A stretch of DNA of 64,000 bases from an uncultured bacterium (lineage in GTDB: Bacteria > Hydrogenedentota > Hydrogenedentia > Hydrogenedentales > CAILVY01), in NCBI GenBank assembly GCA_937951485.1, contig CALEDJ010000005.1, forward strand, positions 62,001 through 126,000. Direction: 5' to 3'. Below the pieces are notes generated by a model, which saw nothing but the letters and a program-made list of their open reading frames with translations, was not told the DNA's origin and searched no databases. Each line of letters starts with the position of its first letter. The first letter of the stretch is position 1. Below are positions 1 through 64,000 of the stretch, piece by piece. A program made the position numbers and the translations under genes.

Positions 1-1365
1 ACAATGGCGTTTGGGGTAGTCGCGGGCGATACGGAGAAGCCGGAGAGGATTGCCGTAGAAACGCGTGACGCCCCGGCGTATTTCGGCGGCGAGGGTTTCT
101 TCGGGGATGTCGGAACAGTTGATGGTGGGGCGGTAGGTATAGTCGGTGTCGGCGAATTGGATGGCGGCGATTTTCTCCGGATGATTTTTTTCCATGAGCC
201 GCCACAGGTCCGTGTGCGGATAGGGCACGACGCGGTAGAACAGGGCTGCGTGGAGGTGTGAGCGGCAGGCGGTATCGAGCGTCTGTCGCACTTCTTCGAT
301 TGTCTCCGTGGGAAAGCCGAGCATCATGAATCCGTAGGTGAAGATGCGGCGGCGAGCCGTCCATTCGACCGCCTGGAGGTAGCGGTCAATATTCAGGCGC
401 TTTCCGATGTACTGCTGGACCCGGGGGGATCCGGTTTCGAGCGCGAAGGCCGAAATATACATGCCGGCGCGATGAAGCGCATCAATAACATCTTCCGTCA
501 GCAAATCAGACCTGAGGCTGTTGGGGAAGGCAATCTTGATGCGAATGTCCTTTTGGCGCACCATCTCGCAGAATTCGAGGACGCGGTGCTTGTTGAAGTT
601 GAAGATGTCATCGAAGATTTCGACTTCGTCAATGCCGAACGCGCGCTGGTAGTGTTCGATTTCTGCGACGATGCGTTGTGCGGAATGACCGCGAAAGCGC
701 TTGCCGAAGACCTTGTGGCAGTAGATGCACTTGTAGGGGCAGCCCCGGCTGGTGAACATGGCGAGGAATTTGCGGGGGGGCGGCAGGGGCGTCTGCGACC
801 AGAGTTTCCAATAGCGGCGCGCGTCAATCAGATCATAGGCGGGGAAGGGCAGGTCATCCAGGTTTGCGATGGTCGGGGTTTCTCCGGGGTTGACCATGAT
901 GGCGCCGGCGCGGTCGCGCCGGATGAGGCCGGGGACGCCTTCCAGTCCTTCGCCGTCGCGCCGCGCCTGCAGGACGGCCTCCAGGGGCAGTTCGCCTTCG
1001 CCGGCGACGGCGATATCGGCGGGGCATTCCTCCAGCACCATGCGCCCGACGGCGGAGACATGCGGCCCGCCCAGCACAATCGTCGCGTCCGGCGCGGCGG
1101 CGCGGAACGCGCGCGTCAACGGGTCAAGGAGATGCGCATGCGAGGTGAAGCAGGTAATGCCGATGACGTCCGGGGCAAAGGCTTTTGCGCGCGCGATGAG
1201 CGATTCGTGGGAACAATCCTCGGCGCGCTGGTCCACGATGAGAATGTCTACATCCATCCTCGAACGTACATAGGCGGCGATGTACAGCAGCCCCAGCGGC
1301 GGCGAGACGAGCCGATAGGACCCACGATGGCCGATATTGGCCAGAAAAAGGCGAAGACGCTTCAA
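1..1365 (-). CDS. B12-binding-domain radical SAM protein (partial, C-terminus outside window)
   Basis: The minus-strand frame is open from a TTG at 1365 to the window edge (455 codons, no stop). An AGGAG box lies 9 nt before the TTG, and the protein begins with the typical KRLRLFLANIGHRG opening. Residues 1-150 look like a cobalamin-binding Rossmann domain (PPLGLLYIAAYVR, ITCFTSH, LGGPHVS). The radical SAM core carries Cys209, Cys213 and Cys216 (CxxxCxxC in TSRGCPYKCIYC), the ligand set for the SAM-binding [4Fe-4S] cluster. Family members (BchE/HpnJ type) carry out radical methylations or rearrangements, often on lipids or polyketides. The substrate cannot be read from sequence. It is in the divergent neighbourhood of the membrane glycosyltransferase operon at 1689, so a role in surface lipid or glycan modification is a guess. 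Confidence 0.85.
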   Translation of the reverse strand, partial: MKRLRLFLANIGHRGSYRLVSPPLGLLYIAAYVRSRMDVDILIVDQRAEDCSHESLIARAKAFAPDVIGITCFTSHAHLLDPLTRAFRAAAPDATIVLGGPHVSAVGRMVLEECPADIAVAGEGELPLEAVLQARRDGEGLEGVPGLIRRDRAGAIMVNPGETPTIANLDDLPFPAYDLIDARRYWKLWSQTPLPPPRKFLAMFTSRGCPYKCIYCHKVFGKRFRGHSAQRIVAEIEHYQRAFGIDEVEIFDDIFNFNKHRVLEFCEMVRQKDIRIKIAFPNSLRSDLLTEDVIDALHRAGMYISAFALETGSPRVQQYIGKRLNIDRYLQAVEWTARRRIFTYGFMMLGFPTETIEEVRQTLDTACRSHLHAALFYRVVPYPHTDLWRLMEKNHPEKIAAIQFADTDYTYRPTINCSDIPEETLAAEIRRGVTRFYGNPLRLLRIARDYPKRHC

Positions 1366-1688
1366 TGAAATTCACTCCTGGAGGCATTTGCGAAACAGGC
1401 TTTTTCACGGAACATCAGATAAATTGCTGTCGGAAATATCAAGAATTTTCGATCGCAGGGTCGCCAGAAATGCTCATTGCGCAAATGCCTCTCCTGTTGC
1501 ATGGCTTGCATTGTACCATCGCCCGCGGCATTCTTGAAGCACGCCTTCCATTCCTCGGAGGGGAACAATTAAAATAGGCCTTCCGATTATTGCAGAAGAG
1601 TCGTGGGTTTTCGAGGGATACGCCTGAGAATGAAACGCGGTGGACGGAATCCAAGGCGGCGCGGTCCCGGGCGTGCTGCAGGGCAGCC

Positions 1689-3608
1689 ATGATCACGGAT
1701 AGGACACGGCGGACGATGGTCTATGCGGCTTTGGCCGTCATTGTGATCATCGGGCTGGCGCTGCGGCTGTATCGGATTGGCGAGGAATCCGTTGACCACG
1801 AAGAGTATGTCAGCGTGGTGCATCTGGACGCGCCGGGCCTGATCGCCTTTCTTAAGGACACCAGCGCGCATTACCCCTATTCGGTGCCGATGCACACCGT
1901 CTTTCAGTACCTGTGGACGCGGGTATTGGGCACGGACATTGTCCGCGTGCGTCTCCTGTATGTGGTCACTGGGATGCTCTGCATACCCCTGTTGTTTGCT
2001 TTCACCCGGCGCTTCTTCAGAGGCTGGGCGGGCGCCGATATCGCCGCGCTGGGCGCGGCGGCCTGCTTCGCGTTGTCGCCGGTGCATGTCTTTCACGCCA
2101 CGGAAGCGCGGCAATACCCGTTCTACGTGCTGTTCGCCCTGCTCTCGCTCTATTCCTTCCTGGAATTCCGGCGCAATCCGTCGCGCCGCTGGTTGCTGCT
2201 CAATCTCGCGGCCAATGCCTGTGTTCTCTGGACGCATCTTTTCGGCGCGCTGGTGCTGCTTGTGGAAGGGGTGTTTATGGCGGCATGGTTGCGCAGCCGT
2301 GGGAGGTGGGTCATCGGGTGGGCAACCGCGCATGCGGTGATGGCGATTCCCTGGGTATGGTGGGTGTTACGCATTGATGTGCCTGCCGACGACAATATCC
2401 ATTTGTATTACCACAAGGTTCGCCTGACGACGCTGCTCTGGGATGCGTTCGCCGACGATGCGCTCTTTGTCATCCGGCTTTATCCGCATCCGGCGGCGAA
2501 GGCCTGGCACTGGGTGTCGGATGGTCTGGCACAATGGATCATTCACCTTCGGCCGTGGTTCGGATGGCCGCTGGTGGCGGTCTTTACATGCGCAGCGCTC
2601 TGGGGCGGCTGGCGGATGCTGCGCGCCGCGTTTTCGCAACGCAGCGATGAAGCGGGTGGCACGTCGGACGCTTCCTGGAGCGAGTACGCGTTGTTGCTGT
2701 TGTGGCTGACCGGCCCGGTGTTTCTTTTGGGAGCGCTGACCAACCTCTGGTTTCCGTGCTACGCCAACCGCTACACCATGTTCTCGTCGCTGGCGCTGTA
2801 TGTGTTGATGGGCGGGGCCTGGGCGGCGTTGCCGCGTTGGACGTGGCGGGGGGCGGCGGCCTTGTTATGCGTTATGCTGTACGCCTACCAACTCTCGTTG
2901 TACTTGCCGGGACCCATTCGCACCGACTGGAATTCGGCGATCCGACTGATCGCGCAGGAAGGCCGGCCGGACGACATTATTCTGGTTCAGGACTCGTTCT
3001 GGCGTCCGGAGTTTGAGTGGAACCAGGGACCGTCGGCGCATCCCGTCGCCGACGCCTTTCATCGCGATACGCTGTGCGAGATGGCGCATTTCCTGTTCTC
3101 AGTGATGGATGCCGCCCCGGCGGAGACGCCCCGGCGCGGGGTTTGGGTGTTGCTCGTGGACGATGCGGGGTTTTTTAACATCGGCGAATTTGACGCGTGT
3201 CTGGAGAAACACGGCTTGGAACACCACAGGGAGATGTATCAGGGAGAACGCTGGTTGGCGGTGTACTCGGTGCGCAGCGGCCCTGCCTGGAAGCCCGCGG
3301 ATGTGGGCGCGGCGGATGTCACCGACGCGATCGTGACCGCTGCGACGTTGCTTGCAGCGCATGCGGAACATGCTGTGAAAGCGTTGGAGGGGCATACCGT
3401 CAAGCATATTCCAGACCATCTTGGCGGCTGCTATTTCCGGGTCGGTCTGGCCCTTGCCCGGCATCAGGAGGTCTTTCTCGCGGCGGCTGTAATGGCCAGA
3501 AGCATTCGCCTGAATCCTGATTTTTTTGATGTTCTGCATGGGATTACCGAGGCCATCCGGCAAAACAGCCCATCCTTCAGCGACATTCTGGGAGAGGAGC
3601 AACCTTGA
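1689..3608 (+). CDS. GT-C (GT39/ArnT-like) membrane glycosyltransferase
   Basis: About 639 residues from the ATG at 1689; a longer in-frame reading starts at 1590 but its first 33 residues look non-coding. A first membrane segment (VYAALAVIVIIGLALRL) is followed by the acidic loop SVDHEEY, the position of the catalytic Asp/Glu in GT39/PMT-like enzymes. There are then roughly ten hydrophobic segments and a soluble tail after residue 430. The family transfers a sugar from a polyprenyl-phosphate donor to protein or lipid outside the inner membrane. The tail ends in TPR-like helices (GGCYFRVGLALARHQEVFLAAAV). The stop overlaps the TTG start of the next gene, so the two are translationally coupled. 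The paralogue at 11149-13344 has a similar layout. Acceptor and sugar are unknown. Confidence 0.8.
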   Translation: MITDRTRRTMVYAALAVIVIIGLALRLYRIGEESVDHEEYVSVVHLDAPGLIAFLKDTSAHYPYSVPMHTVFQYLWTRVLGTDIVRVRLLYVVTGMLCIPLLFAFTRRFFRGWAGADIAALGAAACFALSPVHVFHATEARQYPFYVLFALLSLYSFLEFRRNPSRRWLLLNLAANACVLWTHLFGALVLLVEGVFMAAWLRSRGRWVIGWATAHAVMAIPWVWWVLRIDVPADDNIHLYYHKVRLTTLLWDAFADDALFVIRLYPHPAAKAWHWVSDGLAQWIIHLRPWFGWPLVAVFTCAALWGGWRMLRAAFSQRSDEAGGTSDASWSEYALLLLWLTGPVFLLGALTNLWFPCYANRYTMFSSLALYVLMGGAWAALPRWTWRGAAALLCVMLYAYQLSLYLPGPIRTDWNSAIRLIAQEGRPDDIILVQDSFWRPEFEWNQGPSAHPVADAFHRDTLCEMAHFLFSVMDAAPAETPRRGVWVLLVDDAGFFNIGEFDACLEKHGLEHHREMYQGERWLAVYSVRSGPAWKPADVGAADVTDAIVTAATLLAAHAEHAVKALEGHTVKHIPDHLGGCYFRVGLALARHQEVFLAAAVMARSIRLNPDFFDVLHGITEAIRQNSPSFSDILGEEQP

Positions 3609-5266
3609 GCGACGCGCCCGAAGTGAAGAACACCGGGAATGGCCTCGCGACGCCACTGTTCGGCGCAGTCCCGATGGTGGGACTGTTGCTGCTGTGTGGC
3701 GTTGTCCTGTGGCTTGGCCTGCGCGCGACGCGCCATACAGATTGGCCGGACCCGTATGAATACGATATTCTTCGGGACATCGGCATTGCACAGTCCATGC
3801 TGGACGGTCGGTATCCGGAAGACCACGTGTATCCGGGCGAAGTGCAGTGGTACAACCCGGGTATCGGCGCGTTAATCGCGGTGGGCAGTTGCCTTTCCGG
3901 GGCGCCACCGCCGTTGGTGGCGGCGCGTCTGGGCGCTGTGTTGAACATCCTGCCGGCAGTGATGTTCTTTGTCATGATGTCGGTTCTGTTTGACCGATGG
4001 ACAGCGCTGGCCGCCGTTGCTTTTTTTCTTTTTTCCAAAGGCCCGTTGACGGCGTCGTGGATGTTTGCCAGTTACACGCCGTGGCTGCTGGCGGCCAATT
4101 TCGCCCTCGCGCCGCTGTTCGCCGCATTCACCGCGCTTGTGAAAGCGATGGAGACGGATTCCCTGCGCTGGTACGCCGGGGCGGGCGTCTTGCTTGGAAT
4201 CACGTTCATGTTTCACACGGCGTCGGCGGTGCTTTTCGGCGGCGTGCTGGTGTTGCTGCTGCTGTATCGCATCCGCCGGAAGCGGCAGGCCGGAGAAGTC
4301 TGGCGGCGTCTGTTGCCCGGTCCGCTCCTGCTGTTGATCATCGCGTTTGTTGTCAGCCTGCCGTACAGCGGACCGATTCTCCGGCGCTATCAGTTCCGCG
4401 TGCAGAATCCCTGGCCGACGTGGCTGTGCGAGCCGCGCATGAGTCTGGAACGACTGCCCGAATTGCTCTGGAGCGGCGTATGCGTTGCATCTCTTGTTGC
4501 ATTGATTGGACTGGTGCTGTTGTGGCGCAGCCGGGAAAAGCCCTGGACAAAACCGCTGCTGGCCTGCTGGTTCGCGGTAGGCGGCGCATTTCTGGTTTAC
4601 ACTTATTTCTGGCAGATTGTCGAGATGGCATCCATCCGGTTGCCGAACCTGGTCCCCGGATTCCACTTCCTGCTGTTGCTGTCCGTCCTACGCAGCGTGC
4701 TCTGCGGATACGCGTTGACCGCAGGCGTGCGCCGACTGGCGCAGCGGCTCTTTCCGGATAGCGACAGGCTTCTCGGGAATTTATGTGTTTGTGCGGCAAC
4801 CCTGCTTGTGTTCCTGTTTTATTTGCCCGCCTACAGGAACGCACCGATGTTCACCAAGACGCAGGATGCCGTATCCTGGGCGGCGCGTTTTACCGACATC
4901 ACCCCCGCCTATGCGTGGCTCATGGAAAACACCCGCCCGGAGGATGTGGTGCTCTGTCGGGAGCGGCAGGCAATCCTGATTGCCGGACCGGCCGGCCGCA
5001 AGGTTGTCGCCACCATGCTTTTCTATTCCAATCTCTACCTGGACTTCAACAAGCGGTTCCACGACCGCGATGCAATGTTCCGGGCGATACAAATGAGGGA
5101 TGAAACGGCGTTTCTTGCATTGGCGCGGGAGTATCACATAGCGTACGTGCTGGTGCAAGACGAGGATATTGCGTTGGTCGAATCCGCCGCTTTTCCATCG
5201 CTGCCACCGGCCTGGCGTCATGAAAACACAGTCATTTATCGCATGGCCTCAACCTCGGACTCATAG
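3605..5266 (+). CDS. Polytopic membrane protein, GT-C glycosyltransferase-like
   Basis: This 553-residue protein starts at a TTG that shares TTGA with the stop of the upstream gene; GAGAGGAG lies 5 nt before it. About ten hydrophobic segments follow a first loop with acidic residues (DPYEYDILRDIG), where GT-C enzymes carry their catalytic acid. The last 130 residues are soluble and hydrophilic (DAVSWAARFTDITPAYAWL), like the periplasmic tails of ArnT/PMT relatives. I infer a lipid-linked sugar transferase working with its two operon partners, but conserved GT-C motifs are weaker here than in the upstream gene. An O-antigen ligase-like or other membrane role is possible. Confidence 0.65.
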   Translation: MSDAPEVKNTGNGLATPLFGAVPMVGLLLLCGVVLWLGLRATRHTDWPDPYEYDILRDIGIAQSMLDGRYPEDHVYPGEVQWYNPGIGALIAVGSCLSGAPPPLVAARLGAVLNILPAVMFFVMMSVLFDRWTALAAVAFFLFSKGPLTASWMFASYTPWLLAANFALAPLFAAFTALVKAMETDSLRWYAGAGVLLGITFMFHTASAVLFGGVLVLLLLYRIRRKRQAGEVWRRLLPGPLLLLIIAFVVSLPYSGPILRRYQFRVQNPWPTWLCEPRMSLERLPELLWSGVCVASLVALIGLVLLWRSREKPWTKPLLACWFAVGGAFLVYTYFWQIVEMASIRLPNLVPGFHFLLLLSVLRSVLCGYALTAGVRRLAQRLFPDSDRLLGNLCVCAATLLVFLFYLPAYRNAPMFTKTQDAVSWAARFTDITPAYAWLMENTRPEDVVLCRERQAILIAGPAGRKVVATMLFYSNLYLDFNKRFHDRDAMFRAIQMRDETAFLALAREYHIAYVLVQDEDIALVESAAFPSLPPAWRHENTVIYRMASTSDS

Positions 5267-5269
5267 CCT

Positions 5270-7627
5270 GTGAACGATACAAATCAAGAATTCCCCGCAC
5301 ATGCCGCGCGCGGCATGGCGTTCCGCCTGGTCCGCCGCTTGCCAAGGCTGGCGGGCGAGGGACTGCTGTTGTGTCTGATCGCCGTGGGGCTGCTGGTGAT
5401 GGCGGAACTCGTCCTGCGCGCCGCCGGTTTTGGTCATTCCACCCGGCTGTTCATCAAGAAGGAATTTGCGGGTCAGCAATACTGGATGACCAATGGGAAT
5501 TTTTATCAGCAATTCTTCGCATTGCCGATAGACACCATGTGGCACGATGCGGAAACCTATGTGCCGGTGCTCAAGCCGCCGAATCATTGCCGCATCGTCA
5601 TACTCGGCAGTTCCGCGGCGCTGGGCGTCCCGCCCGATTTCGCGTTCAGTTTTGCCCGCGTACTCGAAGTCATGCTTCGGGAATCCTTTCCGGAGACCCA
5701 ATTCGATATATTTATGCTTGCGCATCCCGGCGTGAATTCGTATGTCATGTATGAAGCGGCGCGCGCGTGTCGGCGGATTCAGCCGGATCTGTTCATCGTG
5801 TACATGGGCAACAATGAGGTCAACGGCCCCTTCGGCGCAACCGTCCAGGAAACGAACCCGTGGCGGATGTCGCTGCCGATGATCCGTCTACGGATTCGGC
5901 TTCGTGAACTGCGTCTGGCGCAGTTGGCAACGGGCCGCGGCAGGGTGCCCTGGCATGCGCCGCTGGAGGAACGGCACACCCACATCGGGCATGATGATCC
6001 GCGCCTGCGGCGCACCGAAGCGCATTACGCACGGAATCTCCTGGGAATTCTGGACGCCGCCCGCGACGCCGGGGCCGCCGCGTTGTTCTGCACCGTCGGC
6101 TGCAACCTGCGGGACTGGGCGCCGATGGCCAGTTTCCACCGTCCCGATCTGTCGCCCGAGGACTTGGAGGCTTGGGAAACCCATTACCAGCGCGGAGTTT
6201 CCTTACAGGAAAAGGAACAGTGGCAGAACGCCATTGCGGCGTATGAAGCCGCCGCGCGCATTGATGATACGCACGCGGAACTATGCTTTCGGATGGGGCG
6301 CAGCCTGCTGGCCATGGGCGACGCCGCGCGCGCGCGCGAGCACTTCTTCGCTGCCTGGGAGTACGACGCTTTTCGCGGCCGGGTGCAGCCCCGGGTCAAC
6401 GCAGCGGTACGGCGCATTGCGGAAAACCTGCGCGCGCCTGCGATGCGCATGGTGGACATCGAGCGCGCGCTTTCCGAACACAGCCCCCACGGCATCGCGG
6501 GCCGGGAGTTCTTTTACGACAATGTTCACCTGACCTTTCCCGGTAATTACGAGATTGCCCGGGAACTCTTCGGGCATGTGGTCCAACTGCTTGCGCCAAA
6601 ACTGGGCGTTCCGGACGATGCCTCACCGCATCCGTTGAGTCTTGAAGCGTGCGAAGAACGGCTCGGCCTCACCCCCGGCGTGTTGCTCAAGCATATCCGG
6701 GGCGTACAGATGGGCTACCGGATGTGGTGGCGGATTCCGACACCGGAACTGGACCAGGAAGAGGCGACGCTTGACGAATTGACGCGGGATACGTTCCTGC
6801 CGGGAATACTGGCGGGATATGAGCGCGCTCTGGAATTCAATCCCCATGACCGCATCATTCGCATGCGCTGCGCGGAAATGCTCCTGGAGATGGGCGAGAA
6901 TGAGCGCGCGCTGGCGCAGGCGCGCACCTTGGTGGAACAGTTCCCCCAGCGTCCCGCCGTGCACCGCTTTCTGGGAACCGTGCTCACGCGCGAAGGCCGA
7001 TATCAGGAAGCGATCCAGTCCCTCGATGTCGCCCTCGACCTGTTTCCGCGAGAATCGAAAACCCACTATGAACGCGGACAACTCCTGGAGCGATTGGAGC
7101 GAAAAGAAGAGGCGAAACAAGCCTATATCCGCGCCATTCTGCTCAATCCACGCGAATTTGAACCTTACGACCCGCTCAATGCCATCGTCCAGGAGGAAGG
7201 AGGACCAGAGGCGCGTGTGGCATTGTGGCGTGGAATTGTGAAAGAGGCGCCGGATGCCGCCCGCGCCCATTTCCATCTCGGCATGGCATTGGAGGCGACG
7301 GAGGACATCGCCGGGGCCATTCCCGCGTACCGTGAGGCATGCCGGCTGGAGCAATTCGACCCGGCCATGCATGCCGCCCTGGCGCGTGCCTGCCTGAAGG
7401 TGGATGATTACATGAGTGCCATCCCCTGCATGTTGCGCGCCCTGCAGATCAACCCCGAAATTCAGGACCTGCCCTTCCTTTTGGTGGACGCTTTCATCCG
7501 CGTTGGTAACATGAAAGCAGCCTTGGAATTCACCCAATACTGGTCGGAGAAAGGCGAGGAAGTGCCCCCCGAAATCCGGGCAAGATTGCGGGATGCGGGT
7601 ATTGACGCACCGGAGGCGATGCCGTGA
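5270..7627 (+). CDS. Membrane-anchored SGNH/GDSL hydrolase-like protein with TPRs
   Basis: This 785-residue protein starts at a GTG 3 nt after the upstream stop. An N-terminal anchor (LLLCLIAVGLLVMAELVL, residues 27-46) leads into an SGNH domain. Block I reads VILGSSAALG, with the nucleophile Ser in GSS rather than GDS. Block III is YMGNNEVNG (GxNE), and block V is FFYDNVHLTFPGN, giving the DxxH pair. A helical TPR stretch lies between blocks III and V, inside the catalytic domain (HYQRGVSLQEKEQWQNAIAA onward). A second TPR array fills residues 520-760. Family members are esterases or O-acyltransferases acting on surface polysaccharide. The paralogue at 62610-64000 has the same insertion. Last gene of the 1689-7627 operon. 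Confidence 0.8.
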   Translation: MNDTNQEFPAHAARGMAFRLVRRLPRLAGEGLLLCLIAVGLLVMAELVLRAAGFGHSTRLFIKKEFAGQQYWMTNGNFYQQFFALPIDTMWHDAETYVPVLKPPNHCRIVILGSSAALGVPPDFAFSFARVLEVMLRESFPETQFDIFMLAHPGVNSYVMYEAARACRRIQPDLFIVYMGNNEVNGPFGATVQETNPWRMSLPMIRLRIRLRELRLAQLATGRGRVPWHAPLEERHTHIGHDDPRLRRTEAHYARNLLGILDAARDAGAAALFCTVGCNLRDWAPMASFHRPDLSPEDLEAWETHYQRGVSLQEKEQWQNAIAAYEAAARIDDTHAELCFRMGRSLLAMGDAARAREHFFAAWEYDAFRGRVQPRVNAAVRRIAENLRAPAMRMVDIERALSEHSPHGIAGREFFYDNVHLTFPGNYEIARELFGHVVQLLAPKLGVPDDASPHPLSLEACEERLGLTPGVLLKHIRGVQMGYRMWWRIPTPELDQEEATLDELTRDTFLPGILAGYERALEFNPHDRIIRMRCAEMLLEMGENERALAQARTLVEQFPQRPAVHRFLGTVLTREGRYQEAIQSLDVALDLFPRESKTHYERGQLLERLERKEEAKQAYIRAILLNPREFEPYDPLNAIVQEEGGPEARVALWRGIVKEAPDAARAHFHLGMALEATEDIAGAIPAYREACRLEQFDPAMHAALARACLKVDDYMSAIPCMLRALQINPEIQDLPFLLVDAFIRVGNMKAALEFTQYWSEKGEEVPPEIRARLRDAGIDAPEAMP

Positions 7628-7712
7628 GCACCCTTCGCTGGGCAATGGCGGCCAGACAATGTGCATTGGACAAGCGAAACCAGTACTGTCCAAAATACGC
7701 TGATTAATCTTT

Positions 7713-8011
7713 CCCCTCACCCCACCCCTCTCCCAATGGGAGAGGGTGTATATGGCGAAACCTGGGGCATGCTGTTACGCCAAGGTCGTACAGTTAACGT
7801 AACTGCTATCAGGGTGGGTGTATATGGCGAAACCTAGGGCATGCTGTCGCTCCCTCTCCCGCTGGGAGAGGGTGTATATGGCGAAACCTGGGGCATGCTG
7901 TTGCGCCAAGGTCGTACAGTTAACGTAACTGCTATCAGGGTGGGTGTATATGGCGAAACCAGGGGCATGCTGTCGCTCCCTCTCCCGCTGGGAGAGGGGT
8001 GGGGTGAGGGG
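7713..8011. repeat. MITE/REP-like element: perfect 22-bp inverted ends around a 126-bp tandem duplication
   Basis: Positions 7713-7734 and 7990-8011 are exact reverse complements over 22 bases (C-rich CCCCTCACCCC... and its G-rich mate). Between them, a 126-bp unit occurs twice (7746-7871 and 7872-7997, differing at few positions). Each unit holds two copies of GTGTATATGGCGAAACC, at 7746, 7818, 7872 and 7944, spaced 72, 54 and 72 bp. Each also carries the small palindromic motif CAGTTAACGTAACTG. No convincing gene overlaps it. It lies in the 828-bp gap between the SGNH gene and the GT2-GtrA gene. Confidence 0.8.
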
Positions 8012-8125
8012 AAACAGCGCGGGACATCCTGGTTCAGGGGGGCAATGACATCTCAGGAATCCCCAAGGAGATGTTTACGCATAGGACAAGCCCCTCAGAT
8101 CATCTTGATTCCGCCATACTCTTTA

Positions 8126-8290
8126 ATTTTCTGTAACATTTTAGCGGAATGGCATAGATCGCAGGGGCGCACCATATGGCCTTTTACATCCCCCGGGGCT
8201 TCGCGCCACCCGCTTCCAAGGGGGATGTAGAAAGAACAGAACATTCCCCGCTGCACGCCACTCCGTTGAAATGTAACAGTTTTCTCAGCG
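8126..8290 (+). repeat. Dispersed intergenic repeat, copy A
   Basis: This non-coding segment aligns by eye with 55214-55420. Shared blocks include TTTAGCGGA.TGGCAT, GGCGCAC.AT.TGG.CTTT, ACATCCCCC, CTTCGCGCCACCC, TTCCAAGGGGGATGT, ACATTCCCCGCT and TGAAAT.TAAC. The second copy has an extra internal duplication of about 38 bp. It has no long ORF of its own. Two copies 47 kb apart in the same orientation suggest a genome-wide family. Confidence 0.7.
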
Positions 8291-8384
8291 ACCTGTTTTG
8301 GACGACACTGAAGCGAAACAATCCATGGAATATGCGACAGGGGGTCCTCAGAATGGCAACCAAGGATTCTCCCCGGCGCGCGGA

Positions 8385-8413
8385 TTGACAAACACCTGGA
8401 CGCATGTAATGAT
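8385..8413 (+). promoter_or_regulatory. Sigma-70 type promoter for the GT2-GtrA gene
   Basis: A perfect -35 TTGACA (8385-8390) is followed after 17 nt by AATGAT (8408-8413), four of six matches to the -10 consensus. The predicted start is about 35 nt before the ATG at 8456. Confidence 0.5.
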
Positions 8414-8455
8414 GACGTTGTGGAGTCTCGGTCCTTTTTCATGTGAGGAGTCGGT

Positions 8456-9565
8456 ATGCCGCATGCGCAGACAGTATCCGGAAAACCGTCCTTGTCCATC
8501 ATCGTGCCAACTTTTCAGGAGGCGGAAAATCTTCCGGAACTTATCGAACGGATCGAGCGGGTCTGTGATGCGCACGGTTTGAAGGCCGAATTGTTGATCA
8601 TGGACGACGACAGCCGCGACGGCACGGAAGAACTCATCGCGGCGCTTCAGAAACCCTGGGTGCGGCTTGTGGTGCGCCGGGAGAATCGCGGCCTGAGCGC
8701 GGCGGTGTTGGACGGGTTTCGCCTGGCGCAACATGAAGTGTTGCTGGTGATGGACGCTGATCTCAGTCATCCGCCGGAGAAAATTCCGGAACTCTTGGAT
8801 GCGCTGTGTGCAGGGGCGGATTTCGTTATCGGCTCCCGCTACGTCGCGGGCGGGACCACCGACGAGGACTGGGGGCTGTTGCGGTGGCTTAACAGTAAAG
8901 CGGCGACCCTGCTGGCACGGCCTTTCACCTCGGCGAAGGACCCGATGAGCGGTTTTTTCGCCCTGCGTCGGGATACGCTTGCGCGGGCCGCATCGCTCAA
9001 TCCGATCGGCTACAAGATTGGCTTGGAAATTCTGGTGAAATGCGGATGCCGCGACGTGCGCGAGGCGCCGATTCATTTCAGCCAGCGCCGCCGGGGCAAG
9101 AGCAAACTGTCGCTGCGGGAGCAACTGCGCTATCTCCAGCACCTGCGCCGCCTGGCGGTGCATAAGTACGGCGATTGGGCGCATTTCGCCCAGTTCGCCG
9201 CCGTCGGCTTTTCCGGTACGGTGGTGAATCTGACGGTGCTGACCGTGCTGGTATGGGCACACGCGCCGCTGCGCCTGTCCATTGCCGTGGCGATTCTGGT
9301 TTCGATGTTCACCAATTTCCTCCTGAACCGCTGGATCACGTTCTCCTATGCGCGCAGCGGCTCGTTCTGGGGGCAGATGGCGGGCTTCTTCGGGGCGAGT
9401 TCCATCGGCGCTGGGGTAAACTACGGGGTGACGGTGGGAACGTTGTGGCTATGGCCGGCGCTCGAGCGCATCCCGCAGGTCGCTGCCGTGATCGGCATCC
9501 TCGCGGGGCTGACCTTCAACTTCTTCATGAGCCGGCACCTGGTGTTCCGCAAGCCCCCCGAATGA
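8456..9565 (+). CDS. Polyprenyl-phosphate mannose/glucose synthase (GT2) fused to GtrA
   Basis: 369 residues from an ATG preceded by GAGGAG. Residues 10-235 form a Dpm1-like GT2 domain: LSIIVPTFQEAENLPELIER, DDDSRDGT, MDADLSHPPE (DxD-type metal site) and the RRRGKSKLS acceptor loop. Residues 245-369 form a GtrA domain of four membrane helices ending FNFFMSRHLVF. The enzyme is expected to make polyprenyl-phosphate-hexose from GDP-Man or UDP-Glc. GtrA domains are thought to help flip or position the product. This would supply the lipid-linked donor used by the neighbouring GT-C transferases, which is inference from context. Its last 117 nt overlap antisense with the convergent gene ending at 9449. 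Confidence 0.85.
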   Translation: MPHAQTVSGKPSLSIIVPTFQEAENLPELIERIERVCDAHGLKAELLIMDDDSRDGTEELIAALQKPWVRLVVRRENRGLSAAVLDGFRLAQHEVLLVMDADLSHPPEKIPELLDALCAGADFVIGSRYVAGGTTDEDWGLLRWLNSKAATLLARPFTSAKDPMSGFFALRRDTLARAASLNPIGYKIGLEILVKCGCRDVREAPIHFSQRRRGKSKLSLREQLRYLQHLRRLAVHKYGDWAHFAQFAAVGFSGTVVNLTVLTVLVWAHAPLRLSIAVAILVSMFTNFLLNRWITFSYARSGSFWGQMAGFFGASSIGAGVNYGVTVGTLWLWPALERIPQVAAVIGILAGLTFNFFMSRHLVFRKPPE

Positions 9566-11152
9566 AGCGGGGGCAGTCGTCGCGGCCAATTTCTCCGCTA
9601 TTGCGGCGCGGATGGCGAGAAACACTGCTTGCGCTTTCTGTTCGATGCCGAGGGTGCGCATGTGGCATATGTCGCTGAAGTATTGCGCGCCGCCGCGAAT
9701 CCGCTCCGCCACCGGGACATAGGTGATCCCCATATCTTCACACAATGCTCTGACCCGCTCATTGAAAATGTTCAGCACATGGCAGTATGCGGGGAAAGAG
9801 GAATATCGCCCGCCCCATTCCAGTTGATGGTAGTAACTGTAGTAATCACGCTCTTCCCGGCTCAGCGACGGCCAGTCAGGCCCCAGGAAACTGCAAATGG
9901 CCATGGGCACGCCATGTTCGCCGAAATACCGGTGCATGAACCGGATATGCGCGAGCACTTTCTGATCAATCTCGGCGGCGATGACATCATCCGGGGGGAG
10001 CAGCCACCGGCCGAAATGCTGCACGAAAAAGCGGGATTGTCGGAGGAGCCTCGCCGCGGGTCCCGCCCGGCCGTTCCATTCGGGGATGAGCCGGTGGCAG
10101 ATGTCGTTGACGCCGTTATAATACACCGCGAGGTCGGGTTCGAGGAGGAGGTAATCCGGCAACCGCATTTTTTCCTTCACGGAGTTCAGCCCGGGAATGC
10201 CGCAATTGATGACATCCACGCGGTCTTCGCCGAATTCTTCCGCCAGTTTCTGCCGCAGGAATCCCGGATAGGTCGTGTCGCTGGTGGCGCCTTCTTCCGT
10301 GGTGGAGCCGCCGACACACACCACGCGCACCACCCCCGCGGGTTTCGGAGAGACCACCTCGTCGCCGCGCCAACCGAAATTGTTGGTGCGAACATCCCGG
10401 TCGGGAAGCGAGGCGTGTTTCTTGTACGCAAAGTACTCGCGTTCCCATATGTAGTCCGGGTCTTCAGCGCGGGCCATGCCGGGATTGGCGTTAATCACGA
10501 TGACCACGCCCGCGATGTCGCCGTCCGATGCGGGGATGGGGAAGAAGGCGTCGTCCACAAAGCCCGGCGCATCCGCCGCCTTGGTGATGCGCGCGAAGAC
10601 CGGCGCGCCGGTGTCCAGCACCTGTTGCACGTTTTCGCGGAACGCGTCGAGAATCCCTTCCGGAAATACAATGTTCATGGGGATATGGGCATCATCGCCG
10701 ACGGCCATGGGGAATTGCGCGGTGATCTCCTGCGCGCGGTTGACGAGATGGATTTCCAGGCCATAAAGGTCAGCCATGACGACGCGTTCTTCCTTGTTCA
10801 GCGTGAGGAAAAAACGGATGCGGGAGGCCAGTTCGTCACGCGGGTCCGGTTGCGGCAGGCGGATGCGCGGCGATGCCGCGCCATCGTTTTCGTGGCGCGC
10901 GCGCAGCGGGTCCTCGGTCCAGCGAACGCCGGCGGCGGTGATGATTTGTTCGCTCGCCTGGCTGCCGGGCCACGGGATGACACCGTGTCGGGCGAGGTAA
11001 TAGGGGTTGGACTTTTCGATCGCGCGCCAACGCAACACCTGATAAAGTTCCAGCCCCGCCGCGATGAGCACCAGCCAGACCAGCAGCGTGACAAACACAA
11101 AAAGAATCCCGGGGATGCTGAAACGACCGCGTTGGGGGTGGGCGGCGTTCAT
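9449..11152 (-). CDS. Membrane-anchored PAS-like plus SGNH hydrolase protein
   Basis: The ATG at 11152 overlaps the TGA of the upstream gene (ATGA), giving 567 residues. The 49 residues upstream in the longer frame are antisense-like sequence. A single anchor (ILFVFVTLLVWLVLIAAGLEL) is followed by a region like a PAS fold: LNKEERVVMADLYGLEIHLV, FPEGILDAFRENVQQVLDTG and FFPIPASDGDIAGVVIVI. An SGNH domain follows with VVCVGGSSTEEG (Ser), YYNGVNDICHRL (GxND) and YFSDICHMRTLG (DxxH). All catalytic blocks are present. I infer a surface polysaccharide esterase or acyltransferase with a sensory or structural PAS module. The C-terminal 39 codons run antisense into the GtrA gene, so the true stop should be confirmed. 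Confidence 0.75.
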   Translation of the reverse strand: MNAAHPQRGRFSIPGILFVFVTLLVWLVLIAAGLELYQVLRWRAIEKSNPYYLARHGVIPWPGSQASEQIITAAGVRWTEDPLRARHENDGAASPRIRLPQPDPRDELASRIRFFLTLNKEERVVMADLYGLEIHLVNRAQEITAQFPMAVGDDAHIPMNIVFPEGILDAFRENVQQVLDTGAPVFARITKAADAPGFVDDAFFPIPASDGDIAGVVIVINANPGMARAEDPDYIWEREYFAYKKHASLPDRDVRTNNFGWRGDEVVSPKPAGVVRVVCVGGSTTEEGATSDTTYPGFLRQKLAEEFGEDRVDVINCGIPGLNSVKEKMRLPDYLLLEPDLAVYYNGVNDICHRLIPEWNGRAGPAARLLRQSRFFVQHFGRWLLPPDDVIAAEIDQKVLAHIRFMHRYFGEHGVPMAICSFLGPDWPSLSREERDYYSYYHQLEWGGRYSSFPAYCHVLNIFNERVRALCEDMGITYVPVAERIRGGAQYFSDICHMRTLGIEQKAQAVFLAIRAAIAEKLAATTAPASFGGLAEHQVPAHEEVEGQPREDADHGSDLRDALERRP

Positions 11153-13344
11153 GGGCGCCCCACAGTGGCGGCGCTTTGTCGCGCCGCCTCGAGTTCCTCG
11201 CGCGGACGCGGGTCGTGCGGGTCCAGCGCAATTGCTTTTTCCAGCGCCTCCACAGCGGCCTGCGCATCGCCGCGCAGCCGATGTGCCCGGCCGAGGCACG
11301 TGTATGCCCAGGAATCGTCGGGCAGTAATGCCAGCGCATGCTGCAGCGCGGCGATGGCCTCATCGTATCGTTTCATGTCGGTCAGAATCATGCCGAGATT
11401 GATACTCGACCAGGGATAGCCGTCGGGGTCCAGCGCGACGGCTTTCCGGAAGGCTTCCAGGGCGGCATCCTCATCTCCCGCTTCTTTGTACGCCATGCCC
11501 ATATACGAGTACGCGAGCGCGAAGTCCGGGTCGAAATCCAAGGCGCGCCGCGCAGCGGCGACCGCCGCCTCGTATTGTTGCAGCCGCCAGAATTCCAGCG
11601 AAAGCCCGGTCAACTCGGAGGCGATATTCGGCGGTGCGGGCAATCCGGGGAGTGCTTTGCGCGGAGCGCCGCAGCGCACCGCATACACCAGCACACGCTG
11701 GATGCCGCCGAATTCCCAGAACCTGAAATCCAGCCCCCGCGCGGCAAGCGCCTGTTCAAAGGGCAGGCTTGGCCCGGACTCGAACCACAAGGTCTGAATA
11801 ACCGCCCAAACCGTCGGCGGGGACGTTTCAGGAGGATGCTCTTTGGATCGCCAATCGAGGTAGAAGGCCGCTAGTTCCGCCAGGCCGTCCAGGGAATCGG
11901 AATAATGCAGGATATTGGCCATGGGACCGGTGTTGAACGCGAAAATGCGTTTCCACAACGAATTGTGCACGAGGATCAGGTCTTCACGGGTGGACTCGGC
12001 GCGGATGAGCCGCCCCGCCGAGAGCCAGTCCTCGTGCTGCGGATTGCCGATCACGAGCATCTGCTGGTAGCCGTACAAGGCGATGAGCAACACGACGGCG
12101 GCGCGGCGTGCTGCCCGCCAATGCAGGACCGAGATTACCCCACCGATCAACAGGTATAGCCCCAGCGAACTGTGGACGGTGTAGCGCGGCATGATGCAGG
12201 GCCGCCAGACAATGGATATGACGTACAGAATCAGCGGCGGCAGCAGCCACCACAGGACGAGAAAGAACGGCCAGCGCCACGGCCATGATTCCTCTTCGGC
12301 GGAGGCGCGAGAGCGCCGGGCGCGGATCAGGCTGTATGCGCACAGGCCAATCGCGCAGGCGATGAACAGCCCCGCCATCCAGCGGCCCACGGTCATTTTG
12401 ACGTCCAGCACCGCAGCGGCCGCTTCCGGGCTCAGCAGCCATTCCCAGGCGCCCGTGCCCGCGCGCAGTTGATAGGTCAGCCCGATGCAATCATCCGCAA
12501 AGAGGTCCCCGGCGAATTCGCGGAGCGTCGGCAACTTCATCCAATCCCCGGTCGAATCCACCGGCCAGAAGCGGATGGTGGCGATATACGCCGCCGATGG
12601 AAGAAAAAGCGCGCCAGTCAGCGCCGCCCATGAGATAAAGCGCCGCCGTTGTTCCGCATGGAAGCACAACCAATACAAGCCCTGCACGGCGGGGACCAGC
12701 GTAGCGAAAGGATGGGTCCAGAACAATAGCAGAGTGGTCACTGCATACAACGTCCACCAGCGCCGTCCGCCATGCCGGAGCAGATGCATGAACGCGTAAC
12801 AGGACAACAGCGCCAGCAGCGTCATCAGGCCGTACATGCGGATTTCCTGAGAGAACTGACGGTGAATGGGGGACAGGGCGACGCAGAGCGCGGCGATCAG
12901 CCCGGCGTTTGCGCCGAAGAGGTCCCGGCCAAACAGGTAAATCACCGGCAAGACGGCCATGCCGATGAGGATGGACAGGAGGCGCAATCCCGCCGGGCGG
13001 TCGCTGATGTGCTTGTGCCAGAAATACTCCAGCGTGTAGTACAACGGCATCGTCGCCGGGTCCATGCTCCGGTTCTGTTTCCAGAATGCCCACAGGTTCG
13101 GCGCCGTTTCGCGGAAGAGTTGCTGGTTCCACCGGTTGAAATGCGGCGAGTCGCGCCATGCCGCCGGCGGCTCAAGATGCACCAAACTGCTGTATTCATC
13201 CCACCACACGGATTCCCGCGTAACACCGATCAAACGCACCGCCAGCCCCACCGCCATGATGGCGATCAGGATTGTCGCGGGCCGGCGATACCAGGCCCGG
13301 ATATTACCGCCGTCTATCGGCGTTTGCGGTGGATTCTCCGACAC
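11149..13344 (-). CDS. GT39-like membrane glycosyltransferase with C-terminal TPR domain
   Basis: 731 residues from a GTG at 13344 with AAGG just upstream. Opening helix ILIAIMAVGLAVRLIGV leads to the acidic loop ESVWWDEYSSL, the GT39 D-E motif. About ten further hydrophobic segments run to residue 430. Residues 600-720 hold at least three canonical TPRs (AAVAAARRALDFDPDFALAY, AALEAFRKAVALDPDGYPWS, AAVEALEKAIALDPHDP). The protein parallels the gene at 1689 and is coupled by a 4-nt overlap to the PAS-SGNH gene, repeating the GT-C plus SGNH pairing. Expected role: transfer of a sugar from a polyprenyl-phosphate donor on the periplasmic face. The acceptor is unknown. Confidence 0.8.
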   Translation of the reverse strand: MSENPPQTPIDGGNIRAWYRRPATILIAIMAVGLAVRLIGVTRESVWWDEYSSLVHLEPPAAWRDSPHFNRWNQQLFRETAPNLWAFWKQNRSMDPATMPLYYTLEYFWHKHISDRPAGLRLLSILIGMAVLPVIYLFGRDLFGANAGLIAALCVALSPIHRQFSQEIRMYGLMTLLALLSCYAFMHLLRHGGRRWWTLYAVTTLLLFWTHPFATLVPAVQGLYWLCFHAEQRRRFISWAALTGALFLPSAAYIATIRFWPVDSTGDWMKLPTLREFAGDLFADDCIGLTYQLRAGTGAWEWLLSPEAAAAVLDVKMTVGRWMAGLFIACAIGLCAYSLIRARRSRASAEEESWPWRWPFFLVLWWLLPPLILYVISIVWRPCIMPRYTVHSSLGLYLLIGGVISVLHWRAARRAAVVLLIALYGYQQMLVIGNPQHEDWLSAGRLIRAESTREDLILVHNSLWKRIFAFNTGPMANILHYSDSLDGLAELAAFYLDWRSKEHPPETSPPTVWAVIQTLWFESGPSLPFEQALAARGLDFRFWEFGGIQRVLVYAVRCGAPRKALPGLPAPPNIASELTGLSLEFWRLQQYEAAVAAARRALDFDPDFALAYSYMGMAYKEAGDEDAALEAFRKAVALDPDGYPWSSINLGMILTDMKRYDEAIAALQHALALLPDDSWAYTCLGRAHRLRGDAQAAVEALEKAIALDPHDPRPREELEAARQSAATVGRP

Positions 13345-13364
13345 GTTGCCTTATCCATGTTACG

Positions 13365-13525
13365 ACAGCCGAGGGCGGCTGCCCCACCAATGACAGCCGA
13401 GGGCGGCCGTCCCATAAACTATACAGGCGGGACGCTTGTGCAACAACTGAATATTGCCTTCCCTGTCCCTGCCGTCCTTGCTGTCCTTGCTGCCCTTTTG
13501 TTGCAGGGCGGAACGCCTGTGTTAC
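13365..13525. repeat. Short modular palindromic repeats
   Basis: The motif ACAGCCGAGGGCGGC occurs at 13365 and again at 13393, each followed by a CCC run. ACAGGCGGGACGCTTGTG starts at 13423, and a related copy in the form GGCGGAACGCCTGTGTTAC starts near 13506. Between them is CCTTGCTG-type low-complexity sequence. Nothing else is seen in the 277-bp divergent gap. Confidence 0.5.
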
Positions 13526-13621
13526 ATTGGATATCGTATCATCGCATTTGAAATAATGGCGATGTAAAAGGCGCGGGCGCGCGGCGGGTCTCGGGACGGC
13601 AGACATTTCAGGGGAAATACG

Positions 13622-14842
13622 GTGCTGCGAAACATCGTTTTGGTTGTCATATCCATCCTCGCGGTGCTGCTGCTCAGCGTGGGGGGCGACCGCCTGCTGG
13701 GACTGGCGGCCCTGGGGCCGCGCATCCCGGATTCCATGGAACTGCTTTTTCCGCCGCATTCCGAGCAGGCCTTTGCGACAAATGAATTCTCCTATACCGT
13801 GCGCACCAACGCGCTGGGACTGCGCGACCGGGAAATCCCGCCCAAACGCCGCGACACGTTCCGGATCATCGCCATCGGGGATTCGTACACCTATGGGTGG
13901 GGGGTGGAAATCGAGGATGCCTGGCTGCGCCGATTGGAAGAACGGCTGCGGGCGGCTGGGCACCGCGTGGAAACAATAAACCTTGGCAAACCGGGAACCG
14001 GCCCCCCCGACTACGCGCAACTCGCGGAAAAAGTCATTCCGTTGCTTCGTCCAGACCTGGTCATCGTAGGCATGTTGATGGGCAACGACCTGGCGGCGGT
14101 CGGCCCGGAACCAACAACAAAGGCGCGGGGGCGGATCACGGAGACGGTCTGGCAGATTTATCCAAACATCATGGGGCTGGTCCGCGACCTCGCGCCGGTG
14201 AAGGATGCGCGCCGCACACACGAAATGATGCCGCCGCAGCGGACTTCGGCGGAGGACAACCGACGATGGACGGCCAATACCGCCAGGCAGTTCCTCGAAA
14301 AAATGCCGCCGGAAGACCGCGCCCGATTCGAGGCATTCGAGGATGGGGTGAAAGAGGCGTTCCTCAGCGGGAATCTCAATCCCTACATGATTGATCTGGC
14401 GATGCAGAATCCGCGTTTCTACATGATTAACCTCGATTGGGATGATCCCTGGACACAGACCTGCATCGAGCGGCTCACGCAGCAGTTCACGCGCATCCGG
14501 CGCGCGGCGGAGCGCGACAATGCGCGCGTCGTGGTCGTCCACATCCCGGATGGGCCGTATGTGAATGAGCACGCGCTGCGCAACATCCGGCGGGTCGGCT
14601 ATGAAGCCACGGAGGCATTGCTGGCCACCGATACGCTGGACCGGGCTGTGTCTCTTGCCGGGGAGCGGGCCGGCCTGACGGTGTACAGCGTCACGGAGGT
14701 ATTCCGGGAACGACGCGATGACCCGACCCTGTTCTATGAATTGGATGGCCATTTCACCCCGGCGGGCCATGCGTTCTTTGCCGAAGCAATCGCGCCGCTG
14801 ATTGCCGGGGAAATAGTAGATTTGGCGCAATACAAGAATTGA
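13622..14842 (+). CDS. SGNH hydrolase/acyltransferase-like exported protein
   Basis: 406 residues from a GTG, beginning with an uncleaved-looking signal anchor (IVLVVISILAVLLLSVGG). The SGNH blocks are clear: IIAIGDSYTYGWGV (GDS nucleophile), VGMLMGNDLAAVG (GND) and YELDGHFTPAGHAFFAEAI (DxH catalytic pair). A TNALGLRD block before the nucleophile is typical of the alginate-acetyltransferase-like branch found in exopolysaccharide clusters. Likely an esterase or O-acyltransferase on a secreted glycan. The start is uncertain by a few codons because no strong ribosome site is visible. The next gene begins 76 bp downstream on the same strand. Confidence 0.75.
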   Translation: MLRNIVLVVISILAVLLLSVGGDRLLGLAALGPRIPDSMELLFPPHSEQAFATNEFSYTVRTNALGLRDREIPPKRRDTFRIIAIGDSYTYGWGVEIEDAWLRRLEERLRAAGHRVETINLGKPGTGPPDYAQLAEKVIPLLRPDLVIVGMLMGNDLAAVGPEPTTKARGRITETVWQIYPNIMGLVRDLAPVKDARRTHEMMPPQRTSAEDNRRWTANTARQFLEKMPPEDRARFEAFEDGVKEAFLSGNLNPYMIDLAMQNPRFYMINLDWDDPWTQTCIERLTQQFTRIRRAAERDNARVVVVHIPDGPYVNEHALRNIRRVGYEATEALLATDTLDRAVSLAGERAGLTVYSVTEVFRERRDDPTLFYELDGHFTPAGHAFFAEAIAPLIAGEIVDLAQYKN

Positions 14843-14918
14843 ATCGGGCATTTGATGGTGCGCCATGGTTGCTGCCTTCGACTTCGATTCGAGAAGAAGT
14901 GCAAAAGGAGAAAATCCC

Positions 14919-17015
14919 ATGTTCTCAGTCATTCCAGGCGCGATGTTGCTCACGGCGGCGCTGGCCGCAACCAATGCGGCGGCAACCGCGCCGGTCTATG
15001 ATGTGGTGGTCTATGGCGGCACGTCTTCGGGGGTGATGGCGGCGGTGCAGGCGCGGCGCATGGGCAAGGGCGCGGTGATTGTATGCCCGGACCGGCATCT
15101 GGGCGGCCTGAGCAGCGGCGGGCTGGGCTGGACGGATACGGGGGACAAGAGCGTCATCGGCGGGCTGGCCCGCGAGTTCTATCACCGCGTCTGGCGGCAT
15201 TACCAGGAGGACGCCGCGTGGCGCTGGGAAACCCGCCAGGAATACGGCAACCAGGGCCAGGGCACGCCCGCCATGGACGGCGAATTCCGCACGATGTGGA
15301 TTTTCGAGCCGCATGTGGCGGAGCAGGTCTTTGAGGATTACGTGCGCGAATACGAAATTCCGGTGCATCGCGACGAATGGCTGGACAGGGACAACGGCGT
15401 CGCAAAGCGTGATGGCCGCATCGAGGCGATCACGATGCGCTCCGGCAGCACGTATCGGGGCCGCATGTTCATTGATGCCACCTATGAAGGCGACCTGATG
15501 GCGACGGCGGGCGTCTCCTACCATGTGGGGCGCGAAGCGAACAGGTTGTATGGTGAAACCCTCAACGGCGTGCAAACCGCACACGCCGTGCACCACCAGT
15601 TTGATGCCCTGGTGGACCCGTATGTGGTTCCCGGCAACCGGGACAGCGGCCTGCTCCCGCGTATCCACGGCGACGCCCCCGGCGTGGACGGCGAAGGCGA
15701 TCACCGCGTGCAGGCGTATTGTTACCGGGTCTGTTTGACCAATGTGCCGGAAAACCGTGTGCCCTTCCCGAAACCCGACAACTACGACCCGATGCAGTAC
15801 GAACTGCTGGGGCGCTACCTGGACACCGGATTCCGCGAGATTTTCTTCACCTTTTCGCCGCTGCCCAACCGCAAGACGGACACCAACAACCGGGGCGCAT
15901 TCTCCACCGACAATATCGGAATGAATTACGACTACCCGGAAGCGGATTATGAACGACGCCGCGAGATTCTCCGCGAACATGAAGATTACCAGAAGGGTTT
16001 TTTCTGGTTTCTCGCGAACGACCCCCGCGTGCCGGAGGAGGTCCGCGCGGAAATCAGCCGGTGGGGGCTTGCGCGGGATGAATTTCGGGACAACGGCAAC
16101 TGGCCGCACCAGATTTATGTGCGTGAGGCGCGCCGCATGGTCGGCGATTTCGTGATGACCGAACGCCACCTCCGCCGCCAGACGCCCACGCCCCGACCCA
16201 TCGGGATGGGTTCCTATAACATGGATTCGCACCATACCCAGCGCTACGTCGCATACGATGATGAGGGCCGGGCGCATGCCCGCAATGAGGGCGACGTCCA
16301 GGTCCACCCCGGCGCACCGTATCCTATTGACTATGGCGCGATTCTCCCGAAGCGGGCGGAATGCGAAAACCTGCTCGTGCCGGTGTGCGTCTCCTCCTCG
16401 CACATCGCCTTTGGTTCGATCCGCATGGAGCCGGTGTTCATGATTCTGGGACAGTCCGCCGCCACCGCCGCCGCGCTGGCGCTGGACGACGGCGTGCCGG
16501 TGCAGGCGCTCGATTATCAACGTCTCGCCCAAAGGCTGCGTGAGGACGGGCAAGTGCTCGCGTGGAAAATGGACGGCCGGCGCCACATTGATCCGGATAC
16601 GCTGGAAGGGATTGTGATGGACAACCCCTGCGCGGAAATCGAGGGTCCATGGCGCATTTCCCGGTCCATCACCCCGATGGTGGGCGTCAATTACCTGCAT
16701 GACGACCAGCCGGGTTCGGGGGCATGCATCGCGCGTTACCGGCTCCCTGTGCCCGCGCCTGGCCGCTATGAAGTGCGCATCAGTTTCTCCGCCAATCCCA
16801 ACCGCGCCACCAACGCCCCGGTGACCGTGCATCATGCCGACGGTGTTGCGAAAATCCCCGTGAATCAGCGTGCCAGCCCTCCCATCAAAAACGCGTTCCT
16901 GTCTCTGGGCGTCTTTGCGTTTGAAGAGGAGGCGCTCGTGGTCATCGCCAATGAAGGGGCGGATGGCCATGTCATCGCGGACGCCGTGCAACTGCTGCCC
17001 ATCGTGGCCGATTGA
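14919..17015 (+). CDS. Secreted FAD-dependent oxidoreductase with golvesin-like C-terminal domain
   Basis: 698 residues from the ATG at 14919, 9 nt after AAAAGGAG; an in-frame start at 14865 lacks such a site and would bury the signal peptide. Signal peptide MFSVIPGAMLLTAALAATNA. The dinucleotide fold YDVVVYGGTSSGVMAAVQA and GGLSSGGLGWTDTG mark the FAD-dependent oxidoreductase family PF12831. SHIAFGSIRMEPVFMILGQSA is the conserved C-terminal FAD site. The last 130 residues (CIARYRLPVPAPGRYEVRIS to GHVIADAVQLLP) match the golvesin/xanthan-lyase-like beta domain, probably a glycan-binding module. Planctomycete-like genomes carry many of these near sugar genes; the substrate is unproven but is probably a sugar or glycan. 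Confidence 0.8.
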   Translation: MFSVIPGAMLLTAALAATNAAATAPVYDVVVYGGTSSGVMAAVQARRMGKGAVIVCPDRHLGGLSSGGLGWTDTGDKSVIGGLAREFYHRVWRHYQEDAAWRWETRQEYGNQGQGTPAMDGEFRTMWIFEPHVAEQVFEDYVREYEIPVHRDEWLDRDNGVAKRDGRIEAITMRSGSTYRGRMFIDATYEGDLMATAGVSYHVGREANRLYGETLNGVQTAHAVHHQFDALVDPYVVPGNRDSGLLPRIHGDAPGVDGEGDHRVQAYCYRVCLTNVPENRVPFPKPDNYDPMQYELLGRYLDTGFREIFFTFSPLPNRKTDTNNRGAFSTDNIGMNYDYPEADYERRREILREHEDYQKGFFWFLANDPRVPEEVRAEISRWGLARDEFRDNGNWPHQIYVREARRMVGDFVMTERHLRRQTPTPRPIGMGSYNMDSHHTQRYVAYDDEGRAHARNEGDVQVHPGAPYPIDYGAILPKRAECENLLVPVCVSSSHIAFGSIRMEPVFMILGQSAATAAALALDDGVPVQALDYQRLAQRLREDGQVLAWKMDGRRHIDPDTLEGIVMDNPCAEIEGPWRISRSITPMVGVNYLHDDQPGSGACIARYRLPVPAPGRYEVRISFSANPNRATNAPVTVHHADGVAKIPVNQRASPPIKNAFLSLGVFAFEEEALVVIANEGADGHVIADAVQLLPIVAD

Positions 17016-17021
17016 GGCCGG

Positions 17022-18332
17022 CTATGTCTTGCCGAGGTTCCGGACGACGTCGCAGACAACGCTGAGCATTGCCGGATTCATTCCCAGCAATTTCAGCAGC
17101 GGTTCGCTTTCCGCCTGGACGTCCCCAAGGGTTTGTTTGCCCCGGCAAACCCGGTACAGAATATTCGAGAGTTGCACGGTCGCGATCTGGGGTTGTGTGT
17201 TTTCCGCATAGTCCAGATCGTGGTGGTACCGAATCACTTCGCAGATGTCGCGCGGCAATCCCAGATGCTGGGCATACAAGAATCCGGCTTCCGGATGCGA
17301 TTCGCCAACCGCGGCGAGTTCTTCCGCGATCAGGGCATAGGCTTCAAGATTCTGATCCACCTCCGCATAACCGGCCCCGACCACGTGTGCAAGCACGAGT
17401 CGGCCAATGTCATGCAACAGGCCCATCGTGTACATCTCGCCCGTCTTCTGAATCCCCCGCGCCTTGCTCAACACCGTTGCGCAATTCGCGCAGAAAATGG
17501 AATAGTCCCAGAACCACGTGTGATCGAATTCCGGCGCTTTCGCAAGCAATTCCTTGATGGAAAACGCCATCACCAGGCCGTATGTCTCCCGCAATCCCAA
17601 CAGCGCCACCGCCAGTTCCACCGACTTGACCGGATGCGAAAACGCAAAGGCCGCGGAATTTGCCAGGCTCAACAATTTTGCGGCAATCGCCGGATCACGT
17701 CGGATGACCGCCGCCACTTCATTGACCTCAATATCCGGGTTTTCAAGCAACTCGCCTATGCGCCGCACGGAATCGGGCAATGCGGGCAAACGCTCTATCT
17801 TCCGCGCCAATTCGCCCACGCGCTTTCCCAGCGAAGCCGTGTCCCAGACATCCTCGTCGCCTCCGGAGACCGCGGTCTCCGACGGATCCGGTTGTTCGGG
17901 CGCGGGGTAAAAACGCCCCAACGCCGCACGGATGTCTTCCATAGAGCAAAGCACCGGCTTGACGCGCAATCCCGTCGTTTCGGACAGCGCTCGAATGGTC
18001 TCCGTGTCCAAAGGCACGGCCATACCCACTGTCAACTGATTGCCCAGGCGATCCAATGGAAACACGTCATGCCCGCGCGCAAAATCGCCCGGCACCAACT
18101 TCAGCAGTTCCCGATTCACCTGGTAATGCGCCAGGTCAATGCATGCAAAGCCGCGACGTCTGGCCAGCCAATGATGGATGGTTCTCCAGTCCAAAAGTCC
18201 TTGAGATACCAGGATGGTGCACAATCGTCCCCCTTCCGCCTGCTGCTGTTCCAAAGCCGCCTGCAATTGTCCGGAAGAGATAAAACCATCCGCTACAAGC
18301 AATTCCCCGATCAATGGCCTCTGCTTCGTCAT
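17022..18332 (-). CDS. HDOD-domain signalling protein with GspE/PilB N-terminal domain
   Basis: 436 residues from the ATG at 18332, with GAGGGGG upstream. Residues 5-130 match the MshEN/GspE N-terminal domain (IGELLVADGFISSGQLQAAL, TILVSQGLLDWRTIHHWLA), which in some proteins binds c-di-GMP. Residues 160-400 are an HDOD domain: LPALPDSVRRIGELLENPDI, VIRRDPAIAAKLLSLANSA and TMGLLHDIGRLVLAHV. HDOD proteins act as non-enzymatic output modules in motility and stress signalling. The GspE domain suggests a link to type IV pilus or c-di-GMP control. A longer upstream frame to 18761 has no domain support and crosses the likely promoter. Convergent with the FAD oxidoreductase gene, 6 bp away. Confidence 0.8.
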   Translation of the reverse strand: MTKQRPLIGELLVADGFISSGQLQAALEQQQAEGGRLCTILVSQGLLDWRTIHHWLARRRGFACIDLAHYQVNRELLKLVPGDFARGHDVFPLDRLGNQLTVGMAVPLDTETIRALSETTGLRVKPVLCSMEDIRAALGRFYPAPEQPDPSETAVSGGDEDVWDTASLGKRVGELARKIERLPALPDSVRRIGELLENPDIEVNEVAAVIRRDPAIAAKLLSLANSAAFAFSHPVKSVELAVALLGLRETYGLVMAFSIKELLAKAPEFDHTWFWDYSIFCANCATVLSKARGIQKTGEMYTMGLLHDIGRLVLAHVVGAGYAEVDQNLEAYALIAEELAAVGESHPEAGFLYAQHLGLPRDICEVIRYHHDLDYAENTQPQIATVQLSNILYRVCRGKQTLGDVQAESEPLLKLLGMNPAMLSVVCDVVRNLGKT

Positions 18333-19062
18333 TTTTATGGCCCCCTCTGATCCCCAGTTTTTGGCAATTATACACAATTGCGCACCAAAAGACGACGTCA
18401 TGGACTGAACAATGTCGGAAAGACAGAATCCATTGCCGGAGGACAGTACCGGAACATTGAAAACCAGTAACGGACTGCCCCAGACTCGCCGTCCGTTGGC
18501 AGAAAGAATGGCTTTGTCCCGACGGATTAAGAAACTCCTGGGAAATTGAAGGTTGCATATCATCAACTGATCCGTGGCCGGCCAGTGCATTTTCAGACCA
18601 CATTGGTTCATGGCCTCCTTCTGAAATCCTGTTTTCTTGGAAATGCGTCTTTTGGAGATAACCTCCATGATCCACCGAAGTTTTCCACAACTTGTCCACA
18701 AGGGTCCATGAATTCTATTGCAATGGCGTTCTATGATGGGTAGTCTGTCATAAATTACCAAGATACAGTGGGTTATAGAAATTCCGGTGCGACCTTCACA
18801 AAGGACTGCTGGGAATAAACGCCTTCAACTTCTCCCAGTATTCCACCGGCAATTTTTTCCGCTGTGGACATCAGGACGGCAGGAAACTGCTTCCGCAAAA
18901 TGAAACGAAAATGCTCAGGATCTCAACCGGTATGGTTTAAGTGCCGACGCGAAAAAGATCTAATGATCTGCTAACACAGTTCCAACACCTATTATAGGAT
19001 CAATGATTACGGGCGAACGCGCTGGGGGAAAATGATCCTCGCACAATCAAAAAGATAATCTC
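18333..19062. other. Divergent intergenic region with no gene seen
   Basis: About 730 bp, more AT-rich than the flanks. It holds a -10 hexamer for the HDOD gene (TATAAT on the minus strand, 18372-18367) with no good -35, and the palindrome CCTATTATAGG near 18991. Two motifs one mismatch from a DnaA box lie at 18681-18689 and 18692-18700. No ORF with a credible start or domain was found. Confidence 0.6.
18367..18372 (-). promoter_or_regulatory. -10 element for HDOD gene
   Basis: Minus-strand TATAAT lies 34 nt before the ATG at 18332. The -35 region at 17-18 nt is poor. Agreement with the chosen start is the main support. Confidence 0.35.
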
Positions 19063-19091
19063 TTGACAATCAACAGCGCGCGGGATACGCT
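19063..19091 (+). promoter_or_regulatory. Promoter of rsmD
   Basis: TTGACA (19063-19068), a 17-nt spacer, then TACGCT (19086-19091). The expected start near 19098 lies downstream of the in-frame GTG at 19092, which argues for the GTG at 19119 as the true rsmD start. The same TTGAC-N17-TACGCT pattern precedes nrdR. Confidence 0.6.
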
Positions 19092-19118
19092 GTGGCAAGG
19101 AAAATGAGGAGGGTATCG

Positions 19119-19658
19119 GTGCGAATCATTGCGGGACAAGCCAAGGGAAGACGCCTCCTCAGCCCGCCTGCCGATTGGCCCATCCGTCCCACGCTGGACC
19201 GCATCCGGGAATCGCTATTCAACATAGTAACGCCCCGGCTGGAGGGGGCGCGTTTCCTGGACTGTTTCGCGGGCACCGGCGCAAACGGCATCGAGGCGCT
19301 GAGTCGGGGCGCATCGCAGGCGGTCTTTGTGGATTCTGACGCACGCGCGCTGCGTCTGGTCCGTGAGAACCTGACGCATACGGGTCTGGCTGGGGGGGGT
19401 ATGTGTTTTAAACTGACTCTGCCGCAGGACTTGGGAAGGATACCGGGACGTTTTGACATCATTTTCGCGGACCCGCCCTATGAGTTCGCCGAATATGAGG
19501 CGCTGTTATATGGGATTCAGGAATGCGGACTACTCGCCGATCAGGGATGGGTTGTGCTGGAACATCATCGGCGACACGCAATCCCAGCGCATTGCGGGGG
19601 ATTGTCCCGGCATCGGCAGTCCCGCTATGGCGAAAAACGCCTTTCTTTTTATGCTTGA
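19119..19658 (+). CDS. rsmD: 16S rRNA (guanine966-N2)-methyltransferase RsmD
   Basis: 179 residues from a GTG 6 nt after AGGAGG, giving the classic opening (V/M)RIIAGQAKGRRL. SAM-binding fold: FLDCFAGTGANGIEALSRGA. Catalytic motif DPPY in FADPPYEFAEYEALL. The ending RYGEKRLSFY is typical of the family. The enzyme methylates G966 of 16S rRNA in assembled 30S subunits. Length matches the usual 180-190 residues. nrdR follows 97 bp downstream with its own promoter. Confidence 0.93.
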   Translation: MRIIAGQAKGRRLLSPPADWPIRPTLDRIRESLFNIVTPRLEGARFLDCFAGTGANGIEALSRGASQAVFVDSDARALRLVRENLTHTGLAGGGMCFKLTLPQDLGRIPGRFDIIFADPPYEFAEYEALLYGIQECGLLADQGWVVLEHHRRHAIPAHCGGLSRHRQSRYGEKRLSFYA

Positions 19659-19683
19659 CGCCGCATATTGTATGTGCTACGCT
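19655..19683 (+). promoter_or_regulatory. Promoter of nrdR
   Basis: TTGACG (19655-19660), a 17-nt spacer, TACGCT (19678-19683). It overlaps the end of rsmD. Predicted leader about 65 nt. Layout is identical to the rsmD promoter. Confidence 0.55.
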
Positions 19684-19755
19684 GGTTATGGCACAATATG
19701 TTGACGAAGATGGGTCCGGGTACCGGCAACTGCGGCATAAGGATAGAGTGATACC

Positions 19756-20205
19756 ATGCGGTGTCCGTTCTGCAATCACACCGACGGCAAAGTGGTGGAT
19801 TCCCGCGCTTCCAAGGAAGGCGATTCCATCCGGCGTCGCCGCGAATGTTTGAAGTGCGGTCGGCGATTCACCACCTATGAGCGGATCGAAGAAGTTGCCC
19901 AGATGGTGATCAAGAAAGACGGGCGGCGCGAAAACTTCGACCGGTGGAAAATCAAAAGCGGCATTTTGAAGGCGGTAGAGAAGCGGCCGGTGGGACTGGA
20001 GCAGGTGGATGCGCTCATTGACGAGGTGGAGCGGGAACTTTTCAACTCGACTGAACACGAGGTGACGACCAAGGCCATCGGCGAGGCGGTGATGAACAAG
20101 TTGAAGCAGTTGGACGAAGTGGCTTATGTTCGCTTTGCCTCGGTGTACCGACAATTCAAGGATTTGAATGAGTTCATGAGCGAACTCAAGACCATGCTCA
20201 CCTGA
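19756..20205 (+). CDS. nrdR: Transcriptional repressor NrdR
   Basis: 149 residues. The zinc ribbon uses Cys3, Cys6, Cys31 and Cys34 (MRCPFC...CLKC), followed by [17 protein letters not shown] and an ATP-cone ([20 protein letters not shown] to [17 protein letters not shown]). NrdR senses ATP/dATP through the cone and represses ribonucleotide reductase genes at NrdR boxes. No nrd gene is in the window. Full length and intact. Confidence 0.96.
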
Positions 20206-20412
20206 ACGTTTGCCGCTTTTTCAGGGCGTTGGTTATCGCAGCACATGCAATGCAGGCGCATCCCGATGGGATTCCAGGGAAATCCCGGCGGGAGAGGGCG
20301 TATGGTCCGTAGCGACTTGGACGGTCCATAAGGGTGCCGCACATCGCGTCCAACCACCGCGCCGGAGGCCGCCGTCTTCTTGAACACGGGAAACAGATCA
20401 GGAATGCCTTCC

Positions 20413-22047
20413 ATGCCATCAGCCACATCGTTGGACTCGGCCTTATCGGCGTGGCGGGCGGCGCTGGGGGAAGGGGGGGTGACATCGGAGGGGGCGGTGT
20501 TGGACCGCTACGCCCGCACCACGCAACCGGAAGGGGCGCGCCCGGCCTGTGTCGTCTATCCGAAATCCACCGGCGACGTGCGCGCGGCGCTGGCCATTGC
20601 AGCGGAACACGGCATTGTGGCGTATCCCATCTCGCGCGGACGCAACTGGGGCTACGGCGACGCCTGCGCACCGATGTCCGGCGCGGCGATATTCGACCTG
20701 TCCGGCATGAACCGCATCATCGAGGTTAACCCGGAACTGGGCTATGTAGTGGTTGAGCCGGGGGTGACGCAAGCGCAGTTGTATGCGCGGGTGCGCGAGG
20801 AAGCGCCGGGCTACTGGCTGGACTGCACGGGCGCGGGCGAAGACGCGAGCGTGCTGGGCAATGTAATCGAACGCGGCTTCGGGCATACGCCTTATGGAGA
20901 CCACGTCCGCACGCTCTGCGGCATGGAAATCGTACTCGCCGACGGCGAGGTGCTGCGCACCGGCTTCTGCCACTACGGCGGCGCGCGCGCGGCGCACGTA
21001 TATCCTTACGGCGTGGGACCCATCCTCGACGGGTTGTTCACCCAATCGAATTACGGCATCGTCACGCGAATCGGTCTGTGGCTCTATCCCAGACCGGAGG
21101 CGTTCCGGTTTTTCTTCGTGCGCGTGGAACGCGAGGATGCGCTGGGCGCGCTGGTTGACGCGCTGCGCCCGCTCCGCATGCGCGGCATCCTCAACAGCGC
21201 GGTGCATATCGGCAACGACCTGCGGATCATCAGCAGCCTCCGCCGCTATCCCTGGGAGACGACCGGCGGCGCCGCGCCGCTGACGCCGGAACTGCGGGCG
21301 CGGCTGCGCCGCGAACACGGCGTGGGCGTGTGGAATGTGTCCGGATCGCTGGCGGGCACGGCGGGGCACGTGCGCGCGGCGGCGCGCGCCCTGCGCCGGG
21401 CCGTGCGGCCCGTGGGACGCATCGCGTTCGTGGATGACCGCAAGATCGCGCTGGCGCACCGCGCAGTGTCGGTGCTGGGACGGTTCGGATTGGGCGGCAG
21501 GCTGGCGCGTCAATTGGAGGCATTGATTCCCAACTACGGCCTGCTCAAGGGTATTCCGACCGACGCGCCGGTCATCGGCGCGCAGTGGCGGCTGCGCGCG
21601 CCGGCGCCGGGAGCCGCCTGCGATCCGCGCGACGCCGGCTGCGGACTGCTGTGGATTTCGCCCGTGCTCCCGCTGCGCGGGCGCGACGCAGAGGACCTGG
21701 TCGCGATGACCGCGCCCCTCTTTGCGAAGCATGGCTTCGATTTTCTCGCCACCTTCACCATGCTCAACGAACGGTCCATGGTGGCGATTCTGAATGTGGC
21801 GTTCGACAAGGCCGTGGCGGAGGAAACGCGCGCCGCCGCGGACTGCTATCATGCAGTCATGGGCGCCCTGCGCAGCGGCGGCTTTGTTCCGTACCGCCTC
21901 AGTGTCTATGGCATGAGGGAGTGGGTGGACCGGGAGGATGTGTTCTGGCGGACGGCGGGCCGGATCAAGCGCGCGCTTGACCCCCGCGATATCATTGCGC
22001 GGGGAAGATATGTGCCGCCGCTCGATGCCGGCATGGACAGCGAATAG
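20413..22047 (+). CDS. FAD-binding oxidase/dehydrogenase of the vanillyl-alcohol oxidase/4-cresol dehydrogenase type
   Basis: 544 residues from the ATG at 20413 (AGGA 9 nt upstream); an ATG at 20404 is the alternative. Residues 45-230 form the PCMH-type FAD domain, with PISRGRNWGYGDACAPMSGA, VVVEPGVTQAQLYARV and YGDHVRTLCGMEIVLADG. The C-terminal half fits the VAO cap domain, ending in the characteristic RIKRALDPRDIIARGRYVP. Relatives oxidise para-substituted phenols such as vanillyl alcohol, eugenol or p-cresol. No partner cytochrome gene is adjacent, which favours an oxidase or an unlinked electron acceptor. The substrate is not predictable. Convergent with asnB, 12 bp away. Confidence 0.8.
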   Translation: MPSATSLDSALSAWRAALGEGGVTSEGAVLDRYARTTQPEGARPACVVYPKSTGDVRAALAIAAEHGIVAYPISRGRNWGYGDACAPMSGAAIFDLSGMNRIIEVNPELGYVVVEPGVTQAQLYARVREEAPGYWLDCTGAGEDASVLGNVIERGFGHTPYGDHVRTLCGMEIVLADGEVLRTGFCHYGGARAAHVYPYGVGPILDGLFTQSNYGIVTRIGLWLYPRPEAFRFFFVRVEREDALGALVDALRPLRMRGILNSAVHIGNDLRIISSLRRYPWETTGGAAPLTPELRARLRREHGVGVWNVSGSLAGTAGHVRAAARALRRAVRPVGRIAFVDDRKIALAHRAVSVLGRFGLGGRLARQLEALIPNYGLLKGIPTDAPVIGAQWRLRAPAPGAACDPRDAGCGLLWISPVLPLRGRDAEDLVAMTAPLFAKHGFDFLATFTMLNERSMVAILNVAFDKAVAEETRAAADCYHAVMGALRSGGFVPYRLSVYGMREWVDREDVFWRTAGRIKRALDPRDIIARGRYVPPLDAGMDSE

Positions 22048-22059
22048 AACGGAGAACCG

Positions 22060-23928
22060 CTACTCCAAGTATTGCCTGCGCCATTCCTCGAACACGAGGA
22101 TCGCCCAAAGGTGCCATGTGAAGTCCCGTCGCCCGGCGCGGTGCTCCAAAATCATTTCTTGAATGGGTTCCGGCCGAAAAAAGCCGCTCTTGCGGACCTG
22201 CTCAGGCGACAAATATGCATCTATGATCGGCCGCAGATGGGTGTTGAGCCACAACCCCATCGGGGGATTGAACCCCCTTTTCCGGCGCCGCAAAACATTA
22301 TCCGGGAGACGGCCCGCCATGGCGCGCCGCAGCAATTTCTTGGAATGCAGCACCCCAATCTTATGATCCGACGGGATACGTGCAAGCAGGTTGATGAGAC
22401 GGACATCGGCAAGCGGAACCCGTGTCTCAAGCGCGTGGGCCATGCTCATGCGATCGCCGTATTGCAGGACGTTGTTCGGCAGGAATGAATGCAAGTCAAT
22501 ATACATGGCGCGCGCAACGGGATTGTCGGTTTCCGCTTCCCGCGCCAACCGATGAATCAGTGCGAGCGGGTCATACTCGCCGACGGCATGCCGGGTTTCC
22601 GGCGTATAGATTTGGCGTCGTTGTTCCCGTGAGTAATAACTGATCCAGGCTGCATACATGTCCACCGGGTCGAGCAGTGTCCCGGCAGAAAACTCGCGAA
22701 GCCGGCGCAACGCATGGAAGCCCCGCGTGCTTTCGGGCAGGAACTGGATCATGGGGTCGATTGCCCAGCGCCGCATGAACGCAGGTATGCGCCGGTACCA
22801 TTCCGCCATGGCCGCCCCCGCATACCGGGGGTAGCCGCCGAAATTTTCATCGCCGCCATCGCCGGACAAAACAACGGTGACATGCCTGCGGACCATTTCG
22901 CAGATGAGATACGCAAGTAAGGCGGTGGGATTCCCGAACGGTTCGTCGAAGTGCCGCACGATAACCGGGAGCAATTGCGCGGCATCGGCCTCAACGGTCA
23001 GTTCCCGGTGTGTTGTTCCCAGGCGCTGCGCCAGTTCCCGGGCCTCGTTCGTTTCATCGTACAAGCGCCCTTCGGGTCCAAACCCGACGGTGAATGTGTT
23101 CACGCCGGCATGGGTGTGCCGTAACATGTGCTGGACGATGGTGGCCGAGTCAAGCCCGCCGCTCAGGAATGCGCCAAGCGGCACATCGGCGATCATGTAT
23201 TTTTCAATAACATCGTCGAGGCATGCCAGTACCTCCCCGATCCAATCCTGTACCGACGCGGTTTCCTCGTGGAACCGGACCCGCCAGTAGCGGCGCTCGG
23301 CCCACGCGCCGTCACGCCAGACGGCCAAGGTGCCGGGGGGCAACTGCCGCACTTGTTTGAAAATCGTGCGCGGCGGCGCCGTGTACAGAAAAGCCAGGTA
23401 CTCATCGAGCGCCTCGAAATCCAGTGTGCGCGAAATGCCCGGCGCCGGCAATACGGCCTTGATTTCCGAACCGAAGTACAGCGCTTCCCCCAGGCGCGCA
23501 TAGTACAGCGGCTTCACGCCCACCGGATCGCGCGCGAGCAGCAGGGTGTGCGATCGTGCGTCCCACAAGGCAAAAGCGAACATTCCCTGCAACCGTTCCA
23601 CACACGCTTCCCCGTATTTCTCGTAGGCGGCAAGGATGACTTCCGTGTCGGATTTTGTACGGAAAACGGCCCCAAGACCTTCCAGTTCGCGGCGCAATTC
23701 CCTGAAGTTGTATATCTCGCCGTTGAAGACAATCCAGACATCGCCTGCGGCGTTGGACATCGGCTGATGGCCGGTACTGTGGTCAATGATGCTGAGGCGG
23801 CGATGGCCGAGCGATACCCGCGCATCGTTGTAGAAGCCCTCGTCGTCGGGTCCCCGGTGCGCGAGGGTGCGCGTCATCGTTTTGGTCAGCGCCGGGTCGG
23901 GGTGTCCAGCGATACCGGCAATTCCGCA
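22060..23928 (-). CDS. asnB: Asparagine synthetase (glutamine-hydrolysing)
   Basis: 622 residues from the ATG at 23928, which places the nucleophile Cys at position 2 (MCGIAGIAG); 10 extra residues in a longer frame would block it. Residues 2-210 are the class II glutaminase (NGEIYNFRELRREL, FAFALWDARSHTLL). Residues 240-600 are the ATP-dependent synthetase (PLGAFLSGGLDSATIVQHML is the PP-loop, VVLSGDGGDENFGGYPRY the aspartate site). It is the third gene of an operon with a glycosyltransferase 7 bp upstream. That AsnB subgroup often sits in polysaccharide loci, where it may amidate sugar acids or peptides rather than make free asparagine. Confidence 0.92.
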   Translation of the reverse strand, partial: CGIAGIAGHPDPALTKTMTRTLAHRGPDDEGFYNDARVSLGHRRLSIIDHSTGHQPMSNAAGDVWIVFNGEIYNFRELRRELEGLGAVFRTKSDTEVILAAYEKYGEACVERLQGMFAFALWDARSHTLLLARDPVGVKPLYYARLGEALYFGSEIKAVLPAPGISRTLDFEALDEYLAFLYTAPPRTIFKQVRQLPPGTLAVWRDGAWAERRYWRVRFHEETASVQDWIGEVLACLDDVIEKYMIADVPLGAFLSGGLDSATIVQHMLRHTHAGVNTFTVGFGPEGRLYDETNEARELAQRLGTTHRELTVEADAAQLLPVIVRHFDEPFGNPTALLAYLICEMVRRHVTVVLSGDGGDENFGGYPRYAGAAMAEWYRRIPAFMRRWAIDPMIQFLPESTRGFHALRRLREFSAGTLLDPVDMYAAWISYYSREQRRQIYTPETRHAVGEYDPLALIHRLAREAETDNPVARAMYIDLHSFLPNNVLQYGDRMSMAHALETRVPLADVRLINLLARIPSDHKIGVLHSKKLLRRAMAGRLPDNVLRRRKRGFNPPMGLWLNTHLRPIIDAYLSPEQVRKSGFFRPEPIQEMILEHRAGRRDFTWHLWAILVFEEWRRQYLE

Positions 23929-23935
23929 CATGCGC

Positions 23936-25078
23936 CTACTTCCGTTCCAGGGCGGCAACGGCGGCCAAGAGCCGTTGCTCGTCTTGCTGCCAGTTGTATT
24001 TCCGTTCCACGGCCATGCGGCCGTTTCTCCCCATCTGCGCCGCTGCCTCCGGGTGGGTCAACAAATACAGTACGGCGTTCGCGATGGCCCGGGGGTCGGT
24101 GACATCCACCAGGATCCCGCAATCACTTTCTTTGACAATGCGCGCCACTTCCACGGCGAAAGCGGGCGCTACCACGGGCCGCTGTTCGCGCATATAGTCG
24201 AACAGTTTATGCGGCATTGCCAAGGTATGATTCAACAGGCCGGGCTGGAACAGAATCAGGCCCACCTGCGCCGCGGCGATGTACGCGGGGACCGCGTCAA
24301 ACGCCACCGCGCCCAGCAATCGCAAATGATTCTCCAGGCCGCTGTCCCGAATGGCATTGCGATAGGCGGTTTCGCTGCCGTAAACATACTCGCCGAGCAC
24401 GATGCACTGGATGTCCGGGATCCTGCGGACAAGAATTTTCATGGCGTCAAGCAACTGGTATGCGCCGCGCACATCGCCGAAAAGCCCTTGATGAATAATG
24501 GTCGGCCGGTTTCCGAATTGCTCGCGCAACCATTCCGGTATTTCCTGGCACGCCGGCTGCAGATGATTGGTGTTGATTACCGTGACGCGTGGTGTTTTCA
24601 GACCCCGCCACGGCGTCTCGAAACTCTCGCGGGTCAGAATGATGAGGTCCGTGTGGCGCGCGAACAACCGCATGAAGCGAACGGTCGCTTTTTCAATGCT
24701 CCCTTGCAGGGAAAGCGGGAAGAACTTGGCGAATTCCGTGGGGACGTGCTCGTGCATGTCAAAGACCACCTTGCCGCCGCGCAACGACTTCACCAGCAGG
24801 GCCGCCACCCAGGATTCCGGTTCCGGGGCCAGATACACTTGGGCGCGTTCCCTGCGCGCGAGCCGGACCAGGCGCGCCACAGACACCAGTCGGCGCAGCA
24901 ACGACCGCGCGGGGGGAATGGTTACCAGGCGAATGCCATGTTCACCGGATACCGGCGGCCCGGCGTGCGGGCATATGGAAACAACCTCATGACCAGCGGC
25001 AGCCAGGCTGCGACCGACCTTATGAAACACGCGCTTGTCGAAAGGCCCGTGCAACACACTGAGGATACAAATCTTCAT
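23936..25078 (-). CDS. Glycosyltransferase, GT4/GT1 fold
   Basis: 380 residues from the ATG at 25078, which overlaps the stop of the upstream oxidoreductase (ATGA). GT-B fold: the N-terminal domain starts MKICILSVLHGPFDKRVFHK, and the C-terminal donor domain has IIHQGLFGDVRGAYQLLDAM, FDAVPAYIAAAQVGLILFQP and AMPHKLFDYMREQRPVVAPA. The last segment carries the conserved acidic donor-binding region. A cytosolic enzyme adding a sugar from a nucleotide donor to a lipid-linked glycan is likely. Donor and acceptor are unknown. Lies between a bi-domain oxidoreductase and asnB in one operon, a common capsule or O-antigen layout. Confidence 0.85.
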   Translation of the reverse strand: MKICILSVLHGPFDKRVFHKVGRSLAAAGHEVVSICPHAGPPVSGEHGIRLVTIPPARSLLRRLVSVARLVRLARRERAQVYLAPEPESWVAALLVKSLRGGKVVFDMHEHVPTEFAKFFPLSLQGSIEKATVRFMRLFARHTDLIILTRESFETPWRGLKTPRVTVINTNHLQPACQEIPEWLREQFGNRPTIIHQGLFGDVRGAYQLLDAMKILVRRIPDIQCIVLGEYVYGSETAYRNAIRDSGLENHLRLLGAVAFDAVPAYIAAAQVGLILFQPGLLNHTLAMPHKLFDYMREQRPVVAPAFAVEVARIVKESDCGILVDVTDPRAIANAVLYLLTHPEAAAQMGRNGRMAVERKYNWQQDEQRLLAAVAALERK

Positions 25079-27225
25079 GGTGCGGCGCTGTTTCCGCATG
25101 CGGCGCGCAATGCCTCGCGGGCGATGCGCGTGGCGCGCAGTCCGTGTTCAGCGGTCACGCTGAGTTCCGCCTCGCCGCGAACGGCGCGGATGAAGTTTTC
25201 CATCAGGCCGTACATGCCCTTGTCTATCTTCGATTGCCGCGCGCTTTTACCCGGCAGGCCGCTGATTTCAATGCTTCTGAAGTCGTCAATGATGATCCCG
25301 CCGCCGCCGCCGTAAATTTCAATGCGCTCCTTCGGCAGGGCGGGCGCGCCGACGGCGCAATACACGACGGTGGCAAGGGACCCGTCGGGATAGCGCAACA
25401 GGACCGACAGGTTGTCCTCGGCGATGGCGCCGGGCACTGCGGCGTCCACACGGTCGGCGCGGATGGACATGGGGTCCGCGCCGAGTATCCAGCAGCACCA
25501 GTCGAAGAAATGCACGGCTTCGCCCACGATGCGCCCGCCACCCTCGACAGGGTCTGCAGCCCAGTGGCCCGGCGGCAGCGGCCCCGCATTACAGCGGTAC
25601 AAGATCATTTTCGGTCCGCGCGCGTGCGCCAGCGCGGCCATGGCCTGCTGTGACCACGGCGAGAAACGGCGGTTGAATCCCACAGTCACCAGCACGCCGG
25701 CGCGCGCGGCGGCCTCGCAGATTTCCCCGCAATCCTCCACCGTCAGCGCGAGCGGCTTTTCCACAAAGGCGTGCTTGCCCGCCGCAATGGCCGCGAGCGC
25801 GAGTTCCTTGTGCAGATTGTGCCGCGTCGCGATGACGACGGCCTGCACGGCGTTGTCTCCCAGGATTTCGCGGTAGTCCGTGGCGCAGCGGACCGCGCCG
25901 TATTTTTGTGCGGCCTGCCGCGCCGTCGCCGGGATGCGGTCCACCACGGCCTCGAGACGGCATCCGGGAATCTTGACGAGGTGCGGCAGGTGAAACGCCT
26001 GCGCGATGGACCCCGCGCCGATGACCGCGACGCCGATCTCTCCGGCGGCGCGCGCGGCGGCGCGGAAAACCAGGCTGCGCGGCGGTGGCGTGGGCGGGGC
26101 GCCGTCCGGCGGCTGGCCATAGGCGATCAGCGCGGCGATGACGCCGCTGTCGGCATCGAGGATGGCATTGTAGGCGTCCTGCGCGGCGTCCACCGGTTTC
26201 ACGAGGGAAATCAGTGGTTTCACCCGTACTTTTTTCTCGGCGACCATGCGCAGAAATTCGGCCATGTTCCGGCCTTCGGTCCAGCGCACATAACCGATGG
26301 GATAGTCCAGCCCTTTTTCCTCGTAATTGGGGTTGTAGCGTCCGGGGCCATAGGAACATGACAGGTGAAAATCCAGTTCCTTGAGATACATCGGGTCGCG
26401 TTCCAAGTGCATGCCCACCGCCCCCACCACCACCACCCGGCCCTTCTGGCGGCACAATTCCAGCGCCTGATTTGTGACGGCGCTGTCCTTGGAGGCGGCG
26501 CAGATGACCGCCGCGTCCGCGCCGTAGCCCGCCGTCCATTCCGCCACCGTTTCCGCAAGCGCCTCCGGCGCGCACACGGCCTCCGCGCCGAGTTCCGCCG
26601 CCAAGTCGCGCTTCGGCGCGACGGGGTCGCAGCCGACAACACGGCATCCGGCCGCGCGGAGAATCTGCGCGGCGAGTTGCCCCAGCAGCCCCAGCCCCAA
26701 CACCACGATGGTCTCACCGAAACCCGGCGCGGCGCGCCGCACGCCCTGCATGGCGATCGCGCCGAGCGCGACAAAAGCGGCCTCATCGAAGTCCACGCCG
26801 TCGGGAATGGGGGTGATCAGCATCTGTGGGACGGTGTTGTACTCGGCGTGAACGGCGTAGCCCACGCCCGCGCACGCGACGCGGTCGCCGACGCGGAAGC
26901 CCGGCAGGTCCGGGCCGCATTCCACGATGACGCCCGCGGAACTGTAGCCCGGCGCCTGGTATTCAAAAAGTCTGCTGCGGATGACATCTATGGTGCCCCT
27001 CACGCCGACGGAGGCGAGTTTCCGTTTCACCTTCTCGATGTTCAGCGGGTCCCGCGCCTTTTTCAACGCCAACGCCGCCGCGCCGCCCCCCGACACCAAC
27101 CCGGATTCCGTTCCGGAACTGATCAGGGAATAGACCACCCGCACCAGCGCCGTACCCGGCCCCGGCGTCGGCGGGGGCGTCTCTTCCACGCAAACCTTGC
27201 CGCCCCTGACCAGCACCTGCTTCAT
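25075..27225 (-). CDS. Bi-domain oxidoreductase: MDR (alcohol dehydrogenase-like) fused to Gfo/Idh/MocA
   Basis: 716 residues from the ATG at 27225 (GAGGAAAC upstream). Residues 1-350 are a medium-chain dehydrogenase/reductase with Rossmann motif VVLGLGLLGQLAAQILRAAG. The usual catalytic zinc Cys is absent: the site reads SLISSGTES. Residues 375-716 are a Gfo/Idh/MocA domain with IGVAVIGAGSIAQAFHLPHL and the EKPLAL motif. Such two-domain proteins are common in polysaccharide clusters, where they are thought to remodel nucleotide or polyprenyl sugars, though none is well characterised. Head gene of the operon with the GT4 gene and asnB. Confidence 0.85.
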   Translation of the reverse strand: MKQVLVRGGKVCVEETPPPTPGPGTALVRVVYSLISSGTESGLVSGGGAAALALKKARDPLNIEKVKRKLASVGVRGTIDVIRSRLFEYQAPGYSSAGVIVECGPDLPGFRVGDRVACAGVGYAVHAEYNTVPQMLITPIPDGVDFDEAAFVALGAIAMQGVRRAAPGFGETIVVLGLGLLGQLAAQILRAAGCRVVGCDPVAPKRDLAAELGAEAVCAPEALAETVAEWTAGYGADAAVICAASKDSAVTNQALELCRQKGRVVVVGAVGMHLERDPMYLKELDFHLSCSYGPGRYNPNYEEKGLDYPIGYVRWTEGRNMAEFLRMVAEKKVRVKPLISLVKPVDAAQDAYNAILDADSGVIAALIAYGQPPDGAPPTPPPRSLVFRAAARAAGEIGVAVIGAGSIAQAFHLPHLVKIPGCRLEAVVDRIPATARQAAQKYGAVRCATDYREILGDNAVQAVVIATRHNLHKELALAAIAAGKHAFVEKPLALTVEDCGEICEAAARAGVLVTVGFNRRFSPWSQQAMAALAHARGPKMILYRCNAGPLPPGHWAADPVEGGGRIVGEAVHFFDWCCWILGADPMSIRADRVDAAVPGAIAEDNLSVLLRYPDGSLATVVYCAVGAPALPKERIEIYGGGGGIIIDDFRSIEISGLPGKSARQSKIDKGMYGLMENFIRAVRGEAELSVTAEHGLRATRIAREALRAACGNSAAP

Positions 27226-27331
27226 CGCAATTGTTTCCTCGTCGTCGGATTTATCCAGAGTACAATTCCGGATCGTATCATACTGGACGCGGAAAAATGC
27301 TGCAAAGTGTGACAGACGGAACAACGACGTA

Positions 27332-27360
27332 GCCCCGGCGGCCATGCCGACCGCCGGGGC
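27332..27360 (-). terminator. Strong hairpin after flaG
   Basis: GCCCCGGCGG (27332-27341) pairs perfectly with CCGCCGGGGC (27351-27360) across a 9-nt loop, 31 nt beyond the flaG stop. No T-run follows, so it may be an RNA-stabilising hairpin or a rho-assisted end. Confidence 0.45.
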
Positions 27361-27390
27361 CAAGGCGTTCATTTGGCAGCGCCGCAGGGA

Positions 27391-27750
27391 TCAGGCGCGC
27401 TCGTCAAAGAGCAATTCCTGAATCTGGCGGAGTCGTGCGGCCATGCGCAGGAACTCCTCCGGCGGAATCTGCTTGATCACCTCGTTGTTCTCCGCGATGA
27501 CCTGCACCACAACACGCTTGGCATCATCGTCGAAGCGGAACGCACGACGCGTGACTTCAAGCGGGGTTTGAGTCACCACACTCGCGGCCTGTTGCTCCTG
27601 TTCCTCGTTTTTCCCCGGACGCGGCTGCGCCGTGGTCTCTGGCCGGTCCGGTTCTGCTTCCTTGGTACGAAACCCGGGAGCAGGGGTTCGAGCAGCGCGG
27701 AGATCGAACAGGGCCGCGAGTTCCTGTCCGTTTACGCCATTAATACCCAT
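27391..27750 (-). CDS. flaG: FlaG family flagellar protein
   Basis: 119 residues. The C-terminal 60 residues carry the FlaG signature: FRFDDDAKRVVVQVIAENNEVIKQIPPEEFLRMAARL. The N-terminal half is a disordered, charged linker (RPGKNEEQEQQ). FlaG is commonly encoded next to flagellins and influences filament length. It begins 23 nt after the stop of the last flagellin and so belongs to that operon. Confidence 0.85.
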   Translation of the reverse strand: MGINGVNGQELAALFDLRAARTPAPGFRTKEAEPDRPETTAQPRPGKNEEQEQQAASVVTQTPLEVTRRAFRFDDDAKRVVVQVIAENNEVIKQIPPEEFLRMAARLRQIQELLFDERA

Positions 27751-27773
27751 GCTCCGTCTCCTTCATGCCGTCG

Positions 27774-28589
27774 TCAGCGCAGCAGCAGCAACGCTGTCTG
27801 CGGCACGATATTGGCCTGCGCCAGCACAGACGTCCCCGCGCTCACCAGAATCTGGTTGCGGGTGAAGCGGATGGTCTCCTGGGCAATGTCCGCGTCCCGG
27901 ATGGCGCTCTCCGAGGCGGCGGCGTTCTCTTCCTGAATCGCCAGGGTGTTGATGGTGAATTCAAGGCGGTTCTGGTAGGCGCCCAGGTTGCTGCGCAGTG
28001 CGCTGACGCTCTGCAGCGCGATGTCAACGGTGCTGATGGCCGATACAGCCAGCGCCATCGTCGAAACCGCCACCGTGTTCACGGCGAGATCGTTCGTCTT
28101 GGCGCCGGTGACGGTGATCGCCAGCGTCTGGCCCGGCTTGTAACCCGACTGCAGGGTGACCGTCTGCGCCGCGCTCAACACGCGGATGCCGTTGAACTCG
28201 GTGTCGAAGGCGATGGTGTCAATCTGGCCTAGCAACTGCTGCACTTCGGTGTTCAGCGCGACCCGGTTGTTGTCGCTCTGCGTGCCGTTGGCCGCCTGAA
28301 CCGCCAATTCGCGGATACGCTGCAGAATGTTTTGGGTTTCGCTCAGGCCGCCTTCGGCGGTCTGTACGAGGCTGACGCCGTCCTGCGAATTGCGCGCGGC
28401 GACCTGGGTGCCGCGCACCTGCGAGCGGAACCCTTCCGCGATCGCCAGGCCTGCGGCGTCGTCCGCAGCGCGGTTGATGCGCAGGCCACTGGACAGCCGT
28501 TGCAGCGATTTGTTCAGGTCGAGCGTGGATGTCCGTAGTGTTCTCCCTGCGTTTAACGCGGCAATATTGGTGTTGATTCGAAGTCCCAT
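27774..28589 (-). CDS. Flagellin (third of three in the operon)
   Basis: 271 residues with both flagellin terminal domains and almost no D2/D3 region. N-terminal D0/D1: MGLRINTNIAALNAGRTL, LQRLSSGLRINRAADDAAGL, VAARNSQDGVSLVQTAEGGL. C-terminal D1/D0: LGAYQNRLEFTINTLAIQEE, SAIRDADIAQETIRFTRNQI, ending in QANIVPQTALLLL. It is nearly identical over the D0/D1 parts to the copy at 29026. The leader contains ANGGA hairpins described separately. The short centre predicts a thin, smooth filament subunit. Confidence 0.95.
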   Translation of the reverse strand: MGLRINTNIAALNAGRTLRTSTLDLNKSLQRLSSGLRINRAADDAAGLAIAEGFRSQVRGTQVAARNSQDGVSLVQTAEGGLSETQNILQRIRELAVQAANGTQSDNNRVALNTEVQQLLGQIDTIAFDTEFNGIRVLSAAQTVTLQSGYKPGQTLAITVTGAKTNDLAVNTVAVSTMALAVSAISTVDIALQSVSALRSNLGAYQNRLEFTINTLAIQEENAAASESAIRDADIAQETIRFTRNQILVSAGTSVLAQANIVPQTALLLLR

Positions 28590-28598
28590 AAACTATCC

Positions 28599-28624
28599 TC
28601 CATGAGTGGGGTGCGGAACTCCCT
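28599..28624 (-). promoter_or_regulatory. Candidate CsrA sites in the leader of the third flagellin
   Basis: The minus strand has ATGGA (28603-28599) overlapping the GGAGGA ribosome site. It also has AGGGA (28624-28620) in the loop of a hairpin with GGGG/CCCC ends. Both match the CsrA core ANGGA. The same two-site layout precedes the other two flagellins. Confidence 0.5.
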
Positions 28625-28766
28625 GCCCCGCATCTGTTGGGGAACGGCGTGCACTCTCGCAACAGGGATCACCGCGGAAGCATAGTCGTTGCCGTCGCCG
28701 CCGAGGTGCTCCACAGTGTTTTTTCCGCCGCCGCAACAGCGGGGAATGTGTGCCTGCACTCCCTTT

Positions 28767-28796
28767 TCAGGCCCACGCGCTGCCGCGTGGTCCCAT
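28767..28796 (-). CDS. Possible nine-residue leader peptide in the flagellin spacer
   Basis: A perfect AAGGAGG (28810-28804) stands 7 nt before ATG at 28796, which opens the reading MGPRGSAWA followed by TGA. The coding part is itself a hairpin (CCACGCG-CTGC-CGCGTGG, 28773-28790). Translation would open that hairpin. No homology is possible at this length, so this may be only a ribosome-binding-like sequence. Confidence 0.25.
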   Translation of the reverse strand: MGPRGSAWA

Positions 28797-28821
28797 ACGC
28801 TTACCTCCTTGATGTGCGTCT

Positions 28822-28838
28822 CGGGCATCCCTTGCCCG
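28822..28838 (-). promoter_or_regulatory. Additional ANGGA hairpin
   Basis: CGGGCA (28822-28827) and TGCCCG (28833-28838) form a stem with AGGGA exposed in the loop on the minus strand. It resembles the hairpin at 29866-29886 ahead of the second flagellin. It lies about 235 nt upstream of the third flagellin. Confidence 0.4.
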
Positions 28839-28954
28839 GGGCGCAATGATCATTGTGCGGGCGTACTCCTGCCCCTGGCCGCGTCGGCATCCCGAACCGA
28901 CGCGCCGACACTTCCGCCCTGCCTATCACCTCCTCTCCAAAACCTGGCATTGAT

Positions 28955-28990
28955 GTTTCCGGGTTCCGACGGAGGACAGAACCCGGAAAC
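28955..28990 (-). terminator. Perfect 12-bp hairpin after the second flagellin
   Basis: GTTTCCGGGTTC (28955-28966) is the exact complement of GAACCCGGAAAC (28979-28990) with a 12-nt loop, 36 nt past the stop at 29026. A T-run lies before, not after, the hairpin in the transcript, so it may act in mRNA processing or stability instead of termination. Confidence 0.4.
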
Positions 28991-29025
28991 GCACCATTTA
29001 AAAAAACTCCGGCGGCGAGATAGTG

Positions 29026-29841
29026 CTACCGGAGCAGTTGGAGCGCGGTCTGCGGGACGATGTTGGCCTGCGCCAGCACAGACGTGCCCGCGCTCACCAG
29101 AATCTGGTTCCGCGTGAAGCGGATGGTCTCCTGGGCGATGTCCGCATCCCGGATGGCGCTTTCCGAGGCGGCGGCGTTCTCTTCCTGAATCGCCAGGGTG
29201 TTGATGGTGAATTCAAGGCGGTTCTGGTAGGCGCCCAGATTGCTTCGTAGCGTGCTGACGCTCTGCAGCGCAATGTCAACAGTGCTGATGGCGGAAACTG
29301 CCAGTGCCATCGTCGAAACCGCCACCGTGTTCACGGCGAGATCGTTCGTCTTGGCGCCCGTGATAGCAATCTCAAGCGTCTGGCCCGGCTTGTATCCCGA
29401 TTGCAGGGTGACCGTCTGCGTCGCGCTCAACACGCGGATACCGTTGAACTCGGTGTCGAGGGCGATGGTGTCAATCTGCCCGAGCAACTGTTGCACTTCG
29501 GTGTTCAGCGCGACCCGGTTGTTGTCGCTCTGCGTGCCGTTGGCCGCCTGCACCGCCAGTTCGCGGATACGCTGCAGAATGTTCTGGGTTTCGCTCAGGC
29601 CGCCTTCGGCGGTCTGTACGAGGCTGACGCCGTCCTGCGAATTGCGCGCGGCGACCTGGGTGCCGCGCACCTGGGCGCGGAACCCTTCCGCGATCGCCAG
29701 GCCTGCGGCGTCGTCCGCTGCGCGGTTGATGCGCAGGCCGCTGGACAGGCGTTGCAGCGATTTGTTCAGGTCCAACGTTGAAGCCCGCAGGGTTCTCCCC
29801 GCGTTCAACGCGGAAATATTGGTGTTGATCCTAAGTCCCAT
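29026..29841 (-). CDS. Flagellin (second of three in the operon)
   Basis: 271 residues from the ATG at 29841, which has GAGGAAAAG upstream and restores the MGLRINTNISALNAGRTL opening; a longer frame to 29874 adds 11 residues lying over the regulatory hairpin. D0/D1 blocks are as in the neighbouring copies (LQRLSSGLRINRAADDAAGL; SAIRDADIAQETIRFTRNQI). It differs from the 27774 copy at only a handful of positions, pointing to recent duplication or gene conversion. The central variable domain is essentially absent. Confidence 0.95.
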   Translation of the reverse strand: MGLRINTNISALNAGRTLRASTLDLNKSLQRLSSGLRINRAADDAAGLAIAEGFRAQVRGTQVAARNSQDGVSLVQTAEGGLSETQNILQRIRELAVQAANGTQSDNNRVALNTEVQQLLGQIDTIALDTEFNGIRVLSATQTVTLQSGYKPGQTLEIAITGAKTNDLAVNTVAVSTMALAVSAISTVDIALQSVSTLRSNLGAYQNRLEFTINTLAIQEENAAASESAIRDADIAQETIRFTRNQILVSAGTSVLAQANIVPQTALQLLR

Positions 29842-29851
29842 AGTCTTTTCC

Positions 29852-29886
29852 TCCATGAGTGGCCCGGAGGGCATCCCTTGCCCTCC
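29852..29886 (-). promoter_or_regulatory. Two candidate CsrA sites ahead of the second flagellin
   Basis: ATGGA (29856-29852) overlaps the ribosome-binding site. An 8-bp perfect stem, GGAGGGCA (29866-29873) with TGCCCTCC (29879-29886), exposes AGGGA in a 5-nt loop on the minus strand. The layout matches the two-site CsrA control known for Bacillus hag. Confidence 0.5.
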
Positions 29887-30007
29887 ATTGTTGTTCCTTG
29901 GTTAACTGCGGTTTTCACTCGCCCCGGGCGACGCGAACGCCCAGCGCAACCGCCAATCCTCAGCGCGTTCTTACCCTCCTCTTCGGTTGAATGCCACGGT
30001 TATTCCC

Positions 30008-30045
30008 GGCACGGGAGACCGACGCTTGTTCCGGTCCCGCGTGCC
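30008..30045 (-). repeat. Imperfect hairpin after the first flagellin
   Basis: GGCAC...ACCG (30008-30021) pairs with CGGT...GTGCC (30032-30045) with internal mismatches. It lies 16 nt past the stop at 30061 and has no T-run. Probably a processing or stability structure between co-transcribed flagellin genes. Confidence 0.3.
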
Positions 30046-30060
30046 TCAACACGAAATAAA

Positions 30061-30879
30061 TTACCGGCCGAGCAGTTGCAGCGCCGTCTGTGGGACGATA
30101 TTCGCCTGGGCCAAAACCGAGGTGCCCGCGCTCACCAGAATCTGGTTCCGGGTGAAACGCACGGTCTCCTGGGCGATGTCGGCGTCGCGGATGGCGCTTT
30201 CGGACGCGGCGGCGTTTTCTTCCTGGACCGCCAGGGTGTTGATGGTGAATTCGAGGCGGTTCTGATAGGCGCCCAACGTGCTGCGCAGTGTGCTCACGCT
30301 TTGCAGCGCCAAATCAACAGTGCTGATGGCCGAGACGGCCAGCGCCATCGTCGAAACCGCCAGTGTATTGATTGTCAGATCGTTGGTCTTGGTGCCTGAT
30401 ACCGAAATGGCAAGCGTCTGGCCGGGATTGTAGCCCGATTGCAGCGTCACCGTCTGCGCCGAACTCAATACGTAGATACCGTTGAATTCGGTATCCAGAG
30501 CGACCGTGTCAATCTGACTGAGCAACTGCTGGACTTCCGTGTTCAGTGCGATACGGTTGTTGTCGCTTTGCGTGCCGTTGGCCGCCTGCACCGCCAGTTC
30601 GCGAATGCGCTGCAGGATGTTCTGCGTCTCGCTCAGGGCGCCTTCCGCTGTCTGCACCAGGCTGATGCCGTCCTGCGAATTGCGGGCGGCCACCTGGGTG
30701 CCGCGCACCTGCGCCCGGAACCCCTCCGAAATGGCCAATCCCGCGGCGTCGTCCGCCGCGCGGTTGATGCGCAAGCCGCTGGAAAGCCGTTCCAGTGACT
30801 TGTTCAGGTCAAGCGTTGACCGCCTCAAGACGCGCGCCGCGTTCAATGCGGACACATTGGTGTTGATTCGAAGTCCCAT
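30061..30879 (-). CDS. Flagellin (first of three in the operon)
   Basis: 272 residues, the most divergent of the three copies (MGLRINTNVSALNAARVLRR; LERLSSGLRINRAADDAAGL; NGIYVLSSAQTVTLQSGYNP). The C-terminal D0 ends QANIVPQTALQLLG. It is promoter-proximal, with the consensus sigma-28 promoter at 31230-31256 roughly 340 nt upstream. Like the others, it lacks an expanded D2/D3. Together the three copies probably build one filament in different proportions or positions. Confidence 0.95.
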   Translation of the reverse strand: MGLRINTNVSALNAARVLRRSTLDLNKSLERLSSGLRINRAADDAAGLAISEGFRAQVRGTQVAARNSQDGISLVQTAEGALSETQNILQRIRELAVQAANGTQSDNNRIALNTEVQQLLSQIDTVALDTEFNGIYVLSSAQTVTLQSGYNPGQTLAISVSGTKTNDLTINTLAVSTMALAVSAISTVDLALQSVSTLRSTLGAYQNRLEFTINTLAVQEENAAASESAIRDADIAQETVRFTRNQILVSAGTSVLAQANIVPQTALQLLGR

Positions 30880-30889
30880 AATTCTATCC

Positions 30890-30924
30890 TCCGTGAGTGG
30901 TTGGCGCCGCGCATCCGTGCGCGG
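30890..30924 (-). promoter_or_regulatory. Two candidate CsrA sites ahead of the first flagellin
   Basis: ACGGA (30894-30890) overlaps the GGAGGA ribosome site. CCGCGCA (30907-30913) and TGCGCGG (30918-30924) form a perfect stem with CGGA in the loop, again the core ACGGA when the closing A is included. The spacing between the two sites is like that of the second flagellin leader. Confidence 0.5.
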
Positions 30925-31229
30925 CTGTTTCTAACGATCCCAAAGGTCTGCGGCAGCGCTCCCATTTAACACCACCGTTCCCATTGCCTGGAATCAATCA
31001 TTATCGGCCCGGCAACATTGCAGGAATCACCGGTAAAAACCTGTTTCACATTCCCCATCAGTTTCAATTGTCAGCGGCGACCCTTCCCTGAGTCGCGTGG
31101 CGGCTCCCCGCCGCATTGTGGGCACACCCCGCTTGTGGCTCTTTTCCTCCCTCTTTTCTTGCCCACCCGATTGTTTTGGCAAGCCTTCGCGCTATCCCTT
31201 AATCGCCCATTCCGGGCTACCATCCCGAT

Positions 31230-31256
31230 TTATCGGCAACTTTAGCGAAAACTTTA
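31230..31256 (-). promoter_or_regulatory. Sigma-28 (FliA) promoter of the flagellin operon
   Basis: On the minus strand TAAAGTTT (31256-31249), an 11-nt spacer and GCCGATAA (31237-31230) reproduce the sigma-28 consensus exactly. It reads toward the flagellins and predicts a leader of about 340 nt. A second GCCGATAA occurs at 31008-31001 without a -35 match. The rest of the 633-bp gap (30880-31512) holds the leader and the upstream region of lpxA; no gene is seen. Confidence 0.8.
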
Positions 31257-31512
31257 GCGATTTTTTTTCCGGGGGATCTGTTGGCTCCCAGGCACTCAGG
31301 AAGCAGGACACTTGTTGTATTTGCAAGTTACTGTATTTCAATGCGTTAGATGTTATTTGAAAGAGACCGAAATCTCCTGAGAAATCACGAGGGCGCAGCA
31401 TCTGCCGGCTGGAAATAGCGCAAAATGATGCCAGAAAATTGAATTTGGCGGGCAATTGTGTTATCCGAATGCCATTCTGTCATAATATCTGCGACATATA
31501 CCGGGGAGTTTC

Positions 31513-32298
31513 ATGAACATACATCCCACAGCGATCGTGCATCCTTCAGCGGAATTGGCCGAGGACGTGGAAGTTCAGGCGTTCAGTATTGTTGAGGCGG
31601 GGGTGACGCTTGGGCCGGGCACGGTCATCGGTCCGCATTGCGTGATTGGCACCGGCACCGTGATGGGGGCGAACAACCGGACCTTCAGCGGGGCGCAAGT
31701 GGGGGTGCTGCCACAGGACCTGAAGCACAAGAAAGGGACTTTTGGCCGAACGCTCATCGGAAACGGGAATACTTTCCGGGAGTTTGTCACCATCAGTTCG
31801 AGCACGGACTACGGCGACGGGGAGGAAAACAAGGTGACGCGCATCGGCAGCCAATGCCTTTTCATGGCCTGCTCCCATGTCGGCCATGACTGTACGGTGG
31901 GTGATCGGGTCATCATGGCGAACAGCGCGGGGCTGGCAGGCCATGTGACGGTGCAGGACATGGCGATCATCGGCGGCCTTTCCGGTGTGCACCAGTTCTG
32001 CGTAGTAGGCCGCATGGCCTTTATTGGTGCGATGTCGCGGGTGACCAAGGATGCCTTGCCCTACATGATTCTGGCGGGATACCCCACTTTGTGCCACGGC
32101 CCCAACACCGTCGGGTTGGAACGCAACGGCATGAGCAAGGAGTCCATTGCGCATCTGCGGAAGATGTACCGTTTGTTATATCGCTCGCACCTGAATACCA
32201 GCCAGGCGCTGGCCGCCATCGAGCAACAGGTACCGGATTGCGAAGAACGGCGTGTCATCCTGGACTTCGTGCGGAATTCCGCGCGCGGCATCCAGTAA
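31513..32298 (+). CDS. lpxA: Acyl-ACP:UDP-GlcNAc (or UDP-GlcNAc3N) O/N-acyltransferase LpxA
   Basis: 261 residues of left-handed beta-helix hexapeptide repeats with a C-terminal helical domain. The catalytic base His125 lies in SHVGHDCTVGD at the same number as in E. coli. The family block HQFCVVGRMAFIGAMSRVTKDALPY begins at His160, so residue 173, the acyl-chain ruler, is Ala where E. coli has Gly. LpxA carries out the first step of lipid A synthesis in the cytosol. The gene after it is a GnnA-like oxidoreductase rather than lpxD or fabZ, which hints at a 2,3-diamino sugar acceptor. Confidence 0.95.
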   Translation: MNIHPTAIVHPSAELAEDVEVQAFSIVEAGVTLGPGTVIGPHCVIGTGTVMGANNRTFSGAQVGVLPQDLKHKKGTFGRTLIGNGNTFREFVTISSSTDYGDGEENKVTRIGSQCLFMACSHVGHDCTVGDRVIMANSAGLAGHVTVQDMAIIGGLSGVHQFCVVGRMAFIGAMSRVTKDALPYMILAGYPTLCHGPNTVGLERNGMSKESIAHLRKMYRLLYRSHLNTSQALAAIEQQVPDCEERRVILDFVRNSARGIQ

Positions 32299-32308
32299 AG
32301 CCCCGTAG

Positions 32309-32346
32309 GATATGGAGCGCGCCGAATATCCGGCGCACTCCATATC
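32309..32346 (+). terminator. Long hairpin after lpxA
   Basis: GATATGGAG-C-GCGCCG pairs with CGGCGC-A-CTCCATATC, a 16-position stem with one mismatch and a 6-nt loop, 11 nt after the lpxA stop. No T-run follows, so termination may be weak or rho-linked. Confidence 0.4.
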
Positions 32347-32509
32347 GTTGAGAGGGGGTATGATATTGCACCGCTCGCCGGGGTTGGTGTAGAGTGCTCT
32401 TGGGCGTCATGGACAGGTGCAAGCGCCCCAATCCCCCAAAGCATGCCCGAAACGGGGAGCGTTTCGCGGACAATCTCAAGGTCTGGTGACTTCCCGGAAG
32501 GAAAACTGT

Positions 32510-33463
32510 ATGGCAAGCATTCGCGCCGGCGTGATCGGCGTGGGCCATCTCGGCTACCACCACGCGCGTCATTACGCCGCCATGCCCCACGCCGACCTGA
32601 TCGGCATCGTGGACACGGACCCCGATAAAGCGGCGAAGGCCGCGCAGGATTTCAATACCCGCGCATATCCCGACGCGGCGGCGCTGATTGCCGACGGGGT
32701 CGAAGCGGTGTCGGTGGCGACGCCGACCACCACGCATTTTGAGATCGCCCTGCAATTCATTGAGGCCGGCGTGCATGTGCTGGTGGAGAAGCCGGTGGCG
32801 GCGACGGTGGCGGAGGCGGAACGGCTGACGGCAGCGGCCGCGCGGCGCGGCGTGACCTTGCAGGTCGGGCACATCGAGCGGTTCAACGGGGCCGTGATGG
32901 CGGTCTTCGATCATTTCCACGAACCGAGATTCATCGAGTGTCACAGGCTCAGCCCCTTCCCGATGCGCGGCGCGGATGTCAGCGTGGTGCTCGACCTGAT
33001 GATTCACGACCTCGACATTGTGCTGGCGATGGACGCCTCAGAGGTGCTGTCGCTGGATGCGGCGGGGGTGCCGGTTTTTTCGCAAAGCGAGGACATCGCC
33101 AACGTGCGTCTGCGCTTTGCGTCGGGCTGCGTGGCCAACCTGACCAGCAGCCGTGTATCGGTGGACCGCATGCGGAAAATCCGCATCTTCGCCGAAAACG
33201 CCTACGTCTCCACTGATTACAGCGCCCAGGAGGTGCTGGTTTATCGGAAAAAGCCCGGGCCGCTGCCGCCGGATGGCAATCCCATGGAGCATATTATCAT
33301 CGAGCCGTTGCCCGTTCTGAAGGATGAGCCGCTGAAACTGGAATTGGGCGCATTCATCGCATGCGTGCGCGAGGGGGGCCGCCCCGTGGTGTCCGGGGAG
33401 GATGGGGTGCGTGCGATGCGGCTGGCGCAACAAGTCATGGACTTCATTCGGGAGCACTCGTGA
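32510..33463 (+). CDS. Gfo/Idh/MocA oxidoreductase, GnnA-like, between lpxA and lpxB
   Basis: 317 residues from an ATG after GGAAGGAAAAC. NAD-binding start IRAGVIGVGHLGYHHARHYA, EKP motif in VHVLVEKPVAATV, and the conserved HDLDIVL helix in the C-terminal domain. In Acidithiobacillus ferrooxidans, GnnA (UDP-GlcNAc 3-dehydrogenase) and the aminotransferase GnnB lie between lpxA and lpxB and make UDP-GlcNAc3N for an all-amide lipid A. The position here is the same, but no aminotransferase gene is adjacent. Function as GnnA is therefore inferred from family and position. Overlaps the lpxB start (GTGA). Confidence 0.8.
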   Translation: MASIRAGVIGVGHLGYHHARHYAAMPHADLIGIVDTDPDKAAKAAQDFNTRAYPDAAALIADGVEAVSVATPTTTHFEIALQFIEAGVHVLVEKPVAATVAEAERLTAAAARRGVTLQVGHIERFNGAVMAVFDHFHEPRFIECHRLSPFPMRGADVSVVLDLMIHDLDIVLAMDASEVLSLDAAGVPVFSQSEDIANVRLRFASGCVANLTSSRVSVDRMRKIRIFAENAYVSTDYSAQEVLVYRKKPGPLPPDGNPMEHIIIEPLPVLKDEPLKLELGAFIACVREGGRPVVSGEDGVRAMRLAQQVMDFIREHS

Positions 33464-34581
33464 AGCGGATATTTCTCGTAGCGGGGGAAAGTTCCGGGGA
33501 CGCGCACGGTGCGGCGCTGGTGCGCGCGCTCCGGGCTGCGCAACCCGATATCGTTTGCGAGGGGCTGGGGGGCGCCGCAATGGCGGGGGCGGGCATGACG
33601 CTGCACCACGATCTGGCCGGACAAGCCATCATGGGTTTTTCCGAGGTCTTCAGGCAGATTCTTCCGTTGCGCCGCCTTTTTCTGGAGACCGTGGCCCGGC
33701 TCCGGGACCATCCGCCGGAGTGCCTGGTGCTGATTGACTATCCGGGCTTTAACATCCGGCTGGCGCGCCGCGCGCGCGCGTTGGGCATCCCCGTGGTGTA
33801 TTACATCAGCCCGCAGGTGTGGGCGTGGAAACGCGGCCGGATACACATCCTGGCTCAGTGCGTGAACAAGATGCTGGTCATTTTTCCATTCGAGGAGCGA
33901 CTCTATCGCGACGCGGGCGTGGACTGCGTTTTTGTGGGCCATCCGCTCCTGGATCATCTCGCGGCCTGGGCGCCGACTCCTGCCGCCGAAGAAATGGTCA
34001 TTGGCCTGCTGCCGGGCAGCCGCCGACAGGAAATCGCCCGATTGATGGACGTGATGATCGCGGTCGCCCGCGGCATTCGGGAACGTCATCCCCGCGCGCG
34101 CTTCGTCACACCCTGCGTGAATGCGGCGCGGGCCGAACAGGTCCGCGCCCTCGCTGGGGATTTCCCGCTGGATATCCGCGTGGAAGGCATGTATGATGTA
34201 CTGGCGCAGGCGCGGTTCTGTCTCGTGGCTTCCGGCACCGCCACCCTGGAAACGGCCCTTTTCGGCGTGCCCATGATCATTCTCTACCGCGTGGGGACCG
34301 TGAACTACTGGCTGGCGCGCTGGTTCATCCGGGGCATTCAACATATCGGCATCGTCAATATTCTTGCCGGACGCGGCATCGTGCCGGAATTCCTGCAGCA
34401 TGATGCCGCGCCGGAACGCATCCTGCCCGCCGCGCTGGAACTGATCGAAGACACGCCGGCGCGCGTGGCGATGGTCGCCGAACTGGGCGCGGTGCGCCGG
34501 TCGCTGGGCGGGCCGGGCGCCTCGGAACGGGCGGCACGGGAAATTCTGGCGTGCATGGAGGAAGTTTCCCATGGCCGATAA
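33460..34581 (+). CDS. lpxB: Lipid-A-disaccharide synthase LpxB
   Basis: 373 residues from a GTG overlapping the upstream stop. The GT19 signature is clear: KRIFLVAGESSGDAHGAALV, YISPQVWAWKRGR, FPFEERLYRDAGVDCVFVGHPLLD, LLPGSRRQEI and VASGTATLETALFGVPMII. The peripheral membrane enzyme joins UDP-2,3-diacyl-GlcN to lipid X to form the tetraacyl disaccharide. Its last 11 nt overlap polA, so the block from the oxidoreductase to polA is probably one transcript. Confidence 0.95.
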   Translation: MKRIFLVAGESSGDAHGAALVRALRAAQPDIVCEGLGGAAMAGAGMTLHHDLAGQAIMGFSEVFRQILPLRRLFLETVARLRDHPPECLVLIDYPGFNIRLARRARALGIPVVYYISPQVWAWKRGRIHILAQCVNKMLVIFPFEERLYRDAGVDCVFVGHPLLDHLAAWAPTPAAEEMVIGLLPGSRRQEIARLMDVMIAVARGIRERHPRARFVTPCVNAARAEQVRALAGDFPLDIRVEGMYDVLAQARFCLVASGTATLETALFGVPMIILYRVGTVNYWLARWFIRGIQHIGIVNILAGRGIVPEFLQHDAAPERILPAALELIEDTPARVAMVAELGAVRRSLGGPGASERAAREILACMEEVSHGR

Positions 34582-37291
34582 ACTCTATATCATAGACGGC
34601 ATGGCCTTCGCTTTCCGGGCGTATTATGCGATCCGCACGCCGCTCAGCGACGCCAAAGGCCGCCCCACAAACGCAGTCTATGGTTTCACGCGTGTGTTGC
34701 TGAAAATCCTCCGGGAGCATCAGCCCTCGCATATCGCCGTGGTTTTCGACGCGCCGGGCAAATCCTTCCGCGAGGAAATCTACCCGGAATACAAGGCGAC
34801 CCGACAGGAAACGCCCGAAGACCTCAAGGAACAGTTCCCGCGCATGCACGAGGTGGTCGAGGCGCTGAACATCCCCCTGTTTTGTGTGCCGGGCGTGGAG
34901 GCCGACGACGTGATCGGCACCCTCGCCCGACGCGCCGAAACCGAGGGTATGGAAGTCGTTGTGGTCAGCGGCGACAAGGACCTGCTCCAACTCGTCAACG
35001 ACCGCGTGCGCGTTTACGATCCCGGCAAGGGCGACAAGGACGAGTGGCTGGGCGTGAAGGAAGTGGAGGAGCGTTTCGGTGTGGGACCCGACCGTGTCAC
35101 CGACGCCCTGGCGCTGATCGGCGACGCCGCCGACAATGTGCCCGGCGTGCGCGGCATCGGCGACAAAACCGCGAAGAAACTGATGGAGCAGTTCGGGTCG
35201 CTGGAGGCGCTGTACGAACACATCGAAGAACTGAAGGGCAAACAGAAGGAGCGCCTGCTGGAAGACCGCGAACAGGCTTTTTTCAGCCGCGAACTGGTGA
35301 CCATCCGCACCGATGTTGACCTGCCCGCGCCCCCCGCCGCCTGCCGCCGCAAGGGCCCGGATCCCGAACGCCTGATCAGCACCTTCAGCGAACTGGGGTT
35401 CACCAAACTGATTGAGGAGGTGCTCCCCGGCGCGGCGCAGTCCGAAAACAAACGCCACTATGCCATGATAACGGACGAGGCTGCGCTGCGCGCAGTCATC
35501 CGGGAAATGCGCGCCGCCGGCTGCTTTGCCATTGACACCGAAACCACTTCGGTGGATTCCATGCGCGCGGACCTGGTGGGGATTTCCCTGTGCTGTAAAG
35601 CAGGCAGTGCCTGTTACATCCCCGTAGGGCATCTACCCGAAGCGCTGACTGTTTTTCGCGACCCTGACGATTTGAGCACCGCCGAGCAAGTGAACCAACT
35701 GCCCAAAACGCGTGTGCTGGAACTGTTGCGCCCCCTGCTGGAAGACGCCGGGATTGGCAAGATCGGCCACAACATCAAGTACGACATGGTGGTGCTTGAA
35801 CGGGCCGGGGCGCGGGTCGAGGGCATCGTCATGGATACCATGGTGGCCTCCTACTTGACAGACCCCTCCCGATTAAGGCACAATCTGGATGAGGTCAGCC
35901 TGCAATATCTTCGGCTGAAACCCATCCCCATATCCGACCTGATAGGAAAAGGCGCGAAGGCCGTTACCTTCGACCAAGTCCCCGTAGACCGCGCGTGCGA
36001 ATACGCCGCCGAAGACGCTGATCTGACGTGGCGTCTTGCCGGAATCCTGGGGCCAAAGTTGAAAACCCTCGAACTGGAGCGGCTGTTCCAGGAGGTGGAA
36101 GTGCCGCTGATCGGCGTGCTGGCGCGCATGGAACAGACGGGGATTGCCATCAATTCAGAGGTCTTTGCGGTGTTGCGCGCCGAAATTGAATCGCGGCTGG
36201 GGGCCTTGGAAGCGGAGATACATGCACTGGCCGGGGAGCCGTTCAATATCAACTCCCCCAGGCAACTTCAGGAAATCCTGTTCAACAAACTCAAACTGAA
36301 AACACAACGGAAGACCAAGACGGGGTTTTCCACGGACGTCGAAGTGTTGGAGGAACTTTCCCGGGCGCACCCGTTGCCTGAGAAAATCCTCGAATATCGG
36401 ACACTTGAAAAACTGCGCGGCACCTATGTGGATGCCTTGCCCAAACTGGTGAACCCGGAAACGGGGCGCATCCACACGTCGTTCAACCAGGCGGTTACAG
36501 CGACGGGGCGGCTCTCCAGCAGCGACCCGAATCTGCAGAACATCCCGGTGCGCACGGAACTGGGCAAACGCATCCGGGAAGGCTTTGTGCCGGGCAGTCC
36601 CAATCAGCGGCTGATATCAGCCGACTACTCACAAATTGAATTGCGTATTCTGGCGCATCTTTCGGGTGACAGGAATCTCCGGGAGGCGTTTGACCGGGGC
36701 ATGGACATCCACCGCGACACCGCGGCCCGCGTCTTCGGCGTCGCCCCCGATTATGTCACGCCGGAGATGCGCCGCCAGGCCAAGGCCGTAAATTTCGGCG
36801 TGGTATATGGCATCAGTCCCTTCGGGCTGGCGCGCAATCTCGGCATTTCCAATGCCGAGGCCGCCAGATTCATTGAGGATTATTTCAGGCAATACCCGCA
36901 GGTGCGGGACTGGCTTGACAGCACGATTGAATCGGCGCGGAAGAACGGCTATGTGACCACCCTGTTGAACCGGCGGCGTTACCTGCCGGAAATCAACAGC
37001 AGCGACAATGCCACGCGCAAGGCCGCCGAACGGATGGCGATAAACACCCCCGTTCAGGGCAGCGCGGCTGACATCATCAAACTGGCCATGATTCGCATTG
37101 ATGACGCCTTCCGCGACCGGGGCGCGCGCCTGCTCTTGCAGGTTCACGACGAATTGGTCGCAGAGACCGATGCGAAAGACGCCGAAGCCATCGCGGCGGT
37201 GATGACCGACATTATGGAGAAGGCAGTGACGCTCGATGTGCCGCTGAAGGTGGACGCGGGCATCGGGGAAAACTGGGCGCAAATCCATTAG
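34571..37291 (+). CDS. polA: DNA polymerase I
   Basis: 906 residues with three domains. The 5'-3' exonuclease is at 1-290 ([34 protein letters not shown]). The 3'-5' exonuclease is at 310-490 and looks active: DTETT near residue 322, [11 protein letters not shown] and [10 protein letters not shown]. Polymerase motif A is [16 protein letters not shown], motif [17 protein letters not shown] with Phe at the ddNTP-discrimination position, and motif [11 protein letters not shown]. It does Okazaki-fragment and repair synthesis. Retained proofreading is worth noting because many non-proteobacterial PolA proteins have lost it. Confidence 0.97.
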
Positions 37292-37376
37292 CGCCTCAAC
37301 ATATGGACAAGACGCCGCGTGCGCCTCCGGCGCGGGCGTAAGAAACTGGAACGCTGGAACAGCGAAAGGAAGTCTC

Positions 37377-38822
37377 ATGACGGAGAAGGCCATGACGGAC
37401 CGAGGCCAGGGAAGGCCGAAAAACCGCGGCATGAAAAAGGGTAGTTACGGCGGGCGCATGCAGCACAAGCAGAAACAGCGCAGACCCAACATGCACCAGC
37501 AGCGCTCTTCCGCGCCGGTGCTGGACGTTGAGAACGAGGAAATGCCAGTGCTCCAGGGCGACGGCCCGGAAATCGCCATCAATGACCTGAAGGCGATGTC
37601 CATGCCGCAACTCTGCGAAACCGCCAGGGAAATCGGCATCGACGACTACGGCGGCCTCAAGAAGCAGGACCTGATCTTCCTCATCCTGCAACGCAGCCTG
37701 GAAAAGGCCGGATCCGTTTTCGGCGAGGGCACCCTCGAAATCCTGCCGGACGGCTTCGGCTTTCTCCGGTCGCCGGACTACTCCTATCTGCCCGGTCCCG
37801 ATGACATCTATGTGTCGCCCTCGCAGATTCGCAAGTTCAGCCTGCGCACCGGCGACAGCGTCAAGGGTCATGTGCGCCCGCCAAAGGAGGGCGAACGCTA
37901 CTTCGCCCTGCTGAAGGTGGAAGAGGTCAACGGCGAACCGCCCGAAGTGGCGCACAACCGCATCATCTTCGACAGCCTGACCCCGCTGCACCCCGACGAA
38001 CGCATGCGCCTGGAGACCACTCCCAAGGAAATCGCCATGCGCATCCTTGATCTCATCGCCCCCATCGGCAAAGGACAGCGCGGCCTCATCGTCGCGGCGC
38101 CCTTCACGGGCAAGACGGTGCTCCTGCAGAAGATCGCCAACAGCATCGCGATTAACCATCCCGAAACCACGGTCATCGTGCTGCTGATTGACGAGCGCCC
38201 CGAAGAAGTCACCGACATGCAGCGATCCGTAAAGGGCGAGGTCATTGCTTCGACCTTCGATGAACCGCCCGAGCGTCATGTCCAGGTCGCCGAAATGGTG
38301 CTCAGCAAGGCAAAGCGGCTGGTCGAGCACAAGCGGGATGTCGTGATTCTGCTCGACTCGATCACGCGCCTGGCGCGCGCCTACAACGTGATCGTGCCGG
38401 CCAGCGGCAAGGTGCTTTCCGGCGGCGTGGACTCCAATGCGCTCCAGCGCCCCAAGCGCTTTTTCGGCGCGGCCCGCAATGTCGAAGAAGGCGGCAGCCT
38501 TACCATTCTGGCGACGGCGCTTGTCGAAACCGGCAGCCGCATGGACGACGTGATCTTCGAAGAATTCAAGGGCACCGGCAATATGGAAATCCACCTGGAC
38601 CGGCGGCTCATGGAAAAACGCATCTTCCCTGCCGTGGATGTGCACAAATCGCGCACCCGCAAGGAAGAACTGCTGGTGCCGCAGGAGGAACTGGAACGCA
38701 TCTGGCTCCTTTTGCGCGTGCTCAGCCCCCTGGAACTGATCGAAGCCACCGAACTGCTCATCGAGAAACTGAAGAAGACGCAGTCAAATGCTGAATTCCT
38801 CGCGATGATGCAGAAAATGTAA
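37377..38822 (+). CDS. rho: Transcription termination factor Rho
   Basis: 481 residues; AAAGGAAG 5 nt before the ATG. A basic, disordered N-terminal extension of about 60 residues ([20 protein letters not shown]) precedes the Rho N domain and the cold-shock RNA-binding domain ([20 protein letters not shown]). Walker B, Q-loop and R-loop are normal ([36 protein letters not shown]). The P-loop at 240-247 reads AAPFTGKT where E. coli has APPKAGKT, so the second lysine-type residue (K181 in E. coli) is Phe243 here. RNA helicase hexamer for factor-dependent termination. Confidence 0.96.
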
Positions 38823-38841
38823 GGGCGTTTCTTTCGATTGC

Positions 38842-38865
38842 ACAGCGGCGGCGCGCCGCCGCTGT
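38842..38865. terminator. Bidirectional hairpin between rho and the Hsp70-like gene
   Basis: A perfect 24-bp palindrome made of ACAGCGGCGGCG and its complement lies 20 nt after the rho stop and touches the stop codon of the convergent gene. No T-run on either side. Likely a shared transcript end. Confidence 0.5.
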
Positions 38866-40277
38866 CATGTATACTGCGCGACGATGGCGAGGCCCGTCGC
38901 GACGCTGGTGAACGTATCGCGCTGGTGCACCCGGTCGGGGCCGTAGCGCTGCTCAAGCATGGCGCGGATGGCGGGGATCAGGCTGGTGCCGCCGGTGGTG
39001 AGCACCAGGTCAATGTCTTTGGGCTTCAACCCCGCGAGTTGTTCCGCTTCGGCGATGCTGCCCATCATCAGGTCCAGCGTGTGCTCGATGATATGCGTAA
39101 ACTCGCCGCGCTCCAGGCGTTCATAAACCTGGAATTCTTCGGCGTCCACCCGGATCATGGTCTCCAATTCGGAAGAGAGCCGTTTCTTGGCGGCTTCCGC
39201 TTCGCGCGCGACGGGATAGCCGAGGTTGCGCTGAATCAGGCGACGCAGCGCGCGGATGCCTTCCGGGTCAGTCGAACTCGTCTCGGCGGCCAGCAGCCAG
39301 TTGATCGTCTCTTCGTTGTTGAGACGATACAGGTTTTGCCAGTCCAGTATCTGGTTGTAGAGGTACTGCGGCATGGGCAACTGCGCGGGACCGTAGCGCG
39401 CCCGGCTGCCGAAAATGGGGAACAACTTGCTGCGGATGATTTCCCGGTCTATGGCGTCGCCCGCCACAGGCACGCCGGATACGCTGAGTATCTTGCTTTC
39501 CGCGAGGCGTTCCGCCATGCCCTGTGCGCCGCCGAAGGCCATGATACAGACGTCACAGGTGCCGCCGCCGATGTCCACCACCATGAGCCGCTGCCGCTGG
39601 TCGCCCCGCAACGCATATTCCACGCACGCCCCCACCGGTTCGTAGAAGAACGTCACCTGCTCGAAGCCCGCCAACTGCGCTGCGGTGCGCAGCCGCCGTT
39701 CCGCCGTTTCGTTTTCCTCTTCGCGCTCCGAAAAGCGCACCGGCCTCCCGAAGACCGCGCGCGTAATCGCTTCGCCCGCCGCCGCATCCGCCGCCGCTTT
39801 CAAGCGCCGCAGGATGATCGCCACCAGTTCCTCGATTTGATAATTGACGCCGAAAACCTCCGTGCCCCGGAATCCCCGATGCCGCAACAGCGTCTTCAAC
39901 GACTGGAAAAGGCGTCCCGGGGCATTCACCTCCACCACCGCGCGCGCGCGCACCGCCTCGCGCGCCTCCGGGTCCTTGACCCCCGGACGGTAATGCTCGC
40001 TTTTGTCGGGTTCCGACGCCACATACGCCTCGATGGCCACCCCCAGGTCCACCTGTTTCAGGAGGACCTCGCGGTCCACATTGCGATCAATAAAGGCGTT
40101 GGCGGCCGCCCGGCCTACTATCGTGCTCCCATCCCGCGTGATATAGACCAGCGACGGCAGCGACGTCTGGATGTCGTTTTCCTGGTCAACGGCAAGCACC
40201 TGCACCCGCGCGCCATCCGAAAGCGCCACGCTCGAATTGGTTGTCCCAAAATCTACGCCGCAATACAACTTTGCCAC
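38865..40277 (-). CDS. Hsp70-family protein lacking a substrate-binding domain (YegD-like)
   Basis: 470 residues, only as long as an Hsp70 ATPase domain. Phosphate-1 motif GVDFGTTNSSVALSDG, phosphate-2 MVVDIGGGTCDVCIM and adenosine motif LVLTTGGTSLIPAIRAML are present, with an insertion of about 90 residues after the phosphate-2 motif (DREIIRSKLFPIFG onward). There is no beta-sandwich domain and no EEVD-like tail. YegD-type proteins are conserved but of unknown role, thought to be chaperone-like ATPases. No DnaJ or GrpE gene is nearby. Convergent with rho. Confidence 0.85.
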   Translation of the reverse strand: MAKLYCGVDFGTTNSSVALSDGARVQVLAVDQENDIQTSLPSLVYITRDGSTIVGRAAANAFIDRNVDREVLLKQVDLGVAIEAYVASEPDKSEHYRPGVKDPEAREAVRARAVVEVNAPGRLFQSLKTLLRHRGFRGTEVFGVNYQIEELVAIILRRLKAAADAAAGEAITRAVFGRPVRFSEREEENETAERRLRTAAQLAGFEQVTFFYEPVGACVEYALRGDQRQRLMVVDIGGGTCDVCIMAFGGAQGMAERLAESKILSVSGVPVAGDAIDREIIRSKLFPIFGSRARYGPAQLPMPQYLYNQILDWQNLYRLNNEETINWLLAAETSSTDPEGIRALRRLIQRNLGYPVAREAEAAKKRLSSELETMIRVDAEEFQVYERLERGEFTHIIEHTLDLMMGSIAEAEQLAGLKPKDIDLVLTTGGTSLIPAIRAMLEQRYGPDRVHQRDTFTSVATGLAIVAQYT

Positions 40278-40499
40278 GCCTGTGAAAACCCTGGGTTGTC
40301 AGTGAACCGCATTTCCCGAAAATGCGGCAGTCCAAACGGCGGAGTATACCACGCCGTGTGCGGTGGGGCAAAACCGCAGCGAGAGTGGCGTCGGAAAGCA
40401 CAACTCCGACAATCTGTAATGTCGGCATGTCATCAATCTTTGCGGTATGCAATACAGTCTTTCGCCCCCTCCGTCTGCGCGGTGCAGATCAGGCGCGAC

Positions 40500-41606
40500 T
40501 CAGGTCCTGTCCAGAATGTTGCGTATCTGTTTTTCGCGCGCTTCGATGCTCTCGGTGAGTTTGAACTGGACCCGCGCGCGGTTGAGGTTTTGTCCGTCAT
40601 AGCGCGTTTTGAAGTACACGTCGCCCGCGATGTAGTCGGCGAAGAATCGCAGGCCCAGTTCGAAGGCAATGAGCCGAATGGCGTCGTAAAGATATTGCCG
40701 GTCGGCATCCGTGAGGAAAGACCGGGCGTGCACCATGTACCCTTTGACAATGGTCTCGCAGAGGTCTGTGTCGAAATAGACATGAGCGAGATCGGATGTC
40801 TCTTCGCCCATGGGATTGCAGCAGGAACGCAGGCAGTCGCCGAAGTCGTAATGGATCAAACCGGGCTTGACGGTGTCCAAATCCACGATGCAGGTTCCCT
40901 TTCCCGTGGCATCGTCAATCATGATGTTGGAAATCTTTGGATCTCCGTGGATGGGCCGCAGCCGAATCTCGCCCGCTTTCCTGGCGTCTTCCAGCACGGA
41001 GCACCAGTCGCGGCGTTCCTGGATGAAGCGATAACAACGCTGCGCATCGAGTGAAGCATTCAGCCGGGCCTGTCCCTCCGGCGTCTGCAATGCCTTGTCG
41101 AATTTGTCCAGGTATCCGGGAGTGATATGAAATCCCTCCAGGGTGTCGTGAAGTGTGTTCACGTCGAGATCGCTGATGAGTCGCTGAAAGTACCCCAGAA
41201 CAAATCCCGCTTCGTGGGCGTGCTCCACGCTCTGGACCTGTTGGTAGGAGTGCGCGGAGGCGATCAGGGTAATGGCGCGCCAGTATTCGCCATCGCCGTC
41301 TATGACAAAATCCTGCCCATTCTTGGCGGGGATCACCCGGGGCAGTTGCCAGATGCGGTCGGCCATGTGGGCCTCTTCCTCGATACGCCTGTGAACGTGT
41401 TCCGTCAACACGCGCATGTTCTCCATGATGTATTCGGGCCGGGTAAAAACCCGCTTGTTGATCTGTTGGAGAATGATGCGCTCTTCGGAAAATGTCGTGC
41501 GGAAGATCGCAAGATATGTGTCGTTGACGTTGCCTTCTCCCGTGTGCTCGACCGTGACCAGTCGGCCGGCCACGTCAAATTTCGGCGCAATCAAAGCGGC
41601 TTTCAC
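40500..41606 (-). CDS. APH-fold sugar kinase, N-acetylhexosamine 1-kinase (NahK)-like
   Basis: 368 residues from a GTG. Aminoglycoside-phosphotransferase fold: nucleotide-binding start VTVEHTGEGNVNDTYLA, catalytic loop RPIHGDPKISNIMID (HGDxxxxN) and metal site CIVDLDTVKPG. Length and the INKRVFTRPEYIMENMRVLT block resemble NahK-type enzymes, which phosphorylate GlcNAc/GalNAc at C1. That would feed UDP-HexNAc supply for glycans or recycle sugars. The exact substrate is not provable from sequence; a homoserine kinase-like or other small-molecule kinase is possible. The 222-bp gap to the Hsp70-like gene has no visible feature. Confidence 0.75.
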   Translation of the reverse strand: MKAALIAPKFDVAGRLVTVEHTGEGNVNDTYLAIFRTTFSEERIILQQINKRVFTRPEYIMENMRVLTEHVHRRIEEEAHMADRIWQLPRVIPAKNGQDFVIDGDGEYWRAITLIASAHSYQQVQSVEHAHEAGFVLGYFQRLISDLDVNTLHDTLEGFHITPGYLDKFDKALQTPEGQARLNASLDAQRCYRFIQERRDWCSVLEDARKAGEIRLRPIHGDPKISNIMIDDATGKGTCIVDLDTVKPGLIHYDFGDCLRSCCNPMGEETSDLAHVYFDTDLCETIVKGYMVHARSFLTDADRQYLYDAIRLIAFELGLRFFADYIAGDVYFKTRYDGQNLNRARVQFKLTESIEAREKQIRNILDRT

Positions 41607-41907
41607 TGGTGAAGGGTCCCCTTTTCCAGGCGCTCAGCGCCGCGCAAAAGTGTTTTTGATGATGTCCTTGCTCACAGGCCCCTCGGATTACCTCGTTTCC
41701 ATTGCGTAGGCTACATCGCGTAAGATCGCATTTGCAACATGCTGCAGGCGGTTTTCCCCTGCGGGCGCCGGGTGGGAAGATCGCGGACCTGCTGTTCGCC
41801 TTCGACGACCTCGTGGCACCATGGTGTCTGATTCGAAGATGCTCAAAGGGCAGCGAGGGGCGCAACGACGGACAGGATGCCTGCACGAATTCAGGGAGAA
41901 CTCCGTG
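41607..41907. other. Divergent promoter region, no gene seen
   Basis: A 301-bp spacer between the kinase and membrane-protein genes. An in-frame extension of the membrane protein starts at 41821 but has no ribosome site and a non-membrane composition. No clear sigma-70 hexamer pair is visible. Confidence 0.5.
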
Positions 41908-43197
41908 ATGCAGGAAAAGATCACCGAGAATAATGCTGCGTCGGGATCGGGATTGCAACCTTCGGATTATTGGGCGATTGCCGGGATCATGGGCCTGATG
42001 GGCGCGTTTTTCTGGGCGATTCGCGGCACCAGCGGCTACGGCGGCTCGCAGGGCGGGCTGTTGGCAGGGCTGGGTTGGGGCGTATTGTGGTATCTGTTTT
42101 CGTCGTTGGACGGCACGGCCCGCCTGCGGCCCTATGGCCACGCGCGGATGATCGCGGCGATTACATTCGGCATCGCCTTCGGCGGCATGACCGGCTACGG
42201 GGTGTACATCGCGTGGCTGCAAGGGAAATTCTATCTGAACTACCCCGAAGGGGTGCGCGACATTGCGCCCTGGACCGGCTACGCGATGCTCTTTCTTTGC
42301 GGCCTGCATTGGGGCGGGGTGACCGGGGCGTTCATGGCGTGGTGTGCGCCGCGCACGCCGCCGGGCTGGCAGTGCTGGGCGGCGCGCATCGGCGCGGGCA
42401 TCCTGGGCGCGGTGATTGCCGGGGTCGTGGTGCGCGTCTTTCCGCAGTGGTTCCTGCCGTTTTACAACGAAGGGCTCTATGACGTGGCCGAGTACGCCAC
42501 CTGTCGCCGCGCGCTGGGTTCCATCCGCAACATCGCGCCGCATGTCGGGTTATTCCTGGGGTTCCTGGCTTTTGAGGCGGCGCGCCGCGACCGGCGCGCG
42601 GTGGCCATGATGATCGTGATGGCGCTGGGCTTCGCGATACCGTTCACGGTGGGCGGCTGTTGGCAGACGATGCACGGGTCGGCCCTGAAACTGGATTGGT
42701 GGAAGAACTGGGAGATGAGCATCGGCCTGGGCGGCGGGCTGGCGTTCGGCCTGGCCTTCTATCTTTTCAACCGCCCGGAAAGCGGCGCGCCGCATCCGAT
42801 TACGGTGAAGGAATGCATCTGGGGCGCGGGATTCCCTCTGTGGTTTGCGTCATTCACGATTTTCCGGAACGCCTGCATCGGCTTCACGAAAATCCATGAC
42901 CTCGACTGGCCGGCGTGGCTGGGCATTGTCGTGTCGCTGTTGTTTCTCATCCCCGCGACCTTTGCGTATGTGCGCTATATTCTCCGGGTGCGCCGGGGGG
43001 TCGGCGCGATGCCTGTGTCGCTGCGGGTGTGCGCCGCGGTGTTGCTGTTGATTGTTATCGCGGGGTATGTCGTGAGCGTCCACGCCGGGAGCCTTCCATG
43101 GAACCGAGTCCTGATTGCGTTGTACACCGGCTATATCGGCGTCAGTCTTGCGATCTACCTGTTCATACTGCGTCGCTTCGCCACCGATCACTCGTGA
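41908..43197 (+). CDS. Polytopic membrane protein of unknown function
   Basis: 429 residues from the ATG at 41908 (GGGAG upstream). Ten to twelve hydrophobic segments, beginning DYWAIAGIMGLMGAFFWAIR. Glycine-rich turns (GTSGYGGSQGGLLAGLGWGV) and conserved-looking aromatic/charged pairs (GCWQTMHGSALKLDWWKNWE) lie between helices. I do not recognise the family. The glycine-rich helices resemble transporters or membrane-bound acyltransferases, but no diagnostic motif is present. It is not in an evident operon. Confidence 0.7.
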   Translation: MQEKITENNAASGSGLQPSDYWAIAGIMGLMGAFFWAIRGTSGYGGSQGGLLAGLGWGVLWYLFSSLDGTARLRPYGHARMIAAITFGIAFGGMTGYGVYIAWLQGKFYLNYPEGVRDIAPWTGYAMLFLCGLHWGGVTGAFMAWCAPRTPPGWQCWAARIGAGILGAVIAGVVVRVFPQWFLPFYNEGLYDVAEYATCRRALGSIRNIAPHVGLFLGFLAFEAARRDRRAVAMMIVMALGFAIPFTVGGCWQTMHGSALKLDWWKNWEMSIGLGGGLAFGLAFYLFNRPESGAPHPITVKECIWGAGFPLWFASFTIFRNACIGFTKIHDLDWPAWLGIVVSLLFLIPATFAYVRYILRVRRGVGAMPVSLRVCAAVLLLIVIAGYVVSVHAGSLPWNRVLIALYTGYIGVSLAIYLFILRRFATDHS

Positions 43198-43290
43198 TGT
43201 GGAGTTTTGCTCGAGGCGCATCGCCGTGGTCTCTGTTTCACGGGGTCCGCCCTTTTGCCGGGGATGGCCGTTCACGGGAAAACCGGTGCG

Positions 43291-43549
43291 CATGTCCGGA
43301 AAAACAGCAGAAAAACCGAACAAAAATGGAACCGAGCCGGACGAGTGCGTCGCAGACGGATGCGCCGGGTCTGCTCCCGGCTTTTGCGAAATCAGCACAA
43401 AACCGTTGAAAAAATTGCGCGGAACGCCCGCAAACGATTCCTGCCGGTACGGGGTCTGCCAAAAGCAGCGTCACCTCGACACCCCAGAGTGTGAAGCGCA
43501 AGCGCGACAGCAATGCCTCTCCGGGGGATGTTGCCTATTTTTTGGATGA
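43291..43549 (+). CDS. Possible small cysteine-rich protein
   Basis: A frame of about 85 codons from ATG 43291 to the stop at 43549, filling the gap between the membrane protein and msrB. It encodes ten cysteines, with pairs such as ECVADGC, CRYGVC and GGCC, and is otherwise polar with many Lys/Pro. No strong ribosome site, and its end overlaps msrB by 15 bp on the other strand. Third-base GC bias is weaker than in the neighbours. It could be a metal-binding peptide or chance. Confidence 0.25.
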
Positions 43550-44101
43550 GGCGTTCTCGTTGCGTTCGACAAGGTTCAGTGCGGCGGAGTTGATGCAGTA
43601 GCGCAGGCCGGTGGGTGGCGGGCCGTCGTCGAAGACGTGACCGAGATGCGCGCCGCATCTGCTGCACAAGACTTCGGTGCGCACCATCCCGAAACTGGTA
43701 TCCAACGCCTCGGCGATATGTTCTTTCGCGGCGGGTGAATGGAAACTGGGCCAGCCACATCCGGAATCGAATTTCGTCTCTGACTGAAACAATTCCTGTC
43801 CGCAACATACGCAGACGTAGGCGCCCGGCGTTTTCGTATTCCAGTATTTTCCGGTGAAGGGGCGCTCTGTGCCCTTTTCACGGGTCACATGGTATTGTTC
43901 CGGCGTCAGCCGTTGCCGCCATTCTTCGTCGCTGATCGTGATGGTTTCGTTCATATACCCCGTATGCTCCTGTATTGCTCCCCCTGGACGAGGTGGATTT
44001 TCGAGACATCCCGAAAGCAGCGTGAATAAAACCGGCCATGCCGCCCGGACCAGCCGTGCGGCGCGCTGTCGGTTCCCGTGTTCTGTGTGAAAGGGTATCA
44101 T
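43535..44101 (-). CDS. msrB: Peptide methionine-(R)-S-oxide reductase MsrB, probable lipoprotein
   Basis: The MsrB domain is complete: [20 protein letters not shown], zinc pairs CVCC and [14 protein letters not shown], and the catalytic Cys in [11 protein letters not shown]. From the ATG at 44101 the protein (188 residues) starts with an Arg-rich stretch, a hydrophobic core ([12 protein letters not shown]) and a lipobox-like LLSGC. That would send it to an envelope membrane to repair oxidised methionine. The conventional cytosolic start at 43954 ([12 protein letters not shown]) has AGGAG 12 nt upstream and cannot be excluded. Further in-frame ATG at 44122. Confidence 0.85.
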
Positions 44102-44274
44102 GGGATTGGCCGCTTTCGTCATGGCGCATCGCGCGCCACCCGATGAAGAAACACGCGGGGTCGCCGGAAAATTCTGGAGGAGATGGAGACGATTTCCGCG
44201 CAGGGGTTTGTGTTTGTCGGAGATGTCGGACGGGTCGGACTTTGTGAGACGGCGCGCGAGTCCGCTTGCAGCCC

Positions 44275-44290
44275 ACAGGCTGAAGCCTGT
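44275..44290. repeat. Small palindrome
   Basis: ACAGGC-TGAA-GCCTGT, a perfect 6-4-6 inverted repeat in the gap upstream of msrB. It resembles the ACAGGCGGGACGC-type motifs near 13423 and may belong to the same repeat class. Confidence 0.35.
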
Positions 44291-44317
44291 ACTCCAGAAC
44301 GGGAGCGCGTGCGCAGA

Positions 44318-45754
44318 TTATGCTTCTTGGGCGGCGGCGGTTTCTTCAACAGGCGCTGCTTGCGGTCCCATGAGGTATTCATGGATGGACTTGGCGGCGA
44401 TGCGGCCCTGTCCCATAGCGCTGATGACGGTGGCGGCGCCGGAGACGATGTCGCCGCCGGCGAAGACGCCGGGCACGGCCGTCGCCATGGTATTCTCATC
44501 CACGACGATGGTGCCGTGTCTGGTGGTTTCCAGCCCGGGCATGGTCTGGGGAATCAGCGGGTTGGGTTTGTTGCCGATGGCGACGATGACGGTGTCCACA
44601 TCGAGGATGAATTCCGAACCTTTTACGGGAATCGGCCGTCGGCGTCCGGAGGAATCCGGTTCGCCCAATTCCATCTTGATGCACTCCATGCCGATGACCC
44701 GATGACGCTCATCGCCGATAATGCGGGTGGGGTTGTTGAGGAGCATCATCTTGACGCCCTCTTCTTCGGCATGGTGGATTTCCTCGGCGCGGGCCGGCAT
44801 CTGTTCTCGGGCGCGACGATAGACAATGGTGACATCGCCGCCAAGGCGCAGGGCGGTGCGCGCTGCGTCCATGGCGACATTGCCGCCGCCGATCACGGCG
44901 ACACGGCTGCGCTTGATGGGCGGGGTGTCGTACTTGGGGAACAGGTACGCCTTCATCAGGTTGGAGCGGGTCAGATATTCATTGGCGGAATAGACGCCGA
45001 CCAGGTTTTCACCGGGTATGCCCATGAACGAAGGCAGTCCCGCGCCGGAGCCGATGAAAACTGCATCGTAGCCTTCCTCCTCCATCAATTCGCGGACGGT
45101 GGCGTTGCGGCCCACGACGAAGTCCATCACGAATTCCACGCCCATCCGTTCGAGGAAATGCACTTCCGCATACACGATTTCCTTGGGCAGGCGGAATTCC
45201 GGAATGCCATAGGTGAGCACGCCGCCGGGGGCCTGCAATGCTTCAAACACCGTCACCTCATGGCCCAGGCGAATCAGGTCGCCGGCGACAGTGAGGCCGG
45301 CGGGTCCCGCGCCCACGACCGCGACACGCTTGCCGGTTTTGGGCGGCAGTTCCGGCAGTTCAATGTTGCCGGAGGCGCGTTCATAATCCGCCACGAAGCG
45401 CTCAAGCCGGCCGATGGCGACCGGTTCGCCCTTCACGCCGAGGATGCACTTGATCTCGCATTGTTCCTCCTGCGGACAGACCCGCCCGCAGACCGCCGGC
45501 AGCGCGTTCTGCTCCTTGAGTTTGTGGGCCGCCTCGATGAATCGGCCTTCCTGCACCAGACTGATGAATCCCGGAATATCCACATGCACGGGGCATCCCG
45601 CAACGCAGCCGGGTTTCTTGCATTTCATGCACCTGTTGGCTTCAATGATGGCCGTTTCCGGCGTGTAGCCGTAGGGCACTTCGTCAAAATTTCGGGCGCG
45701 GTCCTCCGGCGCTTGTTCCGGCATCGGCTGTCTCGGCACTTTTTCCTTTGGCAT
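44318..45754 (-). CDS. GltD/NfnB-like NADPH-binding flavoprotein
   Basis: 478 residues from the ATG at 45754 (CGGAAG upstream). The N-terminal iron-sulfur domain has CMKCKKPGCVAGCPVHVDIP and VCGRVCPQEEQCEIKCILG. The FAD site is VAVVGAGPAGLTVAGDLI, and the NAD(P)H site VAVIGGGNVAMDAARTALRL is followed by VYRRAREQMPA, whose Arg pair typically binds NADPH phosphate. Relatives are glutamate synthase beta subunit, SudA and NfnB, the bifurcating FAD subunit of Nfn. The neighbouring protein ends in an NfnA domain, so NfnB is favoured over glutamate synthase; no gltB is present. Last gene of the operon, 129 bp after the NuoG::NfnA gene. Confidence 0.88.
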   Translation of the reverse strand: MPKEKVPRQPMPEQAPEDRARNFDEVPYGYTPETAIIEANRCMKCKKPGCVAGCPVHVDIPGFISLVQEGRFIEAAHKLKEQNALPAVCGRVCPQEEQCEIKCILGVKGEPVAIGRLERFVADYERASGNIELPELPPKTGKRVAVVGAGPAGLTVAGDLIRLGHEVTVFEALQAPGGVLTYGIPEFRLPKEIVYAEVHFLERMGVEFVMDFVVGRNATVRELMEEEGYDAVFIGSGAGLPSFMGIPGENLVGVYSANEYLTRSNLMKAYLFPKYDTPPIKRSRVAVIGGGNVAMDAARTALRLGGDVTIVYRRAREQMPARAEEIHHAEEEGVKMMLLNNPTRIIGDERHRVIGMECIKMELGEPDSSGRRRPIPVKGSEFILDVDTVIVAIGNKPNPLIPQTMPGLETTRHGTIVVDENTMATAVPGVFAGGDIVSGAATVISAMGQGRIAAKSIHEYLMGPQAAPVEETAAAQEA

Positions 45755-45883
45755 GCTTCCGTTCCCTGATAAAACCTCACAGGGTGCGTGCAGCAAAGCG
45801 GCACCCACCATCGCGCTGTATTTGTCTTTATCCGGCGGTGGGTTCCATGCCGCATCGCGACATTCCACCCACCGTGCTTTGTG

Positions 45884-48388
45884 TTATTTGCATGAGCAGG
45901 CATGCCCGCCGCCGTGGTGGGCGGCGGCAACAACCGGCTCGGTGCGTCCTATAGACTGAATCTCCGCTGCGCTATATGCCACGCGGCGATCGCGGACCTC
46001 CTCCCAATCCACCAGGTGACCATCAAAGAAGGGGCCGTCCACGCAGGCGAATTTCGTTTCCTCGCCCACCGACACGCGGCATGCACCGCACATGCCGGTG
46101 CCGTCGAGCATGATCGGATTGAGCGCCACGAAGGTCTTCACGCCGTGCGGCTGGGTTTCTTGCGCGGTCAGCATCATCATGAACGGACACCCGATGGCGA
46201 CCACGCAATCCAGTTTCCGTCCGTCCTGAAGCATCTTGCCGATGTAATCCACGGCATGGCCGCGGAAACTGTGGGACCCGTCAATGGTGGTCTGCATGAA
46301 TTCATCGGCGATTCCGGCGAGTTTGTCGCTGTAGTAGGCGAGATAGTGGCTGCGCGCCTCGACCACGGCAATCACATGGTTGCCGGCGTCCTTCATGGCG
46401 CGCGCGATCGGCAGGATGCCGCCGACGCCGTAACAGCCGCCCGCAAGCGCCACCGTGCCGTAGTGTTGAATCTCCAGCGGAATGCCCAGCGGCCCCACGA
46501 CGTGCGCAAGGGCGTCGCCGGCGGATTTCAGGACAAGTTTGCGGCTGGACTGTCCCATCTCCTGCACGACCAACGTAATCGTGCCGCGTGCCACATCCCA
46601 ATCGCACAGGGTATAAGGCACGCGCTCGGAATTCTCGTCCACCATGACAATGACGAACTGGCCGGCCTTTGCCTTGCGCGCGATATGCGGCGCGTGGATG
46701 ACAATCTCGTGGTTGTTGGGCGCGATCTCGCTTTTCTCAAGAATCTCGAATTTTCCTGCGGCACGCGGCGCTTGCGCTGTCGCCGCGACCACAGCGGCGG
46801 GCGCGGCGCCGTTCAGAGGCAGGTTCTTCAGTCCCAGCACCTTCTCCGCGATGTCATGGCCGCGGAAATGGGTGCGGCGCTCTCTGGGGTCTCGGGCGGC
46901 CGCCGGGGCTTCCTCGCGCGCTATCCACAGGGCGGCTTCGGCGACGCCGGCCTCCAGGGCAATCTCGCGCGCCGATTCGTAGAGGAATCCGTTCGCGCCC
47001 ATCGCACGGGCCAACCCGCACACGATTTCCCAGTCCGGGCGCGCCTGCCCCGGCGGGGTGCATGCCCTGCGCAGCGGCCGCGGCGCACCCGCGCGATCGG
47101 CCGCCGTGCCCTCGATTTCCGCAAACACGGCGGCGGGAAGGACGATGTCCGCCCGTTCGCTCAGCGGCGAAGGATAACAATCCTGCACAAGGAGCAGTTC
47201 CAGCCCCGCGACCGCCTCGTCATCCGCGAACGCGCCGGTGAAACAGGCGGCCTTGACGCCATCGGGCAGGGTGACATGTGCTTCTCCGCGCGCGTCGGGT
47301 GTCAGTTCGATGAAATGCTCTGACTGCATCACTTCGCGGGTGAATTTCCGGAAGACGTGCCGGTCTTCGAGCGTACTGGTGGTGTCGCATACGAATGCGA
47401 ACGCGGAACCGACATAGGGCTGCAATCGCGCCGCCGCCGTTTCCAGCGCCGCATCCCATTCATGCTCGCGCAGCACCTTGCCGACGCGCACATGCGGCAT
47501 GCGCAGGCGGTCCGTGCCGTTGAGAAACTCCGCCAAGGCAAAGCGCCCCAGCACACACACCGGCACACCCGCGTTTACCGCGTGGGCACTGACGAGTTTT
47601 CCGTCCGTGGCCAGTGCGTTGAGGGCGCATGCGGCGTCACAGAAAATGCATGTGGTTTCGACGGCGCTGTCCGGTTTGCCGTACCACTTGGCGTAGCGGT
47701 CGGCGAGGGTGCCGGTGGGGCAGACATCCACGCAGGAGCCGCAGAAACGGCATCCGGCCTCGAGGAGGCTGCGGCCAAAGGCTTCGCCGATTTTCGTGGC
47801 GCTGCTGCGACCCACGAAATCAATCACGCTCGCGCCGTGCTGGTGCTTGCAGATGCGCACGCAGCGCCCGCACAGGATGCAGAGATTCAAATCGCGGTCA
47901 ATAAACGGATTGTCGCGTTCGAGGGGGCGCTGATGATACATGGGCGGCACCGGCAGATGGCAGAAGCCGAGTTCCTCCGAAAGGCGGCGCACCTCGCACA
48001 CTTCTTTGTTGTTGCAGGTATGGCAACCGGTGGTGCGGCCCGCTTTTTCCGATGCGGGCCGGAATTGGTCGCAGAGTTCACGCTTCGCGCAGACCAGGCA
48101 CGCGCTGGGATGCTCAATCATCATCAGGGCGAGGGTGTTGCGGCGCAATTCCTGCAGGGCCGGGGTATTGGTGCGGACCGTCATGCCCGCCGCCGCCGGC
48201 GTGGTGCAGGAAGTGGGAAATCCGCGCATGCCCTCGATTTCCACCAGGCACATGCGGCATGCGCCGAAAGGCGGCAGGCTCGGATGTGTGCACAAATGCG
48301 GGATTTCGATCCCGTGCCGTAGGGCGCACTGCAAGATCGTCTCACCCGCTTCGGCGGTTACCTGTTTTCCGTCAATCACAAGTTCCAT
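45884..48388 (-). CDS. NuoG::NfnA fusion, iron-sulfur and FAD/NAD(P) electron-transfer subunit
   Basis: 834 residues from the ATG at 48388 (GAGGAC 9 nt upstream). N-terminal NuoG: [2Fe-2S] Cys33, 44, 47, 61; His-Cys [4Fe-4S] His93, Cys97, 100, 106; then Cys122, 125 and 131; two ferredoxin clusters at Cys170-180 and Cys213-223. A shortened molybdopterin-oxidoreductase-like domain follows (TTCIFCDAACAL; RADIVLPAAVFAEIEGT) with no catalytic Sec/Cys site. From about residue 555 an NfnA/DHODB-type module begins: FVIVMVDENSERVPYTLCDW, VALAGGCYGVGGILPIARAM and the [2Fe-2S] site LDGTGMCGACRVSVG...CVDGP. This links a complex I-like iron-sulfur wire to the Nfn NAD(H)-side subunit in one chain. Soluble, no membrane segment. 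Confidence 0.88.
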   Translation of the reverse strand: MELVIDGKQVTAEAGETILQCALRHGIEIPHLCTHPSLPPFGACRMCLVEIEGMRGFPTSCTTPAAAGMTVRTNTPALQELRRNTLALMMIEHPSACLVCAKRELCDQFRPASEKAGRTTGCHTCNNKEVCEVRRLSEELGFCHLPVPPMYHQRPLERDNPFIDRDLNLCILCGRCVRICKHQHGASVIDFVGRSSATKIGEAFGRSLLEAGCRFCGSCVDVCPTGTLADRYAKWYGKPDSAVETTCIFCDAACALNALATDGKLVSAHAVNAGVPVCVLGRFALAEFLNGTDRLRMPHVRVGKVLREHEWDAALETAAARLQPYVGSAFAFVCDTTSTLEDRHVFRKFTREVMQSEHFIELTPDARGEAHVTLPDGVKAACFTGAFADDEAVAGLELLLVQDCYPSPLSERADIVLPAAVFAEIEGTAADRAGAPRPLRRACTPPGQARPDWEIVCGLARAMGANGFLYESAREIALEAGVAEAALWIAREEAPAAARDPRERRTHFRGHDIAEKVLGLKNLPLNGAAPAAVVAATAQAPRAAGKFEILEKSEIAPNNHEIVIHAPHIARKAKAGQFVIVMVDENSERVPYTLCDWDVARGTITLVVQEMGQSSRKLVLKSAGDALAHVVGPLGIPLEIQHYGTVALAGGCYGVGGILPIARAMKDAGNHVIAVVEARSHYLAYYSDKLAGIADEFMQTTIDGSHSFRGHAVDYIGKMLQDGRKLDCVVAIGCPFMMMLTAQETQPHGVKTFVALNPIMLDGTGMCGACRVSVGEETKFACVDGPFFDGHLVDWEEVRDRRVAYSAAEIQSIGRTEPVVAAAHHGGGHACSCK

Positions 48389-48472
48389 ACGCGCCAAGTC
48401 CTCTATGTCACCGCTTCGACTGCATCGGCAGCCGGTCCATTTCCACGAATTGCGCCTTTTTTCGGCCGCCTG

Positions 48473-51400
48473 TCATTTGCTTGCACAGTAATCGCAGCGC
48501 AGGCATCGCAGCGCCTCGCAAATGGCTTTGGTTTCCTCAAGCGGCAGTTCCACTTCCTCAAATGACCCCACACGCGCCGCGACCGGCAATAACTCCGGTT
48601 CCGCCCGGGGTGTCATCGCCGGTTCTGCAAGCGGGTCGAACGCCGTATCCACCATGGGCTGATCGCGCCAGAATGCATGCTCCTCGCCCGTAAGATACGC
48701 GTCAATGCCGACAGCGGCGCGCTCCCCCGCGCCGATGGCGTCAACCACCGACGCCGGGCCGGTGACGGCGTCGCCACCTGAGAACACCCATGGGACGCTG
48801 CATTGTCCTGAGTGGGGATCAACCTCCAGGAATCCGGAGGAATTCGCCCTGATTTCGACGCCGTCGCAGCAGGCCGCCACGTCAAGTTTCTGGCCGATGG
48901 CGGCAATCACCTGGTCCAGTTCCACGTCGAACACGGCGTCCTCCAGCGGCTTGGGGCGGCGGCGTCCGCTCAGGTCGTAGCCGCCCAGCGTCATGCGCCG
49001 ACAACGCAATCCAACAACCTGAGCATTGGCGGTCAAGACCTCGACAGGCGCTACAAGCGTCCACAACCGCACGCCTTCGCGTTCCGCTTCCGCGATTTCC
49101 TCTTCATAGGCGGGCATCTCGTCACGGGTGCGCCGATACACAATGGTCACTTCCTGTGCACCCAGCCTGATGGCGGTGCGCGCGGCGTCCACCGCCGCGT
49201 TGCCGCCGCCGATCACCGCCACGCGTTTGGCCACGCGCGCGGTTCCCGTCATGTTGTACTCGCGCAGGAAACGCAGCGCGTCGAGAACGCCCTCCGCATC
49301 GTCGCCGGGAATGCCCAATGCCGCGCCCTTGGGCGCGCCCAATCCCAGGAAGACCGCCTCATATCCCTTTTCGCGCAGCGATTGCAGGGTGAAATCCGCG
49401 CCCAGCCGTTTGTTTGTTTCAATCGTGACGCCCAAGCGGCGGATCATGTCTATCTCGCGGTTCAGTTCTTCGCGTGGCAGCCGGTACGCCGGAATGGTCT
49501 GCACAAGCATGCCGCCGGGGGCGGATTCCGCCTCGAACACGACGGGTTTGTAGCCGAGCCGCGCCAGGAAATACGCACAACTCAACCCCGCCGGCCCCGC
49601 GCCGATGATGGCGACTTTGCGTGCGGCGTTGGCGGGGTTTTCGCGCACCTCGGGCACTTGAATCTGCTTTTCCTGTTCGACCATGAAGCGCTTCACGCCG
49701 CGGATGGATACAGGCGCATCGAGTGCTGCGCGCCGGCATTTGTCTTCGCAGGGATGGAAGCACACACGGGCGCACACCGACGCAAACGGGTTGCGTTCGC
49801 GGTGCACACGAAGCGCCTCGTCATAGCGTTTTTCTCCGACCAGCGACACGAAGCCTGGGATGTACACCCCCGCCGGGCACCCGCACATGCACGGAGCGCG
49901 CACGAGCGCCGGGCAGACGCCCGCCGGACACTGCTTTTCCTTGATATGCGCTTCGTATTCTTCCCGGAAATTTCTCAGCGTGGTCAGCACGGGATTGGCG
50001 GCCGTCTGGCCGAGGCCGCACAGCGAACCGTTCTTCACCGTATGGGCCAGGGTCTCCAGCGTATCCAAATCCGACATCTCGCCTTTGCCTTCGGCAATGC
50101 GGGTCAGAATGGCGAGCATGGCGCGGGTGCCGACGCGACATGGCGGGCATTTGCCGCATGATTCATTCTGGGTGAAGGTCAGGAAGTAGCGGGCAAGGTC
50201 CACCACGCAGGTGTCGGCGTCGAGGACAATCATGCCGCCCGACCCCATGATGCTGCCTTCCCTGGCGAGCGCCTCATAGTCCACGGGCAGGTCCATCTTC
50301 CAGGCGGGGATGCAGCCCCCGGAGGGGCCGCCGGTCTGCACGGCCTTCAGCGGTTTGCCGGAAGAGGTGCCGCCGCCGATGTCGTAAATAATGTCAAGCA
50401 GTGTCATGCCCAACGGCACTTCGATCAGGCCGGTGCGGTTCACCTTGCCGGCGAGCGCGAAGGTCTTGGTGCCTTTACTGCCCTCGCTGCCGTATTTGGC
50501 ATACCACGCAGCCCCGTTGTTGAGGATCAAAGGCAGATTGCCCAATGTTTCAACGTTCTGAATCACCGTCGGCTTGCCCCAAAGTCCGCTGACCGCGGGG
50601 AACGGCGGCCGCGGACGCGGCATGCCGCGCCTGCCCTCGATGGACGCGATCAACGCGGTCTCTTCGCCGCACACAAAGGCCCCTGCGCCCTTCTTAATCG
50701 CAATATCGAAGGAAAAGCCCGAACCCAGGATGTTCTCGCCGAGCAGGCCCAGTTCGCGCATCTGCGCGATGGCCTTCTCCAGGCGGCGGATAGCCAGCGG
50801 ATATTCGGCCCGGCAATATACGTAGCCGTGGGTGGATCCCATGGCGAATCCGGCGATGAGCATGCCTTCAAGCACCGCATGCGGATCGCCTTCCAGCAGC
50901 GAGCGGTTCATGAATGCGCCCGGGTCGCCCTCGTCGGCGTTGCAGATAAGATAGCGGATGTCACTGGGAACACTCCTGCAGAACTCCCATTTCTTGAACG
51001 TGGGGAATCCCGCGCCGCCGCGCCCTCGCAGCCCGGAGTTTTTCACTTCTTCGAGGGTTTTGTCCGGCCCCATTTCCAGGGCGCGCAGGAACCCGCGATA
51101 GCCGTCGCGGGCCAGATAATGATTCAGGTTCTCCGGGTCAATGATGCCGCAATTGCGCAGGATGCGCCGTACTTGGCGGTGGATGACGGGGTGCGCATCG
51201 AGATCGGCGATGCCGTCCACGGCGCCCGGCCCCATCTTGCCGAGCGCCCATTGCGCGCAGGGGTCGTTGCCCAGCACGTAGTTGTTGAAGATGGTCCTGA
51301 TTTCCTCGCCGCCGACATTGCCATAACACACGCGCGGGAGACCGGGCTTGTGCACGATGACCAGCGGTTCCAGAAAACACGGGCCGAGACAGCCGACCTC

Positions 51401-51583
51401 AACCACCCGCGCGCAGACGGCGCGCCGCGCGATTTCCTCTTCCAGCGATTGGAGCACATCCGCCGCGCCGGCCGCGCGCCCGCATGTGGCGGCGCCGACA
51501 AAAAACACCGGGCAATCGCTCTCTTCAAGTTGCTTCCATTCCGCAAGCGCTTCGCTGTAGCGTTGTTCCAACGGATTCATCAC
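48473..51583 (-). CDS. NuoF::GltD fusion, FMN/NADH and FAD/NADPH subunit
   Basis: 1036 residues. GTG 51583 and ATG 51580 both overlap the NuoE stop. Residues 1-110: thioredoxin-like ferredoxin (ATCGRAAGA, VGCLGPCFLEP). Residues 130-540: NuoF, with NADH/FMN motifs GLRGRGGAGFPTFKKW and NADEGDPGAFMNRSLLEGD, and the N3-type cluster ESCGKCPPCRVGT (about 473) plus SLCGLGQTAANP. KQCPAGVCPALV near 549 is the extension typical of bifurcating HydB/HndC proteins. There the chain turns into a complete GltD module in place of a two-cluster ferredoxin: APCMCGCPAGVYIPGF, VCARVCFHPCEDKCRR, VAIIGAGPAGLSCAYFLARL, VAVIGGGNAAVDAARTAIRL. The end LRCLRCDYC is an extra Cys group. Confidence 0.88.
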   Translation of the reverse strand: MMNPLEQRYSEALAEWKQLEESDCPVFFVGAATCGRAAGAADVLQSLEEEIARRAVCARVVEVGCLGPCFLEPLVIVHKPGLPRVCYGNVGGEEIRTIFNNYVLGNDPCAQWALGKMGPGAVDGIADLDAHPVIHRQVRRILRNCGIIDPENLNHYLARDGYRGFLRALEMGPDKTLEEVKNSGLRGRGGAGFPTFKKWEFCRSVPSDIRYLICNADEGDPGAFMNRSLLEGDPHAVLEGMLIAGFAMGSTHGYVYCRAEYPLAIRRLEKAIAQMRELGLLGENILGSGFSFDIAIKKGAGAFVCGEETALIASIEGRRGMPRPRPPFPAVSGLWGKPTVIQNVETLGNLPLILNNGAAWYAKYGSEGSKGTKTFALAGKVNRTGLIEVPLGMTLLDIIYDIGGGTSSGKPLKAVQTGGPSGGCIPAWKMDLPVDYEALAREGSIMGSGGMIVLDADTCVVDLARYFLTFTQNESCGKCPPCRVGTRAMLAILTRIAEGKGEMSDLDTLETLAHTVKNGSLCGLGQTAANPVLTTLRNFREEYEAHIKEKQCPAGVCPALVRAPCMCGCPAGVYIPGFVSLVGEKRYDEALRVHRERNPFASVCARVCFHPCEDKCRRAALDAPVSIRGVKRFMVEQEKQIQVPEVRENPANAARKVAIIGAGPAGLSCAYFLARLGYKPVVFEAESAPGGMLVQTIPAYRLPREELNREIDMIRRLGVTIETNKRLGADFTLQSLREKGYEAVFLGLGAPKGAALGIPGDDAEGVLDALRFLREYNMTGTARVAKRVAVIGGGNAAVDAARTAIRLGAQEVTIVYRRTRDEMPAYEEEIAEAEREGVRLWTLVAPVEVLTANAQVVGLRCRRMTLGGYDLSGRRRPKPLEDAVFDVELDQVIAAIGQKLDVAACCDGVEIRANSSGFLEVDPHSGQCSVPWVFSGGDAVTGPASVVDAIGAGERAAVGIDAYLTGEEHAFWRDQPMVDTAFDPLAEPAMTPRAEPELLPVAARVGSFEEVELPLEETKAICEALRCLRCDYCASK

Positions 51584-52074
51584 TGTGATTCCTGTTCGCC
51601 TGAGTATTCATTCAAAATGGCCGGGAGTTTCTTCGGGGAGACCCGCGCATACACATGCCCGTCAACGGATACCACCGGCGCAAGCGCGCAACAGCCAAGG
51701 CACGCCACGCGCCCCAGTTCAAATCGGCCGTCCGGCGTCATCTCCCCCGCCTTGACGTCGAGCAGTTGCTGCAATTCCGCCATGTTCTGCGCGCCGCCGC
51801 GCACATGGCAGGCCGTCCCCTGGCAGACGTGAATGGTGTGCTCGGCGGGCGGCGTGAATCGAAACTGCGCGTAGAACGTGGCCACCCCGTAGATTTCATT
51901 GGCGGAAATGCCCAGCCATTGTTCCAGCGCATCCAAGGCTTCCGGGCGCAGATACCCGTAGCGGTCCTGTATGTCCTGCAAGAGCGGGATTACGCTCCCT
52001 TGGTTTCGTGGATATCGGGACAGAATGTCCGAGATGTCCACATCGCATTCGCTTGCCAGTGTCGCTTCAGCCAT
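51580..52074 (-). CDS. NuoE-like [2Fe-2S] subunit
   Basis: 164 residues, thioredoxin-like fold with the four [2Fe-2S] ligands Cys84, Cys89, Cys125 and Cys129 (HVCQGTACHVRGG, VACLGCCALAPVV). The helical N-terminus (ILSRYPRNQGSVIPLLQDIQ) is typical for NuoE/HydC. In bifurcating complexes it pairs with the NuoF FMN domain. GGAG stands 9 nt before the ATG. First gene of a four-gene operon, coupled to NuoF::GltD by stop/start overlap. Confidence 0.92.
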   Translation of the reverse strand: MAEATLASECDVDISDILSRYPRNQGSVIPLLQDIQDRYGYLRPEALDALEQWLGISANEIYGVATFYAQFRFTPPAEHTIHVCQGTACHVRGGAQNMAELQQLLDVKAGEMTPDGRFELGRVACLGCCALAPVVSVDGHVYARVSPKKLPAILNEYSGEQESQ

Positions 52075-52144
52075 ATCGCCGGTCTCCGCAAGTACCGCAC
52101 TCCGCAGGCAAAAAACTGCTCTCTCGCGGCATGGTTGTAATCAC

Positions 52145-52189
52145 CAAAAAAAGGGAAACGGCTGCGGTTGCGTCCACTGCGCCGTTTCC
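52145..52189 (-). terminator. Intrinsic terminator just ahead of the nuoE operon
   Basis: On the minus strand GGGAAACGGC (52189-52180) pairs perfectly with GCCGTTTCCC (52161-52152), followed by seven T residues (52151-52145). It stands about 70 nt upstream of the nuoE start and only about 20 nt after the predicted transcription start from the promoter at 52244-52216. Confidence 0.75.
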
Positions 52190-52215
52190 CCGCTGCTGTC
52201 TATATTACACCTGAA

Positions 52216-52244
52216 ATCATAACATGTTTGATGGGCGCAATCAA
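52216..52244 (-). promoter_or_regulatory. Sigma-70 promoter upstream of the nuoE operon
   Basis: Minus-strand TTGATT (52244-52239), a 17-nt spacer, TATGAT (52221-52216): four or five matches in each hexamer with ideal spacing. It reads straight into the intrinsic terminator, then nuoE. Confidence 0.65.
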
Positions 52245-52342
52245 GGCGAAATTCCCGAAAAATCAAGGAATTTTGTGGAAATTATGAAAAAATATATCTC
52301 GAAAAGCAAGGAAGAAAGCAGCAAGAAATGGAAGATCGCGCG

Positions 52343-52636
52343 TCAATCAGGTGCGATATGTTCCGGTCCCCGTCCGGTGCGTTTTTCGTAATGCCCCTTC
52401 CCGCTGCGCACGTACTTGGTGAAACCGAGGCGTTCCAGATTCTTGTCGCTGGTGGCCTGTTTGTGGATGCGCTCATTGGCCCATCCGGCGATATGGGGCG
52501 GGGCGTAGATGCGCACGACCTTTTCGCCGGTTTCCGGGTGCTCGGTGAGCGGGGGATCGCTCATACGATGCACCACCTCGAAGATTTCGCCTTTGGTTCC
52601 GTCGTCATGAATAACCTGGTAGGTGTACCTTGGCAT
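52343..52636 (-). CDS. FmdB-like small protein without zinc-ribbon cysteines
   Basis: 97 residues from the ATG at 52636 (GAGG upstream). The opening MPRYTYQVIHDDGTKGEIFE and the MSDPPLTEHPETGEKVVRI block follow the layout of FmdB/CxxC-CxxC-SSSS regulators. Histidine, Asp and Glu occupy the positions where FmdB has its four cysteines; the protein has none. The C-terminal half (NLERLGFTKYVRSGKGHYEK) is basic. Probably a nucleic-acid or protein-binding relative that no longer needs zinc. Third gene after leuC and leuD, 54 bp downstream. Confidence 0.65.
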   Translation of the reverse strand: MPRYTYQVIHDDGTKGEIFEVVHRMSDPPLTEHPETGEKVVRIYAPPHIAGWANERIHKQATSDKNLERLGFTKYVRSGKGHYEKRTGRGPEHIAPD

Positions 52637-52690
52637 ATGGCAAACCTCCCGATTTGCGCGGTCCACAGGGGTTGCCGCAGGGCGATAGTG

Positions 52691-53287
52691 CTATGCGATG
52701 CCCCTGCGCGCCTCATAGGCCGCGATGTCCTTTTCAAACCGCAGGGTCAATCCAATCTGATCCCATCCGTTTAATAAACGTTCCTTGAGGAAGGATTGGA
52801 TGTCAAAGGGAATCACGCCGCCGTCGGGTTTGGTGATGGTCTGCGACGGCAGGTCCACGGTGAGCGCGTATCCCTGCCGGGCGCGCACTTCGCCGAAGAG
52901 CGTCTCGATCACCGCTTCGGACAGCACGATCGGCAGCATGCCGTTGTTGAAGCAGTTGTTGTAGAAAATATCGGCAAAAGACGGCGCAATCAGACAGCGG
53001 AACCCGTAATCATGCAGCGCCCACGGCGCGTGCTCGCGAGAGGAGCCGCAGCCGAAATTGTTTTTCGTCAATAAGATACTCGCGCCCTTGTAACGCGGCG
53101 CATTCATCTCGAAAGCCGGATTGGGCGTCTTGCCGTCGTCCAGATAGCGCCAGTCGTAGAACAACACATCCCCGTAGCCGGTCCGCTCGATGCGCTTGAG
53201 GAATTGCTTGGGAATGATTTGATCCGTGTCCACGTTCAGCGCCTCCAGCGGCGCGACGATACCGGTCAGTTTCACAAACGGTTCCAT
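52691..53287 (-). CDS. leuD: 3-isopropylmalate dehydratase small subunit
   Basis: 198 residues. [40 protein letters not shown] and [15 protein letters not shown] are the substrate-loop motifs of LeuD. With LeuC it isomerises 2- to 3-isopropylmalate in leucine synthesis. GAGGATGATAATCC precedes the ATG. leuC ends 93 bp upstream in the same operon. Confidence 0.96.
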
Positions 53288-53380
53288 GGATTATCATCCT
53301 CTTCGGCGGGGCGTCCGGTCAGTCGCCCACCCGCTTTTTCATGTTGCCCTCGTTGCACCGATCCTGCGGTGCAACGGCAA

Positions 53381-54790
53381 TCACTTGTACTGCCAATCAC
53401 GTATGTCCACGAAATGCCCCATAATCGCCGCCGCCACGGCCATCGCCGGGCTGACGAGATGGGTGCGTCCGCCCTTGCCCTGCCGACCCTCAAAATTGCG
53501 GTTCGACGTCGAAGCGCAGCGGTCGCCGGGGTTCAGCCGGTCGTCGTTCATCGCCAGGCACATCGAGCAGCCCGCCTCCCGCCATTCAAAGCCCGCCTCC
53601 TTGAAAATCACGTCGAGGCCTTCCGCCTCGGCCTGCCGTTTCACCTGGTTGGAACCCGGTACCACCAGCGCCTGTTCGATGGATGGATGGACCTTGTAGC
53701 CCTTTATCACCTTCGCCGCCGCGCGCAGATCTTCCAGCCGTCCGTTGGTGCACGAACCCAGGAACATTTTGTTGATCCGAATTTCCGTGATCGGCGTGCC
53801 TTCCTCCAGGCCCATATACTTCAAAGCCTTTTCCGCCGCGAGGCGGGCATTGGCGTCGGCGATTTCCGCCAGATACGGTACACGCCCGCGCACGCCGGTG
53901 ACCATGCCCGGGGAAGTGCCCCAACTCACCTGCGGTTCGATCTCCGAGGCATCAAGCGCCACCACCGCGTCATAGGCGCAGCCCGGGTCGGAGGCCCATT
54001 CCCGCCACGAAGCAACCAGTTCGTCCCAGGATTTGTCCTTGGGAAGATAAGGGCGACCCTTGAGATATGCAAACGTTATCTCGTCGGGCGAAATCAACCC
54101 GGCGCGGGCGCCCGCTTCAATGCTCATGTTGCAGACCGTCATCCGGCCTTCCATGCTCATCGAACGGATCACATCCCCCGTGTATTCGATGACATAGCCG
54201 GTGCCGCCCGCCGTGCCGATTTTGCCGATGACGGCGAGAATGACGTCTTTGGGCGTAATGCCGTGGGGCAGCGCGCCGTTGACCCGCACCTCCATCGTGT
54301 TTGATTTCTTCTGCAGGAGCGTCTGCGTGGCCAGCACATGCTCCACCTCGCTGGTGCCGATGCCGTGCGCCAGCGCGCCCAGCGCACCGTGTGTCGAGGT
54401 GTGGGAATCGCCGCAGACCACCGTCATGCCCGGTTGCGTCAACCCAAGTTCCGGGCCGACCACATGCACAATGCCGTTGCGCGGGTCGTACATGTCGAAG
54501 CAGACGATGCCAAACTCTTCACAATTCGCTTTCAGCGTTTCCACCTGCTTGCGCGACAGCGGGTCCCGAATCGGCAGCGACCGGTCGGTCGTGGGGATGT
54601 TGTGGTCCATCGTCGCAAAGGTCAACTCCGGACGCCGCACGTTGCGCCCCGCCAGCCGCAAGCCCTCAAACGCCTGCGGCGACGTCACCTCGTGCACATA
54701 GTGCCGGTCAATGTACAGCACCGTGTCCTGGCCTTCCGGCGCACACACCACATGCGCCTCCCAAATCTTCTCGTAAATGTTTTTCGCCAT
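53381..54790 (-). CDS. leuC: 3-isopropylmalate dehydratase large subunit
   Basis: 469 residues, aconitase family. Substrate and cluster motifs: [30 protein letters not shown] and the cluster Cys pair in [11 protein letters not shown] hold a labile [4Fe-4S]. Length and order agree with bacterial LeuC. AGGGAG lies 3 nt before the ATG. No leuA or leuB in the window. Confidence 0.96.
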
Positions 54791-55093
54791 GCGCTCCCTA
54801 TTCCTGTGCCTTCTTTTTAACGTATCCGACGCTTATCTCGGCGATTATTGCCAATAAACAGACACCTCCCCCTGGATGATTCCTGAATCGCATATTTGCC
54901 TGGGCTGTTCCGTGCCGCCTTTGACCCTCGAATGGGATGACGTAAACACCGACAGCCAAGGCCCGGGTGTTTCCTCAACGGACAATCACCGTTCTCTTGT
55001 GTTCCGTCGAATTTTAGCAGTTTTTTGTGCAGGAATGAAACCGCCGGTTTAACTGGCACATGCCCGGCCGAAAGTCTCCGGAAGTATGTTCTT
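54791..55093. other. Upstream region of leuC, no gene seen
   Basis: About 300 bp with no credible ORF. An 80-codon minus-strand frame crosses it without a domain or ribosome site. No T-box or leucine-rich leader peptide was recognised. Confidence 0.5.
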
Positions 55094-55208
55094 CACGCTT
55101 CAGCGTGTTCTTGTCCTTCACCCCGCCGGGGTGCTTTTGTGGGGATCGGTAGCCGGTGGTATCGCTTCGCTCAACCACCGGCCAATATCCCGCACCCCTC
55201 CGGGGTGC
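55094..55208. repeat. Cluster of four short hairpins
   Basis: Perfect inverted repeats in a row: CACGCT-TC-AGCGTG (55094-55107), CACCCC-GCC-GGGGTG (55119-55133), GCCGGTGGT...ACCACCGGC (55152-55182) and GCACCCC-TCC-GGGGTGC (55192-55208). They lead directly into dispersed repeat copy B and look like REP/BIME-type DNA. Confidence 0.6.
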
Positions 55209-55213
55209 CTGGG

Positions 55214-55420
55214 ATTTTCGTAATACTTTAGCGGAGTGGCATGGATTGTCGTGGCGCACTATGTGGTCTTTCACATCCCCCGTCGCTCCGCGCCACCCCC
55301 TTCAAAGGGGGACATCTCCCGTCGCTTCGCGCCACCCCCTTCCAAGGGGGATGTGAAAAAACACGACATTCCCCGCTACAGGCCGCTCGGCTGAAATATA
55401 ACGGATTTTCCGTCAGGGGA
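55214..55420 (+). repeat. Dispersed intergenic repeat, copy B
   Basis: Same-orientation relative of 8126-8290. It carries an internal near-duplication of about 38 bp around CGCGCCACCCCCTTC (twice, followed by AAAGGGGGA and CAAGGGGGA). Non-coding on both strands. Confidence 0.7.
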
Positions 55421-55566
55421 ATGATATCTGCGCATTGACAGGATGATTCGCTAATGCGATGGCAACCGCGCATTTAACGGGATGATTCTCCAGGAATGAT
55501 CTTGCCCAGAAAAAACAATTGGAACCAATCGCTGCGACGACCGTATGCTTCAAGAAACAAGCCATC

Positions 55567-56490
55567 TCACACAATTGCCGTTGGGGTTTGGACGGCGGGC
55601 CGCCAGTACGCGACCGATTGCTTGAGGTCGGCGATGACGGTTTCATCGGCGGGGCGGCGTTCGCGGTGGGAGATTTCGAGAAACAGCGTGCAATTGTTCA
55701 CGCCGGATTCGCGGAGGGTCGCGAGGATTTCTTCGGGAACGATGCGTCCTTGGGCGTTGTATTCGGGGGTAAAAGGATAATGCCCCCCTTTGTCGCGCAG
55801 GCTCTGCTTGATGTGCACGGCGGGGTATTGACCTGCAAAGGTGCGTAACCAGGCATGGGGGTCGGTGTCGCGGGGATCGGGGGAGCGCACATCGCCGTGG
55901 TCCACATCGAGGCAGAGGAGCATGGGCACGGCAAATCCGTCGGTGCAGCGGCGCTGGATGTCCTGTGCGGCGGCAATGGTTTCTCCGATTTCCCTGGGCA
56001 CGGACATCGGCTCCCAAATCAGGTATTTCATGCCGAGTGAGGCGGCGAATTCCGAGAGTTCGCGCCAGGCGTTCACGGCGTCGCGGATGCGGCGATCGCG
56101 GATTTCAGGGTCGGCGTAGTCACGCACGGCCATGATGCCGAAGTGGCTGCCGGCGCCTTCCGCACCCAGTTCGGCGGCGATGGTGAAGAATCGTTTGAAC
56201 CAGTTCAGCCAGGCATGCCTGATTTCCGGGATGGGGTGCATGAGGTGGTTGACGCGGGTAAACTGCGAGGTAAACGCGGACTGCACGCGCACGCCTTTGG
56301 CGTCGCACACCGCGCGGATGTGCTCCGCCTGATGGGCCACGACGGGGGTCGGCAGGTCCGGATTCAGCAGGTCGGCCGTGAACTGTACCGTGTCCAGACC
56401 CAATTCATCCGCAACGATGCCGACCCAGTCTTCGGCTTCCGGGTAGCGGTTGATTGCGAATCCCGTGCTGACGCCCAATGTGATTGGCAT
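55567..56490 (-). CDS. Sugar phosphate isomerase/epimerase (xylose isomerase-like TIM barrel)
   Basis: 307 residues from the ATG at 56490 (MPITLGVSTGFAINRYPEAE); 26 upstream in-frame residues look non-coding. AP-endonuclease-2-type TIM barrel with putative metal ligands in LIWEPMSVPREIGET, LLCLDVDHGDV, AVHIKQSL and LFLEISHRER. Such enzymes interconvert ketoses or cleave ketosugar intermediates. The HxDH-like DVDHGD motif and the Glu-rich end support a divalent-metal site. Divergent from the Gfo/Idh/MocA gene, so perhaps one sugar pathway. Substrate unknown. Confidence 0.78.
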   Translation of the reverse strand: MPITLGVSTGFAINRYPEAEDWVGIVADELGLDTVQFTADLLNPDLPTPVVAHQAEHIRAVCDAKGVRVQSAFTSQFTRVNHLMHPIPEIRHAWLNWFKRFFTIAAELGAEGAGSHFGIMAVRDYADPEIRDRRIRDAVNAWRELSEFAASLGMKYLIWEPMSVPREIGETIAAAQDIQRRCTDGFAVPMLLCLDVDHGDVRSPDPRDTDPHAWLRTFAGQYPAVHIKQSLRDKGGHYPFTPEYNAQGRIVPEEILATLRESGVNNCTLFLEISHRERRPADETVIADLKQSVAYWRPAVQTPTAIV

Positions 56491-56740
56491 GTGCGACGTA
56501 CCGATCTGTGCTTTCTGAAACGCCCTGATCCATCGCTGATGTCGGTCTGCGCCGACCCCGTGCGGCATATCCTAGCAGAAACGCTTGTGTCCGGTCTGCG
56601 ACGACTTTGATGGCCATGGTGAATAGAGACGCCGAAGTTTCATACACTATGGGGAATATAGAGTCCCGGTTGGCGCACCTGGCGCGGTCACCGGGGAAAC
56701 GGGATTAGCGGCTGGAAAGACCAGAGAGGAGATCGCGGCC

Positions 56741-58033
56741 ATGGCCGACAGGGATGCGTCATCACAAGGGAAGGATCAATTTTCAAGGCGGGGCTTTTTG
56801 CAGCGGGCCTCGGCGGCGGTGGTCGCCGCCGGAACGATTGCCGGCGCATCGCGCCGGACGATGGCGGGACCGAACGATCGCCTTGGCGTCGGCGTCATCG
56901 GAACCGGCGGACGCGGCAACAGCCACCTGCAAGCGCTGAAGCATATTCAGAATAACGACAAGACCGTAGAAATCGTGGCCGTGTGCGATACCTACCGCCC
57001 CCGGCTGGACCGGGCCGCGAAAGCGTATGACGTCAAGGGATATATGGATCACCGGGAATTGCTGGCCGATCCCGCGGTGGACGCCGTGTGCATCGCGACG
57101 CCGGACCATGTCCACGGGTATCAGGCGATTGACGCGGTGCGCGCCAAAAAGCATGTGTTCTGCGAGAAGCCGGTGACGCATTGGCGGCAATTCGCCCTGA
57201 CGAAACAACTGGCGCAGGAAGTGAAGGCGTCGGGGATGACCTTCCAACTCGGCACGCAGGGCATGTCGGATTCCGCGTGGCACCAGATTGCGCAATTGGT
57301 CCGGGAGGGACTGATCGGGCAACCCATCCACGCGGAATGCGGCTATTTCCGTGTGGGCGATTGGGGCGAACGCGGGATGCCAATTGACGATCCCAACGCG
57401 CAACCCGGCCCCGATCTGAACTGGGAAGCCTTTCTGGGGGATTCCCCCAAGCGCGAGTTCGATGTCAGCCGCTATTTCCGGTGGCGCATGTATGAGGACT
57501 ATGCCGGTGGGCCGTGCACGGACCTCTTTCCGCATGTGCTCACCCCCGTCGCCGCGATGATGGGCGCAAAGTTTCCGTCTGTGGCCGTCGCCACCGGAGG
57601 CAAATTCCGCTATGAGGAGCGCGAAGTGCCCGACACTTTCAACATGCTGGTGGACTATCCGGAGAATTTCACCATCGCGGTATTGGGCACACAGGGCAAC
57701 GATTATCAAGCGACGGAAAACCGGGGCTCCGCATCGCGCGTGCCGGTGATTCGCGGGTGGGACGGGGCGTTAACGGTGCAAGGCAACGACATCGTCTTCT
57801 ATCCCGCCCACGGTTCCGACAAGAAAGAACACCGCATCCCCATCGAACGCGGCGAGAACCTGCTCCATCATTTCCAGAACTTTATCGCGTGTTGCCGGGC
57901 CGGGTCGCAGGACACCTTCAGCCCGATGGATCTCGCCTATCACGTGCAGACGGCGCTGATCATGGCCTACTATTCACTGCGCGAAGGCAAGGCGGTCCGT
58001 TTCGATTTGGAAAAGGAAGAAATGGTGCTGTAA
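56741..58033 (+). CDS. Tat-exported Gfo/Idh/MocA family protein
   Basis: 430 residues. Twin-arginine signal SRRGFLQRASAAVVAAGTIA at 15-35. The Rossmann start LGVGVIGTGGRGNSHLQAL and EKPVTH motif define the family. DLFPHVLTPVAAMMGAKFPS is the long exported-type variant common in Planctomycetes-like genomes. The cofactor is likely loaded before folded export. It acts outside the inner membrane on an unknown sugar. The isomerase gene begins 30 bp downstream, so they form one transcript. Confidence 0.85.
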   Translation: MADRDASSQGKDQFSRRGFLQRASAAVVAAGTIAGASRRTMAGPNDRLGVGVIGTGGRGNSHLQALKHIQNNDKTVEIVAVCDTYRPRLDRAAKAYDVKGYMDHRELLADPAVDAVCIATPDHVHGYQAIDAVRAKKHVFCEKPVTHWRQFALTKQLAQEVKASGMTFQLGTQGMSDSAWHQIAQLVREGLIGQPIHAECGYFRVGDWGERGMPIDDPNAQPGPDLNWEAFLGDSPKREFDVSRYFRWRMYEDYAGGPCTDLFPHVLTPVAAMMGAKFPSVAVATGGKFRYEEREVPDTFNMLVDYPENFTIAVLGTQGNDYQATENRGSASRVPVIRGWDGALTVQGNDIVFYPAHGSDKKEHRIPIERGENLLHHFQNFIACCRAGSQDTFSPMDLAYHVQTALIMAYYSLREGKAVRFDLEKEEMVL

Positions 58034-58063
58034 CCCGCCGCCGGCGGCGAGGAGGAATCGGCC

Positions 58064-58891
58064 ATGGGAAAAATTGCGATTGGCGTCAATATGGAATTCG
58101 TGCGGCATGCCGACAAGTCGTTCGAGTGGGGCGTCGAGAAGGCCGTTGCGCTCGGTTACGAGTACGTCGAACCGATGGTGCATTGGGGCCGGGAACTGCT
58201 GAGCGAAGCGGGTTATTTCCACAGCGTCTCGATGCTTGACGACCCTTGGCGCGTGAAATCGGCCTGCGAAAAGGCCGGGGTGAAACTCTCCGGACTGTCC
58301 GCGCATTGTCCGCTGTGCAAGCCGGAGATCAGCACGGAATACCTGAAGCAGGCCATCCGGTTCGCGGCGGAATGCGGCGCGCCGGTCGTCAACACCGACG
58401 AAGGGCCGAAGCCGTCGTGGACCAGCGAGGAGGAGGATCACGTCCTCATGCGTTATGTGCTGAAGGAGGCGTCGCTCGTGGCGGAGCGCCGGGGCGTCCT
58501 GATCGGACTGGAACCGCATCAGCAATACAGCAAGCATCCCGACGGTCTGGACCGCATTTACGGCCTTGTGGACTCGCCGGCCATCGGCATCAACTTCGAC
58601 ACCGGCAACAGTTACCTCTGCGGGCATGACCCTGTTGAATGGCTGAAGCGGGTCAGCGACCGGCTCGTGCATCTGCACGCCAAGGAAATCCCCAAGGCGC
58701 AGGCCGAGGCCGAACGCGGCAAGGTGACCGGCACCGCCGTCGGGTGCGCCTGCGGCGAAGGCGTCATTGACTGGCCCGCCGTGGTCGAAGTGCTGCGCGG
58801 CGCGCCGCGCGACATCGTCATGAGCGTGGAATGCGGCACCGTCGAAGAAGCGGAGCGCAGCATCAAGCATCTGAAATCGCTGATCGGCTGA
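58064..58891 (+). CDS. Sugar phosphate isomerase/epimerase (TIM barrel)
   Basis: 275 residues; GAGGAGG upstream. Barrel strands carry probable metal ligands: IGLEPHQQY, IGINFDTGNSYLCG, VHLHAKEIP and MSVECGT. It resembles hydroxypyruvate isomerase/inosose dehydratase-type proteins. Lies between an exported Gfo/Idh/MocA protein and a GH4 glycosidase, a layout that suggests breakdown of an oxidised or keto sugar. Exact substrate unknown. Confidence 0.8.
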   Translation: MGKIAIGVNMEFVRHADKSFEWGVEKAVALGYEYVEPMVHWGRELLSEAGYFHSVSMLDDPWRVKSACEKAGVKLSGLSAHCPLCKPEISTEYLKQAIRFAAECGAPVVNTDEGPKPSWTSEEEDHVLMRYVLKEASLVAERRGVLIGLEPHQQYSKHPDGLDRIYGLVDSPAIGINFDTGNSYLCGHDPVEWLKRVSDRLVHLHAKEIPKAQAEAERGKVTGTAVGCACGEGVIDWPAVVEVLRGAPRDIVMSVECGTVEEAERSIKHLKSLIG

Positions 58892-59008
58892 CTCCATCGG
58901 CGTTGAAAAAAGGTTCTGTTGCCGGCGGTTTTATCCGGCGAGTGGCATCGTTGGGGAACCGCGCGGTGGCGCACAGACGATTTATTTATCGAGAAGGGAG
59001 CGGAAGGC

Positions 59009-60334
59009 ATGGCGAAGATTGCGTTTGTTGGTGCGGGCAGTCTGGGGTTCACACGGGGCTTGGTCCGGGACTTGTTGACGTTCCCGTTGCTGCGTGACGC
59101 CACGATTGCGTTGATGGACATAGACAAGGAGCGGCTCGATTTTGCGTATCGGGCCGTGAAATCCATCGTGGAGCGCGGAGGCTATCCGGCGAAGGTGGAG
59201 GCCACGCTGGACCGCAAGGAGGCGTTGAAGGGGGCGGCGGCGGTGTGCTGCACGATCCTGTGCGGCGGGGTGAATATCTGGCGGCATGACATCGAGATTC
59301 CGAAGAAATACGGCGTGGACACGAACATCGGCGATACGCGCGGCCCCAGCGGCATCTTCCGCGCGCTGCGGACCATCCCCACGATGATTGACATCTGCAG
59401 GGACATGGAACGCTATTGTCCCGACGCGCTGTTGTTGAACTACACAAACCCCATGGCGATGCTCTGCCGCGCCATGCAGCGCACCTCCAAAATTCAACTC
59501 ACGGGCCTCTGCCACAGCGTGCAGGGCACGGCGGAGATGCTGGCGCACTGGATCGGCGCGAAGATGGAGGAAATTACCTACGTCTGCGCGGGCATCAACC
59601 ACCAGGCGTGGTACGTCGAGTTCAAGCGCAACGGGAAGGACGCCTATCCGGCGATCCGCCGCGCGGTGCAGCGCAAAGAGATATACAACGCCGAACTTGT
59701 CCGCAACGAGATGTTCCTGCACCTCGGCTATTACGTCACCGAATCCAGCGGCCACAACAGCGAATACAACTGGTGGTTCCGCAAGCGTCCGGACCTCATC
59801 GAAAAATACTGCACCACCGGCACGAACTGGAATCCGGGCGAATACGCCTACATTCTCAAGGAATACCAGCGCGTGGCCAGGACATGGAAAAAAGAGGTCC
59901 GCGACTGGTTTGCCAAGGGCGCGCCTTTTCCCCTCGAACGCGGCCACGAATACGCCGCTTACATCATCAACGCCCGGCTCGGCGGCGATCCGTTTCTGTT
60001 CAACGGCAATGTGCCCAACACCGGCCTGATTGACAACCTGCCGCGCGACGCCTGCGTGGAAGTGCCGGTGCTCGCCAACCGGCGCGGGCTGAACGCCATC
60101 CATGTGGGCGCGCTCCCGCCGCAATGCGCCGCCCTGAACAACATCAGCGTCGCGGTGGAGGAAATGGCCGTCGAGGCCGCGCTCACCGGCGATCCCACCC
60201 TGGTCTTTCATGCCATCGCCTACGATCCCCTTACCGCCGCCGTGTTGTCTCTCGCGGAGATCAAAAAGATGGTCGGGGAAATGTTGAAGAAAAACCGCCC
60301 GCATCTGCCGAAGTTCAAGCGCATTGACATTTGA
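59009..60334 (+). CDS. Glycoside hydrolase family 4 (alpha-galactosidase/alpha-glucosidase-like)
   Basis: 441 residues from the ATG at 59009 (GAAGGGAGCGGAAGG upstream). NAD-binding start [48 protein letters not shown] and the Mn2+ ligands in [10 protein letters not shown] (Cys) and [11 protein letters not shown] (His). GH4 enzymes use NAD+ and Mn2+ for oxidation-elimination hydrolysis and are cytosolic. The MelA/AglA-like sequence suggests alpha-galactosides or alpha-glucosides. It follows the isomerase by 117 bp and probably belongs to the same catabolic unit. Confidence 0.9.
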
Positions 60335-60543
60335 TCGGATTCGATGTTCGGATGCTGGTGACACTTCAGGCTGCGAAGCCGGTTCTTTTACTTTGCGCTG
60401 CGCTTGATTAGATCGTCAGACGCTTGCGCGGGAATGATGACCGTATTCCTTTGGCGACGTATAAGGTTCTTGGCCGCCGCAACAGCGCGTCATGCGCACA
60501 CTATCAGGACAACATCCCCGCAAAAGAATGAAAGGGCCAATCC

Positions 60544-61872
60544 ATGCGCTATTATGCCCGGATGATCGCTTCACCGGATATCCGCCGACATGAAGGAAAA
60601 TGGCATGCAGCCTGTCTCGCGCTTGTCATATGTATGCTTGTCACAGTCGCCGCCCCTGCCGCCGAGACCATCGCCGATGGGTTGATTGCGTCCGCCGAGT
60701 CGGGCTGGCCGCAATGGCGCGGTCCGCGTCGCGACGGGATATCGGACGAGAAGGGGCTTCTGGGGGCGTGGCCGAAAGGGGGGCCTTCCCTGCGCTGGAA
60801 GTTTGACGGTCTTGGCATTGGATGGTCATCGCCCATCGTCGTGGGCGATCGGGTGTATATCACCGGGGATGTGAATGAGGACCTTGTGCTTTGGGCGCTC
60901 GACCATGAAGGCAGGGTGCAATGGCGAGCGCGGCATGGCGCGGCGTGGACGGGGTCTTATCCGGGGTCGCGGGCCTCTTGCGCGTATTCGGGGGGACGCC
61001 TCTATCTTCTCAATGCGCATGGCCGACTGGCCTGCTTTGACGCGGCGGACGGGACCGAAATATGGGCTACGGACGTGCTCAAGCGCTTCAACGCCGAAAA
61101 CATCACGTGGGCGATGAGTGAATGCCTGCTGGTGGACGGGCCGCGCGTCATTGTCACGCCCGGAGGCAAAAACGCGCTGGTGGCGGCGCTGGACAAGCAA
61201 ACCGGGGAGACGGTCTGGACCACTCCGCCGATAGAAGACGAACTGGCTTCGTATTCCTCGCCCCTGCTCTTCGCGCATGCGGGCCGCCGCATCATCGCCA
61301 ATTGTTCATCCCGCCATGGCTTCGGCGTTGACGCCGACACCGGCGAACTGCTGTGGACGGTGCCGCTGAGCAACCGCTATCTGGTCAACGTCGCCATGCC
61401 GATTTACGGGTCGGGAAGCGTGTTCTATGTGACGTCCTATGCGGAGGATGGTCGGCGTTACCGGCTGATGGCAGACGGGCGCGGAATAACCGTCCAGCAT
61501 CTCTGGACCGCGCCCATTGACACGGTGACGGGATCGGGCGTCCTCGTTGACGGCGTCCTCTATATTTCCGGCTATCAAAAAGCCAAGTGGTGGCTCGCAT
61601 TCGATTGGGAGACGGGAACAATGAAATACGAGCACAAGGGTCTGAGGACAGGCGCGGCCATTTATGCCGATGGCCGGCTCTATGTGCTCGATGAACGCGG
61701 CGCGGCGGCCCTGTTGAAACCCGCTCCGGATGGATTTGAAACCACCGGACAATTCCAGTTGACCAGCGAGCGGGTGCGCGATGCCTGGGCGCATCCGGTA
61801 CTGCTCGATGGCCGCCTCTATCTTCGTTATCACGATACGCTGTGGTGTTACGATGTGAAAAGGCCGGAATGA
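60544..61872 (+). CDS. Secreted PQQ-type beta-propeller protein
   Basis: 442 residues. Signal segment ACLALVICMLVTVAAPAAE with a long N-region. Blades repeat the WPQWRGPRRDGISDEKGLLG opening and A.D..TGE..W motifs (FDAADGTEIWATDVL, LDKQTGETVWTTPP, VDADTGELLWTVPL). There are no typical PQQ-binding catalytic residues or heme site, so it is probably a structural or binding propeller rather than a quinoprotein dehydrogenase. The WRGP start is characteristic of Planctomycetes/Verrucomicrobia-like proteins. Confidence 0.8.
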   Translation: MRYYARMIASPDIRRHEGKWHAACLALVICMLVTVAAPAAETIADGLIASAESGWPQWRGPRRDGISDEKGLLGAWPKGGPSLRWKFDGLGIGWSSPIVVGDRVYITGDVNEDLVLWALDHEGRVQWRARHGAAWTGSYPGSRASCAYSGGRLYLLNAHGRLACFDAADGTEIWATDVLKRFNAENITWAMSECLLVDGPRVIVTPGGKNALVAALDKQTGETVWTTPPIEDELASYSSPLLFAHAGRRIIANCSSRHGFGVDADTGELLWTVPLSNRYLVNVAMPIYGSGSVFYVTSYAEDGRRYRLMADGRGITVQHLWTAPIDTVTGSGVLVDGVLYISGYQKAKWWLAFDWETGTMKYEHKGLRTGAAIYADGRLYVLDERGAAALLKPAPDGFETTGQFQLTSERVRDAWAHPVLLDGRLYLRYHDTLWCYDVKRPE

Positions 61873-61899
61873 TGCCGCGAAGAGTATCGTCTCCGCCGA

Positions 61900-62466
61900 T
61901 CAACTCAACAAAATGAACAGCGCCAGCGCAATCAAACCCGAGCCAGCCGCCGCAATGGCCTTTTTCCTTAATGAGGGCCGCAGCAGAGACATCACCGCGC
62001 CCGTCACAAGCACCACCATGAAACTGATGGCGAAGCCAACAGCGTACCATTTGAAAAACGCGCCGCCCTTGGCCTTGTGCAACTGCACCATGCGCCGGAA
62101 AAATGTCGTGTTTTTCACCTCCGCCCGCACCTTGCCGGGGTCCTCCGCCGGCGAGAGAAGCACATCCCGGTTGCTGCCGGTCCATTCATAAACGAATGAG
62201 GCGCCGGTGCGGCGGATGCGCTCACCGCCGCTGGGCGGCGAGAAACCTTCTGATTCAAGCAACGCCATGGCCATCGCACGGCATGTGTCCAAGTCAGCCT
62301 GCAGCGGGGCGTCCACGGGCAACACGTACTCCTTCGTCTGGTAACTGCCCACGATGCCCATGGTGTAGCAGGCGCCGGTGATGAAAAACAGGACCGCGGC
62401 GGGCAGGAAAAAACAGGAGAGAATCAAATGCACATTGATTAAAAAATTCAAACTCTTTCCAGACAT
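61900..62466 (-). CDS. PepSY-associated membrane protein
   Basis: 188 residues from the ATG at 62466 (GAGAGG upstream). Two to three membrane segments: VHLILSCFFLPAAVLFFITG near the start, then FAISFMVVLVTGAVMSLL and a final helix. A small soluble domain between them (CRAMAMALLESEGFSPPSGG to MVQLHKAKGGAFFKWYAVGF) fits PepSY_TM-type proteins, some of which serve iron or peptidase-linked functions. No partner is encoded nearby. Convergent with the propeller gene, 27 bp away. Confidence 0.65.
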   Translation of the reverse strand: MSGKSLNFLINVHLILSCFFLPAAVLFFITGACYTMGIVGSYQTKEYVLPVDAPLQADLDTCRAMAMALLESEGFSPPSGGERIRRTGASFVYEWTGSNRDVLLSPAEDPGKVRAEVKNTTFFRRMVQLHKAKGGAFFKWYAVGFAISFMVVLVTGAVMSLLRPSLRKKAIAAAGSGLIALALFILLS

Positions 62467-62609
62467 GGCACCTCTCATCTTTACGAACGGCCCTGCCGAA
62501 GAAATTTTTATTTGTCTTATATTATGCCCTATTTAAGACAAGATGAAGCAAAAAGTTCCGTTTAGGACAAGACTTGAGGATACCGGGTTCTTTTCGGGCG
62601 CAGGACAGC

Positions 62610-64000
62610 CTATTCATCCGGTTTTCGTTTTGCGTCTTTTCGGGATACTTCCAGGTAACGTTCTCGGCAATATTCCACCAGATCGGTTGCGCCGCAATGC
62701 CGCGCGGCGCGCTTCCACAGCCGTGCCGCCTCACCAGACTTGCCCATGTCAATCAACAAGTCTGACAATGCATTGTATGTCTTCATGTCATCGGGATACA
62801 GAGTGAGGGTTTCATACAGCGTCTTGAGCGCCTTGTCGGTATTACCTGTTCCGGATTGCGCCTGGCCCAGGAGCCGTAACGCCGCACGGTGATGGGGATA
62901 ATCGCGGACAAACATTTCAGCGGCTTCCAGCGCTTCGGCATGGCGCCTTCGCTCCACCAGTCCCGACACCCAGGTCATGTAAAGAAGAGGGTCTGGTTCG
63001 GGATATTGCGCCGCGCTTTGGATGAACAGGAACTCGTCTTCGTGGGTTTCAATATCGAACTTGGAATCAAAGTCGCGAACGACTTGCTCCAGGGCGCGGG
63101 TCACCTCCTCCGAGCAACTTTCGTGTTTCAGAATGACGTAATGGATGTGATGGACCATTTTGACCGGCGGAATGCCCGACATCAACATGCAGTCCTCAAA
63201 ATCCAACGAAGATGGTCCCGCATCTGCACGGCGCACCCAGTCCGGCAGAATCTCCACGACGCGGTCAAATATGGTTTGCGCCGCCAGGTATGCCCCTTTC
63301 AAATTGAAGTGACAAGGGTCGTAGAAGAACTCCACGCCGGGGCACCCGTGCGGACTTGCCTCCCGTATCGCCCCTTTTACATCCGCCAACACCACCCCCA
63401 TGTCCGCACATTGTTCCGCCGTCTCGCAGATGATGTCGTTGATGGCCTGTTTGGCGCGGTTGTAAATGAAACCATCCAACTCATGGGCCTGAATGAAATG
63501 CTGGCAAGCCGCGTCGAAGTCTTCAAGCGCCCACAGGCATGTTCCGAGGTGAAAATGCAATTCAGCATGGGTGTCGTCCATCTCAAGCGCCCGCAGATAC
63601 TCCGCGAGCGCCGACGGGCAGTCGCCCTGCTGCTGCAGCAGGCGTCCCCGCTGGAAGTGCTCTTCCCATCGCCGCTTGTGTTCCTCGGTCATCGGGCGCA
63701 AATGCTCGGAGGTTTTCGGGCACCAGTGCCGCCAGTTCGCGGGCACTGTACACAAGACGGTGCGCGCTCCCGCGCGGTGCGCAAGCCCGATCATGTCATG
63801 CAGATTCTGCCGGTAGTAGGCGTAGATTTTCTGCGCGGCGGGATTGTCCGCCCGCAGTGGCCGCCCAAAGGCGCGGTCCGGACTGAACGCCTGCTCATTG
63901 GAGAAGAGTTGCACGAGACGAAGATTCCGCGCAAACAAGTACATGCGAATCCACCAGAGCGGCAGAAGGTCTGTCGTCTCTCCTGGAGGCGGCTGAACAG
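62610..64000 (-). CDS. SGNH hydrolase-like TPR protein (partial, N-terminus outside window)
   Basis: The frame is open to the right edge, past the ATG at 63944 (PGETTDLLPLWWIRMYLFAR precedes it). It aligns along its length with the protein at 5270-7627. The SGNH nucleophile block lies outside the window. TPR-like helices (HFQRGRLLQQQGDCPSALAE) come before the C-terminal DxxH block VEFFYDPCHFNLKGAYLAAQ. A second TPR set follows (RHAEALEAAEMFVRDYPHHR, KALKTLYETLTLYPDDMKTY). Likely an envelope polysaccharide esterase or acyltransferase. Its neighbours continue outside. Confidence 0.8.
   Translation of the reverse strand, partial: VQPPPGETTDLLPLWWIRMYLFARNLRLVQLFSNEQAFSPDRAFGRPLRADNPAAQKIYAYYRQNLHDMIGLAHRAGARTVLCTVPANWRHWCPKTSEHLRPMTEEHKRRWEEHFQRGRLLQQQGDCPSALAEYLRALEMDDTHAELHFHLGTCLWALEDFDAACQHFIQAHELDGFIYNRAKQAINDIICETAEQCADMGVVLADVKGAIREASPHGCPGVEFFYDPCHFNLKGAYLAAQTIFDRVVEILPDWVRRADAGPSSLDFEDCMLMSGIPPVKMVHHIHYVILKHESCSEEVTRALEQVVRDFDSKFDIETHEDEFLFIQSAAQYPEPDPLLYMTWVSGLVERRRHAEALEAAEMFVRDYPHHRAALRLLGQAQSGTGNTDKALKTLYETLTLYPDDMKTYNALSDLLIDMGKSGEAARLWKRAARHCGATDLVEYCRERYLEVSRKDAKRKPDE

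Follow-up and report, generated by a model that had tools for sequence, protein, structure and literature searches.

The conserved new element of the operon described here is the combination of NuoG, NfnA and NfnB, i.e., a full Nfn placed on a Bfu-like core, while the NuoF::GltD fusion encoded with it is already known. We predict from the sequences one soluble complex, in which the iron-sulfur chain of NuoG, a descendant of a dead formate dehydrogenase, wires a full NfnAB to a HydBC/StnAB-like NuoEF NADH module, and we consider this prediction about equally likely to be right or wrong. Most likely, its role is to connect the pools of NADH, NADPH and ferredoxin. The known ferredoxin-linked transhydrogenases are either Nfn, which bifurcates at FAD, or Stn, which bifurcates in a HydBC-like core; the predicted complex would join both kinds physically. 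No account of such an operon was found in the literature searched for NfnAB combined with NuoG, NuoF or NuoEFG, nor was a description of the NADH/NADPH/ferredoxin balancing route that the operon suggests. The operon adds a putative redox-balancing complex to Hydrogenedentota, a phylum without cultured representatives (PMC11406978).

Gene layout and encoded modules

The window (the whole stretch of DNA that was analysed, 64,000 nucleotides) contains four contiguous genes with intact frames, all on the minus strand, and the domains of each product, as read in the earlier note, were confirmed with Pfam and NCBIfam. The genes encode NuoE (BfuC), a thioredoxin-like [2Fe-2S] protein of 164 aa (51580..52074; PF01257, 1.8e-47); a BfuB-like NuoF::GltD fusion of 1036 aa in a single frame (48473..51583; PF01512, PF10589, PF14691, PF07992), the ORF of which overlaps that of NuoE by 4 bp; a NuoG::NfnA fusion of 837 aa in one unbroken frame (45884..48397); and NfnB (NfnL/GltA; 44318..45868), 516 aa as called, with matches to TIGR01316 and 4ylf_B and with a true start that is likely the ATG at about 45754, judging from the lengths of homologues. 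A possible sigma-70-like promoter 5' of NuoE (52216..52244, minus strand) is weak, and the number of such hits is at chance level. MsrB lies downstream of the operon, and a zinc-ribbon protein, LeuD and LeuC lie upstream. The flanks contain no membrane Nuo genes, no H-cluster proteins and no complete formate-dehydrogenase domains, which agrees with the soluble set proposed earlier, and the Fe_hyd_lg_C genes of this genome sit on other contigs. A hidden hydrogenase or formate dehydrogenase is ruled out by domain content, the dead Sec/Cys site and the flanking genes.

NfnB is of the canonical bifurcating type. It scores 632 bits against TIGR01316 (cut-off 472) and 3.7e-171 against 4ylf_B, has the Nfn motifs RCx2Cx4Cx3CPV and GRVCPQExQCx3C, and retains the NADPH Arg pair together with the Glu cluster ligand E156 and the N5-Arg R226, both invariant (28/28). 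The NfnA domain (45953..46762, minus strand; phmmer against P. furiosus NfnS, 1.1e-83) likewise has the expected FAD barrel motif, ERVPYT, and [2Fe-2S] motif, DGTGMCGAC...C(V). Its NAD loop, canonically GGG[VIL]G ... GP, reads GGCYG and GCP, with C655 (codon at 46433..46435, minus strand) in the first altered stretch and C737 (46187..46189, minus strand) in the second. The earlier note had overlooked this alteration. All NuoG-linked NfnAs share it (37/37 and 35/35, with 37/37 for GGCYG) and none of the 27 canonical ones does. We infer from the loop change that NfnA has lost NAD binding, although such binding is not necessarily prevented by a Cys in an FNR-type pocket. The NAD loop is likewise altered in the small subunit of P. 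furiosus NfnII, an enzyme that does not use NAD (PMC8097209; PMC6085437).

The iron-sulfur part of NuoG (47678..48397, minus strand) carries ligands that are invariant in 23/23 fused proteins: a [2Fe-2S] site (C36/C47/C50/C64), a His-Cys3 cluster (H96/C100/C103/C109), further cysteines C125/C128/C134 and a dicluster (C173-C226). The earlier note had missed the ancestry of NuoG in a dead formate dehydrogenase, which is seen in an inactive, truncated molybdopterin-domain remnant (46898..47677, minus strand; NuoG residues ~241-500) with an N7-type cluster (C250/C253/C257/C281) and with the segment of the Sec/Cys that is catalytic in FdsA-type formate dehydrogenases deleted. The Sec/Cys position is occupied by D/E/S/Y in unfused relatives; Sec/Cys is retained in L148, L144, L009 and L100 and is gone from all other NfnAB-linked NuoGs examined. 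The Fe_hyd_lg_C domain of an H-cluster BfuA is also absent from the NuoG protein. As no catalytic site remains in NuoG, it needs a partner. An AlphaFold2 model of NuoG::NfnA, built on an alignment of 5 sequences, is too poor (pLDDT 48) for estimating the NfnA-NuoG distance.

The GltD module of NuoF (48674..49918, minus strand; DPD-II diclusters and a FAD/NADPH fold) begins right after the B2 ligand C557, in place of the B3/B4 ferredoxin domain. Its FAD and NADPH motifs are intact in the window, and a Lys of the StnC type stands at the proximal-cluster ligand position. Since Lys replaces Glu, as in StnC, this module is unlikely to be a bifurcating site; the determinants of bifurcation are carried by NfnB only. 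The earlier note had set out two GltD-type flavin sites; equivalence of the two is not supported: the GltD of NuoF is of the StnC type, can be swapped and has decayed in five relatives, where it is without the FAD site and the proximal-cluster ligand. The C-terminal RCLRCDYC (48485..48508, minus strand) is a displaced piece of the motif that binds the DPD-II clusters: in the HMMER alignment it falls on the N-terminal RCxxC segment of NfnB, and C1027 and C1030 are kept in 9/9. Relatives of the operon differ at the NuoF junction, some having GltD there and others an ordinary ferredoxin domain, and the B3/B4 ferredoxin domain is present in 13 orthologues. The AlphaFold2 model of NuoF::GltD (pLDDT 76.7, pTM 0.52, hinge residues 550-571 ill-defined) is consistent with HydB/StnB-like and GltD folds and supports only these. 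The fusion has been published for the [FeFe]-hydrogenases of Hydrogenedentota, as their sub-type I BfuB (PMC11406978), and the GltD domains of both form one clade (100/99); the trees offer no choice between a single gain of GltD by an Nfn-type NuoF and replacement of GltD by the ferredoxin domain. Being already published for hydrogenases and swappable with a ferredoxin domain, GltD on NuoF was rejected as the defining novelty.

Distribution and history

The search for the fusion pattern across genomes that the earlier note had called for found NuoG::NfnA in 21/68 Hydrogenedentota genomes, with a few copies broken by contig ends, and at full length in 2 genomes that belong to a second phylum. 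The four-gene order recurs in L017, L019, L021 and L032, in further relatives and in L131 of the other phylum, and all of those named also have the NuoF::GltD fusion. The same order in independent genomes rules out an assembly or frameshift artefact. The second phylum also has unfused NuoE-NuoF-NuoG-NfnA-NfnB operons, in which the formate-dehydrogenase site is dead. The fused NfnAs form a single clade (100/97) inside one clade of NuoG-linked NfnAs (98/91), the remaining members of which are separate genes in operons of this unfused layout. This nesting provides a gene-fusion argument for contact between NfnA and NuoG. The signature of the NuoG-linked NfnA is found both before and after the fusion.

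Among the 68 Hydrogenedentota genomes, 21 have NuoG::NfnA and 19 a separate canonical Nfn, with an overlap of 0 (5.9 expected), a mutual exclusion that follows clades, the genomes not being independent. G073, from the second phylum, has both kinds. In acetogens, Stn and Nfn are likewise reported to be almost mutually exclusive (PMC7483475). Searches of Planctomycetota (392 genomes) and Spirochaetota (345 genomes) gave two finds: L148, a selenocysteine formate dehydrogenase without NfnAB, and L147 of Spirochaetota, a NuoG-NfnA-NfnB set without adjacent NuoEF, because of which NuoEF may not be the sole partner.

Proposed site of bifurcation and electron flow

In the favoured complex, NADPH would reduce the b-FAD of NfnB, where bifurcation would take place. 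Ferredoxin would receive the low-potential electron by way of the two [4Fe-4S] clusters in NfnB. The other, high-potential electron would travel via the [2Fe-2S] cluster and a-FAD of NfnA into the NuoG chain and from there to the NuoF FMN, which would reduce NAD+; because the NfnA loop is apparently rebuilt, NfnA would not hand it directly to NAD+. The overall reaction would be reversible, NADH and reduced ferredoxin yielding NADPH, and the end module of NuoF, ferredoxin domain or GltD, would serve as an extra ferredoxin or NADP(H) port, of which swap or decay is tolerated. This reading is favoured by the conserved operon and the nested NfnA fusion clade, the Glu and Arg kept in NfnB, the changed NAD loop of the linked NfnAs, the loss of Sec/Cys from most NfnAB-linked NuoGs, the invariant or nearly invariant ligands of NuoG, NuoE, B1 and B2, and the lack of overlap with canonical Nfn. 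Genes, domains, conserved ligands and signature changes are seen in the sequences, while complex formation, the direction of electron flow and the overall reaction are inferred. We suggest, more tentatively, that the family is an Nfn class with a relocated NAD site, in which NfnA is connected by the NuoG wire to a distant NuoF flavin and a GltD port was grafted onto NuoF and is decaying in sister lineages. The sequence record comprises loss of the formate site, an apparent rebuilding of the NfnA NAD site and a swap of the ferredoxin domain for GltD. Such a complex is a candidate answer to the question of which acceptor takes the high-potential electron when an Nfn does not reduce NAD. The merger of two designs proposed earlier is retained as a conserved, soluble operon with several flavins and clusters, in which NfnAB is joined to a HydBC/StnAB-like core, not as one built on two equivalent GltD flavin sites.

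It is possible, though we consider it unlikely, that bifurcation is instead achieved by the FMN and clusters B1 and B2 of NuoEF, as in HydABC and Stn, and that NfnAB merely supplies electrons of NADPH via NuoG. NuoE has one [2Fe-2S] domain with C84, C89, C125 and C129 invariant (32/32 relatives), as befits BfuC; NuoF has the FMN, SLBB and [4Fe-4S] domains of BfuB (PF01512, PF10531, PF10589), and its core (49934..51148, minus strand), including the FMN/NAD site, is most similar to StnB (8oh5_B, phmmer 1.3e-197) and HydB. The B1 [4Fe-4S] ligands C476, C479, C482 and C522 are kept in 32/32 (C482 in 31/32), and the B2 ligands C459, H546, C552 and C557 in 32/32. As the FMN site, the B1 ligands and the four principal ligands of B2 are intact, the core may still bifurcate; a dead formate-dehydrogenase domain is also present in StnC (PMC10482914). 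However, NfnB retains the bifurcating Glu and Arg, which are replaced or displaced in StnC, and the window NuoF lacks the B3/B4 domain. The B2 site of the Bfu family consists of three Cys and a His plus a fifth Cys or Thr (PMC9304861). In the window NuoF this fifth residue, at the position of A. mobile HydB C476, is Ala; it is A/V/S in many orthologues and Cys in 17/17 hydrogenase paralogues.

Two centres in series, the b-FAD of NfnB and the FMN-FeS site of NuoF, could both be active, as the ligands of both are largely intact and stacked HdrA and Bfu modules have been proposed for benzoyl-CoA reductase (PMC9304861). The relaxed B2 position and the lost B3/B4 domain speak against this arrangement, which would also be thermodynamically redundant, both modules coupling the same three carriers, and we regard it as quite improbable. 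The family makes it testable which flavin bifurcates where both designs coexist. Least probable of all is that the operon merely groups two enzymes, the NuoEFG-like protein and an NfnAB, which in soluble form works alone in other organisms, with a structural NuoG::NfnA fusion: unfused operons do exist, but the NfnA signature precedes and outlasts the fusion, NuoG requires a partner and the fused layout is maintained in two phyla.

Comparison with known systems

The operon resembles NfnAB (NfnI of T. maritima and P. furiosus) in the Glu ligand, N5-Arg and NADPH Arg pair of NfnB and in an NfnA with the ERxPxT FAD motif and the DGTGMCGxC [2Fe-2S] site; it differs in that its NfnA is fused to NuoG, has the loops GGCYG/GC instead of GGGVG/GP and is encoded with NuoEF. 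NfnII (Xfn) of P. furiosus is also an NfnAB-like pair with a changed small-subunit NAD loop and no use of NAD, but is without a described NuoG or NuoEF partner. In Seep-SRB1g, a formate dehydrogenase adjoins nfnB (PMC10553843, a mention of gene neighbourhood only), so that a formate-dehydrogenase-type protein stands beside NfnB as in L144; NuoEF, the NfnA fusion and the loss of the formate site are absent from that description. The sub-type I BfuABC hydrogenases share NuoF::GltD, with DPD-II and FAD instead of B3/B4, but contain an H-cluster BfuA and neither NfnA nor NfnB. Stn, or Nfn-Bfu type 1 (StnABC of S. ovata; NfnABC of T. sibiricus and C. saccharolyticus), also combines NuoE and NuoF with a NuoG chain whose formate-dehydrogenase domain is dead, and serves NADPH, NADH and ferredoxin. 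However, Stn has a non-bifurcating GltD (Lys ligand) inside NuoG and no NfnA, whereas the window NuoG bears a C-terminal NfnA, and the operon as a whole has a complete NfnAB of the bifurcating type plus a StnC-like GltD on NuoF.

The four-gene operon and its distribution

The operon occupies positions 52074-44318 of the minus strand and encodes NuoE, a NuoF fused to GltD (NuoF::GltD), a NuoG fused to NfnA (NuoG::NfnA) and a GltD-type NfnB. This arrangement, proposed in the earlier note, is borne out: gene calling gives every frame intact, and the domains of all four proteins were verified with Pfam and NCBIfam. The NuoE and NuoF genes overlap by 4 bp and the remaining intergenic gaps are short. 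An MsrB gene lies downstream, a zinc-ribbon gene, leuD and leuC lie upstream and, as the note had also claimed, membrane Nuo, hydrogenase and complete formate dehydrogenase genes are absent from the flanks. The source genome (4.55 Mb), which its nearest named relatives place in Hydrogenedentota, has nine NuoF paralogues. It also encodes seven Fe_hyd_lg_C proteins and two more NuoF::GltD operons (L009:7275-13208 and L011:3334-8203), which include a formate-dehydrogenase-like subunit in one case and an [FeFe]-hydrogenase in the other.

The search across genomes that the note had suggested shows that the fusion pattern recurs, NuoG::NfnA being found in 21 of 68 Hydrogenedentota genomes and in a second phylum. 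The window's layout is repeated at L017, L019, L021 and L032, and at all Hydrogenedentota loci with enough contig NuoG::NfnA is preceded by NuoE and NuoF and followed by NfnB. Nineteen other Hydrogenedentota genomes carry a canonical NfnB gene outside such an operon, and none of the 68 combines the two (expected overlap 5.9, P = 2e-4 ignoring kinship). In the second phylum (the group of G073, the genome of L026, 'Deltaproteobacteria bacterium UBA1386'), strong matches occur in 14/395 genomes: L131 has the exact window layout, NuoF::GltD included, L132 has NuoG::NfnA beside a NuoF of ferredoxin type, and in about ten others the NuoE-NuoF-NuoG-NfnA-NfnB operon is unfused. A Spirochaetota locus (L147:6946-10008) encodes NuoG-NfnA-NfnB without adjacent NuoEF, masked sequence following NfnB.

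Origin of the NuoG part and the NfnA signature

The best alignments of the NuoG part are to formate dehydrogenase alpha subunits and to StnC, the NuoG of S. ovata StnABC with an inserted GltD. The catalytic Sec/Cys is retained at L148 (TGA-encoded, without NfnAB), L144 (Cys, with NfnAB), L009 and L100. In the five-gene operons D, E, S or Y takes its place, and the fused proteins have a deletion there. In the NfnA tree, the first branch among NfnAs fused to NuoG or encoded beside it (linked NfnAs) is the L144 protein, which adjoins an intact formate dehydrogenase; the fused NfnAs all group in a single later clade (100/97). This residue distribution and branching suggest a series in which a formate dehydrogenase with NfnAB would have lost its formate site and then undergone fusion, the NuoF end domain being exchanged afterwards or before fusion.

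At L144:1-9192, the formate dehydrogenase, NfnA and NfnB genes are divergent from NuoE and NuoF::GltD; the arrangement is likely the ancestral one and possibly represents an NADP-linked bifurcating formate dehydrogenase. The Planctomycetota locus L148:7846-10602 encodes NuoE, NuoF and a formate dehydrogenase whose catalytic selenocysteine position is an in-frame TGA codon; this set is likely an Fdh-Bfu. NuoG C125/C128/C134 (GCxxCxNxxxCE; window:45884-48397) are shared by all linked NuoGs and the L144 and L148 formate dehydrogenases; L009 and L100 lack them.

All 37 linked NfnAs, fused and separate, from three phyla, carry GGCYG where canonical proteins have GGG[VIL]G or a close variant, and GC replaces the canonical GP in 35/35 having that region; the signature occurs in 0/27 canonical NfnAs. 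Both motifs align with the loops that bind NAD in the ferredoxin-NADP reductase fold. The linked NfnAs preserve their [2Fe-2S] and FAD motifs. On the simplest interpretation, linked NfnA would pass electrons to NuoG instead of NAD. A C-terminal CxC (C834/C836) of the window's NuoG::NfnA protein is present in nearly all fused forms.

The proposed bifurcating site and the GltD module of NuoF

In NfnB, a Glu ligates the proximal cluster and the N5 atom of the bifurcating FAD is bonded to an Arg, whereas in StnC, whose FAD is non-bifurcating, Lys replaces Glu and the Arg is displaced (PMC10482914). The operon NfnB retains both residues (E156 and R226) in 28/28 relatives, and the GltD on NuoF has Lys at the position of the Glu. 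We consider it about an even chance that the complex performs NADPH:NAD+ transhydrogenation coupled to ferredoxin, in which NfnB would bifurcate, NuoF would provide the NAD site and NfnA with NuoG would connect the two; we infer every step of this electron flow. Bifurcation in the NuoEF core instead is a distinctly less probable arrangement. The core retains B1 and the four main B2 ligands. At the fifth B2 position, where bifurcating BfuBs have Cys or Thr (PMC9304861), the window NuoF has Ala; the residue varies across its clade, and 17/17 hydrogenase paralogues have Cys. Judged from these residues, selection would maintain the FAD-type centre of NfnB and be relaxed on the FMN-type centre of NuoF; that both centres bifurcate is rather unlikely. 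It is improbable that NfnAB and NuoEFG, joined in NuoG::NfnA, are two separate enzymes.

NuoF::GltD is not itself new: a 2024 paper describes it as the sub-type I BfuB found in [FeFe]-hydrogenases of Hydrogenedentota (PMC11406978). Our trees agree, since the GltDs of these hydrogenases and of Nfn-type operons (those with NuoG and NfnAB) form a single clade (100/99); the NuoF::GltDs of formate-dehydrogenase-type and short-NuoG operons lie outside it. In the NuoF-core tree, Nfn-type operons are a single clade (100/99) that mixes GltD and ferredoxin-domain forms, the two being exchanged at one junction directly after B2 ligand C557. Relative to the NuoF core, GltD diverges faster in Nfn-type operons (1.93 vs 1.47 in hydrogenases). 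Five Nfn-type relatives have Ala or Ser for the proximal-cluster Lys of GltD and GGE for GGD in its FAD motif; the equivalent K170A in S. ovata StnC cuts activity severely (PMC10482914). Because of this exchange, divergence and residue loss, the GltD on NuoF is optional in Nfn-type operons. Of the two GltD-type flavin sites named in the note, both modules are present, but an equivalent role is not supported, the optional one having Lys.

NuoE / NuoF::GltD / short NuoG (about 225-260 aa) forms a separate widespread operon (L022-L030, L039, L042, L043) in Planctomycetota, deltaproteobacterial lineages, Spirochaetota and one Thermoplasmatota MAG; it has no evident subunit for a third substrate.

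Relation to Nfn, Bfu and Stn

NfnB conforms to Nfn, as do the NfnA motifs for FAD and Fe-S, and the NfnA NAD loop does not; the window NuoF falls outside the Bfu definition because its B3/B4 ferredoxin domain is replaced, while its orthologues fall within it. Assignment to Stn was rejected. A search limited to open-access papers gave no account of an operon with NuoG-linked NfnAB; the nearest mention there is a formate dehydrogenase adjoining nfnB in Seep-SRB1g (PMC10553843). The NAD loop is also changed in P. furiosus NfnII, an enzyme that does not reduce NAD (PMC8097209, PMC6085437). Given the NAD loop, the B3/B4 replacement and the exclusion from Stn, we describe the operon as a new variant, one that would operate in the manner of Nfn and Stn and is a plain member of neither.
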